From positions 1-64,000 of the forward strand of contig JAUHYP010000012.1 of assembly GCA_030426265.1 (NCBI GenBank): a DNA stretch of 64,000 bases, in the 5' to 3' direction. This document shows positions 1-64,000 of the stretch, piece after piece (position 1 is the first letter of the stretch; the number at the start of each line of letters is the position of its first letter). The position numbers and the translations under genes are program-made. This stretch comes from Gammaproteobacteria bacterium. Lineage in GTDB: Bacteria > Pseudomonadota > Gammaproteobacteria > Xanthomonadales > SZUA-36. The notes beneath the pieces were generated by a model. It was not told where the DNA came from, did no database searches, and saw nothing but the letters and a program-made list of their open reading frames with translations.

Positions 1-657
1 TGGCTCGGCCCGTTGGCCTTCGGCTCCCCTCACTTCCCTGCGCTTGGTGGGGCCGCCCGCACGGGCATCCCTGCCCGGGCGGGCTCAGATGGCCATCCCT
101 GGCCATCTGACCCCAGTCGCTCCGGTCCGCTCGGCAACGGTCCTGATTGAGCCAGGTACAGGGGGGTCAGGGCACGGGGCTGCATTGGGGACTCGTGTGG
201 GCCAGGGTTCTGAGCTACATCGAGGAATCTATGGAGAGGGACAGGGCGGTGTCAGGTTGAGGCGTGGGTGGGGGTGCGGGTCGGCCCTGGAGAGGGGGGT
301 GGGCGGCGGCCCGTGGGCGGCCGGAGTAAGGAATGCACCATCGCCCTTCCGCAAAGGACGGGGTGAGTGGGGCCGGATGGGCGTGCTTTGGGTCCCCCCA
401 AGCAGGGGATGAACGCGATGCACCAGTTGCCGCCGGCCCAATCCCCTCGATCGAGGCTCGGTGCGTGACCCCCTGTACCCGGATCAATCAGGGTCGTTGC
501 CGAGCGGACCGGAGCGACTGGGGTCAAAAGTCCATGGATGGACTTTTGAGGCTGCACGGCCAGGGATGGCCGTCAGCCGGCCCCACCAAGCGTAGGGGAG
601 GGAGGGAAGCCGAAGGCCAACGGCCCGATCCGGGTGCAGGGGGTCACGTACCGAGCC
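1..657. repeat. Long imperfect inverted repeat with embedded hairpins
   Basis: No gene is supported in the first 757 bases. Bases about 1-178 reappear in reverse complement at about 463-640, with scattered mismatches and two regions of replacement. Small palindromes lie inside both arms: an 11-base stem with a TCCC loop at 85-110, a CGGGCA/TGCCCG stem with the same loop near 64-79, a 7-base stem with a GGGA loop at 556-573 and a 10-base stem at 526-547. The right arm carries a second inverted repeat, 455-482 against 630-656. Short open frames here are mirror images of each other across the repeat and do not look like genes. It may be a dispersed intergenic repeat or a REP-like composite. The left end is cut by the window edge. 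Confidence 0.75.
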
Positions 658-757
658 GCCCTACGAAGAAGAACGAACCAGGCGGCAATCGAAACGCCTC
701 ACCCAACCACGGTTAGAACCCAAAGCGCGCCCAGCCGGCCCAGCCCGGGGCCCCCGT

Positions 758-2446
758 CTAGTCGCCTTTGTAGCCGGGCCCCTTGACGAACCGCCCCGGC
801 GTGGCGCCGGTGTGCTCGCCGTCGAGCAGGACGGGTTCGCCGTTGACGATGACGTCGCGCACGCCGGTGGCGTATTGCAGGGCGTTGGAGAAGGTGGCGT
901 GGTCCTGGATGGTGGCCGGGTTGAAGACCACGATGTCGGCGTAGTGGCCCACTTCGAGGGCGCCGCGTTCCCGGATCTTGAGGTTGGCGGCCGGGAAGCT
1001 GGTCAGGCGGCGGATGGCCTCTTCCAGGGGGATGACCTGCTCGTCGCGGACGTACTTGCCCAGCAGGCGCGCGAAGTTGCCGTAGGCGCGCGGGTGGGTG
1101 GCGGAGAGCAGGAACTTGCCTTCCGGCGCGCTGGACTCGGCGTCGGAGCCGAAGGCCATCCAGGGCAGGGCGATCTTCTTGCGGATGTTGTCCTCGGACA
1201 TGATGAAGTAGATGGTGCCGACGCGACTGCCGTCCTCGACCACCAGGTCCATCATGGTGTCCACGGGCGAGGTGCCACGCTCGGCGGCGACTTCCGCCAG
1301 CGACTTGCCGGCCAGGGGCTTGAGTTCGGGATTGCGGAAGGCCGCCAGGATCAGGTTTTCCGGTCCGCCGGCGGCGAGGTAGAGGTTCTCCCATTCGTCG
1401 CTGGGCGTGGTGATCTCGGCGCGCAGGCGCTCGCGGACGGCCGGGTCCTGCAGCCGTTCGGCCCAGGCTTCGAAGCCGCCTTCCTGCACCCACGGCGGCA
1501 TGGCGGCGTTCAGGCCGGTGGCGCCGGCGGTGTAGGTGTACATGTCGGCGGTGATGTCCAGTCCCTCGGCCCGGGCGGCTTCCACCCGCGCGATGGCCTG
1601 GTCCATCTTCGGCCAGTTTTCCACGCCGGCGGCCTTGAGGTGGTAGATCTCCGCGCCGATGCCCGCCTCGCGGGCGATGGTGATCAGTTCGTCGACGGCT
1701 TCCAGGAACTGCGCGCCTTCGCTGCGCATGTGCGAGATGTAGCGCCCGCCATATTCGGCCGCTACCTCGCTGAGGGCGATGAGTTCGTCGGTGTCGGCGT
1801 AGAAGGCCGGGGCGTAGATCAGGGACGTGCCCACGCCCAGGGCGCCTTCCTCCATGGCCGCGCGCACCAGGCCGCGCATGCGCTCGAGTTCTTCCGGCGT
1901 GGGCGCGCGGTCCTCGTGTCCGATCTCGTGGATGCGCACGGTGGTGGCGCCCACGAAGGACGCCACGTTGGTGGAAACGCCCTTGTCCTCGAGGTGTTGC
2001 AGGTATTCACCCAGCGTCGTCCAGGTGATGTCGAAGGTGATGTCCGCCTGCTCGGCCCGTTCCTCGGCCTTCATCGCCTCGTTGAGCGGGCCCATGGTCC
2101 AGCCTTCGCCCATCACCTCCAGGGTGACGCCCTGGCGGATGTCGCTCTGCGAACGGCCGTCCTCGAGCAGGGAGACATTGGCCCAGCTCAGCATGTTGAC
2201 GAAGCCCGGCGCGACGGCCAGGCCGTCGGCGTCGATGGTGCGCTCGGCTGTTCCAAGGTCCTTGCCGATGGCGACGATGCGGTCGCCCTTGACGGCGATG
2301 TCCGCCGCAACCGGGTCGCCGCCGTGGCCGTCGTAGACGGTGCCGTTGGTGACCAGCAGGTCGAAGTCCGCCGCGCCCGCGGACGTGGCGCAGGCCGCCA
2401 GGCCGAGCGCGAGCAGCAGGGGTTTGAGCACTCGGGTGTCACGCAT
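758..2446 (-). CDS. D-aminoacylase-like amidohydrolase (N-acyl-D-amino-acid deacylase family), exported
   Basis: A 562-residue protein with an N-terminal export signal (about residues 1-25) that contains a possible lipobox LAAC at 16-19. The rest follows the D-aminoacylase branch of the amidohydrolase superfamily: the small beta-sandwich start (LVTNGTVYDG), His239 in YISHMRSEG, His269 in EIYHLKAAG and Asp435 in FGSDAESS, which correspond to the family's two zinc histidines and catalytic aspartate. The usual HxH after APGF is replaced by NMLSWA (84-89), and the usual zinc cysteine region reads EVMGEGW, so metal binding is probably altered. The family hydrolyses N-acyl-D-amino acids. It starts 2 bases after the dgcN stop, so the two are surely co-transcribed. 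The precise substrate is not readable from sequence. Confidence 0.85.
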   Translation of the reverse strand: MRDTRVLKPLLLALGLAACATSAGAADFDLLVTNGTVYDGHGGDPVAADIAVKGDRIVAIGKDLGTAERTIDADGLAVAPGFVNMLSWANVSLLEDGRSQSDIRQGVTLEVMGEGWTMGPLNEAMKAEERAEQADITFDITWTTLGEYLQHLEDKGVSTNVASFVGATTVRIHEIGHEDRAPTPEELERMRGLVRAAMEEGALGVGTSLIYAPAFYADTDELIALSEVAAEYGGRYISHMRSEGAQFLEAVDELITIAREAGIGAEIYHLKAAGVENWPKMDQAIARVEAARAEGLDITADMYTYTAGATGLNAAMPPWVQEGGFEAWAERLQDPAVRERLRAEITTPSDEWENLYLAAGGPENLILAAFRNPELKPLAGKSLAEVAAERGTSPVDTMMDLVVEDGSRVGTIYFIMSEDNIRKKIALPWMAFGSDAESSAPEGKFLLSATHPRAYGNFARLLGKYVRDEQVIPLEEAIRRLTSFPAANLKIRERGALEVGHYADIVVFNPATIQDHATFSNALQYATGVRDVIVNGEPVLLDGEHTGATPGRFVKGPGYKGD

Positions 2447-2448
2447 GG

Positions 2449-3474
2449 TCAGGCTCCTTGAAGAAAACGTTTGACGATCGCGCCGGTGCCGTCGACCAGC
2501 GGGTCGACGCAGGGCAGGCCGGTGCGGTCCGAAAGTTCCGCCAGCACCGCATCACGCTGCCCGGGCTCGAGCCGGGAGGTGTTCACCGACACGCCGATGC
2601 AGCGGATGTCCGGGTTGGTGCGGCGGCCGAAATGCACGTGGTCCTCGATGACCTGTTCCAGCGGCGGCAACGCGTAGTGCGGCCAGCCGGAAATCACCTC
2701 GCGCAGCGGATCGTGGCAGACGACGAAGGCGTCGGGCTGGGCGCCGTGCAACAGGCCCAGGGAGACGCCGGAATAGCCCGGGTGGAAGATCGAGCCCTGG
2801 CCCTCGATCACGTCGACATGGTCCGGGTCGGCGGCGGGCGACAGGGTCTCGGCCGCCCCGGAGATGAAATCGGCCACCACCGCGTCGATGGGCACGCCTT
2901 CCCCGGCGATCATGATCCCGGTCTGGCCGGTGGCGCGAAAACTCGCGTCGACGCCGGCCGCCACCAGGTCGCGCGCCAGTGCGAGGGCGGTGTATTTCTT
3001 GCCGATGGCGCAATCGGCGGCCACCGTGAGGATGCGTTTGCCCGTGCGTGGCTTGCCCGTGCCGACGGGAAGGTCCTTCGGCGGTACGCGCACGTCCACC
3101 AGGCGCCCGCCACCGGCCGCCGCGGCCTCGCTGAGCCCGGGCCGTTCGGCCAGGCGCAGGTGCAGGCCGCTGACGATGTCCAGCCCGGCCCGGGCGGCTT
3201 CAGCGATCACGTCCCACCACGATTCCGGCACCCGGCCGCCCACCGGCGCGACACCGATGACCAGGCTGCCGCACCCGGCCGCCGCCGCTTCGGCCACCGT
3301 GAAATCCGGCACACCGAGGTCGATGCCGCAGCCGGGAAAGCGCAATTGTCCCAGCACCCTTTCCGGGCGCCACTGCACGATACCCAGGCCGGTCTTGGCG
3401 TAGGTCGGGTCGGTTTCGGCGCCCACCAGCAGCAGGTAGGGCGCTTTGAGGGTGATGGTGGTCAGGGCGTTCAT
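2449..3474 (-). CDS. dgcN: DgcN-type N-acetyltransferase of D-glutamate catabolism (DUF1611)
   Basis: A 341-residue DUF1611 protein. I chose the ATG at 3474 (MNALTTITLKAPYLLLVG); the frame is open for 56 more codons upstream, but that stretch is arginine- and proline-rich and overlaps dgcA. The N-terminal half is Rossmann-like. The C-terminal half has a P-loop-like AADCAIGKKYTA at 153-164 and the conserved EGQGSIFHP at 224-232. In marine Gammaproteobacteria DgcN N-acetylates D-glutamate and DgcA then racemises the product to N-acetyl-L-glutamate. The direct dgcA neighbour (56 bases upstream) supports this assignment over the older generic epimerase label. It is predicted to be cytoplasmic. 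Confidence 0.85.
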   Translation of the reverse strand: MNALTTITLKAPYLLLVGAETDPTYAKTGLGIVQWRPERVLGQLRFPGCGIDLGVPDFTVAEAAAAGCGSLVIGVAPVGGRVPESWWDVIAEAARAGLDIVSGLHLRLAERPGLSEAAAAGGGRLVDVRVPPKDLPVGTGKPRTGKRILTVAADCAIGKKYTALALARDLVAAGVDASFRATGQTGIMIAGEGVPIDAVVADFISGAAETLSPAADPDHVDVIEGQGSIFHPGYSGVSLGLLHGAQPDAFVVCHDPLREVISGWPHYALPPLEQVIEDHVHFGRRTNPDIRCIGVSVNTSRLEPGQRDAVLAELSDRTGLPCVDPLVDGTGAIVKRFLQGA

Positions 3475-3530
3475 GCCGGTCACTTCCAGAGTATGGCAGG
3501 GTGGAGGGTGCCTGGCCGCGAGGCGCGGCG

Positions 3531-4505
3531 TCAGCCCCAGAGCGATGCTTCGGGCGCCGAAACGCGGCCGCGCTCGACGGCCATGGGGTGCTCGCGGTCG
3601 CGGGTCAGGAACAGGGCGCCGTCGAGATCCACGAAGCGGCACAACTGGGCCACCACGTAGCCCGGCGCCATGGCCAGGGAAGTGCCCAGCATGTTGCCGA
3701 TCATGATCTCCAGGCCGCGGTCTTCGGCCATGCGGGCCAGTTCCAGGGCCTCGGTCAGGCCGCCGGTCTTGTCCAGCTTGATGTTGATGACCTGGTAGCG
3801 GCGGGCGGCGGCTTCGAACTCGCCCGTGTGCAGGCAGGACTCGTCCGCGCCCAGGGGCACCGGGGACCGGTAACCCTCGAGCTCGGCGTCGCCGCCACGG
3901 GGCAGGGGTTGCTCGATCATGGACACGTTCAGTTCCCGGAACTTCGGCGCCAGGAACTTGAGCTGGTCGAAGGTCCAGCCCTGGTTCACGTCCACGATGA
4001 TCTCCGCGTCCGGCCTGGCCTTGCGCACCGCCCGCGTCCGGGCCAGCGGGTTGTCGTCGCTGAGCTTGACCTTGATGCGATCGCTGCCCAGGCGCAATGC
4101 CGCCTCGGCCATGCGTTCGGGCGTGTCGATGCCCACGGTCTCGAAGCTGTGCGTGATGCCCGGGTGGATGTCGGTCAGTTCCCAGGCGCGTTTGCCGGCC
4201 AGCTTGGCCTCCAGGTCCCAGAGCGCGCAGTCGATGGCGTTGCGCGCGCCGCCGGCCGGCAGCAGTTCCAGCAATTCCTGGCGGCTCGCGCCCTTCTCGA
4301 GGGCGCCGCGGACCGACTCGGCCTGGGCCAGCATGGACTCGGCCGTCTCGCCCAGGTAGTACACGCCACTGCCTTCACCGCGGCCGGTGTGGCCGCCCTC
4401 GCTGATTTCCACGTACAGGGGCTGGGCGCCGGTGAAGGTGTGGCCCGTGATGACGAACGGGATTTTCAGGTCCCATTCTTCCGTGCGGAAGGTGATGTCG
4501 CGCAT
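3531..4505 (-). CDS. dgcA: DgcA-type N-acetyl-D-glutamate racemase / dipeptide epimerase (enolase superfamily)
   Basis: A 324-residue muconate-lactonising-enzyme-group protein of the enolase superfamily. All active-site elements are visible: the lysine pair KVK at 145-147, metal ligands Asp172 (VDVNQGW), Glu198 (IEQP) and Asp221 (GADES), and the opposing lysine in NIKLDKTGG at 241-249. That set belongs to L-Ala-D/L-Glu epimerases and their relative DgcA. Start: ATG 4505 has GGGAG nine bases upstream. An alternative ATG at 4535 overlaps the stop of the upstream serine hydrolase as ATGA and would add 10 residues. With dgcN next door, racemisation of N-acetyl-D-glutamate is the best reading; epimerisation of a murein-type dipeptide is the alternative. 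Confidence 0.87.
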   Translation of the reverse strand: MRDITFRTEEWDLKIPFVITGHTFTGAQPLYVEISEGGHTGRGEGSGVYYLGETAESMLAQAESVRGALEKGASRQELLELLPAGGARNAIDCALWDLEAKLAGKRAWELTDIHPGITHSFETVGIDTPERMAEAALRLGSDRIKVKLSDDNPLARTRAVRKARPDAEIIVDVNQGWTFDQLKFLAPKFRELNVSMIEQPLPRGGDAELEGYRSPVPLGADESCLHTGEFEAAARRYQVINIKLDKTGGLTEALELARMAEDRGLEIMIGNMLGTSLAMAPGYVVAQLCRFVDLDGALFLTRDREHPMAVERGRVSAPEASLWG

Positions 4506-4531
4506 TCCGTTGCTCCCGTCGGGGTCGTGGC

Positions 4532-6472
4532 TCATCCAGCGAGGTACTGCCAGCCCAGGATGTTCCAGAACCAGTAGAACCAGGCCATGAACAGGCCGGC
4601 CAGGGTCGTGGCCGTGAAGCGCAGGCGGGCCCAGTGGCCGTTCAGGAGTTTCTGGCGCCAGACCCGGAACATCGTCACCAGCAGCCACAGCGCGGCGAGC
4701 GTCGCCAGCACCGGCAGCACCAGCCAGAGTTTCAGCAGGGTCGGGATCTCGCCGAACAGCGTGTCCTGCACCGCCGTCAGCACGATCACGCCGGCGATGA
4801 GGGTGATCCAGTTGGCCGCCGCGGTCCACACCGCCGCGCGGTAGGCGGAACGGTCGGCCGCCGGCCACTGCGCGATCAGGCGGCGCTGGAAGAAGCGGCG
4901 CAGCAGCACCACCAGCAGCACCAGCAGGGACAGGGCCAGGAAACCGTGCTGGAAGCCCTTGGTCTCCCAGGTGGGCAGCTTGCGCAGGGACATGAAGGGG
5001 AGGCCATCCATGATGAAGCCCGTGACTTCGCCGGCTTCGTTCTCCTGGAAGGCGATCAGGCGCGGGCTGATGCCCGGTGCCAGGGCGACGCCCGGGTCGG
5101 CTTCCTGGAACAGGCGGTCCTCGATTTCCACGTAGCGCTTGGCGGCATCGGCGAAGCCCAGCACCAGGGTGCCGTCACCGCCGGGGGCCACGCTCACGCC
5201 GCCGCCCAGGCCCATGGCCTTGTCGATCTTGGTGAAGTTGCTGCGCCAGAAGCCGTATTCGCCGGCGTACTTGCCGGCGCGCTGGTCGAAGTCCGACGGC
5301 GGCACGGGCGGGGTCGTCTCGGCCGGGAAGAACTCCTTGTACAGGGCCGGCACCAGCGTCGAGCGCACGGCGCTGCCGCCGCCGCCGCCGAAGGACACGA
5401 AATAGGCCAGGCCGTTCTCGGCGTCCACGCCCAGGTAGGAGTGGAAGAAGCGGGTGTCGCCGCCGTGGCCCATCACCCGGATGCCTTCGTAATTGGTGGC
5501 GTAGAAACCCAGGGCCATGCCCATCAGGCGCTCGTCGTGCGAGAAGGACTCGGCCAGCATCTGCTCGACGGTGGCCTCTTCCAGGATGCGCACGCCGTCC
5601 AGTTCGCCGCCGTTCAGAATGGCCTGGGCGAAGCGCACCATGTCCACCGCGCTGGCGGACTGGCCGCCGGCCGGGCCGAAGCTGGAGATGATCTCGAACG
5701 GCATGGCCTTCTGGGCGCCGGCCCGCAGCTGGTAGCTCTCGGCCATCTGGCCTTCGAGCTCGGCGGGCAGGGGCTCGATGAAGGTCGCGTTGTCCATGCC
5801 CAGCGGCGTGAAGATCTCGTCCTGCACGTACTGCTCGAAGGACTTGCCGGAGACGTTGGACACGATCAGCCCGGCCAGGGCCGTGGCGTAGTTGGAGTAA
5901 GCGGTCTGCGCGCCGGGCGGATTGATCCGCTCCTGGCGGTATTTCTGCATGGACTCCTTCAGCGGAACGGCCCGCTCGGGGTCGTCGATGATCAGGTAGC
6001 CCAGGGCGCCGTCCTCGAAGCCCGCGGTGTGGGTCAGGATGTGGCGCAGGGTGACGGGTGCGTCGAAGGTGGCGGGAATCTCCACTTCCTCGAGATACTC
6101 GTTGACGTCCGTGTCCAGGTCGAGATTGCCGCGTTCCACCTGCTGCATCACGGACACCCAGGTGAACAGCTTGGACACCGAGCCGGGACGGAACAGCGTG
6201 GTGTAGGGGTCCACCGGCTCCTGCTGCGCGATGTCCTTGAAGCCGTAGCCCTTGGCGAAGATCAACTCGCCGTCCTTCGCGATGGCGACCGTGCCGGACG
6301 GGCTGGACTCGTTCTTCATCAGCGGCTGGACCACGCCGTCGATGAAGGCTTCCAGGGCGATCGGGTCGTCGATGTCGGCGGCGGAGGCCGGTGTGCCGGC
6401 GATGAACAGCAGGGCCAGGACCGGGGCCAGGCCGGCGGCGAAGCGTCGCGTCGTTCGGTGGATGAGATTCAT
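4532..6472 (-). CDS. Serine hydrolase, beta-lactamase/PBP-C fold, with C-terminal membrane domain
   Basis: A 646-residue protein: Sec signal peptide (about 1-31, ending ASA), a class C beta-lactamase-fold domain (about 35-365), a linker or lipocalin-like part, then four hydrophobic segments in the last 160 residues. Catalytic signatures are SVSK (98-101), YSN (192-194) and HGGD (336-339) in place of KTG. The family includes D-aminopeptidases, esterases and MlrB-type peptidases. The membrane tail should tether the active domain on the periplasmic face. It is the first gene of the minus-strand run with dgcA, dgcN and the D-aminoacylase, so trimming D-residue peptides is plausible. A 156-base divergent region separates it from the araC-type gene. 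Confidence 0.88.
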   Translation of the reverse strand: MNLIHRTTRRFAAGLAPVLALLFIAGTPASAADIDDPIALEAFIDGVVQPLMKNESSPSGTVAIAKDGELIFAKGYGFKDIAQQEPVDPYTTLFRPGSVSKLFTWVSVMQQVERGNLDLDTDVNEYLEEVEIPATFDAPVTLRHILTHTAGFEDGALGYLIIDDPERAVPLKESMQKYRQERINPPGAQTAYSNYATALAGLIVSNVSGKSFEQYVQDEIFTPLGMDNATFIEPLPAELEGQMAESYQLRAGAQKAMPFEIISSFGPAGGQSASAVDMVRFAQAILNGGELDGVRILEEATVEQMLAESFSHDERLMGMALGFYATNYEGIRVMGHGGDTRFFHSYLGVDAENGLAYFVSFGGGGGSAVRSTLVPALYKEFFPAETTPPVPPSDFDQRAGKYAGEYGFWRSNFTKIDKAMGLGGGVSVAPGGDGTLVLGFADAAKRYVEIEDRLFQEADPGVALAPGISPRLIAFQENEAGEVTGFIMDGLPFMSLRKLPTWETKGFQHGFLALSLLVLLVVLLRRFFQRRLIAQWPAADRSAYRAAVWTAAANWITLIAGVIVLTAVQDTLFGEIPTLLKLWLVLPVLATLAALWLLVTMFRVWRQKLLNGHWARLRFTATTLAGLFMAWFYWFWNILGWQYLAG

Positions 6473-6628
6473 GTGTGCCGTCCTCTTGAAGGGTTTGTTG
6501 GCGAGGTCGCAATGATGGTACTGGCGCGTTCACACGCCAAGCTAGGCCGATACGACAGGAAAGTGTGCCGTTCCGGTGGTCGGCGCTATAATGGCCGCAC
6601 CGCACGGGACACGCTCCCGGCCTGCACG

Positions 6629-7702
6629 ATGCCCGCCATGCTCTACGACGACGAATACGCCGTGCCCATCCCGCCGGGCTTCGACCTGGAGGCGGCCTCG
6701 GCCGCCGAACTCAGCCGCCTGTTCGAGAACGCGCGGTGCTTTTCCCGTTTCCACTCGGCCGAGGACGGCAGCTTCGTCCACTACGACGACACCCCCGCCC
6801 TGGGCCGGACCCTGAGTTACCGGGTGGACGGTGACGGCATGCTCGAAATCAACGACTCCTTCCTGCGCACCCCCACCGTGCTGCGTAACGAGGTGGCGGA
6901 CATCATCACCTTCCAGTTCATCTCCTCGCTGAAGCGTTCGGAGTTCCTGGGCGATCACAAGAACATCCACGATCTCGGCCCGGCCATCATCGTGACGGCC
7001 ATCCCCGGGCGTGAATTCACCTACCGAGTGCCCAAGATCAACGAGACCATCCGCCACGTGGTCGTCTACACCACGCTGTCGAACCTGATGGCGCGCATGG
7101 GCGAACCGCTGGATGCCTATCCCGCCTGGCTGAAGGACATCCTTGAAGGCCGCCACCACCAGCCCCGGCAACGGGTGCTGTTCCTGGAGGACGTGCACGG
7201 CGACCTGACCGGGCCGTTCTTCCGCCGCCCGGTGTCCGGCGAGCTGCTGCGGCACTGGATGGACGCCAAGTTCCACGAACTGCTCTCCATCGGGCTGCAG
7301 ATCCTCAAGAACGACGACGGCTTCGTCGACCAGCGGCGCCACGACACCAGTTACACGCGTGGGCAGATCATCCGCCGTGCCCGCACCATCCTCAACCGCG
7401 AATACGCCAACCCTCCTTCGCTCGAGGAACTGGCGCGCCACCTGGGCATCTCCGAGACCCAGCTCAAGAGCGGCTTCAAGTCCCTGCTGGGCACCACCAT
7501 CCGCCAGTACATCATCGCCCGCCGCATCGAGGCCGCGCGCCTGCTGCTGAGCGAGAACAGCCACTCGATTTCCGAGATCGGGGACATCGTCGGCTACCAG
7601 GATCATTCCGCATTCACGCGGGCCTTCCGCCGCCTGAGCGGCTGTACGCCGCGGGCCTGGCGGCGTTCCCACCGGCCGGGAAGCGCCGCCGTTTCTGCAT
7701 AG
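6629..7702 (+). CDS. AraC-family transcriptional regulator (PchR-like layout)
   Basis: A protein of 357 residues from ATG 6629 (MPAMLYDDEY); ATG 6638, three codons later, is an alternative start. The frame stays open far upstream but only as a shadow of the divergent hydrolase gene. The N-terminal two thirds form a sensor domain I cannot assign to a ligand. The last 100 residues are a canonical double helix-turn-helix AraC domain, including LEELARHLGISETQLKSGFK and ISEIGDIVGYQDHSAFTRAF. Regulators with this layout often sit next to and control TonB-dependent receptors, and a receptor begins 128 bases downstream on the same strand. A role in controlling that receptor and the divergent dgc cluster is inference. 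Confidence 0.85.
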   Translation: MPAMLYDDEYAVPIPPGFDLEAASAAELSRLFENARCFSRFHSAEDGSFVHYDDTPALGRTLSYRVDGDGMLEINDSFLRTPTVLRNEVADIITFQFISSLKRSEFLGDHKNIHDLGPAIIVTAIPGREFTYRVPKINETIRHVVVYTTLSNLMARMGEPLDAYPAWLKDILEGRHHQPRQRVLFLEDVHGDLTGPFFRRPVSGELLRHWMDAKFHELLSIGLQILKNDDGFVDQRRHDTSYTRGQIIRRARTILNREYANPPSLEELARHLGISETQLKSGFKSLLGTTIRQYIIARRIEAARLLLSENSHSISEIGDIVGYQDHSAFTRAFRRLSGCTPRAWRRSHRPGSAAVSA

Positions 7703-7830
7703 TAATAAGTCGGAACTGCCTAATTGGTGTCCGGTCCTCGTCGTACTATTGAGGCGCGACGTCGCTCCGGGGTCATGGGGAACCCGGTCCGCGGCGCATC
7801 CTACAAGGTCAATCAACGGGACCGAAAAAC

Positions 7831-10077
7831 ATGAAAGCCACGCACAGAGACCACTTCAAACTCGCCGCCCTGACCTGCGCCATCGCTGCGGGCCTGGGGC
7901 TTTCCCAAACCGGTTTCGCGCAGGACGCCGCCGCGTCCGACGACGCGGAACTCGACGCCCTGCTGGAGGAAGTGATCGTCACCGCCTCCCGCCGTGAGGA
8001 ATCGCTGCAGGACGTGGCCATCGCCGTGACGGTCATCGACACGCAGGAATACGCCGATGCCGGTTTCGTCGGCATGGATGAGATCCTGCCCTTTGTGCCC
8101 GGTGTGTCCGTGGTGGAGGCCGGCACGCCCTATGGCAACTTCGTCTACATGCGCGGCATCAACGCCGTACTCGCCGCCGGTGTCACCAGCTACGTCGACG
8201 AAATTCCTTTCGGCTCCAGCACGGTGTACACGACTGGCGCGCCGCTCGACGGCACCCTGCTCGACCTGGGCACCATGGACGTACTGAAGGGCCCGCAGGG
8301 CACCCTGTACGGCGCCAGCGCCATCGGCGGCATCCTGAAATTCAACACGCGCAAACCCTCACTCGAGGAGTGGACCGGCAGCGCGTCGGCCAACCTGTCC
8401 GACACCAATGGTGGCGGATTCAACCAGCTCTACCGAGTCAACCTGAACGGACCCCTCATCAAGGACACCCTCGGCATGAGCCTTACAGCGTTCAGCGAGG
8501 ATTCCTCCGGCTACGTGGACAACGTCGCGCTGGGGATCGAGGACTGGGACGACTACGAATACTACGGCGGTTCCGGCAGCCTGTTGTGGGCCGTGACCGA
8601 CAACCTGGAAGTCACTGTCCAGGGCATGTACCAGAATGCGACGCTGGAAGGGACCTCGACCATCCAGGCCAACCATGCCGACGACATGCTCCAGCCGGGC
8701 ATCGGCGCTGGCGAACCGTGGTTCGGCGAATACGAAACCGGTGTGGCCGCCATCAACCCCAGCGAATACGAAGCCCAGCTGCTCGGCCTGACGATTCGCT
8801 ACGACCTGGGCTTTGCCGAGCTGGTGTCCATCACCAGCACGCAGGAACTCAGCTTCGGCCAGGATGCCGACCTGACCGTGCCTTTCGCCGCCTATGCCGA
8901 CCTGTTCTTTCCGCAGAACGCGCCGCATACCTCCGCGGTACTCGAAGCGGAGCTCGGGTTCGACAAGTTCACCCAGGAACTTCGCCTGACATCGGAATCC
9001 AACGGCAAGTTCGAGTGGATCGCCGGCGCGTTCTACGTCGACGAAGACGGCTTCAACGTCCAGGACCTCATCGTTACGCCGGCCGAAGACCTGTTCTACG
9101 CCAACTTCCCGTCGCACTACGAGGAGCTCTCCCTGTTCGGCACCGCCACGTGGTACTTCACCCCGGACTTCGATGCCAGCTTTGGTCTGCGCTGGACGGA
9201 TTACAGCAGCGACGTCGAACTGGTGGCGAGAGGACCCCTGGTGGCCCCGTTGCCCTACTCGGAAATCGGTGACGACGTGACCAACTACCTGTTCAACGTG
9301 CGCTACCGCCCGTCGGACAACACCTCGTTCTACGGTCGCGTGGCCAGTGGCTACCGTGCCGGCGGCGCCAACTTCCTGCTGCTCGACACCAGCGGCAACC
9401 CCGTGACCGCGCCGTTCTATCGGCCGGATGACCTGGTGAGCTACGAGTTCGGCGTCAAGGGCGGCACGGCCGATGGTCGCTTCCAGTATGACGTGGCTGC
9501 GTTCTACATCGACTGGCAGGACTACCAGATCCGCGTGACCCGCGCCGGGCTGGGCGTCGCCGCGAACGCGGAGAAAGCCAGCAGCCAGGGGATCGAGGCG
9601 ACGGTGTCCTACGCGCTCACCGAATCCCTGACAGCAATGGCGTCCGGTGCCTGGGTCAACGCGGAAATGGGCGCGGACGAGCCCGACCTGGGCGCGCCAA
9701 AAGGCGAACAGCTTCCCCTGACGCCAGAGTGGCAGGCCTCCCTTGGTCTGAACTACGACTTCGAGATCGCGCAGTTGCCGGCCCGCGTGGGTGGCACCTA
9801 CCGTTACAAGGGCGAGATGCCGGTCGGCTTCGGTGGCTACACGGATGCGAACGGAACCTATTTCCCGCCCTCGTTGCCACGTGTCGAACTCGACAGCTAC
9901 TCACTGGTGGATCTGAACGCCGGAATCACCGTGGGCGCCTTCGACTTCTCACTGTACGTGACCAACCTGTTCGACGAGTGGGCCTGGACGCACTTCGCAC
10001 CCTCCTCCACGGCCGCCTCCACCGGCACCCCCACACGCCCGCGCACCATCGGCGGCGTGGTTCGCTGGAACTTCTGA
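7831..10077 (+). CDS. TonB-dependent outer-membrane receptor 1
   Basis: A 748-residue TonB-dependent receptor. It has a signal peptide (about 1-30, ending GFAQ), a TonB box region EEVIVTASRREESLQDV, a plug domain with LPFVPGVSVV, MRGI and LKGPQGTLYGASAIGG, and a 22-strand barrel ending in the typical aromatic WNF terminus. This subtype is the large receptor family common in oligotrophic Proteobacteria, and its substrate cannot be read from sequence. It is followed by a strong intrinsic terminator at 10096-10130, so it is probably transcribed alone or with the AraC gene. Flanking genes for D-amino-acid and peptide metabolism suggest a peptide-like ligand (inference). Confidence 0.93.
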   Translation: MKATHRDHFKLAALTCAIAAGLGLSQTGFAQDAAASDDAELDALLEEVIVTASRREESLQDVAIAVTVIDTQEYADAGFVGMDEILPFVPGVSVVEAGTPYGNFVYMRGINAVLAAGVTSYVDEIPFGSSTVYTTGAPLDGTLLDLGTMDVLKGPQGTLYGASAIGGILKFNTRKPSLEEWTGSASANLSDTNGGGFNQLYRVNLNGPLIKDTLGMSLTAFSEDSSGYVDNVALGIEDWDDYEYYGGSGSLLWAVTDNLEVTVQGMYQNATLEGTSTIQANHADDMLQPGIGAGEPWFGEYETGVAAINPSEYEAQLLGLTIRYDLGFAELVSITSTQELSFGQDADLTVPFAAYADLFFPQNAPHTSAVLEAELGFDKFTQELRLTSESNGKFEWIAGAFYVDEDGFNVQDLIVTPAEDLFYANFPSHYEELSLFGTATWYFTPDFDASFGLRWTDYSSDVELVARGPLVAPLPYSEIGDDVTNYLFNVRYRPSDNTSFYGRVASGYRAGGANFLLLDTSGNPVTAPFYRPDDLVSYEFGVKGGTADGRFQYDVAAFYIDWQDYQIRVTRAGLGVAANAEKASSQGIEATVSYALTESLTAMASGAWVNAEMGADEPDLGAPKGEQLPLTPEWQASLGLNYDFEIAQLPARVGGTYRYKGEMPVGFGGYTDANGTYFPPSLPRVELDSYSLVDLNAGITVGAFDFSLYVTNLFDEWAWTHFAPSSTAASTGTPTRPRTIGGVVRWNF

Positions 10078-10095
10078 TCGTTGTATTCTCCCTTG

Positions 10096-10130
10096 CCGGG
10101 GCCCCATCGCGGGCCCCGGACTTCTTTTTG
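10096..10130 (+). terminator. Rho-independent terminator after TonB receptor 1
   Basis: A 9-base GC-only stem (CCGGGGCCC at 10096-10104 pairing with 10111-10119) with a 6-base loop, followed by a T-rich tract CTTCTTTTTG at 10121-10130. It starts 18 bases after the receptor stop codon and ends about 50 bases before the next gene. Confidence 0.85.
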
Positions 10131-10180
10131 AAGCCGCGCCGGCCCCGCGCCGGCGCGACGCTGCCGGCCCGGGTGATTTC

Positions 10181-11764
10181 ATGAACAAGACGTCCCGCCT
10201 TCTGACCGCCTGCGCGATGCTGGCCGCCGTGCCCGCCCTGGCGGCGCCGACCGCCGATGACATTGACGCCCTGGTCGCACGCTCCATGGAGACCTTCGGC
10301 GCCCCCGGCGTCAGCGTCGCCGTGGTGAAGGACGGCGAGGTGGTCCACGCCGCCGGCTACGGCGTGCTGGAGACGGGCGAGCGCGGCAAGGTGGACGAGG
10401 ACAGCCTGTTCCAGATCGGCTCGGTGTCCAAGGCCTTCACCGCCGCGGCCCTGGCGGTGCTGGCCGACGAGGGCAAACTCACCTTCGACGACCGCGTGAT
10501 CGACCACCTGCCGGAATTCCGCCTGTATGACGCCTGGGTCACGCGCGAATTCACCATCCGCGACCTGCTCACCCACCGCAGCGGCCTGCCGCTGGGCGCG
10601 GGCGACCTGCTGCTGTTCCCCGAGGGCGACACCACGCGCGAGGAGATCCTCCAGGCCCTGCGATACTTCGCGCCGACCAGCAGCTTCCGGGCCAAGTACG
10701 ACTACGACAACTCCCTGTACATCGTCGCGGGCCTGGTGGTGGAAGCCGCATCCGAGCTGTCCTTCGAGGACTTCCTGGAGCAGCGCCTGCTGCAGCCGCT
10801 GGGCATGGACGATTGCACGGCCAGTTTCGGCCGCGCCGCGGCCCGCGCCGAAAAGGCCGTGCCGCACCTGGAAGTGGACGGCGAGATCGTCACCACCTAC
10901 ACCGGCCTGAAGGGCGACACGGGTTCGCCGGCCGGCGGCATCACCTGCGACGCGCCGGGCATGGCGCGCTGGATGCAGTTCATTCTGGGCGGCGGCGTGA
11001 CGCCGGAGGGCGAGCGCCTGATCAGCGAGGGCCAGTTCGCCCAACTGCTGGCGCCGGTGACCCTGACCGCGACGCCGGGCTACCTGTCCGCGCACACGGG
11101 CGCGGAGCTGTCCGCCTACGCCCTGGGCTGGGGCATTTCCACCTTCCACGGCCAGCCCATCCACTCCCACGGCGGCGGCCTGCTGGGCATGACCACGCAC
11201 CTTGCCCTGTGGCCGCGCGCGGGCCTGGGCGTGTATGTGAGCAACAACCTGATGTCGCCGCTGCCACGCCCGCTGGCCTACGACATCGCCGAGCTGTACC
11301 TGGACAGCGACGATCCGGACTGGATCGCCGAGATCGACACCCTGTGGCAGGCGCGCCTGGACGCCGGCGCCGACGCGGTGGCCCAGGCCATGGCCGACCG
11401 CGACGCCGACAGCACCCCCAGCCTGGACCTGGACCGCTACGCCGGCACCTACCGCGACGCCTGGTACGGCGACATCACTCTGACGCTGGACGACGAAGGT
11501 CGCCTGTACTTCCGCTCCCCCCGCAGCGAACACCTGGCCGGGCCGCTGGAACACTTCCAGTACGACACCTTCATCGTGCGCTGGGAGGACCGGCGCCTGA
11601 ACGCCGATGCCTACGTGAGCTTCGTGCTGACGCCCCAGGGCGATGTCGAATCCATCGCCATGAAGGCGGTTTCGCCGACAACGGATTTCTCCTTCGACTT
11701 CCACGACCTCGACCTGCGCCGCGTGGCCGGTGCGGCGTCGTCCAGCGATGCCACGGGCGACTGA
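10181..11764 (+). CDS. Serine hydrolase, beta-lactamase/PBP-C fold, with C-terminal accessory domain
   Basis: A 527-residue exported protein with a signal peptide (about 1-22, VPALAA). The catalytic domain (about 23-400) carries SVSK at 81-84, a tyrosine motif YDN near 175 and HGGG near 330. The C-terminal 120 residues (from YAGTYRDAWYGD) look like the small beta-barrel DUF3471-type domain often attached to these enzymes. Unlike the other two serine hydrolases in the window it has no membrane tail, so it should be free in the periplasm. The DUF819 gene starts 3 bases after its stop, indicating an operon. Esterase, D-aminopeptidase or amidase activity are all possible. Confidence 0.88.
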   Translation: MNKTSRLLTACAMLAAVPALAAPTADDIDALVARSMETFGAPGVSVAVVKDGEVVHAAGYGVLETGERGKVDEDSLFQIGSVSKAFTAAALAVLADEGKLTFDDRVIDHLPEFRLYDAWVTREFTIRDLLTHRSGLPLGAGDLLLFPEGDTTREEILQALRYFAPTSSFRAKYDYDNSLYIVAGLVVEAASELSFEDFLEQRLLQPLGMDDCTASFGRAAARAEKAVPHLEVDGEIVTTYTGLKGDTGSPAGGITCDAPGMARWMQFILGGGVTPEGERLISEGQFAQLLAPVTLTATPGYLSAHTGAELSAYALGWGISTFHGQPIHSHGGGLLGMTTHLALWPRAGLGVYVSNNLMSPLPRPLAYDIAELYLDSDDPDWIAEIDTLWQARLDAGADAVAQAMADRDADSTPSLDLDRYAGTYRDAWYGDITLTLDDEGRLYFRSPRSEHLAGPLEHFQYDTFIVRWEDRRLNADAYVSFVLTPQGDVESIAMKAVSPTTDFSFDFHDLDLRRVAGAASSSDATGD

Positions 11765-11767
11765 GGC

Positions 11768-13021
11768 GTGATCCAGGCCGACTGGACCTTCGCGATCTGG
11801 GCCCTGCTCTGCGCCCTGGCGGCATTGGGCTTCTGGAGCGACCGCACGCGGTTGGGCCGCAACGTCTCGGGACTGGCCATCGTGCTGGCCACGGGCATGC
11901 TGCTGTCCAACCTGGGCATCGCGCCGAAAACCGCGCCGGCCTACGGCGTGGTGTGGAGCTTCCTCGTGCCGGTGGCCATTCCGCTGCTGCTGCTCAAGGC
12001 CAACCTGCGGCGCATCCTGAAGGAAACACGCGGCATGCTGCTGCCCTTCATGCTCGGCGCGACGGGCACGACCATCGGCGCCCTGCTGGGCGTGTGGCTG
12101 CTGCCGCTGGGCGAGCACTCGGCCAAACTGGCCGGTGTGTTCAGTGCGACCTACATCGGCGGCTCCATGAACATGGCGGCGGTCACCCAGGCGCTGGAAC
12201 TCGAGCCCGCCCTGGCCATCGCCAGCGTGGCGGCGGACAACGTGGTGGGCGTGGTCTACCTCGGGCTGCTGGCCCTGGCGCCGTCGCTGCTGTTCCTGCA
12301 GCGGTGGTTCCGGGAAGGCGGTGTGGTTGTGGCGCAGGACGGCGCCCCCGAGGGCGCAAGCGCGGAACGGTCGGACACCGAAACGCTGGTCGCCGAACAG
12401 GCGGTCACGCATCGCGATGTGCCAGCCGGCGACGCGGCGATCGATGGGAACGCTGCGGCTGAAGGGCAGGCCGGGGAAACCGAATCGCCGGAACACACCC
12501 GCTTCGACCCCATCCACATCGGCATCGCCCTGGCCCTGTCCTTCGGGCTCTGCTTCGCGGGTCACTGGCTGGCGGAACGGTTCGGCCTGGGCGGCTACTC
12601 CATCCTGTTCATCACGACCCTGGCCGTGGTGTTCGCCAACCTCTTTCCGGGCACGCTCGCGCGCCTGCAGGGCGACTACACGCTGGGCCTGTTCTTCATG
12701 TACCTGTTCTTCGCCGCCATCGGCCTGAGCGCCGACGTGGCCGCGATGATCACGTCCGCGCCGGTCGTCGCGGTGTACGCCGCCATCATCGTGGCCTGCC
12801 ACGCCCTGGTGGTCTTTGGCGTGGGCCGCTTTGTGCGCAGCGACCTGATGGACTCGGTCATCGCCTCCAACGCCTGTTCCGCCGGCCCGGCCAGCGCCGC
12901 CGCCATGGCCGCCGGCAAGGGCCGCCCCGACCTGGTCGCGCCGGCCGTCCTCCTCGGCGTCTTCGGCTACGCCATCGCCAACTTCATCGGCATCGGCCTG
13001 GCCACCGCCCTGGCTGGCTGA
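11768..13021 (+). CDS. DUF819 family multi-pass membrane protein (putative transporter)
   Basis: A 417-residue inner-membrane protein with about ten hydrophobic segments. Two homologous halves are separated by a hydrophilic, low-complexity loop (about residues 185-245), and the motif YIGGSMNMAAV with its second-half counterpart SNACSAGPASAAAMA fits DUF819. The start is a GTG at 11768, 3 bases after the serine hydrolase stop. DUF819 proteins have no firmly established substrate, but they recur near dipeptide epimerases and peptide hydrolases. Its pairing with a periplasmic serine hydrolase suggests import of the hydrolase product (inference). Confidence 0.85.
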   Translation: MIQADWTFAIWALLCALAALGFWSDRTRLGRNVSGLAIVLATGMLLSNLGIAPKTAPAYGVVWSFLVPVAIPLLLLKANLRRILKETRGMLLPFMLGATGTTIGALLGVWLLPLGEHSAKLAGVFSATYIGGSMNMAAVTQALELEPALAIASVAADNVVGVVYLGLLALAPSLLFLQRWFREGGVVVAQDGAPEGASAERSDTETLVAEQAVTHRDVPAGDAAIDGNAAAEGQAGETESPEHTRFDPIHIGIALALSFGLCFAGHWLAERFGLGGYSILFITTLAVVFANLFPGTLARLQGDYTLGLFFMYLFFAAIGLSADVAAMITSAPVVAVYAAIIVACHALVVFGVGRFVRSDLMDSVIASNACSAGPASAAAMAAGKGRPDLVAPAVLLGVFGYAIANFIGIGLATALAG

Positions 13022-13028
13022 GGGTGGT

Positions 13029-13436
13029 TCAACTCTTGAACGGGTTGATGATCCTGAGTTGACCTTCAATCAGCTGACCGTGTTGCAGGTCTTCGGTGAA
13101 AACAATCTTGCAACCTGCCAGCGTCGCAGAGGCCAGGATCATTGCATCGTAGATGGACAGCCCGTAACGCTCGGCCAGCGACATGCCGAGGTCGTGCGTC
13201 TCCAGTCCAAGGGCTTCCACCAGGCACAGTTCACGAATGGTGTTCAATGCCTCGTGGATTTCATGCCAGGGCATTCCGAGCTTTCGGGATGCGACGGACG
13301 CAAACTCGTTCAGCACCTGCACGCTGATTCGGCCACCGGCCGCGACCAGCGATTCGGCACGATCCGCCTTCGAGGCGTCGCCGGACAGCAGATAGAGCAG
13401 TACGTTCGTGTCCAGGAACGGGTCAGTCCCGTTCAT
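13029..13436 (-). CDS. PIN-domain toxin (VapC-like ribonuclease)
   Basis: A 135-residue PIN domain. The acidic catalytic set is complete: Asp9 in FLDTNVLLY, Glu44 in VLNEFASV, Asp97 in SIYDAMILAS and Asp116 in FTEDLQHG. VapC-type toxins are Mg-dependent RNases that cleave tRNA or rRNA loops when free of antitoxin. The ATG at 13436 overlaps the last 14 bases of the antitoxin gene, and the longer open frame upstream of it is only overlap. Its 3' end is 7 bases from the convergent end of the DUF819 gene. Confidence 0.92.
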   Translation of the reverse strand: MNGTDPFLDTNVLLYLLSGDASKADRAESLVAAGGRISVQVLNEFASVASRKLGMPWHEIHEALNTIRELCLVEALGLETHDLGMSLAERYGLSIYDAMILASATLAGCKIVFTEDLQHGQLIEGQLRIINPFKS

Positions 13437-13656
13437 GGACTTCCAGGCGATCGAACACGAAGTCATCCGGGAGGCGGCCGCGGTACTTGCGCAGGCGCGC
13501 CAGCAACTCGCCACGGTCGGGCGATTTGCTCACGGCGAAGGTACGCGCGCCTTCGACGTGAATCTGGATGTCATCACCCTCCTTGAGCCCGAGGGCTTGT
13601 ACGACGGCTGCGGGCAGTCTCACTGCCAGGCTGTTTCCCCACTTGGATACTTGCAT
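13423..13656 (-). CDS. AbrB/MazE-type antitoxin (VapB-like)
   Basis: A 77-residue protein. The N-terminal swapped-hairpin DNA-binding fold reads MQVSKWGNSLAVRLPAAVV, followed by LGLKEGDDIQIHV; the acidic C-terminal part would wrap the toxin. The start at 13656 is preceded by GGGAGAGG six bases upstream. An ATG six codons earlier is possible but lacks a ribosome site. It overlaps the PIN toxin by 14 bases, the usual antitoxin-first order. Two perfect palindromes lie directly upstream and probably mediate autoregulation. Confidence 0.9.
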   Translation of the reverse strand: MQVSKWGNSLAVRLPAAVVQALGLKEGDDIQIHVEGARTFAVSKSPDRGELLARLRKYRGRLPDDFVFDRLEVHERD

Positions 13657-13680
13657 GAACCTCTCCCGCACCAACGGTTA

Positions 13681-13723
13681 GATATACAACTTTTAATGTA
13701 TATCCAGACAGGTTTTCCTGTCT
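13681..13723. promoter_or_regulatory. Twin palindromes upstream of the toxin-antitoxin operon
   Basis: GATATAC at 13681-13687 is mirrored by GTATATC at 13698-13704 around a 10-base AT-rich spacer. Directly after it AGACAGG at 13706-13712 is mirrored by CCTGTCT at 13717-13723 around TTTT. They lie 24-67 bases upstream of the antitoxin start, where an AbrB-fold antitoxin is expected to bind for autoregulation. The TATAC core of the first may also form part of the promoter. Confidence 0.6.
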
Positions 13724-13925
13724 ATCTTCCGTGATCTCGACAAGCTGTACGGAAATGACGACCCGGTTCGTCGGATATCACTGCACCCACACAAGCTTTT
13801 GCCCTGATCCGAAAGGGTTCATTCTTCTGAGAGCAGAACGGGAGCTCAACGCCTAGTATTCCCTGTGTAAGCAGGCACCCGCTGGCCATTCCGGCGGGTT
13901 GGACACGCTATCGGGGGAAACAGCA

Positions 13926-16295
13926 ATGGGCTCGAACTCACGTTTTTCAGGCGGCCGGGCCGTCTTCATGTCACTGGGGATCTGCGGGCTGGCCATCGCC
14001 CACGCCGCCTCGGCGGCGGATTCCTTCGACCGCACGCAGCTGCCCATATCCGAACCGGACCCGGAGCATTACACGGTGCTCGACGTCCGTGACGCCGAGC
14101 CGCCACCCCGCTGGGAAGTCACGGCCCCGGAGGCCGCCCCGAACGTGGTGATCATCCTGATCGACGATCTCGGCTTTGGCGCGACGTCGACCTTCGGCGG
14201 TCCGATTCCCACGCCCACGCTGGATCGCCTCGCGGCCGACGGCCTGCGTTACAACAACTTCCACACGACCGCGCTGTGTTCGCCCACCCGCGTGGCGCTC
14301 AAATCGGGGCGCAATCACCACACGGCCAACGCCGGCTCGATCATGGAGACATCGACGGCCTACCCGGGCAACACTGGCCGCATTCCGAACCGCGTCGCGC
14401 CCCTGGCCGAGATGTTGCGCCTCAACGGCTACAGCACCGGGGCCTTCGGCAAGTGGCACGAGACCGCCGCCTGGGAAACCAGCGTGTCCGGCCCCTTCGA
14501 CCGCTGGCCCATCCACCAGGGCTTCGACAAGTTCTACGGCTTCATCGGCGGCGAGACCGACCAGTGGTCGCCGCTGATCTTCGATGGCGTGAAGCGCATC
14601 AACCCGCCGCGGACCGAGGACTACCATTTCACCGAGGACATGACCGACCAGGCCATCAACTGGGTGAAGGCCCAGCAGTCGCTCACGCCCGACAAGCCGT
14701 TTTTCGTGTACTTCGCCACCGGCGCCGTGCACGCGCCGCACCACGTGCCGAAAGAATGGATCGAGCAGTTCCACGGCCGGTTCGACGAGGGCTGGGACAG
14801 CGTGCGACAACTCTCCTACGAGCGCCAGAAGGCGGCCGGCATCATACCGGCCGGCACCCAGCTTCCCCCCAGGCCCGAGGACATTTCCGCCTGGGACGCC
14901 CTGCCCGAGGACCACAAGACCCTGTTCCGGCGCCAGGCCGAGGTCTTCGCCGGCTTCGTGGCGCACACCGACCACAACATCGGGCGCCTGGTCGATGCGA
15001 TCGAGGGCATCGGCGAGCTGGACAACACGCTGATTTTCTACATCGCCGGCGACAACGGCACCAGCGCCGAGGGCGGCATGGTCGGCATGTTCAACGAGAT
15101 GACCTACTTCAACGGCGTGCAGGAAACGGTTTCGGATCTGCTTCCGCTGCTCGACCAGTGGGGCAGCCCGGAAACCTTCCCCCACATGTCCGCCGGCTGG
15201 GCCGTGGCCTTCGACTCGCCCTTCAAGTGGACCAAGCAGGTGGCCTCGGACTTCGGCGGCACGCGCAACGGCCTGGTCGTGCACTGGCCGGATGGCATCG
15301 AGGCCGGCGGCGGCATTCGCAGCCAGTTCAGCCACGTGATCGACGTGGCCCCCACGGTGCTGGAGGCGGCCACGCTGCCGGAACCCACGGTGGTCAACGG
15401 CACGCCGCAGACGCCGATCGAGGGCACCAGCATGCTCTACAGCTTCAATGACGCGGACGCGCCGGAGCGGCACACGACACAGTACTTCGAGATCTTCGGC
15501 AACCGGGCGATCTACGAGGACGGCTGGTTCGCGCGCACGATCCACTACGCGCCGTGGAACACGGGCGAGCGCAAGCCGCTGACCGACGACGTCTGGGAGC
15601 TCTACCAGGTCGGGAACGATTTCAGCCTGGCCAACAATCTTGCCGCGCAGGAGCCGGAAAAGCTCGAGGCGATGAAAGCCCTGTTCATGGCCGAAGCCGA
15701 GAAATACCACGTGCTGCCCATCGACGATCGACTCATGGGCCGCACCAACCCCGCGATCGCGGGCCGGCCGGACCTCATCGGTGACCGGACCTCGCTCACG
15801 CTCTACGAGGGCATGGACGGCATGCTCGAGAACACCTTCATCAACATCAAGAGCCGCTCCCTGACCATCACCGCCGACGTCGAGATCCCCGAAGGCGGCG
15901 CCTCCGGCGCGATCCTGGTCCAGGGCAGCCGCTACGGCGGTTGGTCCTTGCACATGCGCGAGGGCAGGCCCGCCTACGAGTACAACTTCCTCGGCCTGGA
16001 GCGCTTCGTCGTCGAGGCTCCGGAGGCGCTGCCCGCCGGACCGGCCACCGTGGTGCTGGACTTCGACTACGACGGCGGCGGCCTCGGCAAGGGCGGGGAC
16101 GCCACGCTGCTGGTCAACGGGGAAAAGGTCGCCGAGGGCCGGGTCGAACGCACGCAGCCTTTCGTCTTCTCCGCCGACGAAACCGCGGACGTGGGCCTGG
16201 ACAACCAGACACCGGTGGCGAAGGGCATCGGGTATGGCCCCGAAGAGACGAAATTCACCGGCAGGATTCACCAGGTCGTGGTGACCGTGGAATGA
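13926..16295 (+). CDS. Arylsulfatase (sulfatase family S1), exported
   Basis: A 789-residue sulfatase starting at ATG 13926; a TTG nine codons earlier is also in frame. A signal peptide (about 1-31, AASA) precedes the alkaline-phosphatase-fold domain. The metal-binding start IILIDDLGFGA (Asp80-Asp81) and the formylglycine motif CSPTR (Cys118-Arg122, followed by SGR) are intact, so activity needs a maturase encoded elsewhere. The last 170 residues (from ITADVEIPEGGASGAILVQG) form a beta-rich lectin-like domain typical of the long arylsulfatase subgroup. The substrate is unknown. Its stop overlaps the start of the next gene as ATGA. Confidence 0.92.
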   Translation: MGSNSRFSGGRAVFMSLGICGLAIAHAASAADSFDRTQLPISEPDPEHYTVLDVRDAEPPPRWEVTAPEAAPNVVIILIDDLGFGATSTFGGPIPTPTLDRLAADGLRYNNFHTTALCSPTRVALKSGRNHHTANAGSIMETSTAYPGNTGRIPNRVAPLAEMLRLNGYSTGAFGKWHETAAWETSVSGPFDRWPIHQGFDKFYGFIGGETDQWSPLIFDGVKRINPPRTEDYHFTEDMTDQAINWVKAQQSLTPDKPFFVYFATGAVHAPHHVPKEWIEQFHGRFDEGWDSVRQLSYERQKAAGIIPAGTQLPPRPEDISAWDALPEDHKTLFRRQAEVFAGFVAHTDHNIGRLVDAIEGIGELDNTLIFYIAGDNGTSAEGGMVGMFNEMTYFNGVQETVSDLLPLLDQWGSPETFPHMSAGWAVAFDSPFKWTKQVASDFGGTRNGLVVHWPDGIEAGGGIRSQFSHVIDVAPTVLEAATLPEPTVVNGTPQTPIEGTSMLYSFNDADAPERHTTQYFEIFGNRAIYEDGWFARTIHYAPWNTGERKPLTDDVWELYQVGNDFSLANNLAAQEPEKLEAMKALFMAEAEKYHVLPIDDRLMGRTNPAIAGRPDLIGDRTSLTLYEGMDGMLENTFINIKSRSLTITADVEIPEGGASGAILVQGSRYGGWSLHMREGRPAYEYNFLGLERFVVEAPEALPAGPATVVLDFDYDGGGLGKGGDATLLVNGEKVAEGRVERTQPFVFSADETADVGLDNQTPVAKGIGYGPEETKFTGRIHQVVVTVE

Positions 16296-17074
16296 AGGCG
16301 CGAGATCAAAGCACGACGCCCCGAATGAGTGCGCTGTCCAGTGCGGTCCTGGCGCTCATCGCCATTGCCTGGTCATTGAATGCCGCGGCGCAGTCCTCGG
16401 CATCTTCCGATGACTGGCGCCAGACCCTGGACATCTACCTGCTGGCGCCGACCATCGAAGGCACCACCGGCATCGGTCCGACCGATACCGATGTGGATGT
16501 GGACGCCGAGACCGTGTTCGACACCCTGCAGGGCGCCTTCCTGGCGATGTATGCCGCCGAGAAGGAAACCTGGGGCGTGTTTGCCGACATCGTCTACATG
16601 GACCTGGAAGCGGACATCGAGGGTCCGAATGGCCTGGTGACCGGCGAACTGGGCAACAAGCAGTTCACGGGCGCCCTGGCGGGCACACGCCGGATGAACG
16701 AGCACTGGCAGCTGATGGCCGGCGCCATGTACACCGACATCACCCTGAGCCTGGACACGCAGGGGCCCATGGGTGATCAGCGCCGCCGCCGCAGCGAGTC
16801 CTGGGTGGACCCCTTCATCGGCGCGCGCTTCGAGACGCCCCTGGGGGAGAAGTGGGGTTTTGGCGCCTTCGGCTACTGGGGCGGCTGGGGCGTGGGCTCG
16901 GACGCGATGTGGTCGGTCAATGCCGGATTCGGCTACCGCTTCGGCGAACACAACGGCATCACGCTGCTCTACCGCTACATCGACTTCAACTACGAGGACG
17001 GCGAGGGCCTGGACCGCTTCCGGTTCGACATCGCCGAGCACGGCCCGGCCCTGGGCTGGCGGATCCGCTTCTAG
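16292..17074 (+). CDS. Outer-membrane beta-barrel protein coupled to the arylsulfatase
   Basis: A 260-residue protein with an N-terminal signal (cleavage near NAAAQ, residue 35) and an alternating hydrophobic pattern of beta strands ending in the aromatic RIRF. It resembles small OmpW/OmpA-like eight-stranded barrels (inference from length and pattern). The ATG at 16292 overlaps the sulfatase stop by 4 bases, which implies translational coupling; an internal ATG at 16325 would still retain the signal. It could be the export or entry route for the sulfated substrate. Its 3' end overlaps the convergent hydrolase gene by 4 bases. Confidence 0.8.
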   Translation: MKARDQSTTPRMSALSSAVLALIAIAWSLNAAAQSSASSDDWRQTLDIYLLAPTIEGTTGIGPTDTDVDVDAETVFDTLQGAFLAMYAAEKETWGVFADIVYMDLEADIEGPNGLVTGELGNKQFTGALAGTRRMNEHWQLMAGAMYTDITLSLDTQGPMGDQRRRRSESWVDPFIGARFETPLGEKWGFGAFGYWGGWGVGSDAMWSVNAGFGYRFGEHNGITLLYRYIDFNYEDGEGLDRFRFDIAEHGPALGWRIRF

Positions 17075-18726
17075 CGCCAGTGTTCGAGCAGGGCGTCGGC
17101 CGAGTTGAGGAAGACCGGCGGGCGCAGTTCGGCCAGGCAGCCGAGGTCCGTTTCGGATTCCGGCGCGTCGAAGAACGCGCCGGCAATGTCGGTCTGGCAG
17201 GCGGTGTAACCGCTGAGCGTCGAGTGGCCGAAGGTGGCCACGCGGCCCAGGGCGCCGTTCGACAGGCCATGCAGCACCTGGTTGGCGTAGCGTTCGGGCG
17301 TGATCAGGTCGAAGCGCCCGGCCAGCAGCAGCGTCGGGGTTTCCAGGGATACCGCGTCGAGGCGCGGGAAGCCGCCATACCCCAGGTCAGGGTCTGAACA
17401 CACGGACGCCATGAACCCGGACATGGCGTAGCCGTCGTAACGATCATCCTGAGGGCCCGGAAGGCCGGCGGGGTGGTACTGGTCGCGGCAGACCACCGCG
17501 AAGAAGGCGCCGGCCGCGTCGTCCTCGGCCAGAGCCGGGGCCGGGAACACCTGGGACAGCAGGCGCTGAAGAAACGCGTAACGCCCCTGGTCCGTCTCGT
17601 CGACCAGCAGCGGCATCCAGCTCACCGTCGTGACGTTGTAGGTCATCCAGTGCAACAGGCCCAGGAAGTCGTGCCAGTTGACGACCATGTCCAGGGTGCC
17701 GGCCGGTGCCGGGCCATCTGTGGCGCCGTTTGTGCCTGCAGGGGCTTCGTTTCCGGCAGCGGGCGGTCCGTCGATCACGAGGGTGACCGGCGCTTCGCGG
17801 AACCGCTCCACCACGCGTGCCAGTGATCCCCGCAGGTCCGGAAAGCGTTTCGCGCAGGCCGGGTCCGCTTCGCAGGCCGCGAACACCCGCTCGATTCCGT
17901 CCGCGAAATTCCGCGCCGCCTCCCCGATGAACAGGTCGCTCTCCGGCGACACGAGGGAGTCGAGCACCATGGCGCGCACGCCCTCCGGGTCCACCCGGGC
18001 CGTTTCCAGGGCGATCAGGGTGCCGTAGGACACCGCCGCCAGGTTCCATTCGTCGATGCCCAGCGCCCGGCGCAGGTCGCGCAGGTCCAGGGCGTTTTCC
18101 ACCGTCGACCAGGGGCCGGGTGGCAGGCCCCGGGCCTGGAGATCATTCAGGCAGGCCACGGCGGTCTCCGTGATGGCCTGGTCGCGCTCGGCCAGGGACT
18201 GGTCCGCGAGGTAGGTCCGCCGCCGCAGGTCGCGCAGCGTGTCACAGCGCAGTTCCGGCACGGCGCCCATTCCGCCGCGCTGGGTGTAGAGGATCACGTC
18301 TCGGTCCTGGCCGAAGCGGTGGGCGGAGAACAGGGTGAAGGTCCGGGCGCTGGTGACCGGCGCCGCCCCGGGGCCGCCGGCGATGAACACCACCGGGTCC
18401 GGCTTCGGCGTCTCGGACGCGGTGCGGATGATCGCCACGGGGACGCGCACCTCGCCGAGCGCCGGCTGCGAGCGGTCCATGGGGGCCACCAGGTGGCCGC
18501 AATGCAAGCGCTCCGGATCGACGCCGGCGGCCGCTTCGAACGGGCAGGGGGTGATGGCCTCGAACCGGGGCGTGGCAGCGCTCGTGGACGCTTCGGCGGG
18601 GTGGGCGGGCGTGCCCGGGCCGTTCCCGGCAGGGTCGCCCGCGAGCAACGGCGTCGTGGCCGTCATGGCCAGCGCGGCCAGCGCAGCGGGCCAGGTCGAG
18701 AGTGGGTTCGGCATCGTGGATCTCAT
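17071..18726 (-). CDS. Exported alpha/beta hydrolase, proline iminopeptidase / TAP-like
   Basis: A 551-residue protein with a signal peptide (about 1-30, TTPLLAG). The oxyanion motif GGPG is at 117-120, the nucleophile elbow AVSYGT has Ser233, and the C-terminal TAP-like part holds the acid in GRFDLITPE and the histidine in FGHSTLSG. This arrangement matches secreted tripeptidyl aminopeptidases and prolyl aminopeptidases. The first glycine of the nucleophile motif is alanine (AVSYG). ATG 18726 overlaps the upstream hydrolase stop by one base (TGATG); ATG 18714 is a possible later start. It probably trims peptides in the periplasm for the neighbouring uptake genes (inference). Confidence 0.87.
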   Translation of the reverse strand: MRSTMPNPLSTWPAALAALAMTATTPLLAGDPAGNGPGTPAHPAEASTSAATPRFEAITPCPFEAAAGVDPERLHCGHLVAPMDRSQPALGEVRVPVAIIRTASETPKPDPVVFIAGGPGAAPVTSARTFTLFSAHRFGQDRDVILYTQRGGMGAVPELRCDTLRDLRRRTYLADQSLAERDQAITETAVACLNDLQARGLPPGPWSTVENALDLRDLRRALGIDEWNLAAVSYGTLIALETARVDPEGVRAMVLDSLVSPESDLFIGEAARNFADGIERVFAACEADPACAKRFPDLRGSLARVVERFREAPVTLVIDGPPAAGNEAPAGTNGATDGPAPAGTLDMVVNWHDFLGLLHWMTYNVTTVSWMPLLVDETDQGRYAFLQRLLSQVFPAPALAEDDAAGAFFAVVCRDQYHPAGLPGPQDDRYDGYAMSGFMASVCSDPDLGYGGFPRLDAVSLETPTLLLAGRFDLITPERYANQVLHGLSNGALGRVATFGHSTLSGYTACQTDIAGAFFDAPESETDLGCLAELRPPVFLNSADALLEHWR

Positions 18727-19724
18727 CAGGCGGGGCGGTGGCCGGGACGGGTCACGTCGCCGGTTCGGGCCGCCGGTTCGGGCCATTGGCCATCGAAAAA
18801 TTCCCGCAAACGCCTCCGGGCGTCTTCCGACTCGGGGAGGTCGGGCGCGACCATCGGGAAGGAGTGAAACAGGCCGTCGTAGAGCCGCAGCGCCGTGCGG
18901 ACCCCGACCCGCTCCAGGCGGTCGTGCAGGCGCAGGCTGTCGGACAGCAGAATCTCGCGCGTGCCGCACAGCACCAGGGTCGGCGGGAAGCCCGGGGTGT
19001 GCTCCGCGTACACCGGCGAGGCGTCGGGGCGTTCCGGGTGCTTGCCGGCATAGGCCTCCGCGCTGGCGGCCAGCATGGGCTCCCAGGAAAGGACCGGGTC
19101 GCGACCGCGCACCAGCTCGCGGCTGTCGCCCGTGTCGGTCAGGTCGGTCCAGGGCGAGATCAGGCCCAGGTGCGAGGGTAGCGTCCTTTCCTGCCGTGCC
19201 AGGTCCGACACCGCCGCCAGGGCGAGGCCGCCCCCGGCCGAATCGCCGGCGACCGGGCAGGACCCCTGCGCATCGATCAGCGCGGCCAATGCGCCGGAGA
19301 CCAGGGGCACGGTGCGGCCGACAGTGGCGTCCGGGGCCAGCGGGTAGTCCAGGCTGTAGACCGTGCGCCGCAACGTTCGCGCCAGCGCCAGCGCGCCCGG
19401 CAGCGTGGAACGCGCCGAGTGCACGGTGTAGCCGCCCCCGTGAACAAAGGCCATGGGTGGCGTTGACGCCTGTCCGTCCCCCGGCGCCAGGCGCAAGGCG
19501 GGCAGTTCGCCCAGTCGGACCTCGTCCACCGTGCCCTCGAAGCGCTCCAGCGCCTCGCGCACCATCGGCTCCATCGAGACCTCGACGAATCCCTGCAGGG
19601 TCTTCCACCCGGACGCGTCCTTCGGCGCCTGTTTCCAGGCGCTGCGGTCCACCGTGGCGAAGCGCTCCAGTGTCGCCCGGGCTTCGGGCGACAGCCCGAC
19701 GCCTTCGTGCTGCGCGGGGCTCAT
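18726..19724 (-). CDS. Alpha/beta hydrolase of the hormone-sensitive-lipase (Aes) type
   Basis: A 332-residue cytoplasmic carboxylesterase-like enzyme. The family-defining oxyanion motif HGGGY is at 95-99, the nucleophile motif GDSAGG at 160-165 (Ser162), the acid near 262 in ILLSDS and the histidine near 289 in LFHSF. It hydrolyses short acyl esters in characterised relatives; the natural substrate here is unknown. It lies 55 bases downstream of the GH172 gene and overlaps the next hydrolase by one base, so it belongs to the long minus-strand operon. Confidence 0.88.
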   Translation of the reverse strand: MSPAQHEGVGLSPEARATLERFATVDRSAWKQAPKDASGWKTLQGFVEVSMEPMVREALERFEGTVDEVRLGELPALRLAPGDGQASTPPMAFVHGGGYTVHSARSTLPGALALARTLRRTVYSLDYPLAPDATVGRTVPLVSGALAALIDAQGSCPVAGDSAGGGLALAAVSDLARQERTLPSHLGLISPWTDLTDTGDSRELVRGRDPVLSWEPMLAASAEAYAGKHPERPDASPVYAEHTPGFPPTLVLCGTREILLSDSLRLHDRLERVGVRTALRLYDGLFHSFPMVAPDLPESEDARRRLREFFDGQWPEPAARTGDVTRPGHRPA

Positions 19725-19779
19725 GCCGTGGTCCGAACCGGCCTCGGCATGGCCTCGTGTCGTAGCGGGTGGCCCATGC

Positions 19780-20904
19780 TCAGTCCACCGCGTCCGGCGA
19801 GGGGGCCGCCGGGTCCGGATTGGTGGGCTTGTCGCTGGGCGCCGGTTCGGGCAGGTCCGCCAGCAGCACCTCTGAAGGCGGGCAGGGCGCGATGGGCGCC
19901 GAAGGCAGGGCCTGGTACCAGAACGCCGCCGCCGACCAGTCGTCCGCGCGCTCGAACAGCTCGGCCTTGTAGTCGTCGATGGTGCGCGCCTGGTAGGTCG
20001 GGCGGTGGCCGATCTGCTGGATGGTGACCTTCATCCGCTCGCGGCAGACGATGGGGTCGGCCAGGTGCCAGCGGTACAGCGACACCCGGCCGGTGTCGGC
20101 ATCGTCCGTGCCCTCGCGCCAGGCGCAGCCGTGGTAGGCGAAATCCTCGTCCTGGATGCCCCAGGCCTGGCCCACGTAGTCCTCGGCGCCGGTCCCGGCG
20201 ATGGTGGGCAGCGCCTCGTCACCGTCCATGAAGACCTTCATCTCGCCCTCGCCCCACCACAGCGGGTCGAGCGGGCGCACGCCCAGCACGCAGCCCAGGT
20301 ATCGGATGCGCCCCTCGCGTTCGGGCAGGATCTCGAAGTCCTGCTTCAGCGTGGTGGGGTTTTCACGGTGGAAGCTCGCGTGCAGGCGGCCGACGTCTTC
20401 CGGGTGGTCGTCCCCCAGGGTGTAATCGATCTGGTAGAACAGCGGCAGGCGCGCGCCGGAGCGGTTGTGGAACTCCACCCGCGCACCTTTCGTGAAGGGC
20501 ATCGGCAGCCAGGCGTTCATCGAGCGCGTGGAGCCGACGGAGTGGAAGCAGGACTGGAAGGCGCTGCTGCGCCCGTGCGCGAAGCCGAAGAACTCGCTGA
20601 CCGGCAGCTCCACCGAGGGATGTTCCTGCCCGTCCCAGTAGATGCGGATGATCGAGCCGCGCAGCAGCCAGGGCTTGTCGTGCATCGTCATCCAGAAGTG
20701 CCGCAGCGTGCCGCGGCCCTGGATGTCGGCCAGCACCACGGTCTCGCCGTCGTGCACGTGGCGCACCGGGTCGCCCTTGCGGCCCGGGCCCAGCGGGCTG
20801 GCGGCCGAGCCCCCGGCGCCGCGGGCGCCGGTGGGGTTCTCGAAGCAGATGGAGCGGGATTCGATCCCGTCCGGAATGACGTAGGCGGTGTCCAGGCTGT
20901 TCAT
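19780..20904 (-). CDS. GH172 family protein (DUF2961), alpha-fructofuranosidase/arabinofuranosidase-like
   Basis: A 374-residue DUF2961 protein, now glycoside hydrolase family 172. The conserved WWGEGEMKVFMDGD (216-229) and GTGAEDYVG (237-245) supply the candidate catalytic glutamates, Glu219 or Glu221 and Glu241. Characterised members act on alpha-D-fructofuranosides or alpha-D-arabinofuranosides and form trimers or hexamers. No signal peptide is visible, so it would act in the cytoplasm. It starts 1 base after the M28 peptidase stop and is the only clear glycosidase in the cluster. The C-terminus is proline- and aspartate-rich and poorly conserved in appearance. Confidence 0.87.
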   Translation of the reverse strand: MNSLDTAYVIPDGIESRSICFENPTGARGAGGSAASPLGPGRKGDPVRHVHDGETVVLADIQGRGTLRHFWMTMHDKPWLLRGSIIRIYWDGQEHPSVELPVSEFFGFAHGRSSAFQSCFHSVGSTRSMNAWLPMPFTKGARVEFHNRSGARLPLFYQIDYTLGDDHPEDVGRLHASFHRENPTTLKQDFEILPEREGRIRYLGCVLGVRPLDPLWWGEGEMKVFMDGDEALPTIAGTGAEDYVGQAWGIQDEDFAYHGCAWREGTDDADTGRVSLYRWHLADPIVCRERMKVTIQQIGHRPTYQARTIDDYKAELFERADDWSAAAFWYQALPSAPIAPCPPSEVLLADLPEPAPSDKPTNPDPAAPSPDAVD

Positions 20905-20905
20905 G

Positions 20906-23260
20906 TCAGAGCTCGATTCGGGTGGCGGCTTCGGCGTGGTCGCCGAACTGCACGGGTGAGGCGGTATCGGGGCGCGTGGCCAGGATCCGGCGGGCGGCGT
21001 CGCTGTCCGGCAGTGGAGAGAGCTCCGTGAGCGTCGCGGTCACGGCCTGGCCGACCGGCAGGGTGATCTCCAGCTCCAGCGATTCGTTGCCCAGGCCGCT
21101 GAAGCCCGCGAGGCCGCGCCAGCGTGGCGGGTCGACGAGGTCCGTGTCGCCCACCACCAGGCTGGAGACCGCGGCCGCATCGTCGAAGGCCAGGAACATC
21201 AGGTGGCCTTCGCGCACGCCGGCGATGCGCAGGATCACCCGGCGCGTGTCGCCCTCGACGATCTCGCCCACGCGCTCCAGCACCGGAGCGGCGAGCGCGG
21301 GCTCACTGGCGGGGCGCGTATAGACCCGTCCATCCCGGCCATGCGGCCGCCGCACCGTGTCCAGGCCGCCCTCGAAGCCCATGGCGGTGGCCAGTGGGGC
21401 ATGGGCGATGCCGTAGGTGTTGAGCTGCCAGCCCGGAGTCGTCGCGTCCACGGGCTGCGCCAGCACCAGGTTGGCCCAGCGCGGACGTTCCGGGGTTTCG
21501 GCCGGCACCAGGGCGCCGGTGAGGGCGGCGACCAGCACCAGCGCCGCCAGGCCCAGCAGTGGGGCGCGCCGGGGCGCCTGTTCGCCGGCCATGTGCCGCG
21601 CCAGCGGCACGACCGCCAGCATGAACAGCGCCAGCGGCACCATGCGCAGGGCGCTGGCGTGGAAGCTGCCCAGGGCGTAGAAGACGATGAAGTGGTAGAC
21701 CGCCAGGTAGGCCGCCACCGTGGCGCCGCAGAGGGCGCTGATGGTCGGAAAACCACGGCCGGACCACTTCAGTTCCGGCCACAGCGGCAGCAGGAACGCC
21801 GCCAGCGGCAGCAGGGTCAGGTAACTGGTGCCCGGCAGGGTCACTGCCAGCACCACGGCCAGCAGGGCGTACACCAGCCAGGCCCCGTACAGCCAGGTGA
21901 TCGGCGCCAGGCGGCGCGCCAGGGTGGTGGCGACGCACAGGCCGGCCAGCACGGCGGCGGCGAACAGGGCGATGTTGCCGGGGGCGGGGTAGGGATGGTC
22001 CAGCAGGTGCGTTGCGGGCCACTTCGCCAGCGGCCAGGTCAGCAGCCAGCCCGCCAGCGGCGCCAGCACGAAGAGGGCCAGGGTGGCGAGCAGCACACGG
22101 CCGATGCGGCCGGGCCCACCGCCCGGCGCGCGCAGGTACAGCACCACCAGCACGACGAGCGCCAACACCGCCAGCGGCAGGTTCCAGGCCGAGGGCCAGA
22201 CCAGCAGGCCACGGGAGAACAGGTCCACGTAGGTGGCGTCCGCGCCGCCCGACAGGGCGGACAGGTCTTCGTTCGCGAAGGTCCGCGCCAGGCCCAGCAG
22301 GTTGTCCCCGTGGTGGCCGAGGGCGTTCAGGGACAGGTGGTCGGCGTCGTCGCGAACGGTGTGGTACAGCGAACCGGCGCGCGAGTAGGCGAAGTTCATG
22401 CCCGGCACGCCGTCCTGCAGCAGCACCGTGAGGTCCGTGTTGTTGGGCATGCGGCGGTAGACCTCCACCAGCAGGGAACTGCCTGCGGGCCGCGACACGC
22501 TGTCGGCGAAGGCGCGCGCCAGCGCCGCATTGCCGGCGCTGGTCTCGAACAGGGCGCTGGCCCCGTCGGCGCCGCGCGCCTCCAGGTTGATGGCGAGGTC
22601 CACGGTGTCCGCCAGCGGATGGTTGCGGGCGAAGGCCATGGCGCCGCGCAGGCCGGTCTCTTCACCGTCGGTGGCCAGGAAGATCACGTCATTGCGCCAG
22701 GGGCCTTCGGTAGCGAGAACGGCGGCGGTTTCCAGCATCACGGCCACGCCGGAGAGGTCATCGCCCGCGCCCGGGGAGGCCGCCACCGAGTCGTAATGGG
22801 TCATCAGCAGCAGGGTGTCGCGGCCGCCGGTGGCATCGCCCGGGCCCGCGCTTCCGGCGTCGTCCCGGCCGGTCGTGCCGCCCGGCGCGGCCTCCTGCTT
22901 TGATGGGCTGCCTGCCTCGCCGGTTCCCTCGAGAACGGCGACCAGGTTCTCCACCCGGGTGCAGCCCGCGCCGAAGGAGGTGCAGCTCAGTTCCGACCGC
23001 CGCTCGACCGACAGGCCCAGCGCCTCGAAGCGTCGCGTGATCCGGTCGGCCACGGCGGCGTTCTCCGCCGAGCCGGTGGGATGCGGCCGATTGTCGGGCG
23101 CGAGTTCACGCACGGTGGCCATGGCGCGCTCGGCGTCGAAGTCCAGGCTGCCCAGGGAAGGGCCGGTGCGCAGTGCCGAGGTGGCGGCGAACATCACGGC
23201 CAGCAGGCCGAGGCAGAGGCCGATCCAGGCCCAGTATCCTCGGGCGGTTTCAGTCGTCAT
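20906..23260 (-). CDS. M28-family zinc peptidase with C-terminal multi-pass membrane domain
   Basis: A 784-residue membrane protein: one N-terminal segment (about 11-30), an M28 aminopeptidase domain (about 45-340), then roughly eight hydrophobic segments and a terminal beta-rich domain. Zinc-site motifs are visible as MTHYDS (His155), GAGDDLSG (Asp167 or Asp168), TDGEETG (Glu200-Glu201) and INLEARG. The layout resembles Fxna/ERMP1-type M28 proteins, in which the peptidase faces outward. A low-complexity insertion lies near 112-147. The start overlaps the dctQ end by 11 bases. It probably supplies amino acids or short peptides for uptake (inference). Confidence 0.88.
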   Translation of the reverse strand: MTTETARGYWAWIGLCLGLLAVMFAATSALRTGPSLGSLDFDAERAMATVRELAPDNRPHPTGSAENAAVADRITRRFEALGLSVERRSELSCTSFGAGCTRVENLVAVLEGTGEAGSPSKQEAAPGGTTGRDDAGSAGPGDATGGRDTLLLMTHYDSVAASPGAGDDLSGVAVMLETAAVLATEGPWRNDVIFLATDGEETGLRGAMAFARNHPLADTVDLAINLEARGADGASALFETSAGNAALARAFADSVSRPAGSSLLVEVYRRMPNNTDLTVLLQDGVPGMNFAYSRAGSLYHTVRDDADHLSLNALGHHGDNLLGLARTFANEDLSALSGGADATYVDLFSRGLLVWPSAWNLPLAVLALVVLVVLYLRAPGGGPGRIGRVLLATLALFVLAPLAGWLLTWPLAKWPATHLLDHPYPAPGNIALFAAAVLAGLCVATTLARRLAPITWLYGAWLVYALLAVVLAVTLPGTSYLTLLPLAAFLLPLWPELKWSGRGFPTISALCGATVAAYLAVYHFIVFYALGSFHASALRMVPLALFMLAVVPLARHMAGEQAPRRAPLLGLAALVLVAALTGALVPAETPERPRWANLVLAQPVDATTPGWQLNTYGIAHAPLATAMGFEGGLDTVRRPHGRDGRVYTRPASEPALAAPVLERVGEIVEGDTRRVILRIAGVREGHLMFLAFDDAAAVSSLVVGDTDLVDPPRWRGLAGFSGLGNESLELEITLPVGQAVTATLTELSPLPDSDAARRILATRPDTASPVQFGDHAEAATRIEL

Positions 23261-23729
23261 CGTCGTTCTCCGGGGCGATTTCGTGGACGAGGTGCGTCAC
23301 CGCGTGCACGGTGAGCACGACGCAGGCAATGGGAATCACGGCCACCACCCATTCACCGGGCAGGCCGAGGGCGCCGGTCACGCGCTGGGCGTGCACGGCG
23401 AGGAAAGCGGGGCTGGCCAACAGCACCGGGGCGCAGAAGGCCAGCACGGCCAGCGACTGCAGCACGCGGCCCAGGCGGCGCATCGCCGGCGAGGCGAAAC
23501 GGTCGTAGCGCACCAGCGTCGGGTCGCGGCGGGCGAGCAGGGCGGTGGTGGCGCCGGCGAGGCCCGCCCAGAGCATGGCCAGGCGCGCCAGTTCCTCGGT
23601 CCAGGTCGGCGGCTCGGACAGGCCGTAGCGCGTCACCACCTGGAACAAAAGGCAGGCGACCATCACCGCCATTCCCGTGACGGCCACCCAGCGCGCGACG
23701 CGGTCGATGCTGCGCGAAACGCCGATCAC
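23250..23729 (-). CDS. TRAP transporter small permease (DctQ-like)
   Basis: A 159-residue protein with four hydrophobic segments and the family motif WTEELARL near residues 41-50. DctQ bridges the periplasmic binding protein and the large DctM permease in Na+-driven TRAP importers. The C-terminus is strikingly acidic (ENDDDD), and its coding end overlaps the M28 peptidase start by 11 bases. It is the last of the three TRAP genes and lies 82 bases downstream of the binding-protein gene. Confidence 0.9.
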   Translation of the reverse strand: MIGVSRSIDRVARWVAVTGMAVMVACLLFQVVTRYGLSEPPTWTEELARLAMLWAGLAGATTALLARRDPTLVRYDRFASPAMRRLGRVLQSLAVLAFCAPVLLASPAFLAVHAQRVTGALGLPGEWVVAVIPIACVVLTVHAVTHLVHEIAPENDDDD

Positions 23730-23811
23730 GCACGGCCTCCAGCGTCGCCATCCAACCGCAAGATGTTCAGGATGCGGGTCCGTGGGTGCTCCATCGCATG
23801 AAGGCCGCCGT

Positions 23812-24909
23812 TCACGGGTTGCTTCCCGAGCGTGCTTCGGCCACCCAGCGCTTGAACTGCGCGGTGGCTTCCGGCGTCTCCCACTCGCTGGGGGCGATGC
23901 GCTCGCTGGCCTCCAGCCAGCCGGCGCGCTCCTCCTCGCTCAGCGAGATCCATTCGATGCCGGTGCGGTCCAGGGCCAGGTGATCGTTCTCGCCCACGGC
24001 GCGGGTCCACTCGCGGTTGGCGGTGCGGGCGACGCGGAAGCCCTCCTGGACCAGGGACCGTTGGGTGTCGTCCAGCCCCTCCATCCATTTCGCGGACGCC
24101 ACCACCAGTCGCAGGGCCGGACCCATGCGCAGGTCCGTGTAGTGGTCCAGCACCGAGCCGTGCCCGTACATGGGCGCGATGTTGGGCGGATTGAGATAGG
24201 CGTCGACGATGCCCGTCTGCAGCGCCTGGGCCACTTCCTCCCAGGCCACCTGCACGCCGCGTACCTGCCAGGCGCGCAGAAGGTGCATGTCGGCCTCGCT
24301 GATGACGCGCAGGCGCAGGCGGCGCAGTTCGTCGATGCGGCGCACCGGCGTGCCGCGCGTGAACAGCCCCACCATTGAGGCGATGTAGACGAAATCGATC
24401 AGCACCAGGCCATGCGGCGCGAGGTCGTCGGAGATCGTCTGTACGAAACCGGTCTCGTCGATGATCCGGCTCATGTGCTCGTAGGAGTCCACCTGGAAGG
24501 GGTGGGTCGAGGCCGCCAGCACCGGCGACCAGCGCGAGAGCTCGTCCCCGCCGGTGGCGTTGATGTCCAGCAGGCCGAGCTGGGACTGGATGGTGCGTTC
24601 GCGGTCGCCACCAATGGTGCTGTTGGGGTACACGCGCGTGGGCATGCCGCCCGCTTCGAGGTGGTCGGCGAAGGCGCGTACCCAGACGTAGACGCCGTTG
24701 CGCGCGATGTCGGCGGGCGTGGACATGCCGATCTTCACATCCGTGGCCAGGTCGGCCAGGGCCGGGCCGGCGGCGAGGCCGCCCAGCCCTCCCGTGGCGC
24801 CGACGATGCCTGCTCCGCGCAATCCACCGAGCCGGGACAGGCCGCCCAGGCGGCTCATCGTGCCAAGCCCGCCCAGGGCAGCCCCGCGCAGGAAGTCGCG
24901 CCGCTTCAC
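23812..24909 (-). CDS. TRAP transporter substrate-binding protein (DctP-like) with Tat signal
   Basis: A 365-residue binding protein. The start is a GTG at 24909 that overlaps the dctM stop as GTGA, so it is translationally coupled. The N-terminus begins KRRDFLRGAALGG, a twin-arginine export motif, followed by an unusually long glycine- and leucine-rich stretch up to PALAD near residue 53. The mature part contains VYPNSTIGGDRERTIQSQLG and the DctP-type ligand helix region VAWEEVAQALQTGIVDAYLNPP. DctP proteins bind organic acids, and some bind amino or keto acids; the ligand here is unknown. No arginine clearly marks a carboxylate pocket from sequence alone. Confidence 0.88.
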   Translation of the reverse strand: MKRRDFLRGAALGGLGTMSRLGGLSRLGGLRGAGIVGATGGLGGLAAGPALADLATDVKIGMSTPADIARNGVYVWVRAFADHLEAGGMPTRVYPNSTIGGDRERTIQSQLGLLDINATGGDELSRWSPVLAASTHPFQVDSYEHMSRIIDETGFVQTISDDLAPHGLVLIDFVYIASMVGLFTRGTPVRRIDELRRLRLRVISEADMHLLRAWQVRGVQVAWEEVAQALQTGIVDAYLNPPNIAPMYGHGSVLDHYTDLRMGPALRLVVASAKWMEGLDDTQRSLVQEGFRVARTANREWTRAVGENDHLALDRTGIEWISLSEEERAGWLEASERIAPSEWETPEATAQFKRWVAEARSGSNP

Positions 24910-26192
24910 AACAGCCCCAGGGCGCGCGGCAGCGCCAGGCAGAGTTCGGGGAAGATCGCGATCACCAGCAGCACGGCCAGTTCCGCCGCCACGAAGGGCA
25001 GCACGCGCCGGCACAGTCCCCAGTAGTCGTCGCCGGTGATGGTCGCCACCATCATGATGGCCCCGCCCAGCGGCGGGGTGATCAGGCCGATGGCCAGGTT
25101 CAGGCAGATCAGCAGGCCCATGGCCACCGGGTCGGCGCCTTGCGAGACGGCGATGGGCACCAGCAGCGGCGCCACCACGGTCAGGCCCAGCATGAAGTCG
25201 AAACCCATGCCCAGCAGCAGGAAGGTCAGCATGATGACCAGCACGAACCAGATGCCGTCGGCGTGGATGGTGGACACCCAGCGGGCGATGTCGTCCGGCA
25301 CCTGGTGCAGCACGATCAGGTAGCCCAGCAGGGAAGCCGCCGCGATGATCATGAAGATCGAGCCGGTCAGCGTGGCGGTGCGTTGCATGGCCACCAGCAC
25401 CGCGCGCACGCGCAACTCGCCGGAGGCGAAACCGATCACGGCCGCCGCCAGGCAGGCCAGGGCCCCGGCTTCGATGGGCGTCACCACGCCGAACACGATG
25501 CCGCCCAGGATGATCACCGGCAGCAGCAGGGCCGGCAGGCCGCGCTTCAGCGTGGGCCACAGGGGCGGGCGTTCCTCGCCCGAGCCGCCAGGGTGGCCTT
25601 CCTTTTTCGCATACCAGGCGTTCACCGCGAACAGGGCGCCGGCCAGCATGATGCCCGGCACCACGCCGGCGGCGAACAGCGCCGCCACGTCGGTGGCCAT
25701 GATGGCGCCGTACAGGATCAGGATGATCGAGGGCGGGATGATCGGCCCGATCACCGAGGAGGCTGCGGTGATGGCGCCGGCGTACTTGCGCTCGTAGCCG
25801 CGCTGTTCCATCTGCGGCACGAAGGTGTTGGACATGGCCGCGATGTCGGCCGTGGCCGAGCCGCTGATGCCAGCGAAGAACACCGAGGTGAGGATGTTCA
25901 CGTGCCCCAGGCCGCCGGGCAGGCGCGCGAGCAGCAGCAGGGCCACGTCGATCAGCGAGCGCGTGATGCCGGCGCGGTTCATCAGTTCGCCCGCCAGGAT
26001 GAACAGCGGCATCGCCATGATGGCGAACACGTCGAGCTGCGAGAAGATGCGTTGCGGCGCGGCCGCGAGGAAAGGCAGGGAGTCGGTCAGCACGTAGGCC
26101 AGCAGCGCCGCCGCGCCCAGGGCGTAGGCCAGCGAGACGCCCAGCCCCGCCAGCAGGATGACCAGGGCGATGACGAGCAGGGCGGTCAGCAT
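24906..26192 (-). CDS. TRAP transporter large permease (DctM-like)
   Basis: A 428-residue protein of about twelve hydrophobic segments. Recognisable DctM motifs include AIMAMPLFILAGELM, FFAGISGSATADIAAMS, SSVIGPIIPPSI and LITPPLGGA. Start ATG 26192 (MLTALLVIAL) was preferred to an in-frame ATG 24 codons upstream, which would add a hydrophilic tail. Gene order along transcription is M, P, Q, which differs from the more common P, Q, M. It lies 123 bases downstream of the mlrC-like gene, probably in the same transcription unit. Confidence 0.92.
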   Translation of the reverse strand: MLTALLVIALVILLAGLGVSLAYALGAAALLAYVLTDSLPFLAAAPQRIFSQLDVFAIMAMPLFILAGELMNRAGITRSLIDVALLLLARLPGGLGHVNILTSVFFAGISGSATADIAAMSNTFVPQMEQRGYERKYAGAITAASSVIGPIIPPSIILILYGAIMATDVAALFAAGVVPGIMLAGALFAVNAWYAKKEGHPGGSGEERPPLWPTLKRGLPALLLPVIILGGIVFGVVTPIEAGALACLAAAVIGFASGELRVRAVLVAMQRTATLTGSIFMIIAAASLLGYLIVLHQVPDDIARWVSTIHADGIWFVLVIMLTFLLLGMGFDFMLGLTVVAPLLVPIAVSQGADPVAMGLLICLNLAIGLITPPLGGAIMMVATITGDDYWGLCRRVLPFVAAELAVLLVIAIFPELCLALPRALGLL

Positions 26193-26315
26193 ATCCGCCG
26201 AGCTTTTCCGGCCCGCGGGGTTCTGGTCTGGATCCGTCGGGGTGTTGCCATCCCGAGGAAACACCGAGAGCCCCCGGTCTGCCCGGGTGCGTGCGTTCCG
26301 GGCAATGCCCTCATG

Positions 26316-27827
26316 TCAGGCAGCCCCGGCCTGTGTTGCCGGTGGCGGTCCATCGGCGAAGGCGTCCTCCGGCGACAGTTCGTCCAACGGCCATACCGGC
26401 CGGGTGATGTGCCGGTAGGGCAGGCGCGAGATGTCGCTCTGCAGCGTGCCGGGGGCGTCGCAGTACAGCACCTCGGCGGCCCGCTGGTGGAACTGGTTGT
26501 AGAAGTGATGGCTGGATTTCACCACCACGATGCGCTGGTCCCACGGCGCGGCGCCGCATTCTTCCAGTCCGACCGGGGAGAAGGGCTGCTGGCGGATGGT
26601 GTTGAGCACGATCTGCACGCCACCGGCGCTCACCAGGGCGGTGCGCCCGAGGGCCGTGGGTTCGCCGTCGGCGATGTGCGCCTGTTCGGCGTCGGTGCGC
26701 AGCGCCTCGATGGTCACTTCCAGGTCCAGCGGATCGCCCGACCCTGGTCCCACCTTGCCGCCGATGCGCAGCGGCAGGGTCGCGCCCTCACCGGCGGCGA
26801 AGGCCATGTCCACGGCCACCGGGTCCCAGACGTAGGCCACCAGGGCTTTGTCGATGCCGCGCTCCAGCAGGCGCCGGAGGATGAAGGTCGAATCCGAGCC
26901 CGCGCCGCCGCCCGGGTTGTCGGACATGTCGGCGATCACCACCGTACCCTCCGGTGCAGCGAGTGCGCGGTCCAGGCAGGCGTCGATGCCGTCGAGCCGG
27001 GCCTGGCCCGTTTCACGCAGGGCGTAGAAGGCCTTGGCCGTCTCCAGTGCGGCGGCGTCGGCACGCTCCGCATCGCCGTCGGTATAGGCGATCACGCTGG
27101 CGCCGGCGTCCGGGCAGTCCGCCCAGGGGAAGCCGTGACCGAGGGTGACGGAGAGCAGTTCGCCGGAGCGCTCGCGCGCCAGCAGGCCGTCGATGAATCC
27201 GCGCATGGGCGCGCGCTGGGTCTGGAACAGGCCGAACATGGGCACGCGCCGGAAACCGGCCACCGGCCGGATCTCACCACGCGCGGTGCGCGCGCAGAGG
27301 TCGTACAGCTCGCGGGCGCGTTCGTCGAAATCAGTGTGGGGGTATTCCTTGCAGGCCTTGACCACGGTGGCGTGGCGCAGCATCGCCTCGCTGATGTTGC
27401 AGTGCAGGTCCAGCAGCAGGCCGACCGGCATGTCCGGTCCGACGATCTCGCGGATCCGCGCCAGCATGTCGCCTTCGCAGTCGTCGCAACCCTCGGCCAT
27501 CATGGCCCCGTGCATCATGATCAGCACCATGTCCAGGCCGTCAGCGGACTGGCGCAGGTCCTCCAGCAGCCAGTCGCGCAGGGTGTCCCAGGTCTCACGT
27601 CGCGTGGGGTGCGCCGGCTGGGCGTGGGCGCAGAGCCCCACCACCACGGTGTCGCCACGCCGCCGCGCCTCGCCGAAGAAGGCGCTGGCCACCTTTAGGG
27701 GATTGCCCTGGGCCTCCGGGTCCATGCCCGGGCGATGAATGCCCAGCTCCCGGAAGCTCTCCAGGTTGGTCGGCACCGGGGAGAAGGAGTTGGTCTCGTG
27801 GCAGAGGTAGGCAGTGAAGATCTTCAT
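26316..27827 (-). CDS. M81 family metallopeptidase (MlrC-like)
   Basis: A 503-residue MlrC/M81 protein, full length for the family. The start MKIFTAYLCHETNSFSP is typical. Metal ligands correspond to Asp140 and His142 in LLLDLHCN and His164 in EYPHTDF. MlrC finishes microcystin breakdown by cleaving linear tri- or tetrapeptides, but many homologues occur outside that pathway. Here it follows an XRE-cupin regulator and precedes a TRAP importer. A good promoter with an operator-like dyad lies at 27913-27950, so it is likely the first gene of a long unit. No signal peptide is seen, so it should be cytoplasmic. Confidence 0.92.
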   Translation of the reverse strand: MKIFTAYLCHETNSFSPVPTNLESFRELGIHRPGMDPEAQGNPLKVASAFFGEARRRGDTVVVGLCAHAQPAHPTRRETWDTLRDWLLEDLRQSADGLDMVLIMMHGAMMAEGCDDCEGDMLARIREIVGPDMPVGLLLDLHCNISEAMLRHATVVKACKEYPHTDFDERARELYDLCARTARGEIRPVAGFRRVPMFGLFQTQRAPMRGFIDGLLARERSGELLSVTLGHGFPWADCPDAGASVIAYTDGDAERADAAALETAKAFYALRETGQARLDGIDACLDRALAAPEGTVVIADMSDNPGGGAGSDSTFILRRLLERGIDKALVAYVWDPVAVDMAFAAGEGATLPLRIGGKVGPGSGDPLDLEVTIEALRTDAEQAHIADGEPTALGRTALVSAGGVQIVLNTIRQQPFSPVGLEECGAAPWDQRIVVVKSSHHFYNQFHQRAAEVLYCDAPGTLQSDISRLPYRHITRPVWPLDELSPEDAFADGPPPATQAGAA

Positions 27828-27912
27828 CGATGGCTTCGGTCCGGAAACAAAAGGGCGCCTGGCACTGTCGCGCCGCCCTTCACGGGCGCCCGGACCGGTC
27901 GGCGTGGCGCAG

Positions 27913-27950
27913 AGAATACCCTGAATATGAAAAAAGTTTCAAATATGAAA
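27913..27950 (-). promoter_or_regulatory. Promoter and operator-like dyad upstream of the mlrC-like gene
   Basis: Read on the minus strand there is TTGAAA (27942-27937), an 18-base spacer and TATTCT (27918-27913). The dyad TTTCA-N4-TGAAA (27937-27950) overlaps the -35 box. The same dyad recurs at 28660-28673 in front of the XRE-cupin gene. The local sequence is markedly AT-rich compared with the surrounding genes. Confidence 0.65.
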
Positions 27951-27969
27951 ATAAGAAAACCGCTTCCGG

Positions 27970-28602
27970 TCACTCGCCGGAAGGCGCTTCGACCTTGGCC
28001 ACGGTGGCGATGTTGAGGATGCGCGCGGCCTTGCCGTCCAGGGCGCGGACGTTATGCGCCATCGTGGAATCGATGTAGATGCTGTCGCCGGCCTCCAGCA
28101 CCGTGGGGACGTAAAACTCGGTCAGCACTTCCACCCGGCCCTCGAGCACGAAGATGAACTCCTCGCCGCGGTGGCGCAGCAGCTCGGGCTCCCGCCCCGG
28201 CTGCACGACGATGACGCTGGGCGACATCCGGCGGTGCGCGAATTCGTGCGCGTGGTGCTCGTAGACAGTGTTCTCCGTCTCGGTGACCGGCGTGTCCGCA
28301 CGCCGCGTGATGGCGCGCCGTCCGGTCACCTGGGCCACCGGCGCGGCCGGTGTTTCCGGTGAGACCAGTTCCATCACGTCGATGTCCAGCGCCTGGCAGA
28401 CCGCCAGCAGCTTCTCGATCTTCAACGACATGCTGCCGTTCTCCACTTTCGAGAGGGTGGAGACGGGAATGTCGCTGCGCTCGCCCAGGGTCTTGAGCGA
28501 CCAGCCACGCGCCTTGCGGAAGCGCCGGATGCCGTCGCCGATGGCGCCGTGACGGGGATCGGGCTCGCCGGCGACGCGGGCGGTGGAGCGGTTCTGGGGC
28601 AT
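27970..28602 (-). CDS. XRE-family regulator with C-terminal cupin sensor
   Basis: A 210-residue regulator. The helix-turn-helix (about 20-75) contains IRRFRKARGWSLKTLGER and VSTLSKVENGSMSLKIEKL. A linker is followed by a cupin domain (about 120-205) with HRGEEFIFVLEGRVEVL and GDSIYIDSTMAHNVRAL. Proteins of this layout (PuuR/SutR-like) usually sense a small metabolite and repress neighbouring catabolic genes. The start at 28602 has GAGGAGAG nine bases upstream; the frame stays open 45 codons further but without support. Two copies of the TTTCA-N4-TGAAA dyad flank it, which suggests autoregulation plus control of the mlrC and TRAP genes. Confidence 0.9.
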   Translation of the reverse strand: MPQNRSTARVAGEPDPRHGAIGDGIRRFRKARGWSLKTLGERSDIPVSTLSKVENGSMSLKIEKLLAVCQALDIDVMELVSPETPAAPVAQVTGRRAITRRADTPVTETENTVYEHHAHEFAHRRMSPSVIVVQPGREPELLRHRGEEFIFVLEGRVEVLTEFYVPTVLEAGDSIYIDSTMAHNVRALDGKAARILNIATVAKVEAPSGE

Positions 28603-28659
28603 GGGTCCGGGCTCTCCTCGATGGGTCCTGACGGATGGCGCGCCGGGGCGCGGCGCGCG

Positions 28660-28673
28660 TTTCAATCCTGAAA
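28660..28673. promoter_or_regulatory. Second TTTCA-N4-TGAAA dyad, upstream of the XRE-cupin gene
   Basis: TTTCA at 28660-28664 and TGAAA at 28669-28673 with a 4-base spacer form a perfect inverted repeat, identical in arms and spacing to the one at 27937-27950. It lies 58 bases upstream of the regulator start codon, a suitable position for autorepression. Confidence 0.55.
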
Positions 28674-28816
28674 ACTCCCGTTCGATCTTACCGCATCGCC
28701 GCGCCAGCGTGGCAAGCAATCCGGCGCGTTCCACCATCGTTTCGAACAGAATTATTCCCGGTGAAAATCAATTATTAATTGGTCAAGCAACTGTATTTAA
28801 ACGATAAAAAATAATG

Positions 28817-28845
28817 TTGGTGCATGGCTTAAGGGCTGCTATGAT
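28817..28845 (+). promoter_or_regulatory. Sigma-70-type promoter for TonB receptor 2
   Basis: TTGGTG at 28817-28822 and TATGAT at 28840-28845 are separated by exactly 17 bases. They lie 65 bases upstream of the receptor ATG, in an AT-rich stretch (28745-28900) that stands out from the GC-rich genes on both sides. The 307 bases between the regulator start and the receptor hold only this promoter and the dyad at 28660. AGGAG-like sequence is weak, with GGAG 10 bases before the ATG at 28910. Confidence 0.7.
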
Positions 28846-28909
28846 CTAATAAATGAAAATAATATCATATAAGAAAACTATTTCAGAACGATCATGACGG
28901 AGTAACCCC

Positions 28910-31159
28910 ATGAAAGGCTTCAGGAAAAATTCACTGTCCCTCGCCATTTCCACGCTGTGCCTCGGCGTCCTGCCGCTGAACGCCGCGCTGGCGCAGGACG
29001 AAGCGGACGAGGACGGCGCCCTCGGCCTTGAGGAAGTGATCGTCACGGCCTCGCGCCGCGAAGAGTCCCTGCAGGACACGCCGCTGGCCGTGACCGCCAT
29101 CGTCCCGGGCGACCTGGCCGAATCCGGCCTGGTGCGCCTGCGCGAGGTGATCGAGTACTCCCCCGGCGTGCACTACGCGGGCGGCGGGCTGCCCTCCGGC
29201 AACACCGTGACCATGCGCGGCGTGGCCCAGCTGGGCCGCATCAGCACGGTGGGCATCTACCTGGACGAGATCCCCCTGGGTTCCTCCACCTCCTTCGCGG
29301 CCGGCCCCTCACTGCAGTTCGACGGCGTGCAGGGCGACATCCAGCGCATCGAGACCATCCGCGGCCCGCAGGGCACGCTGTACGGCAGCTCCGCCATGGG
29401 CGGGGTGTTGCGCTACATCACCAAGGACCCGAGCGAGAACGACTTCGAAGCCAACTTCAGCGGCGAGTACATGGACGTGGCCCACGGCTCGTCCAGCAAC
29501 AACCTGACCGGCCGCGTGGGCATCCCCATCGTCGACGACCGCCTGGGCTTCAGCATTGCGGCCTACCGCGAGGACTGGGGCGGCTTCATCGACCGCATCG
29601 CGGCCTCGCCCACCGGCGCGGCCACCGACGTGGACGCCTATGAGCGCACCGGCGTGATCAGCAAGCTGAACGCCAACGTGACGGACCGCTTCTCGGCTTC
29701 GCTGCAATTCGTGGACACGCACATCGAGTCCACCGGCGCGAACACCGTGGCCGTGGCGGGCCCCCCGTACGAGCTGGTCAACGGCCCCTACAACACCGAC
29801 GAGGGCGCCAACACCCTGCAGGACGACTTCACCATTGCCGGCCTGACGCTGAAATACGACTTCGACGGCGCACAGCTGGTGTCCTCCACCAGCTGGCAGG
29901 ACCGCTCCAACACCAACTCCGCCGACCTGGTCGCGACCTTCGGCGGCCTGATCGACCTGCTCGAGGGCAATACGCCGGGCACCACCACCGCGGCCTACTT
30001 CACCGGCGAACTGGCCACCGAGCGCTTCGTGCAGGAGTTGCGCCTGGACTCCACCACCGACGGGCCGATGGAATGGACGGTCGGCGCCTACTACTCCACC
30101 GAAGACAGTGGCAACATCCAGACCCTGCAGGGCGGACCGACCGGCTTCCTCGCGCTGGACGTGGACCTGGCCAGCGGCCTGGACGAGTTCGCCACCTTCG
30201 GCAACGTGACGTACTTCCTGTCCGACCAGTTCGACATCGGCGCCGGCGTGCGCGTGGCCTGGATCGACTCCTCCGTGTCCCTGACCGACGGTCCCGGCCT
30301 GATCGTGGCCAACCTGCCGGAAACCAACAGCTCCGACACGGTGGACACCTACAGCTTCACCGCGCGCTACCGACCCAACGACGACCTGTCGCTGTACGGA
30401 CGCATCGCCTCCGGCTACCGCCCGGAGAACGCCAACCTGCCGCTGCTGGACGTCAACGGCAACAACGCCGCGCCGCCGATCATCGAGACCGACACGTTGT
30501 GGAGCTACGAGGTGGGCGCCAAGGGCGTGACCGCCGGCGGCCAGCTCGGCTACGACGTGGCCGTGTACTACATCGCCTGGGACGATCCGCAGGTGGTGAC
30601 CTTCGTCAACGGCGCATCCACCGGCGGCAACGCCAACAGCGACGTGACGGCCTACGGCTTCGAGGCCTCCGCAACCTGGGTGCCGGTCAGCGGGCTGTCC
30701 ATCACCCCGGCGATTTCGTACACCCACAGCACGCTGGACGATGACGAGACGGCGGCCTTCGGCGCCCTGGCGGGCGAGGAACTGCCGCTGCTGCCGGAGT
30801 TCACCGCTTCGTTGCGCGCCACCTACGACTTCACGGTGGCCTCGAAGTACGACGCCTTCGTCGTCGGCGGCCTGCGCTACGTGGGCGAGCGCAACACCGG
30901 CTTCCAGGGCGGCACGGCCGACGACGGCACGGTGGTCACCCCGCTGATCGTGAACTTCGACCTGGAAAGCTACCTGGTGGCGGACCTGGGTATCGGGATG
31001 CGGTTCGGCAACGTCACCACCACGCTGTTCGGCAACAACCTGTTCGACGAGTACGGATTCACGGGCGGATCGGCCCGCCCGACCGTCGGCGGCGTTCGCG
31101 CCACGGCGAACGTGCTGCAACCCCGCACCATCGGCATCCGAGTCGCGTACGATTACTGA
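28910..31159 (+). CDS. TonB-dependent outer-membrane receptor 2
   Basis: A 749-residue TonB-dependent receptor of the same subtype as the one at 7831. It has a signal peptide (about 1-28, NAALAQ), the box region LEEVIVTASRREESLQDTP, the plug signatures VIEYSPGVHY, MRGVAQ and IRGPQGTLYGSSAMGG, and the C-terminal barrel with RPENANLPLLD and LFGNNLFDEYG, ending in the aromatic RVAYDY. It opens a plus-strand unit with a serine hydrolase, an isomerase-like gene and a sulfatase, so the imported ligand may be a sulfated or peptide-modified sugar (inference). Confidence 0.93.
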   Translation: MKGFRKNSLSLAISTLCLGVLPLNAALAQDEADEDGALGLEEVIVTASRREESLQDTPLAVTAIVPGDLAESGLVRLREVIEYSPGVHYAGGGLPSGNTVTMRGVAQLGRISTVGIYLDEIPLGSSTSFAAGPSLQFDGVQGDIQRIETIRGPQGTLYGSSAMGGVLRYITKDPSENDFEANFSGEYMDVAHGSSSNNLTGRVGIPIVDDRLGFSIAAYREDWGGFIDRIAASPTGAATDVDAYERTGVISKLNANVTDRFSASLQFVDTHIESTGANTVAVAGPPYELVNGPYNTDEGANTLQDDFTIAGLTLKYDFDGAQLVSSTSWQDRSNTNSADLVATFGGLIDLLEGNTPGTTTAAYFTGELATERFVQELRLDSTTDGPMEWTVGAYYSTEDSGNIQTLQGGPTGFLALDVDLASGLDEFATFGNVTYFLSDQFDIGAGVRVAWIDSSVSLTDGPGLIVANLPETNSSDTVDTYSFTARYRPNDDLSLYGRIASGYRPENANLPLLDVNGNNAAPPIIETDTLWSYEVGAKGVTAGGQLGYDVAVYYIAWDDPQVVTFVNGASTGGNANSDVTAYGFEASATWVPVSGLSITPAISYTHSTLDDDETAAFGALAGEELPLLPEFTASLRATYDFTVASKYDAFVVGGLRYVGERNTGFQGGTADDGTVVTPLIVNFDLESYLVADLGIGMRFGNVTTTLFGNNLFDEYGFTGGSARPTVGGVRATANVLQPRTIGIRVAYDY

Positions 31160-31187
31160 TTCGTAACCCGACAAGGAAGTTCTGCCC

Positions 31188-33278
31188 ATGTGCGTTATTC
31201 GTTCCCTCCGCACGAGAGGGCCGGCCGCGTGGCTGGCCCTCGGCTTTTCCGGAAAACCGGACTCTGTTCCCGACTCGACAAACCTGATATCCCCGAATGC
31301 CCTGCTGTTCAGCGGCCTGCTGTTCAGTGCCGTGTTCAGTTCGCCACTGGCGGCCCAGGAGGCCGATGGCGAAGGGCCTGATGCCGCCCAGGCGGAGACC
31401 GGCCAGATGCCGGGTGGTGATCCGCAAGCGGCGCCCCCCAGCCAGGACGTCACCGCCGAGCGCGTCGAGGCCTGGGCCGAGGAATACTTCAACAACGCGC
31501 TCGCCAACCAGCAGGTCAGCGGCGCCGTGGTCAGCTTCGTCAAGGATGGCGAGCTGGCCTTCAGCCGCGGCTACGGCCTGGCGGACGTGGTCACGCAGGA
31601 AGCCGCGGATCCCGTCACCACCCGGGTGCGCATCGGCTCGACCACCAAGACCTTTACCGCGACGATCATCGCCCAGCTGATGGAAGAGGGCCTGATCGCC
31701 TCCGTCGACGAGCCGGCCAACCGCTACCTGCGCCGCATCGAGCTGCCGGACAACGACGGGGTGGAGATCACCCTGAAGCACCTGCTGACCCACACGGCGG
31801 GCTTCGCCGACCGCTTCTTCCAGATCGGCAGCGACACGCCCGTGATCATCCCGGCCAACCCGGCCATGATCGAGGCCTTGCGCCCCGAGTACGCGCGGCC
31901 CGCGGGCGAGCGGGTGGTGTACTCCAACTACGGCGTCGCGACCCTGGGCTGGATCATCGAGGACGTCACCGGGCGGTCCATGGCGCAGGAAATGCAGCGC
32001 CGTATCTTCGGCCGCCTGGGCATGGACGCCACGGTGTTGCCGGTGGACCTGGCCGAGCCGGAAGGCCTGGGCAAGCCCGGCCTGATCACGGCCGAGGGCG
32101 TGCAGGGTCCCGTGCCCTTCACGGCCATCAACCCGGCCATCGCCCAGACCGGCGCCATCGTTTCCACGGCGCAGGACATGGCGGCGTACATGAACGCCCA
32201 GCTGGGGCAGGGCACGGGGGCCTTTTCCCCGGCCGTGCGCCGCAACCTGCAGACGCCGCTGGCCGCGAACGCCGACGGCCAGTTGCAGGTCGGGATGGTC
32301 TACTTCCTGGACAACTGGGCGGGCCAGCGCGTCGCCGGTCATGGCGGCAACTGGCCGGGCTTCCACACCTGGATGATCCTGCTGCCGGAACAGAACGCGG
32401 GCTTCTTCGTGAGCCTGATGTCCGACCCGGCGCCCGAGTCGCTGCCGACCCGTTTCCTGCGCGCGGTGGCGCCGCAGTGGGCCGGCCCGCCTTCGCCGGC
32501 GCTGGTGACGGCTTCGGGCACCCGCGACCAGTTCCTGGCCGCGATGCTGGGACCCAAGCGGCCCATGCCGGCCGTCAGGCACGCGCCCAACCGCGCCCTG
32601 TCGGGCATCTACGTCGGTGACCGGCGGCCCTTCACCAGCGTGGAGGCCCTGTCGTCGCTGGTGTATTTCGGGGGCGCCGTGCTCGATATCTCGATCAATG
32701 ACGCCGGCCTGTCGCTGGGCGCCGCCGGGCCCTTCGTGGCCGACGGCCGCGGCGGCTACATCCTGGACGCGCCGACGCGCCCGCGCCTGGCCGCGATGAC
32801 CGTGCCCTCCAGCCGCCAGCCGGTGTTCGCTCCGGACCTGGCCATCTACACCTTCACCCGGGTGCCGGCCTGGAACGACCCGCGCGTTCATTCCGTCGCC
32901 ATCCACGTGCTGATCCTGCTGAGCCTGCTGGGCCTGTTCGCCGTGGTCTGGTACCCGGGCAAGGGCCCGACCTGGCCGCGCAAGGCCGCCTTCGTACTGG
33001 GCCTGGCCGGCGCGGTACTGGCCGGCTGCGCGACCGTGGGCCTGGAGCGCGGCGAGTCCCTGATTTCGAGCTACTTCGCCGGACACATCACGCGCCTGGT
33101 GGTGTTCGTGGTGGCCGCGCACGTGCTGGCCATCGCCTCCCTGGCCACGGCCTGGGCCGCGCTGGCGGGCCGCGTGAAAGGCGGCGCCCGGCTGCATGCG
33201 AGCTTTCTGGCCCTGGTGGGCCTGGGCGCCGCGGTCATTCTCTGGCACTACAACGCGATCGGGATTCCTCGGTTTTGA
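31188..33278 (+). CDS. Serine hydrolase, beta-lactamase/PBP-C fold, with C-terminal membrane domain
   Basis: A 696-residue protein built like the one at 4532-6472: a late signal segment (about 38-57, ending PLAAQ), a low-complexity linker, a catalytic domain with STTK at 151-154, YSN near 244 and HGGN near 385, and four hydrophobic segments in the last 140 residues. The ATG at 31188 has AAGGAAG ten bases upstream. It follows receptor 2 by only 28 bases. The first 35 residues are atypical, so a later start is conceivable. It is probably a membrane-tethered periplasmic esterase or D-peptidase. Confidence 0.87.
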   Translation: MCVIRSLRTRGPAAWLALGFSGKPDSVPDSTNLISPNALLFSGLLFSAVFSSPLAAQEADGEGPDAAQAETGQMPGGDPQAAPPSQDVTAERVEAWAEEYFNNALANQQVSGAVVSFVKDGELAFSRGYGLADVVTQEAADPVTTRVRIGSTTKTFTATIIAQLMEEGLIASVDEPANRYLRRIELPDNDGVEITLKHLLTHTAGFADRFFQIGSDTPVIIPANPAMIEALRPEYARPAGERVVYSNYGVATLGWIIEDVTGRSMAQEMQRRIFGRLGMDATVLPVDLAEPEGLGKPGLITAEGVQGPVPFTAINPAIAQTGAIVSTAQDMAAYMNAQLGQGTGAFSPAVRRNLQTPLAANADGQLQVGMVYFLDNWAGQRVAGHGGNWPGFHTWMILLPEQNAGFFVSLMSDPAPESLPTRFLRAVAPQWAGPPSPALVTASGTRDQFLAAMLGPKRPMPAVRHAPNRALSGIYVGDRRPFTSVEALSSLVYFGGAVLDISINDAGLSLGAAGPFVADGRGGYILDAPTRPRLAAMTVPSSRQPVFAPDLAIYTFTRVPAWNDPRVHSVAIHVLILLSLLGLFAVVWYPGKGPTWPRKAAFVLGLAGAVLAGCATVGLERGESLISSYFAGHITRLVVFVVAAHVLAIASLATAWAALAGRVKGGARLHASFLALVGLGAAVILWHYNAIGIPRF

Positions 33279-33307
33279 GGCAGTGCCCGGCGCCCGTTCA
33301 CAGCAGT

Positions 33308-33324
33308 GACCGCCCAGGGCGGTC
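33308..33324 (+). other. Short GC hairpin between hydrolase and isomerase-like genes
   Basis: GACCGCC at 33308-33314 pairs with GGCGGTC at 33318-33324 around a 3-base loop, in the 82 bases between two co-directional genes. The following bases (GCCGGTCCTTTCCC) are only moderately T-rich, so this may be a weak terminator, an attenuator or an mRNA-stabilising stem. Confidence 0.35.
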
Positions 33325-33360
33325 GCCGGTCCTTTCCCTATAAATTTCGAGAGTGTTCCC

Positions 33361-34881
33361 ATGAGCAAAGACGTCGCCCTGTTCTGGCCCGGAGACTACC
33401 GGGACAAGCCCAACGAGCTGGCCCTGCCGCTGGCCCGAGAAGCCACGCGCCAGATGGAGGCCGCCCTGAAACGCCTGGGCCGCCGACCCTACCTCGTGGA
33501 GGGTTTTCTCTCCCGGCCGGCCGACGCCATCACGAAGCTGGGGCCCATCGACGACCCCATGATCGGCCTGTTCGTGCACTGGGTGTACGGCCCGCACACC
33601 GTGGACGGCGTGGTGGGCAAGGACAACCCGCTGCTGCTGGCCTCGAACTTCGACGGGACCTTTCCCGGGCTGGTCGGACTGCTCAACACCGGCGCCTGCC
33701 TGGAGAGCGTGGGGCGCGAGGCCTCGCGCCTGTGGACCGAGGCGCCGGACTGGTCGCAGGACGAGGACTTCATGGCCCGCCTGGAGGCCTGGTGCGATAC
33801 CGGGCGGATCGAATGGGACGAGGGCGAACTGTCCGGGGCGCCTGCTGTCGGCGCCGCGGCCCAGGCCATCGCCGACGAGATCGCCGAGGAGATCCACCGC
33901 CGCCGCATCCTGGTGCTGATGCTGGGCGACACCTCCATGGGCATGGTGAACGGCTACTTCGGCTACCGCCGCCTGGTGCGCCACGGCTTCACCGAGCACA
34001 AGGTGGACCAGGCCTGGCTGCCCAAGCGCATGGAGGGCATCGACCCGGCGCGCGTGGAAGCGGCCTTCGACTTCGTGAAGGCCAGGGGCGTGACCTTCCA
34101 CTGGGGCGAGGCCGGGGCGGAGGACTTCACCCCGGACAGCACGCGCGAGCAGCTGAAGCTGTACTTCGCCGCCCTGGACCTGGCGCGCGAGTTCCAGGCC
34201 GACTGCATCGGCTGGCAGTACCAGCTGGGGCTGATCCCGGTGACCACGCCCAGCGATTTCTGCGAGGGCCTGCTCAACTCCGCCTGCCGCCCGGAGTCCG
34301 ACGGCTCGCCCCTGATCACGGCCACCGAGGCCGACCAGGGCAACGTCATCCCCATGGAGCTGATGAAGCGGATCCTGCAGAAGCGCGGCCTGCACGAGGC
34401 CGTGATGTTCCACGACGTGCGCTGGGGCGGTGAGGAGGACGGGCGCTTTTTGTGGGTGCTGCTCAACTCCGGCAGCTGCGGCGCCTACGCCTTCAACCAC
34501 GACCCGGACACCCTGGACGGCGTGCATTCCTGGCGCCAGCCGGCGATGTACTTCCCCAACCCGGGCGGGACCTTCGCAGGCCTCAGCAAGCCCGGTCAGA
34601 TGACCTGGGCCCGCGCCTGGCTGACCGGCGACGAGATCGTCATGGACATCGGCCGCGGCGAAGTGGTCGAGCTGCCCGAGGAGCGCGTACGCCACTACTG
34701 GGACGGCACCACGCCCCAGTGGCCGCTGATGATGGCCGACCTCGGCTGCAGCCAGGACACCCTGATGGCCCACTACCAGAGCAACCACGTCGCCGTCGCC
34801 TACGGCGACATCTTCGAAGAGATGGTGGCCCTCTCCCAGAAACTCGGCTTCCGCGTCCGCATCGTCGGCAAGCAGGACTGA
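33361..34881 (+). CDS. L-fucose/L-arabinose isomerase-fold protein
   Basis: A 506-residue cytoplasmic protein related to the fucose isomerase-like superfamily. Supporting stretches are LVLMLGDTSMGMVNGYFGYR (Rossmann-like second domain), the acidic ITATEADQGNVIPMELMK near 322-340 and MFHDVRWGGEEDGRF near 346-360, where isomerase metal ligands would be expected. The C-terminal part resembles the substrate-facing beta domain. The exact sugar cannot be stated; annotation as fucose isomerase is by fold only. The sulfatase that follows overlaps its stop by one base (TGATG), which ties the two functions together. Confidence 0.72.
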   Translation: MSKDVALFWPGDYRDKPNELALPLAREATRQMEAALKRLGRRPYLVEGFLSRPADAITKLGPIDDPMIGLFVHWVYGPHTVDGVVGKDNPLLLASNFDGTFPGLVGLLNTGACLESVGREASRLWTEAPDWSQDEDFMARLEAWCDTGRIEWDEGELSGAPAVGAAAQAIADEIAEEIHRRRILVLMLGDTSMGMVNGYFGYRRLVRHGFTEHKVDQAWLPKRMEGIDPARVEAAFDFVKARGVTFHWGEAGAEDFTPDSTREQLKLYFAALDLAREFQADCIGWQYQLGLIPVTTPSDFCEGLLNSACRPESDGSPLITATEADQGNVIPMELMKRILQKRGLHEAVMFHDVRWGGEEDGRFLWVLLNSGSCGAYAFNHDPDTLDGVHSWRQPAMYFPNPGGTFAGLSKPGQMTWARAWLTGDEIVMDIGRGEVVELPEERVRHYWDGTTPQWPLMMADLGCSQDTLMAHYQSNHVAVAYGDIFEEMVALSQKLGFRVRIVGKQD

Positions 34882-36389
34882 TGCGGCGAATCCTCCTCTG
34901 GACGTGCCTGGCGCTACTGGCGGCGCCGCTCCAGGCCGATGATCGCCCCCCCAACGTCATCCTGATCAACACCGACGACCTGGGCTACGGCGATGTCGGC
35001 GCCTATGGGGCCGAGCTGGTGGAGACCCCCAACATCGACCGCCTGGCCGCCGAGGGCACGCGCTTCACCGACGCGCATTCCGCCTCCGCCGTGTGCTCGC
35101 CCTCGCGCTATGGCCTGGTGACCGGCAGCTACCCGGCGCGCGCCGACCAGTGGTTTCCGCTGTTCTGGAAGTCGCCGCTGACGGTGGACCCGGACAGCAC
35201 CACCATCGCGGACGTGATGCAGGACGCCGGCTATGCCACGGCGGCGATCGGCAAATGGCACCTGGGCTTCGGCACCGAGACGCCGGTGGACTGGAACGCG
35301 CCGCTGCGCCCAGGGCCGCTGGAGCTGGGCTTCGACCACTACTACGGCATTCCCGTGCTCAACTCCCATCCGCCCTTCGTGTGGGTGGAGGACGACCGCA
35401 TTGTCGGCTGGACCGCCGAAGACCCGGTGTTGCTGGACACCCCCGGCACCAGCCGCGAATTCGACGAGAAATTCCACATCGAGTCGGTCGGAGGTGCCGT
35501 GGCCGCGCACGCCCTGTACGTGGACCGCGAGGTGGGCACGACCCTGGTCGAGCGCGCCAACGGCTGGATCGAGGCACAGGCCGACGGACCGTTCTTCCTG
35601 TACCTGGCCACCACCCACATCCACCATCCCTTCACCCCGGCGCCGCGATTCATCGGCACGAGTAGGGCGGGCGCCTACGGCGACTTCATCCACGAACTGG
35701 ACTGGATGGTGGGCGAGCTGATGGCCACACTGCAGCGCCTGGGACTGGACGAAGACACCCTGGTGATCTTCACCAGCGACAACGGCGGCATGTTCAACCG
35801 CGGCGGGCAGACCGCCTGGGAAGCAGGCCACCGCCTGAACGGCGATCTGCTGGGTATGAAGTTCGGCGCCTGGGAAGGCGGCCACCGCGTGCCGCTGATC
35901 GTGCGCTGGCCGGGCCAGGTGCCGGCGGGCCGCGTGTCGGACGCGCTGGTGGGCAACGTGGATTTCCTGGCCACGCTGGCGGCGCTGGTCGGGCGTGAGC
36001 TCGGCCCCGGAGAGGGCGTGGACAGCGTCGACCAGTTGCCCGAGCTCCTGGGCGCGGCCGAAGCGCCGCTGCGCGAGGAACTGGTGATCAGCCCCGCCAA
36101 CCGCAAGCACCTGGCGCTGCGGCAGGGGCGGTGGATGTACATCTCCTCCAGCGGAGAGGGCGGATTCACCGGTGAGCGCCCGGGAATGCATGACTTCGGC
36201 GGCCCGGCCGTTCTGGCCTTCACCGGGCAGGTCAACAGCGACGTGCTGGAGGGCCGCCTGCGCGAGGACGCGCCGCCGGCGCAGCTCTATGACCTGCAGG
36301 CCGATCCGCGCCAGACCCGGAACGTCTACCGGGAGCATCCGGAGATCGCGCGCCGGATGTCGGAGCGCCTGAAGGCGTTGCTGGACTGA
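34881..36389 (+). CDS. Sulfatase (S1 family), exported
   Basis: A 502-residue sulfatase with a short signal peptide (about 1-19, APLQA). Metal-binding LINTDDLGYGD (Asp32-Asp33), the formylglycine motif CSPSR with Cys72 followed by YGLVTGSYPAR, and AAIGKWHLG are all intact; FTSDNGG supplies later metal ligands. The ATG at 34881 shares one base with the isomerase-like stop, so translation is coupled, and upstream in-frame sequence is only overlap. Pairing a sulfatase with a fucose-isomerase-like protein suggests desulfation of a sulfated deoxysugar such as fucose before isomerisation (inference). Confidence 0.92.
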   Translation: MRRILLWTCLALLAAPLQADDRPPNVILINTDDLGYGDVGAYGAELVETPNIDRLAAEGTRFTDAHSASAVCSPSRYGLVTGSYPARADQWFPLFWKSPLTVDPDSTTIADVMQDAGYATAAIGKWHLGFGTETPVDWNAPLRPGPLELGFDHYYGIPVLNSHPPFVWVEDDRIVGWTAEDPVLLDTPGTSREFDEKFHIESVGGAVAAHALYVDREVGTTLVERANGWIEAQADGPFFLYLATTHIHHPFTPAPRFIGTSRAGAYGDFIHELDWMVGELMATLQRLGLDEDTLVIFTSDNGGMFNRGGQTAWEAGHRLNGDLLGMKFGAWEGGHRVPLIVRWPGQVPAGRVSDALVGNVDFLATLAALVGRELGPGEGVDSVDQLPELLGAAEAPLREELVISPANRKHLALRQGRWMYISSSGEGGFTGERPGMHDFGGPAVLAFTGQVNSDVLEGRLREDAPPAQLYDLQADPRQTRNVYREHPEIARRMSERLKALLD

Positions 36390-36512
36390 AGCGGCTCGCG
36401 GGTCCGGCCGGCCGCTGGCGAAGCCGGGCCGGCGTGGTGTTTCAGGACCCGCCTGACAATCGGCGCGGTCAGACCCGTCGCGTTGCGCCCGGCGTTCGCC
36501 GAGAGCGGCCCA

Positions 36513-37097
36513 TCACGTTTCCGCGGAAAACCTTCGCCAACGCGTTTCCAGTACGTAGATCGTTATTGCGTACATCCCCACGATGATCGCCGGGATGACC
36601 ACGAAGCGATGCTCCGGGAACAGGTACCAGGCCGTCAGGATCAGGATCGTGCGCCCCAGGCCGTGGAACAGGCCGATCCAGTGCTGGAGGGTCCAGCTCA
36701 GCGGAATCCACATCAGCCCGGTCAGGATGCCGACGGTCAGCGGCAGCGAGGACCAGTCGACGATGAAGAACGGGATGGCGATGGCGTAGACGGCCACCGC
36801 CTGCACCACCGTGTACATGAACAGGCCGTCGAAGGCGTTCTTCGGCTTGGTCTTGTCCAGGAAGTCCTCACCGGTGAGCTTCGACAGCCCCATGCCCAGG
36901 TAGGCGATGGAGCCGGTGGCGATGAACAGCACCCAGACAGTGACGGTGGGCGGGAACAGCAGACCGCAGATGCCGACCACCGTCCACATCAGCGTCCCGG
37001 CCAGCGGCATGGCCAGGAAGCGGTTGCGCTGGTACTCGCGACGTTGTTGATCGAGTGTTCGCGGCGGCTCGTCCAGCGAGTGTTGCGGCTGGTTCAT
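36513..37097 (-). CDS. Small multi-pass membrane protein (DUF7010-like)
   Basis: A 194-residue protein with a charged N-terminus (about 1-30) and about five hydrophobic segments, ending in a basic tail. Start ATG 37097 has GGAGGGAGAG upstream. Length and the opening pattern (LDQQRREYQRNRFLAMPLAGTLMWTVVGICGLL) suggest the DUF7010 group, but I am not certain. It is convergent with the preceding sulfatase and divergent from the next exported protein; no function can be assigned. Confidence 0.7.
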   Translation of the reverse strand: MNQPQHSLDEPPRTLDQQRREYQRNRFLAMPLAGTLMWTVVGICGLLFPPTVTVWVLFIATGSIAYLGMGLSKLTGEDFLDKTKPKNAFDGLFMYTVVQAVAVYAIAIPFFIVDWSSLPLTVGILTGLMWIPLSWTLQHWIGLFHGLGRTILILTAWYLFPEHRFVVIPAIIVGMYAITIYVLETRWRRFSAET

Positions 37098-37270
37098 GGT
37101 GTCTCTCCCTCCCTCGGTACAGCCTGAAGTGTGCCGCAGCCACTCCCGCCCGCGCCAGCCAACGAATGGCCCATTCACCGGCCCTTCGCCAGGGGTTCTC
37201 CTGCAAAACACCCGATGATGTGCCACATTGGAATGAATTCCGGAACGCCACACACGACCAGGGGGGGAGC

Positions 37271-38029
37271 ATGCGAAACATCATTCGAATCCAACCAGCG
37301 CCGGGCGCGCTGAAGGCGCTGTGCGCTACGGCACTGTCGATGGCATTGATGGCGGCCCCCGGCCTGTCAGGCGCGCAGGGGCAGCTTCCGGCCGGGGACG
37401 GTACGGAATCGACCTGCGCCTGGTGGGCCTCGGTCACCGGCCACTCGCCGGCGCTGGGCGACTTCGAGGGCGAGCACGGGCGTATCACGGTCGAGGACAA
37501 GGAGTGGCCGCCGCTGGACATCGACGCCGTCATCCAGGACGACGACCTCCAGCCCGAGTCGCCCTGGATGATCATCCGCCTGCGCAACTACGACCGTTCG
37601 CGGCTGACCGACCCCAGCTTCATCAACGAGATCACCTTCGCGCTGCCGGGGGTGCAGGGCATGGAGACCGGCCCCTTCAACCGGATCTGGGGCCAGTTCA
37701 CGGCCGGGATGACCACCTACGAGGGCAATGCCGACTACCTGCGGCGCAACGTGGTGGGCATCCCGGGCGGGACAGGCATCGGCTTTCTGCTGACCAGCAA
37801 CGTCCAGCTGACGCGCAACGACGATACGCGGCTGATCGGCTCCTTCGAGGCGCGCTTCATCAACCCGGAGCTGTTTCGCAAGCTGGACATCCAGCAGCAG
37901 CACCCCGTGGGGGTCGGTGTGCACGCCATCATGGGGGCCGAAATCGCGATGCGGGGTGAGTTCAGCATCCTCAAGGACGGCAGCTGCGCCGGCGGCTTCG
38001 GGCGGCCGAAGCGGATGCCGGGCGGTTGA
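37271..38029 (+). CDS. Exported protein of unknown function
   Basis: A 252-residue protein with an N-terminal signal (about 1-36, GLSGAQG). The start ATG 37271 follows GGGGGAG closely. The mature part is soluble and mixed alpha/beta, with no motif I recognise. It contains two cysteines in the mature region (ESTCAWW and DGSCAGG) that could form one disulfide in the periplasm, and repeated phrases about ligand-like beta strands (ITFALPGVQGMETGPFNRIWGQF). It stands alone between a membrane protein and a zincin. Codon use matches the host, so it is probably a real native gene. Confidence 0.75.
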   Translation: MRNIIRIQPAPGALKALCATALSMALMAAPGLSGAQGQLPAGDGTESTCAWWASVTGHSPALGDFEGEHGRITVEDKEWPPLDIDAVIQDDDLQPESPWMIIRLRNYDRSRLTDPSFINEITFALPGVQGMETGPFNRIWGQFTAGMTTYEGNADYLRRNVVGIPGGTGIGFLLTSNVQLTRNDDTRLIGSFEARFINPELFRKLDIQQQHPVGVGVHAIMGAEIAMRGEFSILKDGSCAGGFGRPKRMPGG

Positions 38030-38068
38030 TGCGACTTCATCGCCTCGCCCGGTGACGGTACGAGGCGC

Positions 38069-38935
38069 TCAGATGCAGCAGATGGACGCCTTGATCTGGT
38101 TTACCTGCGTGGGTGTCAGGCTGGGCAGCGTGACGTTGATGCGGCCGGTATCGCTGAACATGAGGTTGCCCCGGCTGGTGTGATGCGCGCCCCCGGGCGT
38201 GTGGCTGAAGTGCCGGGTCAGGAGCACGTGGCCGATTTCGTGCGCCGTGGTCCACTCGGTGCCGTGCGAGGCGATGATGCAGGCGGGGCGGTTGGCGCGG
38301 TGGCCGCCGCAGCCGCGCAGGGTGTTGCGCGAGGGCGCGCCGAAGGCGCCGACGTAGTACACCGCGATGTGGTTGGAGGGCACCGCCGGTCCCAGCCCCT
38401 GCAGTTCCGCGAACTCGCCGGTGGTGATGTCCCAGACGCACTGGCCGTTCACCACCTCGAAACGCCGCGCCTCCGTTTCCGACAGCCCGAGCGACATGCC
38501 GGAGCCGAACACCATGTCGATGCCGTACTGGCCGTAGACGCGCTGCGCGGCACTGAAGTGCTGTTCGAAGGGGACGTCGGTCAGGGAAATGCTGCGGAAG
38601 TGCAAGGTCACGCGGCGCCGCCGTGACGGGTTGATCCCGCCGCCGGTGGTGAGGAAATGGTCCAGCGCCGTGACCGTGTTGCGCCCAACGATGCCGTCCG
38701 CGCCGAGGTTGTTGTCGGCCTGGAAGGTCCGCACTCGCGCGGCCGTTTCCTGGCCGAAGATGCCATCGAGGCCGCCGGGCGTGGTGGAGCGCGGCATGGC
38801 GTAGCCCAGGTCCACCAGCGCCTGCTGGATGACCTTGACCGGATCGCCGCGTTCACCGGAGCGCATGGTCGGGCTGTTGTTTGAGGCCGCGACGATGCGC
38901 GGATTGGAGACGAACGGTGGATAGCTCAGCGGCAT
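38069..38935 (-). CDS. Zincin-like metalloprotease with N-terminal peptidoglycan-binding domain
   Basis: A 288-residue protein. Residues about 24-95 form a PG_binding_1 domain (GDPVKVIQQALVDLGYAMP and DGIFGQETAARVRTFQADNNLGADGIVG). The C-terminal half carries the zinc motif HEIGHVLLTRHF (His232, Glu233, His236 and a third histidine at 242) and a downstream NLMFS that may be the Met-turn (Met259). No signal peptide or membrane segment is visible, although the domains point to a cell-wall target, so it may leave by a non-Sec route or act after lysis. It ends in two cysteines (ICCI). Confidence 0.85.
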   Translation of the reverse strand: MPLSYPPFVSNPRIVAASNNSPTMRSGERGDPVKVIQQALVDLGYAMPRSTTPGGLDGIFGQETAARVRTFQADNNLGADGIVGRNTVTALDHFLTTGGGINPSRRRRVTLHFRSISLTDVPFEQHFSAAQRVYGQYGIDMVFGSGMSLGLSETEARRFEVVNGQCVWDITTGEFAELQGLGPAVPSNHIAVYYVGAFGAPSRNTLRGCGGHRANRPACIIASHGTEWTTAHEIGHVLLTRHFSHTPGGAHHTSRGNLMFSDTGRINVTLPSLTPTQVNQIKASICCI

Positions 38936-39105
38936 GGCCGGTGCCCCCCAGCACCTTGTCGGCCGTGGGTCGACAATTCAGGTATGTGTGGTACCAGATT
39001 AGTTCACCGGCAGTGATCCTGCCATGGCGATCGAGCCGCTGCCGGGAGGCTTGCGCGCCGATCCTTGCTTATACTCGAAGGACGACCGATGTTCCGGAGA
39101 ATGCC

Positions 39106-40956
39106 ATGTCCTCTGTCCGCAATCGAATGGGTTACCCTTTGCTCCGCTACGCCGCCTCACTGCCACTGGCGTTCCTGCTGGCGGCAAACGCGGCGAACGC
39201 GGCGAACGCAGCCGGGAGCGACGATCCCGCCCAGCGCGTGGCGCTGTTCGGCAACATTCACGTGCACACCAACCTTTCTTTCGACGCTTTCACCAACGGC
39301 ACGGTGACCACGCCGGCGGACGCCTACCGCTGGGCGCGCGGCGAAGTCATCCAGGGCGACAAGGGCGGGGCGCAGTTCCGCATCCGTTCGCCGCTGGATT
39401 TCTACGCGGTGTCGGACCACGCGGAGATGATGGGCACCTTCGTGGAGATGACCAACCCGGATAGCGAGATCAGCAAGAACCCGATCACCGAGCGCGTGCT
39501 GTCGGAGGACCAGAACACCGCGATGCAGGCCTTCGCCGAGATCCTGCGCGACATGAGCACCGGCAATCTCGACCCCGACTTCACCGACCCTGAGGTCAGC
39601 CGCACCGCCTGGGCCGGCATGGTGAAGACCGCGGACGAGTACTACGCGCCGGGTGAGTTCACCACCTTCGCGGCCTTCGAGTGGTCGTCCAACCCGGACA
39701 AGCGCAACCTGCACCGCGTGGTGCTGTTCCGCGACACCGGCAAGGTCCCGGACCTGCCGTTCTCCGCCATCGACTCGGACCGTCCCGAAGACCTCTGGGC
39801 CTGGATGGCCCTACAGCGCCAGGCCGGCAGCACCCTGCTGGCCGTGCCACACAACGGCAACGCCAGCGATGGACTGATGTTCTCGCTGACGGACTCGAAC
39901 GGCGAACCGCTGGACGCCGCGTACATCGCCGAGCGCGCCCGCAATGAACCGTTGTACGAAATCTCGCAGATCAAGGGCACCTCCGAGACCCACCCCGACC
40001 TCTCGCCGAACGACGAGTTCGCCGGCTTCGAGATCTGGGACTACACCCTATCTGCGGACTTCGAGCGACCCACGCATCGCGAGGGCAGCTATGCGCGCAA
40101 GGCGCTGCTGGACGGCCTGGGGTTCGCCCACCAGGGCCTGGGCAACCCGTACCAGTTCGGGTTCATCGGCGACACCGACACGCACAATGCCGCCGCCACC
40201 AACGAGGAGTACAACTACACCGGCAAGTTCGCTTTCGAGGCGCACCCTGAACATCGGCTGTTGGGCCTGGAGGGCCAGCCCGAAGGACAGAAACGGCAGG
40301 TTCGCGAATTCAGTTCAGGCGGCCTGGCCGGCGTATGGGCGTCGGAGAACACCCGCGAGGCCATCTGGGACGCCATGGCACGCCGCGAGACCTTCGCCAC
40401 CACCGGCACCAAGGCCAAGGTGCGGATGTTCGGCGGTTTCGGCCTGGCGGCCGGCGAGGGCGACGACTGGGTCGCGGCCGGTTACGCGGGCGGCGTGCCG
40501 ATGGGCGGCGTGCTGGCGGGCGCCGGCGATGCGGCCGCGCCCACCTTCATCCTGTGGGCCCTGAAGGGCCCCGAAAGCGGCAACCTGGACCGCCTGCAGG
40601 TGGTGAAGGGCTGGATCGACGCCGAGGGCGCCCAGCACGAGACCATTTATGACGTCGCCTGGAGTGACGACCGCGAACCGGGCGCCGACGGCGAGCTTCC
40701 GCCGGTGGGCGACACGGTGAACGTCAGCGCCGCGACCTACGAGAACAGCATCGGCGCGACCGAGTTGTTCGCCACCTGGACCGACCCGGATTTCGACCCG
40801 GCGGAGCACGCCTTCTACTACCTGCGCGCCATCGAGATCCCGACGCCGCGCTGGAGCACCTATGACGCGGTGGCGCTGGGCGTACCCGTCCCCGACGGAC
40901 TGCCGGCGACCATCCAGGAGCGCGCCTGGGGTTCGCCGATCTGGTACACGCCGTAG
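39106..40956 (+). CDS. DUF3604 domain protein, exported (PHP-like metal fold)
   Basis: A 616-residue DUF3604 protein. ATG 39106 (MSSVRNRMGYPLLRYAAS) has GGAGA upstream and gives a signal peptide with a small triplet repeat AANAANAANAA at its cleavage region. Metal-binding motifs are visible as NIHVHTNLSFDA (His52, His54), AVSDHAEMMG and FIGDTDTHNA, similar to PHP phosphoesterase-type sites. DUF3604 members are abundant in marine heterotrophs, but no activity is firmly established. It has its own promoter region in the 170 bases after the divergent zincin gene. It probably acts in the periplasm. Confidence 0.9.
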   Translation: MSSVRNRMGYPLLRYAASLPLAFLLAANAANAANAAGSDDPAQRVALFGNIHVHTNLSFDAFTNGTVTTPADAYRWARGEVIQGDKGGAQFRIRSPLDFYAVSDHAEMMGTFVEMTNPDSEISKNPITERVLSEDQNTAMQAFAEILRDMSTGNLDPDFTDPEVSRTAWAGMVKTADEYYAPGEFTTFAAFEWSSNPDKRNLHRVVLFRDTGKVPDLPFSAIDSDRPEDLWAWMALQRQAGSTLLAVPHNGNASDGLMFSLTDSNGEPLDAAYIAERARNEPLYEISQIKGTSETHPDLSPNDEFAGFEIWDYTLSADFERPTHREGSYARKALLDGLGFAHQGLGNPYQFGFIGDTDTHNAAATNEEYNYTGKFAFEAHPEHRLLGLEGQPEGQKRQVREFSSGGLAGVWASENTREAIWDAMARRETFATTGTKAKVRMFGGFGLAAGEGDDWVAAGYAGGVPMGGVLAGAGDAAAPTFILWALKGPESGNLDRLQVVKGWIDAEGAQHETIYDVAWSDDREPGADGELPPVGDTVNVSAATYENSIGATELFATWTDPDFDPAEHAFYYLRAIEIPTPRWSTYDAVALGVPVPDGLPATIQERAWGSPIWYTP

Positions 40957-41069
40957 CGCCAGAATCCCGGGTCAGAATCCAGCACTGATGTCCCTGCCAG
41001 CCGGGAATCAGGCGTAACGCGCTACAAGGGATTCGTGAACATCGTCGATGACGAGTTCTTCGGGGGGCA

Positions 41070-41258
41070 TCAGTCCTTCAGGTGCTTACTCGTCAGGTAC
41101 TCGAGCCGCATGGCGTCATTGTCGATGTTTTTTGGCAAGCGATCTTCGGGGATCAGGTTGATCATTTTCAAAACATCCGGATGCAGTTCCTCCGGAATCG
41201 CTTCCTGAATCTGATCGAGGCTCTGAGAAATCACCTCTGACTTATCCTGTTTGGCCAT
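41070..41258 (-). CDS. Small hypothetical protein, 62 residues
   Basis: A 62-residue acidic protein starting at ATG 41258 (MAKQDKSEVISQSLDQIQEAIPEELHPDVL) with GGTGAG six bases upstream. It looks helical and soluble, with no known motif. Base composition is lower in GC than the flanking genes, so it may be an acquired gene. It is convergent with the DUF3604 gene and divergent from icmF. Coding status rests on the plausible ribosome site and unbiased amino-acid composition only. Confidence 0.5.
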   Translation of the reverse strand: MAKQDKSEVISQSLDQIQEAIPEELHPDVLKMINLIPEDRLPKNIDNDAMRLEYLTSKHLKD

Positions 41259-41451
41259 GGGTCTCACCAGTCTACGGTTCGATTCATAGGATAGTACGGC
41301 AATTTTCCTAATCCCTTGAAGGACAACGGCTCGACGACCCACAGTCATCACCCGGATTCAATCCCCCATGCCCCGAAAACGCCCCAAAACAGGGCCTCGT
41401 TCCCCCAAACGCGCTAAAATGGCCGGCCCACACACGCCACGTCATTTCGTC

Positions 41452-44400
41452 ATGAGCCGACCTGCTTCCGACATCCACCAGAGCGACCACGACGGCCGGG
41501 CGGCCGGACAGGACGCGCTGGACACGCCGCTGCGTTTCGTCACCGCCGCCAGCCTGTTCGACGGGCACGACGCGGCCATCAACATCATGCGGCGCCTGAT
41601 CCAGGCGCAGGGCTGCGAGGTGATCCACCTGGGCCACAACCGCAGCGTGCTGGATGTGGTGCGCGCGGCCATCCAGGAAGACGCCGACGCCATTGCTATG
41701 AGCAGTTACCAGGGCGGCCACAACGAGTACTTCCGCTTCATGGTGGACGAGCTGCGCGCGCGCGGCGCCGGCCACATCAAGGTGTTCGGCGGCGGGGGCG
41801 GCACCATCACACTCGACGAGATCGCCGACCTGGAAGCCTACGGCGTGGAGCGTATCTACCACCCCGACGACGGCATGAACCTGGGGCTGGTGGAGATGAT
41901 CGAGGACGTGGTGGCGCGTGCCGGCAAGGACCGCCGTTCCCCCAGCGACCCGGCCGAGCTGCGCCCGGATGACTCTTCCGACGTGGCCGCCGTGCTCACC
42001 CTGCTGGAAGCCGAGCGCTATGGCGAGGCCGAGCTCAAGATGAAACGCCACGAATGGGCCGGCGCGGAACGCCAGGCGCCCGTCATTGGCATCACGGGCA
42101 CGGGCGGCGCCGGCAAGAGTTCGGTAACCGACGAAATCCTCAACCGCTTCCTGGCCTGCTTCCCCGAGCGCAACGTGGCCGTGCTGGCCGTCGACCCCAC
42201 CCGCCGGCGCACCGGCGGCGCGCTGCTGGGCGACCGCATCCGCATGAACTCGCTGCGCTCCGAGCGCGTGTACATGCGCTCCATGGCCACGCGCCGCCAG
42301 CACCTGGCGACCAGCGCCATGCTGAAGGACGCCATCGCCTTTTTGAAACAGGCCGGCTTCGACCTGGTGATCGTCGAGACGGCCGGCATCGGCCAGTCTG
42401 ACTCCGAGATCGTCGACCTGGTGGACTTCCCCGTCTACGTGATGACCAGCGAGTTCGGCGCCCAGAGCCAGCTCGAGAAGATCGACATGCTGGACTTCGC
42501 CGAGCTGGTGGTGTTGAACAAGTTCGACAAGCGCGGCGCCGAAGACGCCCTGCGCGACGTGCGCAAGCAGTGGAAGCGCAACCACCTGGCCTTCCAGTTG
42601 GCGGACGAGGACACGCCCGTCTACCCGACCATCGCCAGCCAGTTCAATGATCCCGGCGTGAGCTGGATGTTCGTGAACCTGGTGCGGCTGCTGGCGGAGA
42701 AGGCCGAGAAGGCGGAGAAGGGTGCAGCGCCCTTTTCGCGCAGCTTCCTGGACGACATCGACAATTCGGGTGGCGAGGGTGCGGACCCGTATGCCGCCCT
42801 CCTGGACGTCACCGTCAAGGAGCCCAAGGCCACCGTCCTGATCCCCGGCGCTCGCACGCGCTACCTGGCCGAGATCGCCGAGCAGGGCCGGGCGATCAAC
42901 GCCGACATCCAGCGGCAGGCCGAGGCCGCCAGCCTGGCGCAGCACTACTACGAGACGTTGAAGGACCTGGAAGACCCCGACCTCCCGGCGCCGTTCGAGG
43001 CCTTCCCAGGCTCGGTGATCAACCCGGCCCCGGCTTCCGGTGGCGCGGACGCCGAGGACGTGGAAGGCGGCGACCAGCGCGTCCCGGAACAGCTCCGCCA
43101 CCGCGGCCGAGCCGTGCTGGCCGATCGCTACAACGCCCAGCTGGCCGAGCTGAGCCCCGAAGCCCTGGAACTGCTCAAGTCCTGGCCCCAGCGCAAGAAG
43201 GGCCTGCGCACCGAGCAGTACGGGTACGAAGTGCGCGGCCGGAAGATCACCGGCCCGAACTTCCGCGAATCGCTCAGCCACAACCAGATCCCCAAGATCG
43301 GCATGCCCCGCGACGCCGACTGGGGCGAACTGCTGAGCTTCCTGATGCGCGAGAACCTGCCCGGCGACTATCCCTACACGGCAGGAGTGTTTCCCTACCG
43401 CCGCACGGGCGAGGATCCGACGCGCATGTTTGCCGGCGAGGGCACGCCCGAGCGCACCAACCGGCGTTTTCATTACGTGAGCAAGGGCCAGCCGGCGGCG
43501 CGCCTGTCGACGGCCTTCGACTCCGTGACCCTGTACGGCGAGGACCCGGCCACGCGCCCGGACATCTACGGCAAGGTGGGCAACTCCGGGGTGAGCATCG
43601 CCACCCTGGACGACATGAAGAAGCTGTATTCGGGCTTCGATCTGTGCGCGCCGACCACCTCGGTGAGCATGACCATCAACGGCCCGGCGCCGATGATCCT
43701 GGCCTTCTTCATGAACGCGGCCATCGACCAGCAGGTGGAGCAGCACCTAAAGGCCGAGGGAGAGTGGGAGGCCGCGCAAAAGAAGATCGATGAATACTTC
43801 AAAGGCCGCGAGCGTCCGCGCTACCACGGCGACCTGCCGGAAGGAAACGACGGCCTGGGGCTCGGCCTGCTGGGCATCTCCGGCGAGCGGCTGGTTTCCG
43901 CGGAAACCTACGCGAAGATCAGGAAAGACACCCTGGCCCGCGTCCGCGGCACGGTGCAGGCCGATATCCTGAAAGAGGACCAGGCCCAGAACACCTGTAT
44001 CTTCAGCACCGAGTTCGCCCTGCGCATGATGGGCGACATCCAGCAGTTCTTCGTCGACAACGACGTGCGCAACTTCTACAGCGTCTCGATCTCCGGGTAT
44101 CACATTGCCGAGGCCGGGGCGAACCCCATCAGCCAGCTGGCCTTCACGCTGAGCAACGGCTTCACCATCGTGGAGTACTACCTGGCGCGCGGCATGCACA
44201 TCGACGAGTTCGCGCCCAACCTGAGCTTCTTCTTCTCGAACGGCATGGACCCGGAGTACACCGTGATCGGCCGCGTGGCGCGCCGCATCTGGGCCCGCGC
44301 CATGCGCGAGCGCTACGGCGCGAACAAGCGCAGCCAGATGCTCAAGTACCACATCCAGACCAGCGGCCGCTCACTGCACGCGCAGGAGATCCAGTTCAAC

Positions 44401-45048
44401 GACATCCGCACCACGCTGCAGGCGCTGTACGCCCTGTTCGACAACTGCAACTCGCTGCACACCAACGCCTTCGACGAGGCCATCACCACCCCGACGGAGG
44501 AAAGCGTGCGCAGGGCCGTGGCCATCCAGATGATCATCAGCAAGGAACTGGGCCTGAACTTCTGCGAGAACCCCTGGCAGGGCAGCTTCATCGTGGACGA
44601 GCTGACCGACCTGGTGGAGGAGCAGGTGTACCAGGAGTTCGAGCGCCTCTCCGAACGCGGCGGCGTGCTGGGCGCCATGGACACCATGTACCAGCGCTCG
44701 AAGATCCAGGAAGAAAGCATGTACTACGAGCACAAGAAGCACGACGGCTCGCTGCCGATCATCGGCGTGAACACCTTCCTGGGCGGGAAGGACCCGCATG
44801 CCGAGGGGGGCGAGGTGGAGTTGATGCGCTCGACCGATGCCGAGAAGGATCAGCAGGTGGGGAATGTGGAGACGTACCGCTCAGTGCATGGGGGGGAGGC
44901 CTCCCCGTTGCTTCAGCGGCTGCAGGAGGTGGCGCGGGCCAGGGAGAATACGTTTGAGGCGCTGATGGAGGCGGGGAAGGTTTGTTCGCTCGGCTCAATG
45001 AGTCATGCGTTGTATGAAGTTGGGGGGGAATATCGACGGAATATGTAG
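41452..45048 (+). CDS. icmF: IcmF: fused isobutyryl-CoA mutase (B12 domain, G-protein chaperone, mutase)
   Basis: A protein of about 1198 residues from ATG 41452 ([10 protein letters not shown]); earlier in-frame ATGs at 41368 and 41419 would add a basic tail. Order: a B12-binding domain with DGHDAA (lower-ligand His39) and [11 protein letters not shown], a MeaB/ArgK-like GTPase with P-loop GTGGAGKS (about 216-223), then the mutase TIM barrel with [21 protein letters not shown] and [16 protein letters not shown]. This order is specific to IcmF, which interconverts isobutyryl-CoA and butyryl-CoA with adenosylcobalamin and carries its own chaperone. The phenylalanine-containing AGVFPYRR in place of the methylmalonyl-type tyrosine region supports IcmF over methylmalonyl-CoA mutase. 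The last ~100 bases are noticeably poorer in GC, adjoining the island. Confidence 0.95.
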
Positions 45049-45237
45049 CAGACTTGTACTAGCGAAGGCGGTATCGTGAAATTTGATCAGAAACGTACAG
45101 CTAGCTTTAAGAGGCGTGGAAAATGAAAGTAAGCACGTGAAGCCGATGGTATAGGCTCTTTGGCCCGCTCTACTTAGTCTCTAAGCCATTTGCGGGACTT
45201 AAAAGCTGAGATATTTGATTCCCTTCTGCGCGCAAAC

Positions 45238-45266
45238 TTGATAACCGTCGCAAGCAAGGCTATAGG
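45238..45266 (+). promoter_or_regulatory. Sigma-70-type promoter of the Septu-like operon
   Basis: TTGATA at 45238-45243, a 17-base spacer and TATAGG at 45261-45266, 26 bases upstream of the ATPase ATG. The rest of the 244-base gap after icmF is AT-rich and holds no gene that I can see. Confidence 0.65.
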
Positions 45267-45292
45267 CGTCCTGCCCGAAAAGAGAAAAATTC

Positions 45293-46570
45293 ATGCACAT
45301 TCAACAGCTCCTGCTCAAACAATTTCGTGGGTCTAGTGAGCTTCCTCTAGAGCTGGATAAACGTTTGAATGTTTTTGCGGGGATGAATGGCGCGGGGAAA
45401 TCTAGTGTTCTTGATGCCGCTGCCATTTTACTTTCATGGCTTGCCAATCGAATCAAGCGTTCAACAGCTTCAGGTCGGCCGATTACAGAATCTGATATTC
45501 GTAATGGTGAGCAAGCTGCTGGACTCAAGGTCATCATCGTGGATGCTGGAAGCAGTTTTGGGTGGAGCCTAGCAAAAGTCAAGCGAGGCTACGCGAGTAG
45601 GAATTTTGTTTCTGAGCTTTCCAGCGCAACGAATAAGGCAAAGGAGATTCAAACATTAATCTCTGAGTTTGATGGAAACATCAATATTCCTCTGTTTGCC
45701 TACTATCCGGTCAATCGATCAGTTCTTGATATTCCGCTGAGGATACGTAGCAGGCATAAGTTTGATCTTCTATCCACGTACGATGACTCTTTGACAAGCG
45801 GAGCAAACTTCAGAACGTTTTTTGAATGGTTTCGCGAAAGAGAGGACTTAGAAAATGAGAACCGAAAATACCAAGGTCAATTGGTAAAGCCGGAAGGCTT
45901 TCAGTTTCCCGATGGGCAGCTAAGTGCTGTTCGAAGTGCTCTTGAAATGTTCATGCCGGATTTCTCTAACTTGACGGTGCGGCGAAACCCACTACGCATG
46001 GAAGTGGAAAAGCTAGGGCAGAGGTTAACGGTTAACCAACTCTCTGACGGTGAAAAATGCCTGATGGCCATGGTAGGTGACCTTGCGCGTCGGCTGGCAA
46101 TCGCTAACCCCAAGCTTGGCAACCCTCTGAAAGGTGAGGGAATTGTTCTGATAGATGAAATTGATATGCATCTTCACCCAAAATGGCAACGCACAGTTGT
46201 GCCTAATTTATTGAAGGTGTTTCCCAACTGCCAGTTCATTATCTCGACGCACTCACCTCATGTGATCACGCATGTGCATCCAAAGAATCTTCATTTGATG
46301 CATTTGGTTGATGGAGAGCTACGAGTAATGCGGCCTGAGGAGTCTTATGGAAAAACTGTTGAAAGAGTTCTTGAAGACTTGATGGACCTTCAGACGACCA
46401 GACCAGATGAAGTTCAGCGTTTGTTGCGCAAGACATATGAATTAATAGAGAAGAGCGAGTTTGTGGCCGCTCGTGACTCAATAGAGTCTCTTGAAAAAGA
46501 AATTGGCGACGACCCAGAACTCGCGAAGGCAGAAGTGCTAATTAAACGGAAGGAATTGATCGGTAAATGA
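45293..46570 (+). CDS. Septu-like ATPase (PtuA-type)
   Basis: A 425-residue SMC/OLD-style ATPase. The Walker A GMNGAGKS is at 30-37; the phrase FAYYPVNRSVLDIPLRIR near 134-151 is characteristic of PtuA and retron-Eco78 ATPases; the ABC signature region LSDGEKCLMAMV lies near 254, Walker B IVLIDEIDMHLHP near 283 and the switch histidine in STHSPHVI near 321. The C-terminus is helical and probably contacts the nuclease. In Septu-type defence the ATPase controls an HNH nuclease that is released on phage infection. It overlaps the downstream HNH gene by 4 bases (ATGA). No reverse transcriptase or msr-msd RNA was seen next to it. Confidence 0.88.
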   Translation: MHIQQLLLKQFRGSSELPLELDKRLNVFAGMNGAGKSSVLDAAAILLSWLANRIKRSTASGRPITESDIRNGEQAAGLKVIIVDAGSSFGWSLAKVKRGYASRNFVSELSSATNKAKEIQTLISEFDGNINIPLFAYYPVNRSVLDIPLRIRSRHKFDLLSTYDDSLTSGANFRTFFEWFREREDLENENRKYQGQLVKPEGFQFPDGQLSAVRSALEMFMPDFSNLTVRRNPLRMEVEKLGQRLTVNQLSDGEKCLMAMVGDLARRLAIANPKLGNPLKGEGIVLIDEIDMHLHPKWQRTVVPNLLKVFPNCQFIISTHSPHVITHVHPKNLHLMHLVDGELRVMRPEESYGKTVERVLEDLMDLQTTRPDEVQRLLRKTYELIEKSEFVAARDSIESLEKEIGDDPELAKAEVLIKRKELIGK

Positions 46571-47199
46571 AGCACTTCATCAAGAGGGCTGAACCGCAGT
46601 CATTTTCGGCCTGGAAGGCGCAACAAAACGATGATTGGATTCCAACATATAGTGATCTTGGTGGTGTCGAAAAGAGAGATGTGAAATCTGCCTTGATGGT
46701 CGAACAAGGCTACATCTGCTGCTATTGCGAGCGAGGTCTAAAAGAACACGACTCACATATTGAGCATTTTCAGCCTCAGAGTGATCCGGACGTAGACCCT
46801 TTAGACTTCAGCAATATGATTTGTTCGTGTCAAAAAAGTACGTCAAAGGGTGAACCGCGCCATTGTGGGACCCTCAAAGCTGAGTGGTTTGACTCTACTC
46901 TTTTGATCAGTCCACTTAACCCAAGATGTGAAGATCGATTTTCGTACTTAGTAGACGGAGAAATTCAACCTGCCATTTCAAATGATATTGGAGCGCAGAC
47001 AACGATTGCGAAGCTCGGTTTGGATATTCCAAAGTTGAAAGCATTGAGAGCGAAAACGATTGATCCGTTTCTTGATGAAAACTTGACTCATGAGGATGTG
47101 CGACAGTTCGTGAACGCCTATCTAGAGCAGGACGAACAAGGGAAGTTTCAAGATTTTTGGACAACAATCAGGTATTTGTTTCGGGGCTACGTAACCTGA
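46567..47199 (+). CDS. HNH endonuclease of the PtuB / TIGR02646 type
   Basis: A 210-residue nuclease. The zinc-binding and catalytic core reads ICCYCERG (Cys51, Cys54), SHIEHFQPQ (His64, Glu66, His67), LDFSNMICSC (Asn83, Cys86 or Cys88) and PRHCG. This arrangement is that of the retron/Septu-associated HNH family. Together with the overlapping ATPase it should act as a defence effector that degrades DNA. The C-terminal half is helical. Base composition is AT-rich like its partner, so the pair came in as one unit. Confidence 0.88.
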   Translation: MKHFIKRAEPQSFSAWKAQQNDDWIPTYSDLGGVEKRDVKSALMVEQGYICCYCERGLKEHDSHIEHFQPQSDPDVDPLDFSNMICSCQKSTSKGEPRHCGTLKAEWFDSTLLISPLNPRCEDRFSYLVDGEIQPAISNDIGAQTTIAKLGLDIPKLKALRAKTIDPFLDENLTHEDVRQFVNAYLEQDEQGKFQDFWTTIRYLFRGYVT

Positions 47200-47380
47200 C
47201 AATGCAAAGAAATCGGAATCTTTGGGGTCAGAGCGAATACGCTTCATTTTGGTCTGGCGAAAGCTGTTTAGGGTCAGATTAGAAAAGCAGACACCCACCA
47301 GAGGGTAAGAGCTCTTTTCCTGCGGTTGAGGGGGTGTGAAGGCTGAAGCGGCGAGGGCGATCGGCGTTCAGGATCGGAGG

Positions 47381-47580
47381 ATGCCACGCTCGCCACGCCG
47401 AACCGTTCCTAGGATTCCACTCCATGTCGTGCAGCGTGGCAACAATAGCCAAGCGGTGTTTTTTTGCGATTCGGATTATCGCTGCTACCTGGAGAAGCTG
47501 TTCGAATCAGTGAGCCGCTGAGGCGTGTTTGCGCACGCGTTCGTGCGCACGACCAACCATGTTTGACTGTTGATCAAGAA
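47381..47580 (+). pseudogene. Remnant of a REP-associated (Y1, IS200-like) transposase
   Basis: From ATG 47381 the frame reads MPRSPRRTVPRIPLHVVQRGNNSQAVFFCDSDYRCYLEKLFESVSR, which is the conserved start of RAYT/Y1 transposases. It then hits a TGA at 47519, continues in the same frame with GVFAHAFVRTTNHV, and hits another TGA where the catalytic HxH (TNHVH) would end. The rest of the gene is missing. The upstream GGGGTCAGAGCGAATACG at about 47224 is like the leader often found before such genes. The gene is dead by nonsense mutations and truncation. Confidence 0.82.
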
Positions 47581-47724
47581 AAGGCCTCTAACCACTTGTC
47601 TACGATCCCTTGACGTGCCCCAGGTTCTGCGTACACCCACCAAAGTTAGTTAAGCTCGCCCTTCGAACTTCACCGGACTGATGCTACCCAGTCTCAAGCG
47701 AAAGTTCCCCCTAAATTGGGACAG

Positions 47725-47856
47725 TTCAACCTGGATGAAGTCCGGGAAATCACCTGGCGCTGGATGGTCGAATACAACGAGGAAAGAGACTATGACATCC
47801 TCAGCGGATTGACTCGCGCGGAGGCGCTGGAGAACTTTGAGCCGCTAACTAACTAG
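47725..47856 (+). pseudogene. 3' fragment of an IS3-family transposase (orfB)
   Basis: The frame FNLDEVREITWRWMVEYNEERDYDILSGLTRAEALENF ends at TAG 47854-47856. This is the C-terminal part of an IS3-type integrase core, normally about 280 residues long. Nothing upstream in this frame continues the catalytic domain. The stretch 47581-47724 holds further debris without a readable gene. Confidence 0.8.
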
Positions 47857-47863
47857 CTATCCT

Positions 47864-48031
47864 TATAACGGGGGAGCTTACGATATTCCGCGTCTTGTTA
47901 ATTTCGCCCGTCAACAGGCTCGCACGCGTGGGCTTGATCCGAAGTCGGCCTGCGTAGAGCTTTACAAGCTCGCATTGGAACACGGAATTGATGTCTACGG
48001 CGCACGAAGCATCCGCGATGAGGTACGGAAA
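47864..48031 (+). pseudogene. Unidentified coding fragment between IS debris and the Gabija-like operon
   Basis: An open frame reads YNGGAYDIPRLVNFARQQARTRGLDPKSACVELYKLALEHGIDVYGARSIRDEVRKLGKKQNA. It has no start codon at its 5' end and runs into the convergent helicase gene, beyond which its reading is only antisense. The residue mix is protein-like, but I do not recognise a family. It may be a truncated gene cut by the insertion that brought the neighbouring module. Confidence 0.4.
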
Positions 48032-49849
48032 CTAGGTAAGAAGCAGAACGCAAGGATCGCCCTCCGGCGTCAGTATCGTTGTTTGTTCCATCGCACGCGT
48101 AATGCTGACACGGAAGTTTTGCCTTGCTTGGCCAAGGTCCTGGTTTCTGGCGTTGCCACGCACGATCCGATCAGGATTGGAGATGATGTTTCCATTCTTA
48201 CGTCGCGGCCATCCCTCAAAAATAATGACCTCATCGAACTGCTTCCCTTTGGCCTTATGCATATTCATTACGACGACGCCGGATTCGGGCCGACCGGCGC
48301 GTGCGAAATGTTCCTGGACAAATGCGCGCTGGACGACCTCCAGCGCACGTGCATAGGTCAAAGAATCGCGCCAAATTTGCGAGAGCGCAGTTCGCAACTG
48401 CGCACCCCGGCCAAGCAGGCGCAAATTTCTGGATTCAGTTGCCACTTCCCGAAGGCGTTTGCATTCTCCTGCTTCCAGAACGGTTCTGACTGCGCGCCAG
48501 TCAATCTCCGGGTCACCGGAAAGTGCAATGGCTCGGGCATTTCTGTAGGTGTCCAACATTGGCAGTACAAGGCTGTTCCGGGCGATTTCTTTCTTATTCC
48601 TTTTAGCCTGTACGGCCCTCTCCAGCGCCGCGTTGATCCTTGCAGACTCTTCTATATGTGTTTTTGCAGGTGTGACACCGCCGCGTCCTTCATAAAAATT
48701 GCAGACGAGTTTGACGAAGGAGCCAAAATCACCCTCTGGTGATTTTGGCTGAAGTAAAAAAGCGATGACTTCAGCGGCGAGGATTGCGGCTTCAACATCG
48801 ACGGCTGCGGTGTGACTAACGGGAGGCAACTGGCCCTGCTGTGAGCGCAAATGATCTGAGACCGCCCGCGTCATTTTCCTTGTCGGAACGAGTACGGCAA
48901 TAGACCAGTCCTCCTTTCCGCTGTCCAGTTGGCGTTTCCTCGCCTGCAATACCTGTGTCTTTATGGCAGCGTAAGCCTGGTTCTGGTTCGGGGCATAAGT
49001 GTTAACGGTGATGCCGCAATAGGTCTCACTCCCGAACGCCCCTCCCAAAATGTCGTTTCCAAATTTTGCAATGTCAGTGCCAGCACTACGGAAATTGTCG
49101 TTCCGTAAGTCAAACTCAGTTGGCCCGAACACTTCCCGGTAGTGATTAATCCTCTCCGGGTCGGCACCGATGAATTCATAAATCCGTTGTTCCGGATCGG
49201 CAAGAGCAATGACCTCGCTGCCATGCCCCAATGCCTGTACAACATTCCATTGGTCAGCATCCGTATCCTGGAATTCATCAAGGATGATGTAAGGGTAGGC
49301 TTCTGAAATAAGCACCCGGATTTTCTGACTGCCATGGAGGATTTCTGCCGTAAGCTCAGCGAACAGGTCAAAACAAACCCGTCCGTCCTCAAATGCAAGG
49401 CGCTTCCGTTCGTCCAGCTCCCTTGCGGCTTTCTCATTGGCTTGCGCGTCCGTAAGTTTGGAAGCAGCCGGATATTCATTTCGTATGGAAGCCAGCGCGA
49501 TTGCTTCTGCAGATGGCGTTAACAAGGTGATTTTTCTTGGCAACCCGATTAGATAACCGTGTGAGCGGATAAGCCGCCAGAAGAAGGCGTGGTATGTATC
49601 AATTTCGATGGCACGCTTGTCTTCGTTCTCAATCTCAGTGGATTTTGAGAGGGATTCGACAATTCGTGCGACGGTGGGGCGGGCGAAACTAAGGAATATG
49701 ACTTTCTGACTATGCCGTAACGACTCCCGTACGATCTTTCCGGCTTTCAGTGTCGCAACTGTCGTCTTACCAGAGCCAGGGCCACCAAGTACCAGCAGAT
49801 TTCCGGAAGCCGCTAATACACCCTTCTGTGCATCGGAGAGCTCAAACAA
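48032..49849 (-). CDS. UvrD/Rep-type helicase, GajB-like
   Basis: A 605-residue superfamily 1 helicase. Motifs in order: Walker A GGPGSGKTT (about 22-30), the UvrD Ia-like ARPTVARIV, motif II DEFQDTDADQW near 192-202, motif IV DPEQRIYEF, motif V VVVMNMHKAKGKQFDEV and motif VI QNFRVSITRAME. In Gabija the GajB helicase works with the GajA nuclease and senses DNA ends. The start overlaps the gajA-like gene by 8 bases. It is about 100 residues longer than the commonly cited GajB, so it should be called Gabija-like. Confidence 0.85.
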   Translation of the reverse strand: MFELSDAQKGVLAASGNLLVLGGPGSGKTTVATLKAGKIVRESLRHSQKVIFLSFARPTVARIVESLSKSTEIENEDKRAIEIDTYHAFFWRLIRSHGYLIGLPRKITLLTPSAEAIALASIRNEYPAASKLTDAQANEKAARELDERKRLAFEDGRVCFDLFAELTAEILHGSQKIRVLISEAYPYIILDEFQDTDADQWNVVQALGHGSEVIALADPEQRIYEFIGADPERINHYREVFGPTEFDLRNDNFRSAGTDIAKFGNDILGGAFGSETYCGITVNTYAPNQNQAYAAIKTQVLQARKRQLDSGKEDWSIAVLVPTRKMTRAVSDHLRSQQGQLPPVSHTAAVDVEAAILAAEVIAFLLQPKSPEGDFGSFVKLVCNFYEGRGGVTPAKTHIEESARINAALERAVQAKRNKKEIARNSLVLPMLDTYRNARAIALSGDPEIDWRAVRTVLEAGECKRLREVATESRNLRLLGRGAQLRTALSQIWRDSLTYARALEVVQRAFVQEHFARAGRPESGVVVMNMHKAKGKQFDEVIIFEGWPRRKNGNIISNPDRIVRGNARNQDLGQARQNFRVSITRAMEQTTILTPEGDPCVLLLT

Positions 49850-51626
49850 TGTCCGCTACACCCGCCGCAGCCCCTTCTTCTGTGTCAGCCGCCTCGTCCT
49901 CTTCAGTCGTTGAGGGACTACAATGCGCGCGGAGTGCGGTACAGGTTTGCCTGATCCATAGGGGGACTTCGTCTTCACTGCAAGTTACTAGGAAATCCGC
50001 GATGCTGTGGCTTCCCTTGGCCCAGCCGAAATAGTCTGAAAGGGCATTGGCAGAATCGGATTTTGGGTCTCCGAATTTATCTGTCAGGTGTTGTGGCCAG
50101 TCGAGCTCGTCAGCAAAGCGCTCTAATGCCCCTTGGGTCGTGTTCTTGAGAACTAGGTCTTCGAATCCATGTTCCTCATGCATGTACAGGTGATCGACCT
50201 GGGCATCAATCTTCCCTTCGTCGTCCTCACTTTGCTTGTCACAAACAGCAAATACCTCCTTGCCAAGCCCCTTGTATAGCTGGCCCAGGTCAGCAATTTG
50301 AGAATCCGTACCGGCATCGAGCGTTGTAATACCGAGGGATTCCAGTGAGGAATATGTTCCCGGGTCAAGTTCCGACAATCGGCGCGCTGCGGCGGGCATC
50401 GCCGCAGCTTCGGTTGCACCTTCGGCAATCAGAACGCGGCGGGAAAGAAGCGCTTCGCAAAACCTCGTGCGGAACTCTCTTCTGTAACGTTTGTGTTTCA
50501 CGCTGGACGGCAGGTTTACGGAGGCTGGATGCAGCACCCCATCAGGACCGCGCGAAAGAATAACTGTCTCCGACAGGTCAAACTCTTCAAGGACATAAGG
50601 GGAATGCGAAGTAAAGAGCGACTGCGCCGATAGTTTGCGAACCTCATGCACTATTCTTTTCTGAGCATATGGCGGGATAGCGGTCTCGGGTTCCTCCATA
50701 GCGAAGACGACGTTCTGCTTGTCGGCGGCGATTTGCGAGAGCATCGCAAGTACGAGCAGATTAATTGTTCCCGTGCCCTGGCGATAGAACGGGGCGGCAT
50801 GCGTGCCTTCCCCAGTTGCGACGAACGCTGTTATGACTTTGCGCAGATGCTCGCGTGTCAGATTGGAAACTTTAAGGTGAGGGGCGACCCCCCACTCTTT
50901 TGGGACGAACTTTTTGATTGAAGCTTCAATGCTTTGAAGTACCCCAGAAATGCCCAGCCCTGGGTCAGCAGCGACTTCATGCTTTGCCAGTTCCGCTATG
51001 GTTTTTTCCCACATCTTCGGGCGGATTTCTTTCTGGCGAAGGATGATGTCCAAAAGGCTGCCGCGCTCAATGCTTAGCGCACGTGAACCGGTGCGCAGTG
51101 AACGCAGGTAAAGAAAGCCGCAATACTGTTTGTCTTTTCTAAGGAACGATTGCCGGTCGCCTTCATCATCACTTTTTGAAAAATAGGTGTCTCCGGTGAA
51201 GTCGTCTTCGTCCTGGCTATATGAGCCGGAAAAGGCAACCCGCAGGGCGTGGATGACTTGGTCCTGATCGACATTTACGGGCGGCGGGGTGGTCAACAGT
51301 TCGCGCTTTTCCTCGTCCCACCACTCGATACAGTCTTTGAAACGTACGCGTTGTTCTTCATTGAGCTTGGTGATAATGGCTTCAATCTGAATTACCGGCG
51401 CATCCGCCCCCTCTGAGTTTGCCTCGTACTCTCCGAGGTAGAAATCGTGCTCATCTACGATGGGACGTCGGCCAAGCCGCTCCGGCCCGAGCACAAGGTC
51501 CAGCGCTTCAAAAATGGTCGATTTGCCAACATTGTTGTCGCCGATAAGGACAACGTGATCGGGAAAGAGCAGTTCAGCCTCGCGTATCCCTCTGAAGTTC
51601 TTGATTGTGAGTTTGCTTATTTTCAT
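49842..51626 (-). CDS. OLD-family ATPase/TOPRIM nuclease, GajA-like
   Basis: A 594-residue protein, close to the usual GajA length. The N-terminal ATPase has Walker A GDNNVGKST (29-37), a signature region RQGTGTINLLVLAML and Walker B VVFAMEEPETAIPPYAQ. The C-terminal TOPRIM domain has IAEGATEAAAMP near 400 and FAVCDKQSEDDE near 455-466, though the usual DxD is here DKQ followed by an acidic run. GajA is a nucleotide-gated DNA nickase that, with GajB, protects against phage. It is the first gene of the operon and overlaps its partner by 8 bases. The C-terminal tail is acidic and low complexity. Confidence 0.87.
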   Translation of the reverse strand: MKISKLTIKNFRGIREAELLFPDHVVLIGDNNVGKSTIFEALDLVLGPERLGRRPIVDEHDFYLGEYEANSEGADAPVIQIEAIITKLNEEQRVRFKDCIEWWDEEKRELLTTPPPVNVDQDQVIHALRVAFSGSYSQDEDDFTGDTYFSKSDDEGDRQSFLRKDKQYCGFLYLRSLRTGSRALSIERGSLLDIILRQKEIRPKMWEKTIAELAKHEVAADPGLGISGVLQSIEASIKKFVPKEWGVAPHLKVSNLTREHLRKVITAFVATGEGTHAAPFYRQGTGTINLLVLAMLSQIAADKQNVVFAMEEPETAIPPYAQKRIVHEVRKLSAQSLFTSHSPYVLEEFDLSETVILSRGPDGVLHPASVNLPSSVKHKRYRREFRTRFCEALLSRRVLIAEGATEAAAMPAAARRLSELDPGTYSSLESLGITTLDAGTDSQIADLGQLYKGLGKEVFAVCDKQSEDDEGKIDAQVDHLYMHEEHGFEDLVLKNTTQGALERFADELDWPQHLTDKFGDPKSDSANALSDYFGWAKGSHSIADFLVTCSEDEVPLWIRQTCTALRAHCSPSTTEEDEAADTEEGAAAGVADIV

Positions 51627-51686
51627 TCTGCTTTGCCGTTTTCTTCGCTAGTCCGGCTCGCATCTGCACACTCCTGAGTGAACATT

Positions 51687-51854
51687 TCAGAGCTTACCCT
51701 GAATATTGTCGATTAATTGCGTCCTGACATCCTTGCCTTGATCGTCCTTAACCGCAATGAGGTACAGCCCTTTTCCGCCCATGGCCTTATCCCACAATTC
51801 GCCGATCAGCTTCTTTTCCTCTGTGTCAGAAAAAGGGGTCGGATGCAATTTCAT
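51687..51854 (-). pseudogene. Orphan C-terminal gene fragment
   Basis: A 55-residue frame MKLHPTPFSDTEEKKLIGELWDKAMGGKGLYLIAVKDDQGKDVRTQLIDNIQGKL lies in the gap between the GajA-like start and the PD-(D/E)XK gene. The sequence is protein-like and reads as the end of a larger protein; the 5' continuation overlaps the neighbouring gene's tail in another frame and is not convincing. I cannot name the family. It may also be a short real gene, but no ribosome site is obvious. Confidence 0.35.
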
Positions 51855-51927
51855 TCCACGATATCTGGGCACAGATTCTAGAGCTAGGAGAGGACATTGG
51901 ATGCGACCACATTTTTGTGAATGTTGG

Positions 51928-53334
51928 CTACGCGTCTTCTTGGCTGTCACTTGGCAACTCGAACTCGCGCGCCCAAACCAGGCCCTTATCCGGAATTCTT
52001 GCTTGTTCACTAGGAACACTGTTTGTCGAATTCTGTGTAATCTCCTTTTTGACCTTCGGTGCCGGCGGAATCCAGTTTTTGAGGTGCTGGCCTACATCTA
52101 TGTAGAAGCGAACCAATTCACGCTCTGCTTGTTCAACAAACTTTCGTTTTTGCTGAAACGTGCCGGCCAGGTCAACAACCCGGACCACCTCCAATCCCAC
52201 GGGAAGCGCCTTACAACCATCCGGTATGAGCCGGTTCGCATCCTCCCTTAATTCGACCACAGACTGAATCGTATCCGCGGTTCTTCCCGGCCACCGAGCA
52301 CGAATCAATGATTTGGAATCTCCAGAGTCGATCTGGCGAATCAACCAATTGATACTGGCCGAAGCGAACTTCTTGTCCTTCGGGCATTGAACGCCCATCG
52401 CGAAGACCAATGCGCGTCTAGCGAAGTCGGCGGATACCGAAAGCCTGCCTGCCGCGTTAGGAATGTCAAACTGATCAGAAAGTGTCTGAGAATTGACTAG
52501 CTCATCAACATGAGTTCTTATTCTAAGTTCGGGATCGCCCGCTTGTTTCCTTGTCATCACCAGGGACACTGGCTTCGCTACCGCCAAGGTCATTTGGAGC
52601 GCAAGAAATCGGGTCAATTGCTGCCAACTGCTCACCGCTTGGTTGACGTTCTCGGCACCCTTGAGCAGCTTCATTCCCTGCAGGACATCACTTGAAGTCT
52701 TGCGCCAACCAGCCCCAATCTCCGTCATCAGTGACACACCGGATCTAGGGTGTTGAAGGTAGCGAATCAGTTCATCGAGAATGAAGGCCTGCTCAGGGTC
52801 ATCGACCTGTTTGTGTTCCGCCAAAAGAACTGCACTGGACACCAAAGACAGCCAACTGAAATGGAAAAGGCCCAATTTCCCAAGCTTGGCCTTCGAGACC
52901 GGCGTCGGATGGTGAGTTGGAAGCGCAGCGAACTGATTCGAGATCGTGATCAGGGCATCACATTGAAGATCCCTTGCCAAGGGGATGTAGGACTCGATTT
53001 GCGCGGGAGTGAGTTCGTTACTTCCGACTTTGGCCTCAACCAATGCTGTCCAGGTACTGCGACCCGTATCGACCACGATCAACCCATCCGGTCGAAGTTT
53101 CCCCAGCTCTTTTGATTTCGCGACGACCTCTGTGAAGCCAAAGATTCGAGTACGCACTCCCCCCGGAGCACCGACGCTTTGGAGCAATTCGAGGGCGTAT
53201 GTTGGAACGACTCTGAATGTGGCTAGCAGAAGCGAAGTGGCGCGTTCTTCTTTCTTTGATTCAGGGAGTGTCGGTATTAGTCGAGCAACGTCGGCACATT
53301 TAAGCTTGTGAAGAACTGCTAGTTCCTGACTCAC
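51928..53334 (-). CDS. PD-(D/E)XK nuclease-domain protein of an unassigned defence module
   Basis: A 468-residue protein. The N-terminal 150 residues carry a restriction-endonuclease-like core: LRPDGLIVVD with Asp83, then WTALVEAKVGSNELTPAQIESY with Glu100 and Lys102, which is the PD-(D/E)XK signature. The remaining 300 residues are mostly helical without a motif I recognise; the last 50 are charged and probably flexible. It lies 79 bases downstream of the PLD-SNF2 helicase gene on the same strand and shares its intermediate GC content, so the two probably form one operon and function together. Confidence 0.72.
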   Translation of the reverse strand: MSQELAVLHKLKCADVARLIPTLPESKKEERATSLLLATFRVVPTYALELLQSVGAPGGVRTRIFGFTEVVAKSKELGKLRPDGLIVVDTGRSTWTALVEAKVGSNELTPAQIESYIPLARDLQCDALITISNQFAALPTHHPTPVSKAKLGKLGLFHFSWLSLVSSAVLLAEHKQVDDPEQAFILDELIRYLQHPRSGVSLMTEIGAGWRKTSSDVLQGMKLLKGAENVNQAVSSWQQLTRFLALQMTLAVAKPVSLVMTRKQAGDPELRIRTHVDELVNSQTLSDQFDIPNAAGRLSVSADFARRALVFAMGVQCPKDKKFASASINWLIRQIDSGDSKSLIRARWPGRTADTIQSVVELREDANRLIPDGCKALPVGLEVVRVVDLAGTFQQKRKFVEQAERELVRFYIDVGQHLKNWIPPAPKVKKEITQNSTNSVPSEQARIPDKGLVWAREFELPSDSQEDA

Positions 53335-53413
53335 CTCAGCACCCCCTAATCCAAATATTTAAGACCCAAGAATAGCGCAACCCTTGCGGTGACACTGGTT
53401 TTCGACAAGGTGT

Positions 53414-56400
53414 TCAAGCATCAACACCGACAATGCACGCGGCAATCCTTTCCTCCATCGGCTTCGTCCTCGGGAATTTCGCGAAGCTGCGAATGACGTC
53501 TCCACCCAGTTCGGCTTCCATCCCTAGCAAGTCCTTTCGAATATCTCTCAGAAGCAATGGCTTACGGCGTCCCTTGACCGTCAGGCGCCGATACCAAACT
53601 GGACGGATCACATCCAGCCAACGCGAGGCGATCTCGTCCCAGTCAGGCTGTCGCCCATTTGACCGACCTCGTAACAGGTCGGTCAATTCGAGATATGTAT
53701 CCAATCGTGATTGGTCCTGCACGGCCGCCGATTCAGCCGCCCAGTGTTTCAACACGCGTTCCATCTCCTTCAACGCGATCTGCTTCTTGTTCGAGAGCAG
53801 CTCGCGCTCACACTGCGACAAACGGTCAAGGAACGCGTCCAGCAGCCGTTGGTGGGCGCGCTGGAGTTGGGGAATGCTTTGCGTCTGTGGGCTCAGCCGT
53901 TTTCTGAGCTCGGAGCATACTTCGGCAAGGTCAGTGACGATCTGACCACTCAGGTCCGGCAGGAACACCCATCGCGGGGATCCGAGGGAAGCAGAGCGCA
54001 TACAGAAGAACGCCCAAGGTTTCGAAGTGCTCACAAGACTGACTCGAGCTATCACACGGACAGAAACGGTCCGGAATTCTTCGTAAATGACATCGGGGAT
54101 CAATCCCTTGTCATCACCGATCAGCTCCCTGACCGGCTGAAACGCATCCTGGATGCCATCCCAGGCCGTATCGGCCGCCTCGAACTCCTCGACCAGTTCA
54201 GTCGTGGATACCGGCTTCTCATGTTGTCGCAACATCTCCTCAGGCAGCGGCATGTTGGAGCCCAGAAGACTTTCCACCGTTTCGTACCGCTCCAGGAACC
54301 GCTCGTCCGAAGTCAGGGCGAACTCCGGGGCGTCTACCGGCCACCAAGCCTCGATACTTCGGTGCGGACTGTCCATCCTGTCCACGCGTCCTACCCGTTG
54401 CTCGGCAATGCGAACGACGCTGGGCATGTCCAAGTGCACCAACACGGAAGCCTGTTGCAGGTTGACGCCCTCGGACAGACTATCGGAACACAAGCCAATC
54501 AATCGTTTGCGATCCGACCCCAAAGAAAATGCTTCCAACAAGGCTGAACGATCAGATCCAGGATCACCCGTCGCGACAAGCACTTCGGTCAATGGGTCCA
54601 GGGAACAAATGCGTTGGGAAAGATCAGACAGGGTAATGGGCCGACTGTCGAAGGCGAGCAACAACTCGTGCTTGTCCAGCAATTTCACCAGGTGCTCTGC
54701 CTTGCGCTGTTCCCGTCCGTCGCTCATGGCGGTCGCCAGTTCCACCATCTTTTCGTAAAGCGCCTGATCCTGAGAGCAAGCACGCCTGTGGGCGTCTTCA
54801 TCGACCAACCACTCGGGCAGTTCTACCTTGAGCTGGTTGCCTGGCAGGCGCCCGGCAATTTTCTGAAGGCGGGTCAAGGCCCCTTCCAGGGGTGAAGCCC
54901 GTTCGAATCCGAGCAGCTCTAGTTTTTCGACGGCAACACGGGTGCCCGCCACATGCTCGACCAGCGCTGCTCGAGATGAACGTAGCGACGCCATGACCAC
55001 GTATCGCGCCAGTTTACGAGCTGAATTCAGTCGCCCTTCAAGATACTGTCGTTCATTCACACCCTGTCGTCGAAGGACCTCGGGCAACTCCAGGGCTTTC
55101 TTGAAGTGGCTCACCGCCACCAATCGATCGGCCAAGGAACGAATCTCAATCGCCAGCCGGCGGTCCTTTGCCGATTCCGACAACGCATACGTTTTGGGCT
55201 TATGCTTCGGGAAACGGCAGGGTCTACCGTTGCGGTCCATGTAGGAATCGGGGTCGCGTTGGATCAATCCATTGAGCATCCTCTTCGTGCGCCGGACCGT
55301 GAATCTCCCGATTTCAGAGCGCAGCTGACTGATTTCTTCTTCGGTCAAGGCGCGCCGGAGTGACCGGGAACCAAACATCTTCTCGAATGCCTCCACTGTG
55401 GATGGCTGCAGGTTGTCCGCCCCCAGCAGGTCGGCGATTCGTAGGAGGTCGGTCACGGAGCGATTGATCGGGGTCGCAGTGAATAGCAGCACGTGATCGG
55501 CCATGTTGCGGAACAGGCGCTGAGTGCGGTTGGAGTTAAAATTGACGAAGTTGTGCCCCTCGTCCACGCACAGCAACTGTGCACGCCGCAGGGATTCGAC
55601 CGTGTGCTCATGCGCCTGGCTCCGGGAGTGACTCAGGGAGCCATGCGAAAAACTCTGGAGATTGACGTTTCCGTACAGCGCTTCCCGTTCCCAGGCATCA
55701 CGCACAACCGGAGGGCAGACCATCAAGGCTCGACCACGCCTCAGGCGGCCGCGACGAAGATTCCGGTCCTGCAAGGCCCCGACGAGGTGTACTCCCATCC
55801 GCGTCTTGCCTGAGCCGGTCGCATCAGCAATGAGGACGCTGTCGTGGCTGTCCAGGATGGTCAGCGCCTGTGCGATGCCCAGCTTCTGTGATTCCCAGAG
55901 GCTGGATTCCTGAGGCAAGTAGTCGCCACGCAAGTACTCCGCAGCCCATTCCCCCTCGAGCATTTCGGCACTAGCTCTCGCCAGCGCCTCCTGCCAGGAG
56001 ACGACGCGCAATAACTGCTCCAGCAGGGCGATGAACTGGTCGTGGCAATCGCGTGCCATGGACCAGTAATTTTCCGCGATGCCCAGAGTTTCCCTGAAGC
56101 GGTCCGGCTCGTCGCGCTTCAGGAAGCGCACATTGGCTTCGAGCTGACCTCCGAGGCCGGCGTGGGTGAAATTGCTGGAGCCGAGCGTGACAGCCTCCGC
56201 CCCGCAGTAGACCTTTGCGTGCAGGCGTTCTCCACCCGTTGGGTATCGCACCTTGAAGATGCCTGACCGCAGCCGTTCGATGCATTCGATCAACTGACCC
56301 GACAACCGGATGGAGATGCCCCGGGCCAACCAGTAATCGCGGACCTCGTTGTCCAGTCCATCTCCCGACAACTGCCAGTGCTCACGCTGGGAACTGAATG

Positions 56401-56677
56401 GTTCATTGCCAAACAGTAAGCGCACACGGGCACCAGGCTTGCAGCTTGCGATCAGGCCGACGACGCGATCCAACGAGGCGTAGCCTGTCACGATCAATGC
56501 CTCGGCGGCACTTAACAGATCGTTTTTGACCTGATCTTCGACCGAGCGGTCATGCAAATTGAGCGGAAAACTCTCAGGGGAAGGCCAATGCAGCTCAGGA
56601 TTGGCAGCAGCCGCCGGGTGTGGCTCCCGGAAAAGATCGGGCGTTGGACCCGGGTGCGGAGGACTTCGGTCTGGCAT
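53414..56677 (-). CDS. Phospholipase-D-like nuclease fused to SNF2 helicase
   Basis: A 1087-residue fusion. Start ATG 56677 (MPDRSPPHPGP) was preferred to an in-frame start 33 codons upstream that reads into repeat sequence. Residues about 40-220 are a PLD-type domain with one HxK...N signature, LHAKVYCGAEAVTLGSSNF (His153, Lys155, Asn169). Residues about 255-840 are a SNF2/RapA-type ATPase: Walker A DATGSGKT (285-292), DEGH box at 372-375, LLFTATPINRS, and C-terminal motifs SLSEGVNLQQASVLVHLDMP and EQRVGRVDRMD. The last 250 residues are helical. A single HKD motif per chain implies dimerisation. DISARM has separate PLD and SNF2 proteins, but its other members are absent here. Confidence 0.85.
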   Translation of the reverse strand: MPDRSPPHPGPTPDLFREPHPAAAANPELHWPSPESFPLNLHDRSVEDQVKNDLLSAAEALIVTGYASLDRVVGLIASCKPGARVRLLFGNEPFSSQREHWQLSGDGLDNEVRDYWLARGISIRLSGQLIECIERLRSGIFKVRYPTGGERLHAKVYCGAEAVTLGSSNFTHAGLGGQLEANVRFLKRDEPDRFRETLGIAENYWSMARDCHDQFIALLEQLLRVVSWQEALARASAEMLEGEWAAEYLRGDYLPQESSLWESQKLGIAQALTILDSHDSVLIADATGSGKTRMGVHLVGALQDRNLRRGRLRRGRALMVCPPVVRDAWEREALYGNVNLQSFSHGSLSHSRSQAHEHTVESLRRAQLLCVDEGHNFVNFNSNRTQRLFRNMADHVLLFTATPINRSVTDLLRIADLLGADNLQPSTVEAFEKMFGSRSLRRALTEEEISQLRSEIGRFTVRRTKRMLNGLIQRDPDSYMDRNGRPCRFPKHKPKTYALSESAKDRRLAIEIRSLADRLVAVSHFKKALELPEVLRRQGVNERQYLEGRLNSARKLARYVVMASLRSSRAALVEHVAGTRVAVEKLELLGFERASPLEGALTRLQKIAGRLPGNQLKVELPEWLVDEDAHRRACSQDQALYEKMVELATAMSDGREQRKAEHLVKLLDKHELLLAFDSRPITLSDLSQRICSLDPLTEVLVATGDPGSDRSALLEAFSLGSDRKRLIGLCSDSLSEGVNLQQASVLVHLDMPSVVRIAEQRVGRVDRMDSPHRSIEAWWPVDAPEFALTSDERFLERYETVESLLGSNMPLPEEMLRQHEKPVSTTELVEEFEAADTAWDGIQDAFQPVRELIGDDKGLIPDVIYEEFRTVSVRVIARVSLVSTSKPWAFFCMRSASLGSPRWVFLPDLSGQIVTDLAEVCSELRKRLSPQTQSIPQLQRAHQRLLDAFLDRLSQCERELLSNKKQIALKEMERVLKHWAAESAAVQDQSRLDTYLELTDLLRGRSNGRQPDWDEIASRWLDVIRPVWYRRLTVKGRRKPLLLRDIRKDLLGMEAELGGDVIRSFAKFPRTKPMEERIAACIVGVDA

Positions 56678-56756
56678 GGTTAGAATATCTGCGAATCGGG
56701 CCGCCAAGGGAAGCCAGGTTGCGGCGTAAACTCCCCCGTTATATGGGTTGGCAAGC

Positions 56757-56999
56757 GCAAGCTGCGCAACTGCCATATCGCTCCAGTCTTCATCGCTCCC
56801 GACAAGAACAAGCAGAATGGTTTCGTCGAGAGCTTCGACGGCAAGTTCTGGGAGAACAATCTGGGACTAAACTCGTTCACGAGCATCGACGATGCACGCT
56901 CAACGATCGACAGCTGGAGGGCGCACTACAACCAGGTCAGGTCGCACCGCTCACTGGGCCTGAAGTCGCCCGAAACGTTCACCAGGGAAGCAGTCTGAT
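56757..56999 (+). pseudogene. 3' fragment of an IS3-family transposase (second element)
   Basis: The frame KNKQNGFVESFDGKFWENNLGLNSFTSIDDARSTIDSWRAHYNQVRSHRSLGLKSPETFTREAV ends at TGA 56997-56999. It contains the final glutamate region (NGFVESFDGK) and the C-terminal helices of an IS3 integrase. The upstream half with the DD residues is missing. Its sequence differs from the fragment at 47725, so it is a different element. Confidence 0.82.
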
Positions 57000-57081
57000 A
57001 TGCTCGAACTCCCACATTAGGGGTGGCTCAGTTCGAGGGATACGGTCAAATGACCACTTTGTTCCAGGAACTCAGCAGGCG

Positions 57082-57366
57082 TTAAATCCCCAGTGAACTG
57101 TGGAGCCTATGGTGATTGTAGTCCTGTTTCCAGGCGCCAATGATCCTCTGAGCCTGTGCCAATGACTTGAACTGGTTTGCATTCAGACATTCGTCCCGCA
57201 GCCGATCGTTAATGCGTTCAATGTGGCCTTTTTTCATGGGTTTTCCCGGGTGAGTGAAGTCGAGCTTCACGCCTCGCGCCCAGGCCCAGGCTTCCAGCGC
57301 CTTCGACGTAAATTCAATACCGTGGTCCACCGTGATCGAAACAGGCGCTGGTCGGTCGCGCAACCA
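57082..57366 (-). pseudogene. IS3-family transposase fragment (third element)
   Basis: About 93 residues are readable, from SITVDHGIEFTSKALEAWAWARG through HPGKPMKKGHIERINDRLRDECLNANQF to RLHSSLGI, then a stop at 57082. These are the second aspartate and the glutamate blocks of an IS3 transposase. The N-terminal half is absent, and the normal tail after SSLGY is shortened. With the neighbouring plus-strand fragment it shows repeated insertion at this place. Confidence 0.82.
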
Positions 57367-57397
57367 AGCGTAAAGTCAACTATCTCTACAGAATAGC

Positions 57398-57871
57398 TCA
57401 TATTTTTTTGTTCAAAGGGGGGAGTTCAGAGTTGGGTGCTTCTTGTTGATAGACTGCAAGAAGATAACTCTCAATTGAAAGAGCGTACTCTGCAGGGTTA
57501 ATTGGGATCGTCATTATGGTAAACCGGCCAGATGCGATCTGGTCACGTATTAACTTTGGGACCTCTGAGTCGTCCCACCATTGGTGTGAGTCGAGCGGAA
57601 ACTGCTTATTGCTCCAGTTCGTGGCTCCGAGATGTGACCAGCATCTACTACCAAGTGACGACTTCAGCGCCATTCCAATGTAGAGGACTTCTCCGGTTTC
57701 AGAGAGATAGACGTAAATGCCATACTGTTTTGCTCCACATAACTCGTTTTGAAAGTTTCCTTCGAACTCCTCTCTCACATTGAAAAACAATGGTTTTTCG
57801 CTCGACACCCGGCGAGTGGCAAGAAATCCCAAATAGTTGTCAAAATGTTCGAGAAATTGTTCCTGGTTCAT
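57398..57871 (-). CDS. GIY-YIG-domain protein
   Basis: A protein of 157 residues from ATG 57871 (MNQEQFLEHF). A GTG nine codons upstream (57898) is an alternative start, and neither has a convincing ribosome site. The core YGIYVYLSETGEVLYIGMAL followed by LGSRCWSHLG fits the GIY-YIG nuclease fold (GIY, YIG and the arginine). The C-terminal half contains the glutamate-bearing IESYLLAVY, consistent with the family's metal ligand. Base composition is AT-rich. It could be a stand-alone nuclease of the island; a role in defence or in mobile-element biology is equally possible. Confidence 0.72.
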   Translation of the reverse strand: MNQEQFLEHFDNYLGFLATRRVSSEKPLFFNVREEFEGNFQNELCGAKQYGIYVYLSETGEVLYIGMALKSSLGSRCWSHLGATNWSNKQFPLDSHQWWDDSEVPKLIRDQIASGRFTIMTIPINPAEYALSIESYLLAVYQQEAPNSELPPLNKKI

Positions 57872-57967
57872 TGTTACGGGCTGCTCCGATGAAGTCACTT
57901 TGAGGTTGCAAGAATGTCTGTTTCGTTTCGATAAATCTTTATTTTCGTTTCACAACCTTTATCACGA

Positions 57968-58999
57968 CTAATGGACAGTTGGTGTCTCATGGGAGCTGGC
58001 CAAACCAGCCACGAATTCCTTTGTCACATCAACCGAGAGCGTTTCCCAGTCAAGAGTTTTCAAGCCACGTTCGAACAAGAGCTTCAACGACTCACCCGGT
58101 CTGTATTCAACGAAAAACATCACGGAAGTGTCGGAAAACAACGCTTCAGGCGAAAGTGGGTCTGACGAGAGCCAAGCGTATATGGTCATGTTCGGCATTC
58201 TGCCCTCGTACTTCTCCGACGGTTCCCAATGAAAGTGGTGATGATTTCGCCATCCGAAGATGCTTGTGATGGTTCTCGGTTGGCGGCCCAGTGGCGTCCA
58301 TTGGCTAGGTCCTTTTTGGTGAACGCGCACGTATTCGTCGAAATTAGGCTCAAGGGTCATTGCATGTACGCGAACGGTTCTGCCACTTGCCAGCGAAAAT
58401 TCGATACTTGGGTAGTTATTCTGGAAAGGAATAGAGGGGTGCCTGATAGCTCCAGAGACATGACGCAATAACTCGCCTGTCTCTTGGTCAATAGTGGTAT
58501 GAGCGATAATGAACTGACACGAAATTTCCGGGTGGGCCAGAAGTCGGCTGATGTCGGTGCTTGGGTGGTCAGTTCTAACGTCGGGCAACACAACAATTCC
58601 CAGGTTGCAGTTCTTGATGAGTTTCAGTTGCTCAATGTCGCAACTGGTGCGTTCACAAGGATGACCAAGTGTGATTTGGTAGTCGATTCTGCATTTTCTC
58701 AACGAGAAAATAGTCTTGGCCAGAAGTTGGCTTACCCTTGAAGCGGGTAGCAGCTTCAGAATGAAATAGACGCGTTCGCCCAATTCATTGCCATACACTA
58801 TTAGCGTTGAAACATCTTGTTCGTCTTCGTTGCGCCACCCTTCGAACCTTACTTGCAATGCAGGATGATGCTCGCTGAACCGCTTGCATAGTGCGAATGC
58901 GACATACGATTCGCTCGACAGTTGTTTTGAAGTGAGGGATGTCCAAGTGTCGTAAAGAACACGCGGCAACGAGATTTCGATATGGCGGAGGCTTTCCAT
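57968..58999 (-). CDS. Unrecognised 343-residue island protein
   Basis: A 343-residue, soluble, mixed alpha/beta protein. I recognise no motif. It has a central stretch with histidines and aromatic residues (GWRNHHHFHWEPSEKYEGRMP near 247-267) and a cysteine pair in HPCERTSCDIEQL. There is no signal peptide or membrane segment. Base composition is AT-rich like its neighbours. It lies 69 bases from the GIY-YIG gene on the same strand and 67 bases downstream of the two-gene winged-helix operon, so it may belong to either. Confidence 0.65.
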   Translation of the reverse strand: MESLRHIEISLPRVLYDTWTSLTSKQLSSESYVAFALCKRFSEHHPALQVRFEGWRNEDEQDVSTLIVYGNELGERVYFILKLLPASRVSQLLAKTIFSLRKCRIDYQITLGHPCERTSCDIEQLKLIKNCNLGIVVLPDVRTDHPSTDISRLLAHPEISCQFIIAHTTIDQETGELLRHVSGAIRHPSIPFQNNYPSIEFSLASGRTVRVHAMTLEPNFDEYVRVHQKGPSQWTPLGRQPRTITSIFGWRNHHHFHWEPSEKYEGRMPNMTIYAWLSSDPLSPEALFSDTSVMFFVEYRPGESLKLLFERGLKTLDWETLSVDVTKEFVAGLASSHETPTVH

Positions 59000-59033
59000 A
59001 CTCGGAATCGTATGTCAGTCTTTTCTCAAAATG

Positions 59034-59045
59034 TTAGAACGTCCT
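59034..59045. promoter_or_regulatory. Copy of the TAGAACGT motif upstream of the 343-residue gene
   Basis: TTAGAACGTCCT at 59034-59045 repeats, in related form, the arms of the palindrome at 59863-59886. It lies 35-46 bases upstream of the gene that ends at 57968, in a 67-base gap, so it could be a second binding site for the winged-helix protein. Confidence 0.4.
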
Positions 59046-59066
59046 GATTTTTGCAAAAGGACTCTT

Positions 59067-59447
59067 TCACCTTGATATGGTCGGCGAGAATTGCAGAGAT
59101 TCTGTCCCAATCCGCCTACCAAAACATAGGATGGGAATAGCTTTGTAAATTCTCTTTCTCAGCCAGAATTCCCCGGGTGAGATGATCTCAACATCCACGA
59201 CCTCCATTTCACTGCAATTTCGTTGAATCCAGTTTCTGAACTCTGCGCCACCCATGATCCTCGGTGTGCCGTTGGCATTGGCTTCCCGATTTACGTGAAC
59301 AGAGAATCGTGTCTTGGCTGCCCCTGCGTTCAGAACTGCGGGGCCGGAACTTGGGCGAACGTAGCCTGAGACACTTACGCCAAGATTGAAAAACCCTTGG
59401 TTGTAGTAGGTCTTGTGAAGTGTGAGGGGGTAGGCCGACTTAGTCAT
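59067..59447 (-). CDS. Unrecognised protein coupled to a winged-helix regulator
   Basis: A 126-residue protein from ATG 59447 (MTKSAYPLTLHKTYYNQGFFNLGVSVSGYVRPS); an earlier start at 59459 would add MVAP. It overlaps the winged-helix gene by 8 bases. It is mostly beta, with GYVRPSSGP and a basic C-terminal half (WLRKRIYKAIP). No catalytic motif is recognised; overlap with a DNA-binding partner suggests a toxin, co-regulator or nucleic-acid-binding role. AT-rich. Confidence 0.6.
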   Translation of the reverse strand: MTKSAYPLTLHKTYYNQGFFNLGVSVSGYVRPSSGPAVLNAGAAKTRFSVHVNREANANGTPRIMGGAEFRNWIQRNCSEMEVVDVEIISPGEFWLRKRIYKAIPILCFGRRIGTESLQFSPTISR

Positions 59448-59841
59448 TGGTGCCACCACTTTCGCTCGATCTTTGCTGGTTTTCCATCCTGAGTACTTTC
59501 AACGCCAGGTCCTGAACCGCTTCGTCAAGCAAGTCGTCATCTTCACGGCCGGTGGCAGCTACCAGTGCTTTGAGCCGCTTCATCCATGGGGCAATTTTGC
59601 CTGATTGTGAACTGCGGTTGACAGCTTCTAGCTCAGCATTGACGGGGAAATTGTGAATTTTCTTCCGCTTCCCGGCTTTTTGAACCGAGTCTCTCTTGAT
59701 CAACCCATCTCTCTCGAGCTTGATGCAGATTTGATAGACCTGCTGACGCTGACTGATCCCAAGTCGTCCGGTGATTTCATCATCATCGAGGCCTTCTGGG
59801 TTGGCTTGGATTAGTTCGAGTACTTTCTGGATATTTGTCAT
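59440..59841 (-). CDS. Winged-helix DNA-binding protein, 133 residues
   Basis: A 133-residue protein. The first 55 residues form a clear winged helix: IQKVLELIQANPEGLDDDEITGRLGISQRQQVYQICIKLERDGLIKRDSV. A basic patch KAGKRKKIHNF follows, then a helical, acidic C-terminus (EDDDLLDEAVQDLALKVLRM). It overlaps the downstream gene by 8 bases. A 24-base palindrome lies directly upstream at 59863-59886. The layout of a small DNA-binding protein plus a coupled partner is that of a toxin-antitoxin or a defence-controlling operon (inference). Confidence 0.78.
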   Translation of the reverse strand: MTNIQKVLELIQANPEGLDDDEITGRLGISQRQQVYQICIKLERDGLIKRDSVQKAGKRKKIHNFPVNAELEAVNRSSQSGKIAPWMKRLKALVAATGREDDDLLDEAVQDLALKVLRMENQQRSSESGGTND

Positions 59842-59862
59842 TAGAACAATCTATGGAAGCAG

Positions 59863-59886
59863 TAGGACGTTTTATATAACGTTCTA
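59863..59886. promoter_or_regulatory. Operator-like palindrome upstream of the winged-helix gene
   Basis: Arms TAGGACGTT (59863-59871) and AACGTTCTA (59878-59886) match at 8 of 9 positions around a 6-base AT-rich centre. The right arm repeats TAGAACGT seen at 59034, and a half site TTAGAAC also stands at 59841-59847 next to the start codon. It is suitably placed for autoregulation and marks the AT-rich right end of the island. Confidence 0.6.
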
Positions 59887-59889
59887 AAA

Positions 59890-60287
59890 TTGAAGTCAAT
59901 TCGACCAATCAAAACCACTGGGGCGGGGACTGTCATTGAATAGTGCGGGTACGAAGCTCAGCCTGGAATGATAGCCAACCGGCATGGCCAGCTTGACGTC
60001 TCCCGCCTGAAAGCCGGCCTCTTCTGTCGGGCCGCAAGGACGCCACCCGATTTCCAAAAACCGCGGTTTATACTTCCCATCCGCTGTCGAGAGTCTTGTT
60101 GGAAAGGGATGCGAGGTGAAGCGATTCGATCCATCGACGAAGGTTTGGAGGATGCGCTGCTGATCGTGATCGGAAGCGAGAATCCGGACCTGCCGGGGGT
60201 CGAGGCGCGACTGGGAGCGCATCAGGGGCTCAACCGTCTCGGTGCCGCGCTTTCCCTCCGAGAGGAACCAACGCGTGAGTCGAGTCC
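59890..60287. other. Boundary stretch without a secure gene
   Basis: GC content rises here to host level. Two frames overlap on opposite strands and neither is convincing. The plus-strand frame ends in EARLGAHQGLNRLGAALSLREEPTRESSP with a TGA (60289-60291) that overlaps the GTG start of the glycosyltransferase, and could be the tail of a gene cut by the island. The minus-strand frame (59896-60222) contains GKYKPRFLEIGWRPCGPTEEAGFQAGDVKLAMPVGYHSRLSF. I see no known family in either. Confidence 0.4.
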
Positions 60288-61430
60288 GTGACGCCTGGTT
60301 CGTCCCCGTTGCGTGTGTTGGGATGGCCGGCGTTCAAGACCCGACGATTCAATCCCCATCAGTACCTCCTCTACTCCGCGATTGGGGAGGAAGGTGTTCA
60401 AGTCCTGGAGTTTTCCCCCGGCCGGCTTGTCGTGAGGAGGGCAGATGTATGGCACATGCATTGGCCCGAGCAATTCCTCAACCGGTCAGGGCGGGTGAAG
60501 GCCACGATGTTCGCTGTGGCACACATTGGCTTGATGGTGTGGGCCAGGCTCAGGGGCGCGAAGATGGTATGGACAGTCCACAATCTTCAGGCTCACGAAC
60601 GCAGACACCCAGGCCTGGAGCAGTGGTATCGCGCCGCGTTTCTGTTCCTGCTTGACGGTTTCGTCAGCCTGACGGAAGCGGGTCATCAGGAGGCAATGAA
60701 CCGCTTCCCGATGTTGTCAGGGAAGGCCAGTGCGGTCATCCCACGCGGCCACTACCGCGGCGTCTATCCTGAGACGGTTTCGCGGGCCCAAGCTCGGGAG
60801 CGGTTGGGGATCAGCGCGGAAGCGTTGGTCGTTCTCCACCTGGGCCAGATTCGTTCCTACAAGAATGTGCCTGGGCTGATTCGATGCTTCCGGGACACGG
60901 CGTCCAGCGACGACATCCTGCTGATCGCAGGTCTGCCGTTCAACGAGAAGCTACGCTCCGATGTCGTCAACGCTTCCGGCGGGGATCCGCGTGTCCGCCT
61001 GCACCTGGACTTCATCCCGGACGAGCATTTACAAGTCTTCCTGAGGGCGGCGGACATGGCGGTGTTCCCCTATTCGGACGTCCTCAATTCTGGCGGCGTG
61101 TTGCTGGCGCTCTCGTTCGATCTCCCGACCATCGCGCCGGCCATGGGCGCCATCCCCGAAGTGCAGGAATGGGTGGGTCCGGACTGGGTCCACACCTATC
61201 ACGGCGCGTTCTCGGGCGAGGTGCTTGCGCGTGCCCTTGAGTGGCGATTGAAGACGAAACGGTCCGGTCGTCCGAACCTGGAAAGGCTGGACTGGGTCGT
61301 CGTCGCCCGGGAGACCGTCAACTTCTTCGAAACGCTTACAGGACCCGCCGCGCATGGACCCGGGAACTCAGCGCGTAGCGATGACAACGATCGCGACGAC
61401 GCTGGCGAGAATCTGGGCGAAGTCACCTAG
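60288..61430 (+). CDS. GT4-family glycosyltransferase
   Basis: A 380-residue GT-B-fold glycosyltransferase. The N-terminal part has WHMHWPEQFLN and VWTVHNLQAHERRHPG, and the C-terminal nucleotide-sugar part has VLHLGQIRSYKNVPGLI, LDFIPDEHLQVFLRAADMAVFPY and LNSGGVLLALSFDLPTIAP, where the usual glutamate of the E-x7-E motif is replaced by leucine and aspartate positions. The GTG at 60288 overlaps an upstream TGA. Such enzymes build exopolysaccharide or lipid-linked oligosaccharide; the sugar is unknown. It probably belonged to a larger polysaccharide cluster interrupted by the island. The last 30 residues are acidic and probably disordered. Confidence 0.85.
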   Translation: MTPGSSPLRVLGWPAFKTRRFNPHQYLLYSAIGEEGVQVLEFSPGRLVVRRADVWHMHWPEQFLNRSGRVKATMFAVAHIGLMVWARLRGAKMVWTVHNLQAHERRHPGLEQWYRAAFLFLLDGFVSLTEAGHQEAMNRFPMLSGKASAVIPRGHYRGVYPETVSRAQARERLGISAEALVVLHLGQIRSYKNVPGLIRCFRDTASSDDILLIAGLPFNEKLRSDVVNASGGDPRVRLHLDFIPDEHLQVFLRAADMAVFPYSDVLNSGGVLLALSFDLPTIAPAMGAIPEVQEWVGPDWVHTYHGAFSGEVLARALEWRLKTKRSGRPNLERLDWVVVARETVNFFETLTGPAAHGPGNSARSDDNDRDDAGENLGEVT

Positions 61431-61492
61431 GAACGCCATCGTATCGAGGAAGCCAGGAAGCGGTTCGGCGGGCCGATCCGACCCGGAGCTGC

Positions 61493-61978
61493 TCACTCGT
61501 CGCGATGGGCCACAAACAGCGCGATCAGCAAAATCAGGCTGGCATAGCGGAAGGCCGAACCCAACACGGGGTCGCGCATCACATCGGAGCGCCACAGCTC
61601 GAACCAGGTTTCAGCGATGATGATGAACCCGCCGAACAGCATGATGGCAAAAATGCCGCAACCGGTCAGTGCGGCCTGCTTGGCCGCTTCGAACTCCGCG
61701 CCACCGACAGCCCGCGTGCGCCACATGCGCAGTCCGCCCACGGTGCAGAAGCCCGCGGCGGTGAGCTTTGAGAGCATGATGAACAGGGCGCCAAGCCAGA
61801 CCACGACTGGCATGGAGGTCGCGCGCCAACTGGCCGGTACCGGATCGAAGGTCCCCATGGACGTGGCCGCGCTCACGGCGCCCAGTGTGCCGTTCCAGTC
61901 ATTGAGATTGCCGAGTGCGCCGACGAAGCCAAACAACGCAACCAGCAATACCAGGATGGTCTTTACCGCTCTGAGCAT
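61493..61978 (-). CDS. DUF2165 family inner-membrane protein
   Basis: A 161-residue protein from ATG 61978 (MLRAVKTILVLLVALFGF) with GGGAGAA nine bases upstream; an ATG 17 codons earlier lacks support. It has four hydrophobic segments and the DUF2165-like GNLNDWNGTLGAVSAATSMGTFDP between the first two. Function is unknown for the family. It is convergent with the glycosyltransferase gene, and host-like in composition. Confidence 0.82.
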   Translation of the reverse strand: MLRAVKTILVLLVALFGFVGALGNLNDWNGTLGAVSAATSMGTFDPVPASWRATSMPVVVWLGALFIMLSKLTAAGFCTVGGLRMWRTRAVGGAEFEAAKQAALTGCGIFAIMLFGGFIIIAETWFELWRSDVMRDPVLGSAFRYASLILLIALFVAHRDE

Positions 61979-62102
61979 GTTGGTTCTCCCTCTTTTGCCA
62001 ACTGCAGCAAACATGGCTGCATGCAGCACGGGGAGGATACATCAATCAAAAGTCCCGCCAAGCGGCGGGGCTCGCCCTGACATCGAACATCCTGGTCTGG
62101 CG

Positions 62103-62831
62103 TCAACGCGACGCGTCGATCAGTTCGAGTATCCGTAACGACCCGGTCCGCAGACGCTGTAGTTCCACGATGTAGTAGCCCGCGTTGAGGTGGCAGCGCG
62201 CCACCAGGCCCCGCAGCTTGCGGTCGTTGCGGATCCTGAGGATGTCCTCGGTGCCGGCCAGGGGCAGAAACCCGGGCGCTTCCACCACGTGGCCGCCCAT
62301 GCCGATTTCCGTGTTGCGGTCGGTCCAGGGTCCGCCGAGGTCGGTTTCGGCCACCCAGACCCGTTCGGCGTCGCCGCCGACGTACTCGATGTCTTCGATG
62401 GAATCTTCCACCAGGAACAGGAAATTCGTCAGGGCATTCCGCAGTTCGCGGTCCTCCAGGATGTCCAGTTCACCGGCGCCGATCAGCGCCTCCGTGGTGC
62501 CGAGCACGGGATAGAACGACCAGGGGTTGCACAGGGCCAGGACGTACTCCGACCGCCTTAGCTGATCCTGCGATCGGAGCTGCTCCTCCGTGCTGCTGAA
62601 CAGTTCGTCGACCGTGCCGCGGGCGCGCGTGTGGTACGCCATGACGGTCTCGATTTCAGACAGGTTGGTCTGGAATTCGGTGGCGAGGGCGGCCAGGACC
62701 TGTTGCTCTTGGCGGCGCTCCTTGTACTCGTCCCAGGCGGCGTCGATGGCGAACGCCAGCAGGATCGAGACGACGATCACCGTACCCTCGATCAGCAACT
62801 TTCTACGATCCACGGAACGCTCCCCGTTCAA
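62103..62831 (-). CDS. Single-pass membrane protein with helical extracytoplasmic domain
   Basis: A 242-residue protein with a basic start, one membrane segment (about 12-32, LIEGTVIVVSILLAFAIDAAWDEYKERR) and a long helical domain. The opening, a transmembrane helix followed by charged DAAWDEYKERRQEQQ, is like the DUF6090-type proteins of unknown function. No catalytic motif is seen. It is divergent from the vWA gene (121 bases apart). Confidence 0.75.
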   Translation of the reverse strand: MNGERSVDRRKLLIEGTVIVVSILLAFAIDAAWDEYKERRQEQQVLAALATEFQTNLSEIETVMAYHTRARGTVDELFSSTEEQLRSQDQLRRSEYVLALCNPWSFYPVLGTTEALIGAGELDILEDRELRNALTNFLFLVEDSIEDIEYVGGDAERVWVAETDLGGPWTDRNTEIGMGGHVVEAPGFLPLAGTEDILRIRNDRKLRGLVARCHLNAGYYIVELQRLRTGSLRILELIDASR

Positions 62832-62952
62832 TCGGCATGGGCAATGAAGCCATTATGCGGGAGAGTAATCTTGCTAGCATGGCGCATGGCAATGGCCAGA
62901 TGCATATGAATGGATCAGCAAAGGTGTCCGGATGAGAGGGGAACAATCAGGA

Positions 62953-64000
62953 ATGAATGTCAGGATCAGCCGGACAGCCGGCATGCTTTGGGCCCTGTCC
63001 GCGTCAATGTCATTGATTGCCTCCGCGGGCGCTCAGGAAGCGGCCAACGTGGCCCCCAAGGATACGATCCTCATCCTCGATGCTTCGGGATCGATGTGGG
63101 GACAGATCGACGGCGTCAACAAGATTGTCATCGCCAAGGACGTTGTGGAAGGCCTTGTTCGGTCGCTGCCGGAGAGTCGCCGCCTCGGCTTCGTCGCCTA
63201 TGGTCATCGCCAAAAAGGGGATTGCACCGACATCGAGACGCTGGCGGATGTGGGGGCTGACCGGTCAGACGTCATCAAGCGTTTACGCCAGCTGAGTCCT
63301 ATGGGCAAGACGCCGTTGACGAAATCAGTCGAACATGCGGCCGAGGAACTCAACTATACAAAAAACGCAGCCACCGTCATCCTGGTGTCCGACGGTCTTG
63401 AGACCTGCGAGGCCGACCCTTGCGCGCTTGCCAGGACCCTCGAAGAGAACGGCCTTGATTTCACGGTTCATGTCGTCGGCTTCGATGTCACTGAAGAGGA
63501 ACGGCGCGGGCTGCGCTGCATTGCCGACGAGACGGGCGGCGTGTTTCTCGCTGCCGATGATGCCGATGAACTCAGCGCGGCGCTGACGGAGGTTGCTGAT
63601 GTCTCCGTCGAGGCTGAGCCCATAACCGATGCTGCAGCGCCTGCACCGCAAACGGTCGCGCTGAAGGCGACGCTCCTGCGCAACGGCCCGGACATTCAAT
63701 CGCGGCTCAACTGGACCGTCCGGCCGGCAGCCGGCGGCGATCCGGTGTTTGAGGCGACGGATGCGGGTTATGTCGATTTTGACATCGTGCCAGGGGATTA
63801 CATTGCCGAGGCAGTGTGGACCGGCTGGCCCCACGAGGGGGAACGCATCGGCGGCGACAAGCGAGGTTCAACAGCCTTTACCATCGTCGCAGCCCGACCT
63901 GCCGTTGTTACCGTGCCGATCGATTTGGGCATCCCTGTCACACTTGACGTCAGCCCGGAGATTCATGAGGGCGAACCGGTGAGCGTGACCTGGTCCGGGC
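62953..64000 (+). CDS. Exported von Willebrand factor A domain protein (partial, runs off the end)
   Basis: The frame is open to the end of the window (349 residues visible). ATG 62953 (MNVRISRTAGMLWALSASMS) gives a good signal peptide with cleavage near SAGAQEA; ATG 62932 is in frame and has AAGGTG upstream, so the start is uncertain. The vWA domain (about 28-205) has a complete MIDAS: DASGSMWGQ, the threonine in GKTPLTKS and VSDGLETC. Further beta-sandwich modules follow (from VALKATLLRNGPD, with VTLDVSPEIHEGEPVSVTWSG). Such proteins are secreted or periplasmic and mediate metal-dependent protein contacts. The C-terminus is outside the window. Confidence 0.85.
   Translation, partial: MNVRISRTAGMLWALSASMSLIASAGAQEAANVAPKDTILILDASGSMWGQIDGVNKIVIAKDVVEGLVRSLPESRRLGFVAYGHRQKGDCTDIETLADVGADRSDVIKRLRQLSPMGKTPLTKSVEHAAEELNYTKNAATVILVSDGLETCEADPCALARTLEENGLDFTVHVVGFDVTEEERRGLRCIADETGGVFLAADDADELSAALTEVADVSVEAEPITDAAAPAPQTVALKATLLRNGPDIQSRLNWTVRPAAGGDPVFEATDAGYVDFDIVPGDYIAEAVWTGWPHEGERIGGDKRGSTAFTIVAARPAVVTVPIDLGIPVTLDVSPEIHEGEPVSVTWSG

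What the first reader, a model, noticed from the sequence alone, without database searches (positions are those of the whole stretch)
51928..56677. Candidate new defence module: PLD-SNF2 fusion plus PD-(D/E)XK nuclease
A 1087-residue protein joins a single-HKD phospholipase-D-like nuclease to a SNF2 translocase, followed on the same strand by a 468-residue protein with a PD-(D/E)XK core. Two different nuclease chemistries with one DNA motor, next to Gabija and Septu genes, strongly suggests anti-phage activity. DISARM uses separate PLD and SNF2 proteins but needs other genes that are absent; Mokosh fuses PLD to a different helicase class. I cannot match this pair to a named system.
Basis: partly seen in the sequence, partly recalled or inferred. 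Interest (0 to 1): 0.85.

Follow-up and report, generated by a model that had tools for sequence, protein, structure and literature searches.

The report
Lone PLD-SNF2 nuclease, no fixed partner
A bacterial defence island carries a large DNA-moving motor fused to a DNA-cutting domain, which probably destroys phage DNA on its own; the second nuclease gene beside it looks like an unrelated neighbour, so the proposed two-gene system is not supported, although the fusion protein itself looks like an uncharacterised variant of a known kind.

Summary
The two genes are real and correctly read: a 1087-aa PLD-SNF2 fusion (53414-56677, minus) and a 468-aa PD-(D/E)XK protein (51928-53334, minus), in a low-GC island with Septu and Gabija. 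The pairing is not supported as a system. In a class draw of 369 genomes the fusion occurs in 11 and the PD-(D/E)XK gene in 13; only the window's own genome has both. None of 60 PD-(D/E)XK loci shows the fusion in its flanks, and none of 50 of those genomes tested holds it. The fusion is a conserved family (47-58% identity over near-complete hits) with no shared neighbour on 11 contigs of 10 other genomes. Distant PLD-SNF2 relatives mostly have a large adenine-methylase-like gene nearby (9 of 13 loci); this family shows none (0 of 12 contigs, some short). Best reading: a stand-alone, methylase-free branch of PLD-SNF2 restriction motors, probably a single-gene anti-phage DNA shredder working like SauUSI; not DISARM, Dpd or Type-2 BR as tested. 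The PD-(D/E)XK protein is a separate widespread family, fused to TerD in some actinobacteria. Defence activity of both is inferred.

The parts
53414..56677 (-). PLD-SNF2 fusion protein, 1087 aa: single HKD-type PLD nuclease (about 40-250), SNF2 motor (about 250-790), uncharacterised C-terminal region (about 790-1087)
51928..53334 (-). 468-aa stand-alone PD-(D/E)XK protein; residues 1-195 restriction-endonuclease-like fold, 203-424 a second domain resembling 2a8e and YbjN; judged a separate gene, not a partner
49842..51626 (-). GajA of a Gabija system (neighbour)
   Evidence: PADLOC GajA E 1.3e-257
48032..49849 (-). GajB of the Gabija system (neighbour)
   Evidence: PADLOC GajB E 1.3e-225
45293..46570 (+). 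PtuA of a Septu system (neighbour)
   Evidence: PADLOC PtuA E 3.1e-156
46567..47199 (+). PtuB of the Septu system (neighbour)
   Evidence: PADLOC PtuB E 3.7e-88; TIGR02646 E 2e-29
57082..57363 (-). C-terminal fragment of an IS3-type transposase upstream of the fusion gene
   Evidence: rve_3 E 1.2e-24, IS3 E 5.4e-23, model positions 273-361 of 369 only

Best explanation
The 1087-aa protein is a stand-alone, methylase-free member of the PLD-SNF2 (HKD + Swi2/Snf2) restriction motors, most likely a single-gene anti-phage effector. Shown: it belongs to a conserved, sporadic family with intact PLD and SNF2 residues, no partner gene shared between the contigs seen, and a place in a low-GC defence island. 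Inferred: two molecules pair through the single-HKD domains to make one active site; the SNF2 motor tracks along double-stranded DNA using ATP; and the PLD domain cuts the DNA through a phospho-histidine step at H153, as SauUSI does. Most speculative: with no methylase to mark self, the roughly 300-residue C-terminal region would tell foreign DNA by base modification or by DNA structure such as ends or replication intermediates. The neighbouring 468-aa PD-(D/E)XK protein is an independent stand-alone nuclease that lies in the same island.
For: Family: 10 of 368 other class genomes hold it, 47-58% identical over the near-complete hits, with PLD and motor motifs invariant in 8 of 8 full-length members. 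Sporadic: 0 of 20 relatives from genus to order, 0 of 10 other genomes in the order of one carrier. No partner: apart from the fusion itself, the only link between ORFs of different contigs (80 aa or more, blastp E 1e-6) among the window and 11 other contigs is GajA with an OLD-type protein in G019; no small adjacent ORF is shared on 10 contigs. Defence setting: Septu and Gabija here; HsdR, PDC-S23, OLD and PDC-S02 around the copy in G019, type III Mod/Res beside the copy in G140, SoFic near the copy in G223. Island: GC 0.45-0.60 against 0.61-0.69 outside. PLD profile: matches restriction endonuclease chain 2c1l (E 0.0018) and, at the noise border, 7clg 'putative helicase' (E 0.029) (that these are BfiI and SauUSI is recalled). 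Motor: Z 15-18 to SNF2 proteins, ZorD among them (8qy7, Z 16.1, rmsd 6.5 over 393 residues; the top row, Sulfolobus SNF2 with dsDNA, has Z 17.8 but rmsd 17.5 over 405, so lobes differ in placing). Methylase-free: 0 of 12 family contigs (window island included) shows an ORF of 350 aa or more with [ND]PP[YFWH], against 9 of 13 distant PLD-SNF2 loci.
Against: No functional data. Several family contigs are short (L083 5.5 kb, L078 6.7 kb, L076 and L082 8.9 kb), so a partner or methylase could lie off the end; the type III Mod beside the copy in G140 is cut by the contig end and so is missed by the motif test. Only 3 of 10 other carriers were shown to have PADLOC-matched neighbours; the table shows 25 of 81 families, one hit (LmuA) was not traced, and no background rate of defence genes was measured. 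The C-terminal region and much of the model are low confidence (mean pLDDT 64; 793-905 under 50), so no recognition domain is shown. The phylum draw found no member beyond the own genome in 398. In some searches at most two candidates per genome were scored, so copies may have been missed.
Confidence: 0.55

Rival explanations
1. One reading: PLD-SNF2 and PD-(D/E)XK proteins act together as one anti-phage system.
For: Adjacent, same strand, 79 nt apart; both have intact active-site residues.
Against: Only the own genome of 369 holds both; chance alone predicts about 0.3 shared among the 10 and 12 other carriers, and none was seen. 0 of 60 loci and 0 of 50 genomes of the PD-(D/E)XK family hold the fusion. 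Different GC. Each gene is found without the other elsewhere.
Confidence: 0.04
2. The fusion is an orphan remnant of a methylase-linked PLD-SNF2 restriction system that lost its methylase and is decaying.
For: Distant relatives have large methylase-like genes nearby (9 of 13 loci); 3 of 3 of these that were scanned match type IIG models. One family copy (G223) carries an in-frame TAG in its matched range.
Against: The eight family members tested form one group (100/100), none with a methylase-like ORF in its stretch, and the catalytic residues are kept at 48-58% identity to the window protein, which decay would not allow.
Confidence: 0.1
3. A DNA-repair or transcription-recycling motor of the RapA/HepA sort rather than a defence protein.
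For: RapA is the best sequence match among solved structures (E 3.3e-11, profile positions 664-772).
Against: Sporadic occurrence, island setting, fused PLD nuclease, and higher NCBIfam scores to DpdE (99 bits) and DrmD (49) than to RapA (30).
Confidence: 0.12
4. An accessory restriction subunit that borrows the sites of neighbouring type I or type III enzymes.
For: It lies directly after HsdR in G019 and after Res in G140, 79 and 48 nt away.
Against: Shown in only these 2 of 10 other carrier genomes; neither enzyme was found among the island proteins scanned in the window.
Confidence: 0.1

Closest known systems
HKD + Swi2/Snf2 helicase of Type-2 BR (BREX-related) systems; PADLOC C3a139 'HKD+Snf2'
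   Same: N-terminal HKD nuclease fused to a Swi2/Snf2 motor in one chain (PMC12839542, sections 30 and 31 and passages read).
   Different: C3a139 matches the window protein with 25 bits over 42 residues (8 of 8 family members match, best E 6.5e-10), but matches the distant relative L118 with 219 bits over 823 residues. Type-2 BR loci are described with an N6-methylase, DUF499 and DUF3780; no methylase-like ORF lies in this island.
SauUSI (type IV restriction enzyme)
   Same: One polypeptide with PLD nuclease, SF2 motor and recognition domain; dimer held by the nuclease domains, ATP-driven translocation, shredding (PMC7913695, passages read).
   Different: By that paper the SauUSI motor aligns with HsdR and LlaBIII; here it is of SNF2 type. 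An SRA-like recognition domain is not shown here (low-confidence C-terminus).
DISARM DrmD and Dpd DpdE motors
   Same: SNF2 motor core; DpdE is the best NCBIfam match (99 bits), DrmD 49 bits.
   Different: Both far under the curated cut-offs (500 and 610 bits); the best stretches lie in the motor, and no other DISARM or Dpd gene was identified among the island proteins scanned.
PbeA (HKD + SF2 helicase of CxC-ABC/Pbe systems)
   Same: HKD endoDNase fused to an SF2 motor (PMC10853773, passages read).
   Different: PbeA works with an ABC ATPase, a DndE-like protein and a small protein by that paper; PADLOC PbeA is matched by 4 of 8 family members, best E 3.1e-7.
Mokosh type II
   Same: PLD-like domain listed for Mokosh types I and II (PMC10952713, passages read).
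   Different: RNA-helicase class motor (recalled); no Mokosh model among the 22 PADLOC families that match the fusion.

Membership tests
Two-gene module as proposed | The two genes co-occur in other genomes | tested here: not met
   Own genome only of 369; 0 of 60 loci; 0 of 50 genomes.
Type-2 BR system | N-terminal HKD nuclease fused to Snf2 motor | tested here: met
Type-2 BR system | N6-methylase in the locus | tested here: not met
   No ORF of 350 aa or more with [ND]PP[YFWH] between 45.0 and 60.3 kb; no methylase domain among the island proteins scanned.
Type-2 BR system | DUF3780 protein | tested here: inconclusive
   No match in the own genome, but the control genomes did not ring either.
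Type-2 BR system | DUF499 ATPase | tested here: inconclusive
   Not among the Pfam hits of the 10 proteins (9 of them island genes); not searched in the rest of the genome.
DISARM | DrmD-type SNF2 protein over the curated cut-off | tested here: not met
   NCBIfam DrmD 48.9 bits against 610.
DISARM | Companion genes (DrmA, DrmB, DrmC, methylase) beside it | tested here: not met
   The island proteins scanned have other best matches (Gabija, Septu) or none; the only DISARM hits are motor-level matches of the fusion. Two small ORFs (130 and 133 aa) were not scanned against PADLOC.
Dpd | DpdE over the curated cut-off | tested here: not met
   99.3 bits against 500.
SauUSI-type type IV enzyme | Single chain with PLD nuclease and ATP-driven motor, no methylase | tested here: met
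   At the level of domains and residues only.
SauUSI-type type IV enzyme | SRA-like recognition domain and dependence on methylated DNA | tested here: inconclusive
   C-terminal region modelled at low confidence; the activity needs a bench test.
Gabija | GajA and GajB, adjacent, matching their models | tested here: met
   neighbour genes only, not the finding.

The most novel reading that the evidence does not exclude
A methylase-free clade of PLD-SNF2 motors, seen here in one bacterial class with two more distant alphaproteobacterial plasmid relatives, is a self-sufficient single-gene defence that tells foreign DNA without a methylation mark, through its own uncharacterised C-terminal region: an SNF2-powered counterpart of type IV enzymes, split off from PLD-SNF2 systems that work beside a type IIG-like methylase.
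Probability: 0.4. Interest if true: 0.6.

Novelty: new variant of a known kind. Interest (0 to 1): 0.42.

Why it matters
It takes a doubtful two-gene system off the candidate list and replaces it with a sharper target: a one-gene, methylase-free PLD-SNF2 enzyme with distant relatives that do have a methylase nearby. That contrast makes a direct test possible of how such motors tell self from foreign DNA. The other gene turns out to belong to a widespread, unnamed PD-(D/E)XK family, which is joined to TerD in some actinobacteria and may help to explain the old link between tellurite-resistance genes and phage resistance (that link is recalled).

Tried and rejected
The pair as a system: disfavoured by co-occurrence. 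A hidden small partner of the fusion: no shared ORF of 35-399 aa within 700 nt upstream or 500 nt downstream on 10 contigs, the window included (the two partial contigs L083 and L084 were not used). Viral homologues: none confirmed for the single protein in viral contigs, no match in phage records; the alignment found six distant loci, of which I examined one (L109), with a methylase-like gene beside it. Plasmids: 37 records with a match, none covering 80% of the fusion. More family members by order-level searches around two carriers: the groups were small, 1 and 11 genomes. The phylum draw gave the own genome only. DUF3780 in the own genome: empty, but its control was empty too. Promoter scan: none found where shuffles give 2.6, so uninformative. 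Fold search of the fusion: motor only; PLD and C-terminal parts barely tested. An empty integration site: not shown; beyond the mutase gene neither the island nor its outer flank was found in the relatives' stretches, apart from one weak 28.5% match of a gene at 71.8 kb. Papers: searches; in their listings and in the passages or sections I read of six papers (PMC12839542, PMC10853773, PMC12458937, PMC7913695, PMC11090510, PMC10952713) I saw HKD-SNF2 or HKD-SF2 fusions within multi-gene systems, and SauUSI, but no stand-alone PLD-SNF2 system; this covers only the held library. One search (TerD terms): listing only, nothing opened.

Rows left out: the neighbour scans used 67 of 69 listed ORFs around the fusion and 98 of 104 around the PD-(D/E)XK gene, and the second list had already left out ORFs of 900 aa or more, which would hide large restriction enzymes. 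The PADLOC table shows 25 of 81 families; the LmuA hit was not traced to its ORF. One search used 50 of 60 genomes (cap; left out L049-L051, L053-L057, L059, L060). Alignment A1 used 8 of 12 fusion ORFs (partial ones out); A2 used 21 of 61 sequences. The 12 plasmid loci (of 37) and one viral locus (of 6) used for the methylase comparison were picked by hand, with flanks of 6-9 kb that are longer than those of several family contigs. The tree used 19 rows; L127 (truncated) and L129 (no HKD motif by pattern) were left out, and its long branches make the position of L120 and L124 uncertain.

Full report
What is there. The minus strand of 48-57 kb reads PLD-SNF2 fusion (56677-53414), PD-(D/E)XK protein (53334-51928), GajA, GajB; Septu PtuA and PtuB lie on the plus strand at 45.3-47.2 kb. 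The block 45-60 kb has GC 0.45-0.60 between flanks of 0.61-0.69. Its genes were not found after the conserved mutase gene in the stretches of four relatives, but two of the four stretches are short and the outer flank was not found there either, apart from one weak match (28.5% identity) of a gene at 71.8 kb, so an empty site is not shown. I read it as a foreign, mosaic defence island. Within it, GC and GC3 differ by gene: Septu GC 0.44-0.46, Gabija 0.53, PD-(D/E)XK 0.525 with GC3 0.554, PLD-SNF2 0.588 with GC3 0.684. That fits separate arrivals but does not prove them.

The fusion protein. Pfam finds SNF2 and helicase C domains over cut-off in the window protein and PLDc_2 under its cut-off; PLDc_2 appears in 8 of 8 full-length family members. 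The N-terminal 250 residues as a profile match a virion nicking-joining enzyme (E 4.2e-6), a restriction endonuclease (2c1l, E 0.0018) and, at the noise border, a 953-aa 'putative helicase' 7clg (E 0.029); I recall the last two as BfiI and SauUSI. The motor matches solved SNF2 proteins at Z 15-18. H153, K155, N169, K291, the DE and H of motif II and the arginines of motif VI are invariant in 8 of 8. The family is found in 10 of 368 other genomes of the class, at 47-58% identity over the near-complete hits, but in 0 of 20 relatives, 0 of 10 other genomes in the order of one carrier and no further genome of a 398-genome phylum draw. In some searches at most two candidates per genome were scored, so these are lower bounds. 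The family is sporadic, as mobile defence genes are.

No partner. Clustering the called ORFs of the window and of 11 contigs from 10 genomes (80 aa or more, blastp E 1e-6) linked nothing across contigs except the fusion itself and GajA with an OLD-type protein in G019. Short adjacent ORFs are not shared on the 10 contigs tested. PADLOC scans found defence genes around the copies in G019 (HsdR, PDC-S23, OLD, PDC-S02) and G140 (type III Mod/Res), and SoFic near the copy in G223; in the pooled scan of 67 neighbours 25 of 81 matched families are shown and a LmuA hit was not traced. No background rate was measured, so I call the island link suggestive only.

The second gene. The 468-aa protein has relatives in 60 loci, 12 of 368 other class genomes and 11 actinobacterial plasmid records, in 10 of which the matched gene is annotated as TerD family (the eleventh record has no annotation). 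Pfam finds an N-terminal TerD domain in 2 of 3 actinobacterial members scanned. RPDG, ExK and an upstream Glu are invariant in 21 of 21. Its model (mean pLDDT 87.5) aligns at residues 1-195 with AF1548 (Z 8.3, rmsd 3.1 over 114), the Can2 nucleases, PaqCI, FokI and other restriction-type nucleases, and at 203-424 with 2a8e (Z 8.1, rmsd 4.0 over 170; I recall it as YktB) and the YbjN/AmyR proteins (Z 7.2-7.4); such Z values are middling, and Foldseek gave nothing at E <= 0.001. Among 98 immediate neighbours scanned, six PADLOC families matched, one protein each, and the Pfam families shown (25 of 59) are mostly metabolic; ORFs of 900 aa or more had been left out. Its GC is lower than its flanks in 54 of 59 loci, median -0.065. 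It looks like an accessory gene that travels alone.

No pairing. each examined 369 genomes of the class; the carriers listed overlap only in the window's genome, where about 0.3 would be expected by chance among the others. 0 of 60 PD-(D/E)XK loci shows the fusion within the DNA held (5.6-21 kb; the window's own locus L061 was found by the same search), and 0 of 50 of those genomes holds it at E <= 1e-60 (the same profile found known carriers).

Comparison with methylase-linked relatives. I fetched 12 of the 37 plasmid records with distant matches, picked by hand, and used one of six viral loci. In 9 of these 13 loci a large ORF of 1088-1375 aa with an NPP[YW] motif lies in the stretch; 3 of 3 of these ORFs that were scanned match type IIG methylase models. 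In 0 of 12 family contigs, counting the window island, is there an ORF of 350 aa or more with such a motif, although one type III Mod is cut off at a contig end (L077) and several contigs are short. A tree of 19 rows puts the eight family members on one side of a branch with 100/100 support, and groups two alphaproteobacterial plasmid proteins without a methylase-like neighbour with them (also 100/100, but on long branches, so unsure). One of these two, L120, lies upstream of SIR2-HerA and Septu genes.

How it probably works. Single-HKD nucleases need two chains for one active site (established for this superfamily, recalled; SauUSI is a dimer held by its nuclease domains, PMC7913695, passages read). 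I infer a dimer, ATP-driven tracking on duplex DNA and PLD cleavage, with recognition by the C-terminal region. What triggers it is not shown. Because no methylase is seen that would protect the host in cis, recognition of modified or abnormal DNA is more likely than ordinary restriction.

Place among known systems. HKD-Snf2 fusions are known from Type-2 BR systems (PMC12839542, two sections and passages read) and HKD-SF2 fusions from Pbe systems (PMC10853773, passages read). The window protein fails the curated cut-offs of DrmD and DpdE and the methylase test of Type-2 BR. It is therefore a new variant of a known kind, with single-protein action like SauUSI the best-supported analogy. Interest is moderate: the two-gene novelty is gone, the one-gene family is worth a bench test.

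Noticed in passing
L049:9131-11167, L053:7310-9418, plasmid hits H1-H11: The PD-(D/E)XK family is the C-terminal part of TerD-domain proteins in some actinobacteria (TerD E 7.4e-34 and 4e-48 in 2 of 3 scanned), an unnamed TerD-nuclease fusion.
   Followed up: partly
window 51928-53334, residues 203-424 of the protein: A second domain resembling 2a8e (Z 8.1) and YbjN/AmyR (Z 7.2-7.4) follows the nuclease domain; role unknown, scores middling.
   Followed up: partly
L109:7503-14602 (viral contig): A distant PLD-SNF2 gene is followed directly by a 1176-aa adenine-methylase-like gene; further on, an ORF (15362-16612) looks by eye like a cytosine methylase.
   Followed up: partly
L120:1-8583 (Neotabrizicola plasmid): A PLD-SNF2 relative without a methylase-like ORF in the stretch seen sits upstream of SIR2-HerA and Septu genes.
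   Followed up: yes
window 51687-52019 minus: A 110-aa ORF reaching into the 301-nt gap between the PD-(D/E)XK gene and GajA may be a gene remnant; no Pfam match at E <= 1.
   Followed up: partly
window 57398-57898 and 57968-58999 minus: A GIY-YIG-like 166-aa protein (E 0.04) and a 343-aa protein without a convincing match lie upstream of the IS3 fragment; both may be further island genes.
   Followed up: partly
G223:C26:10974-14264: One family copy has an in-frame TAG within its matched range, so it may start later or be damaged.
   Followed up: no
window 53414-56677, motif at residues 153-169: The Asp of the HKD triad is Ala here and in one other member, Glu in another, Asp in 7 of 10.
   Followed up: yes
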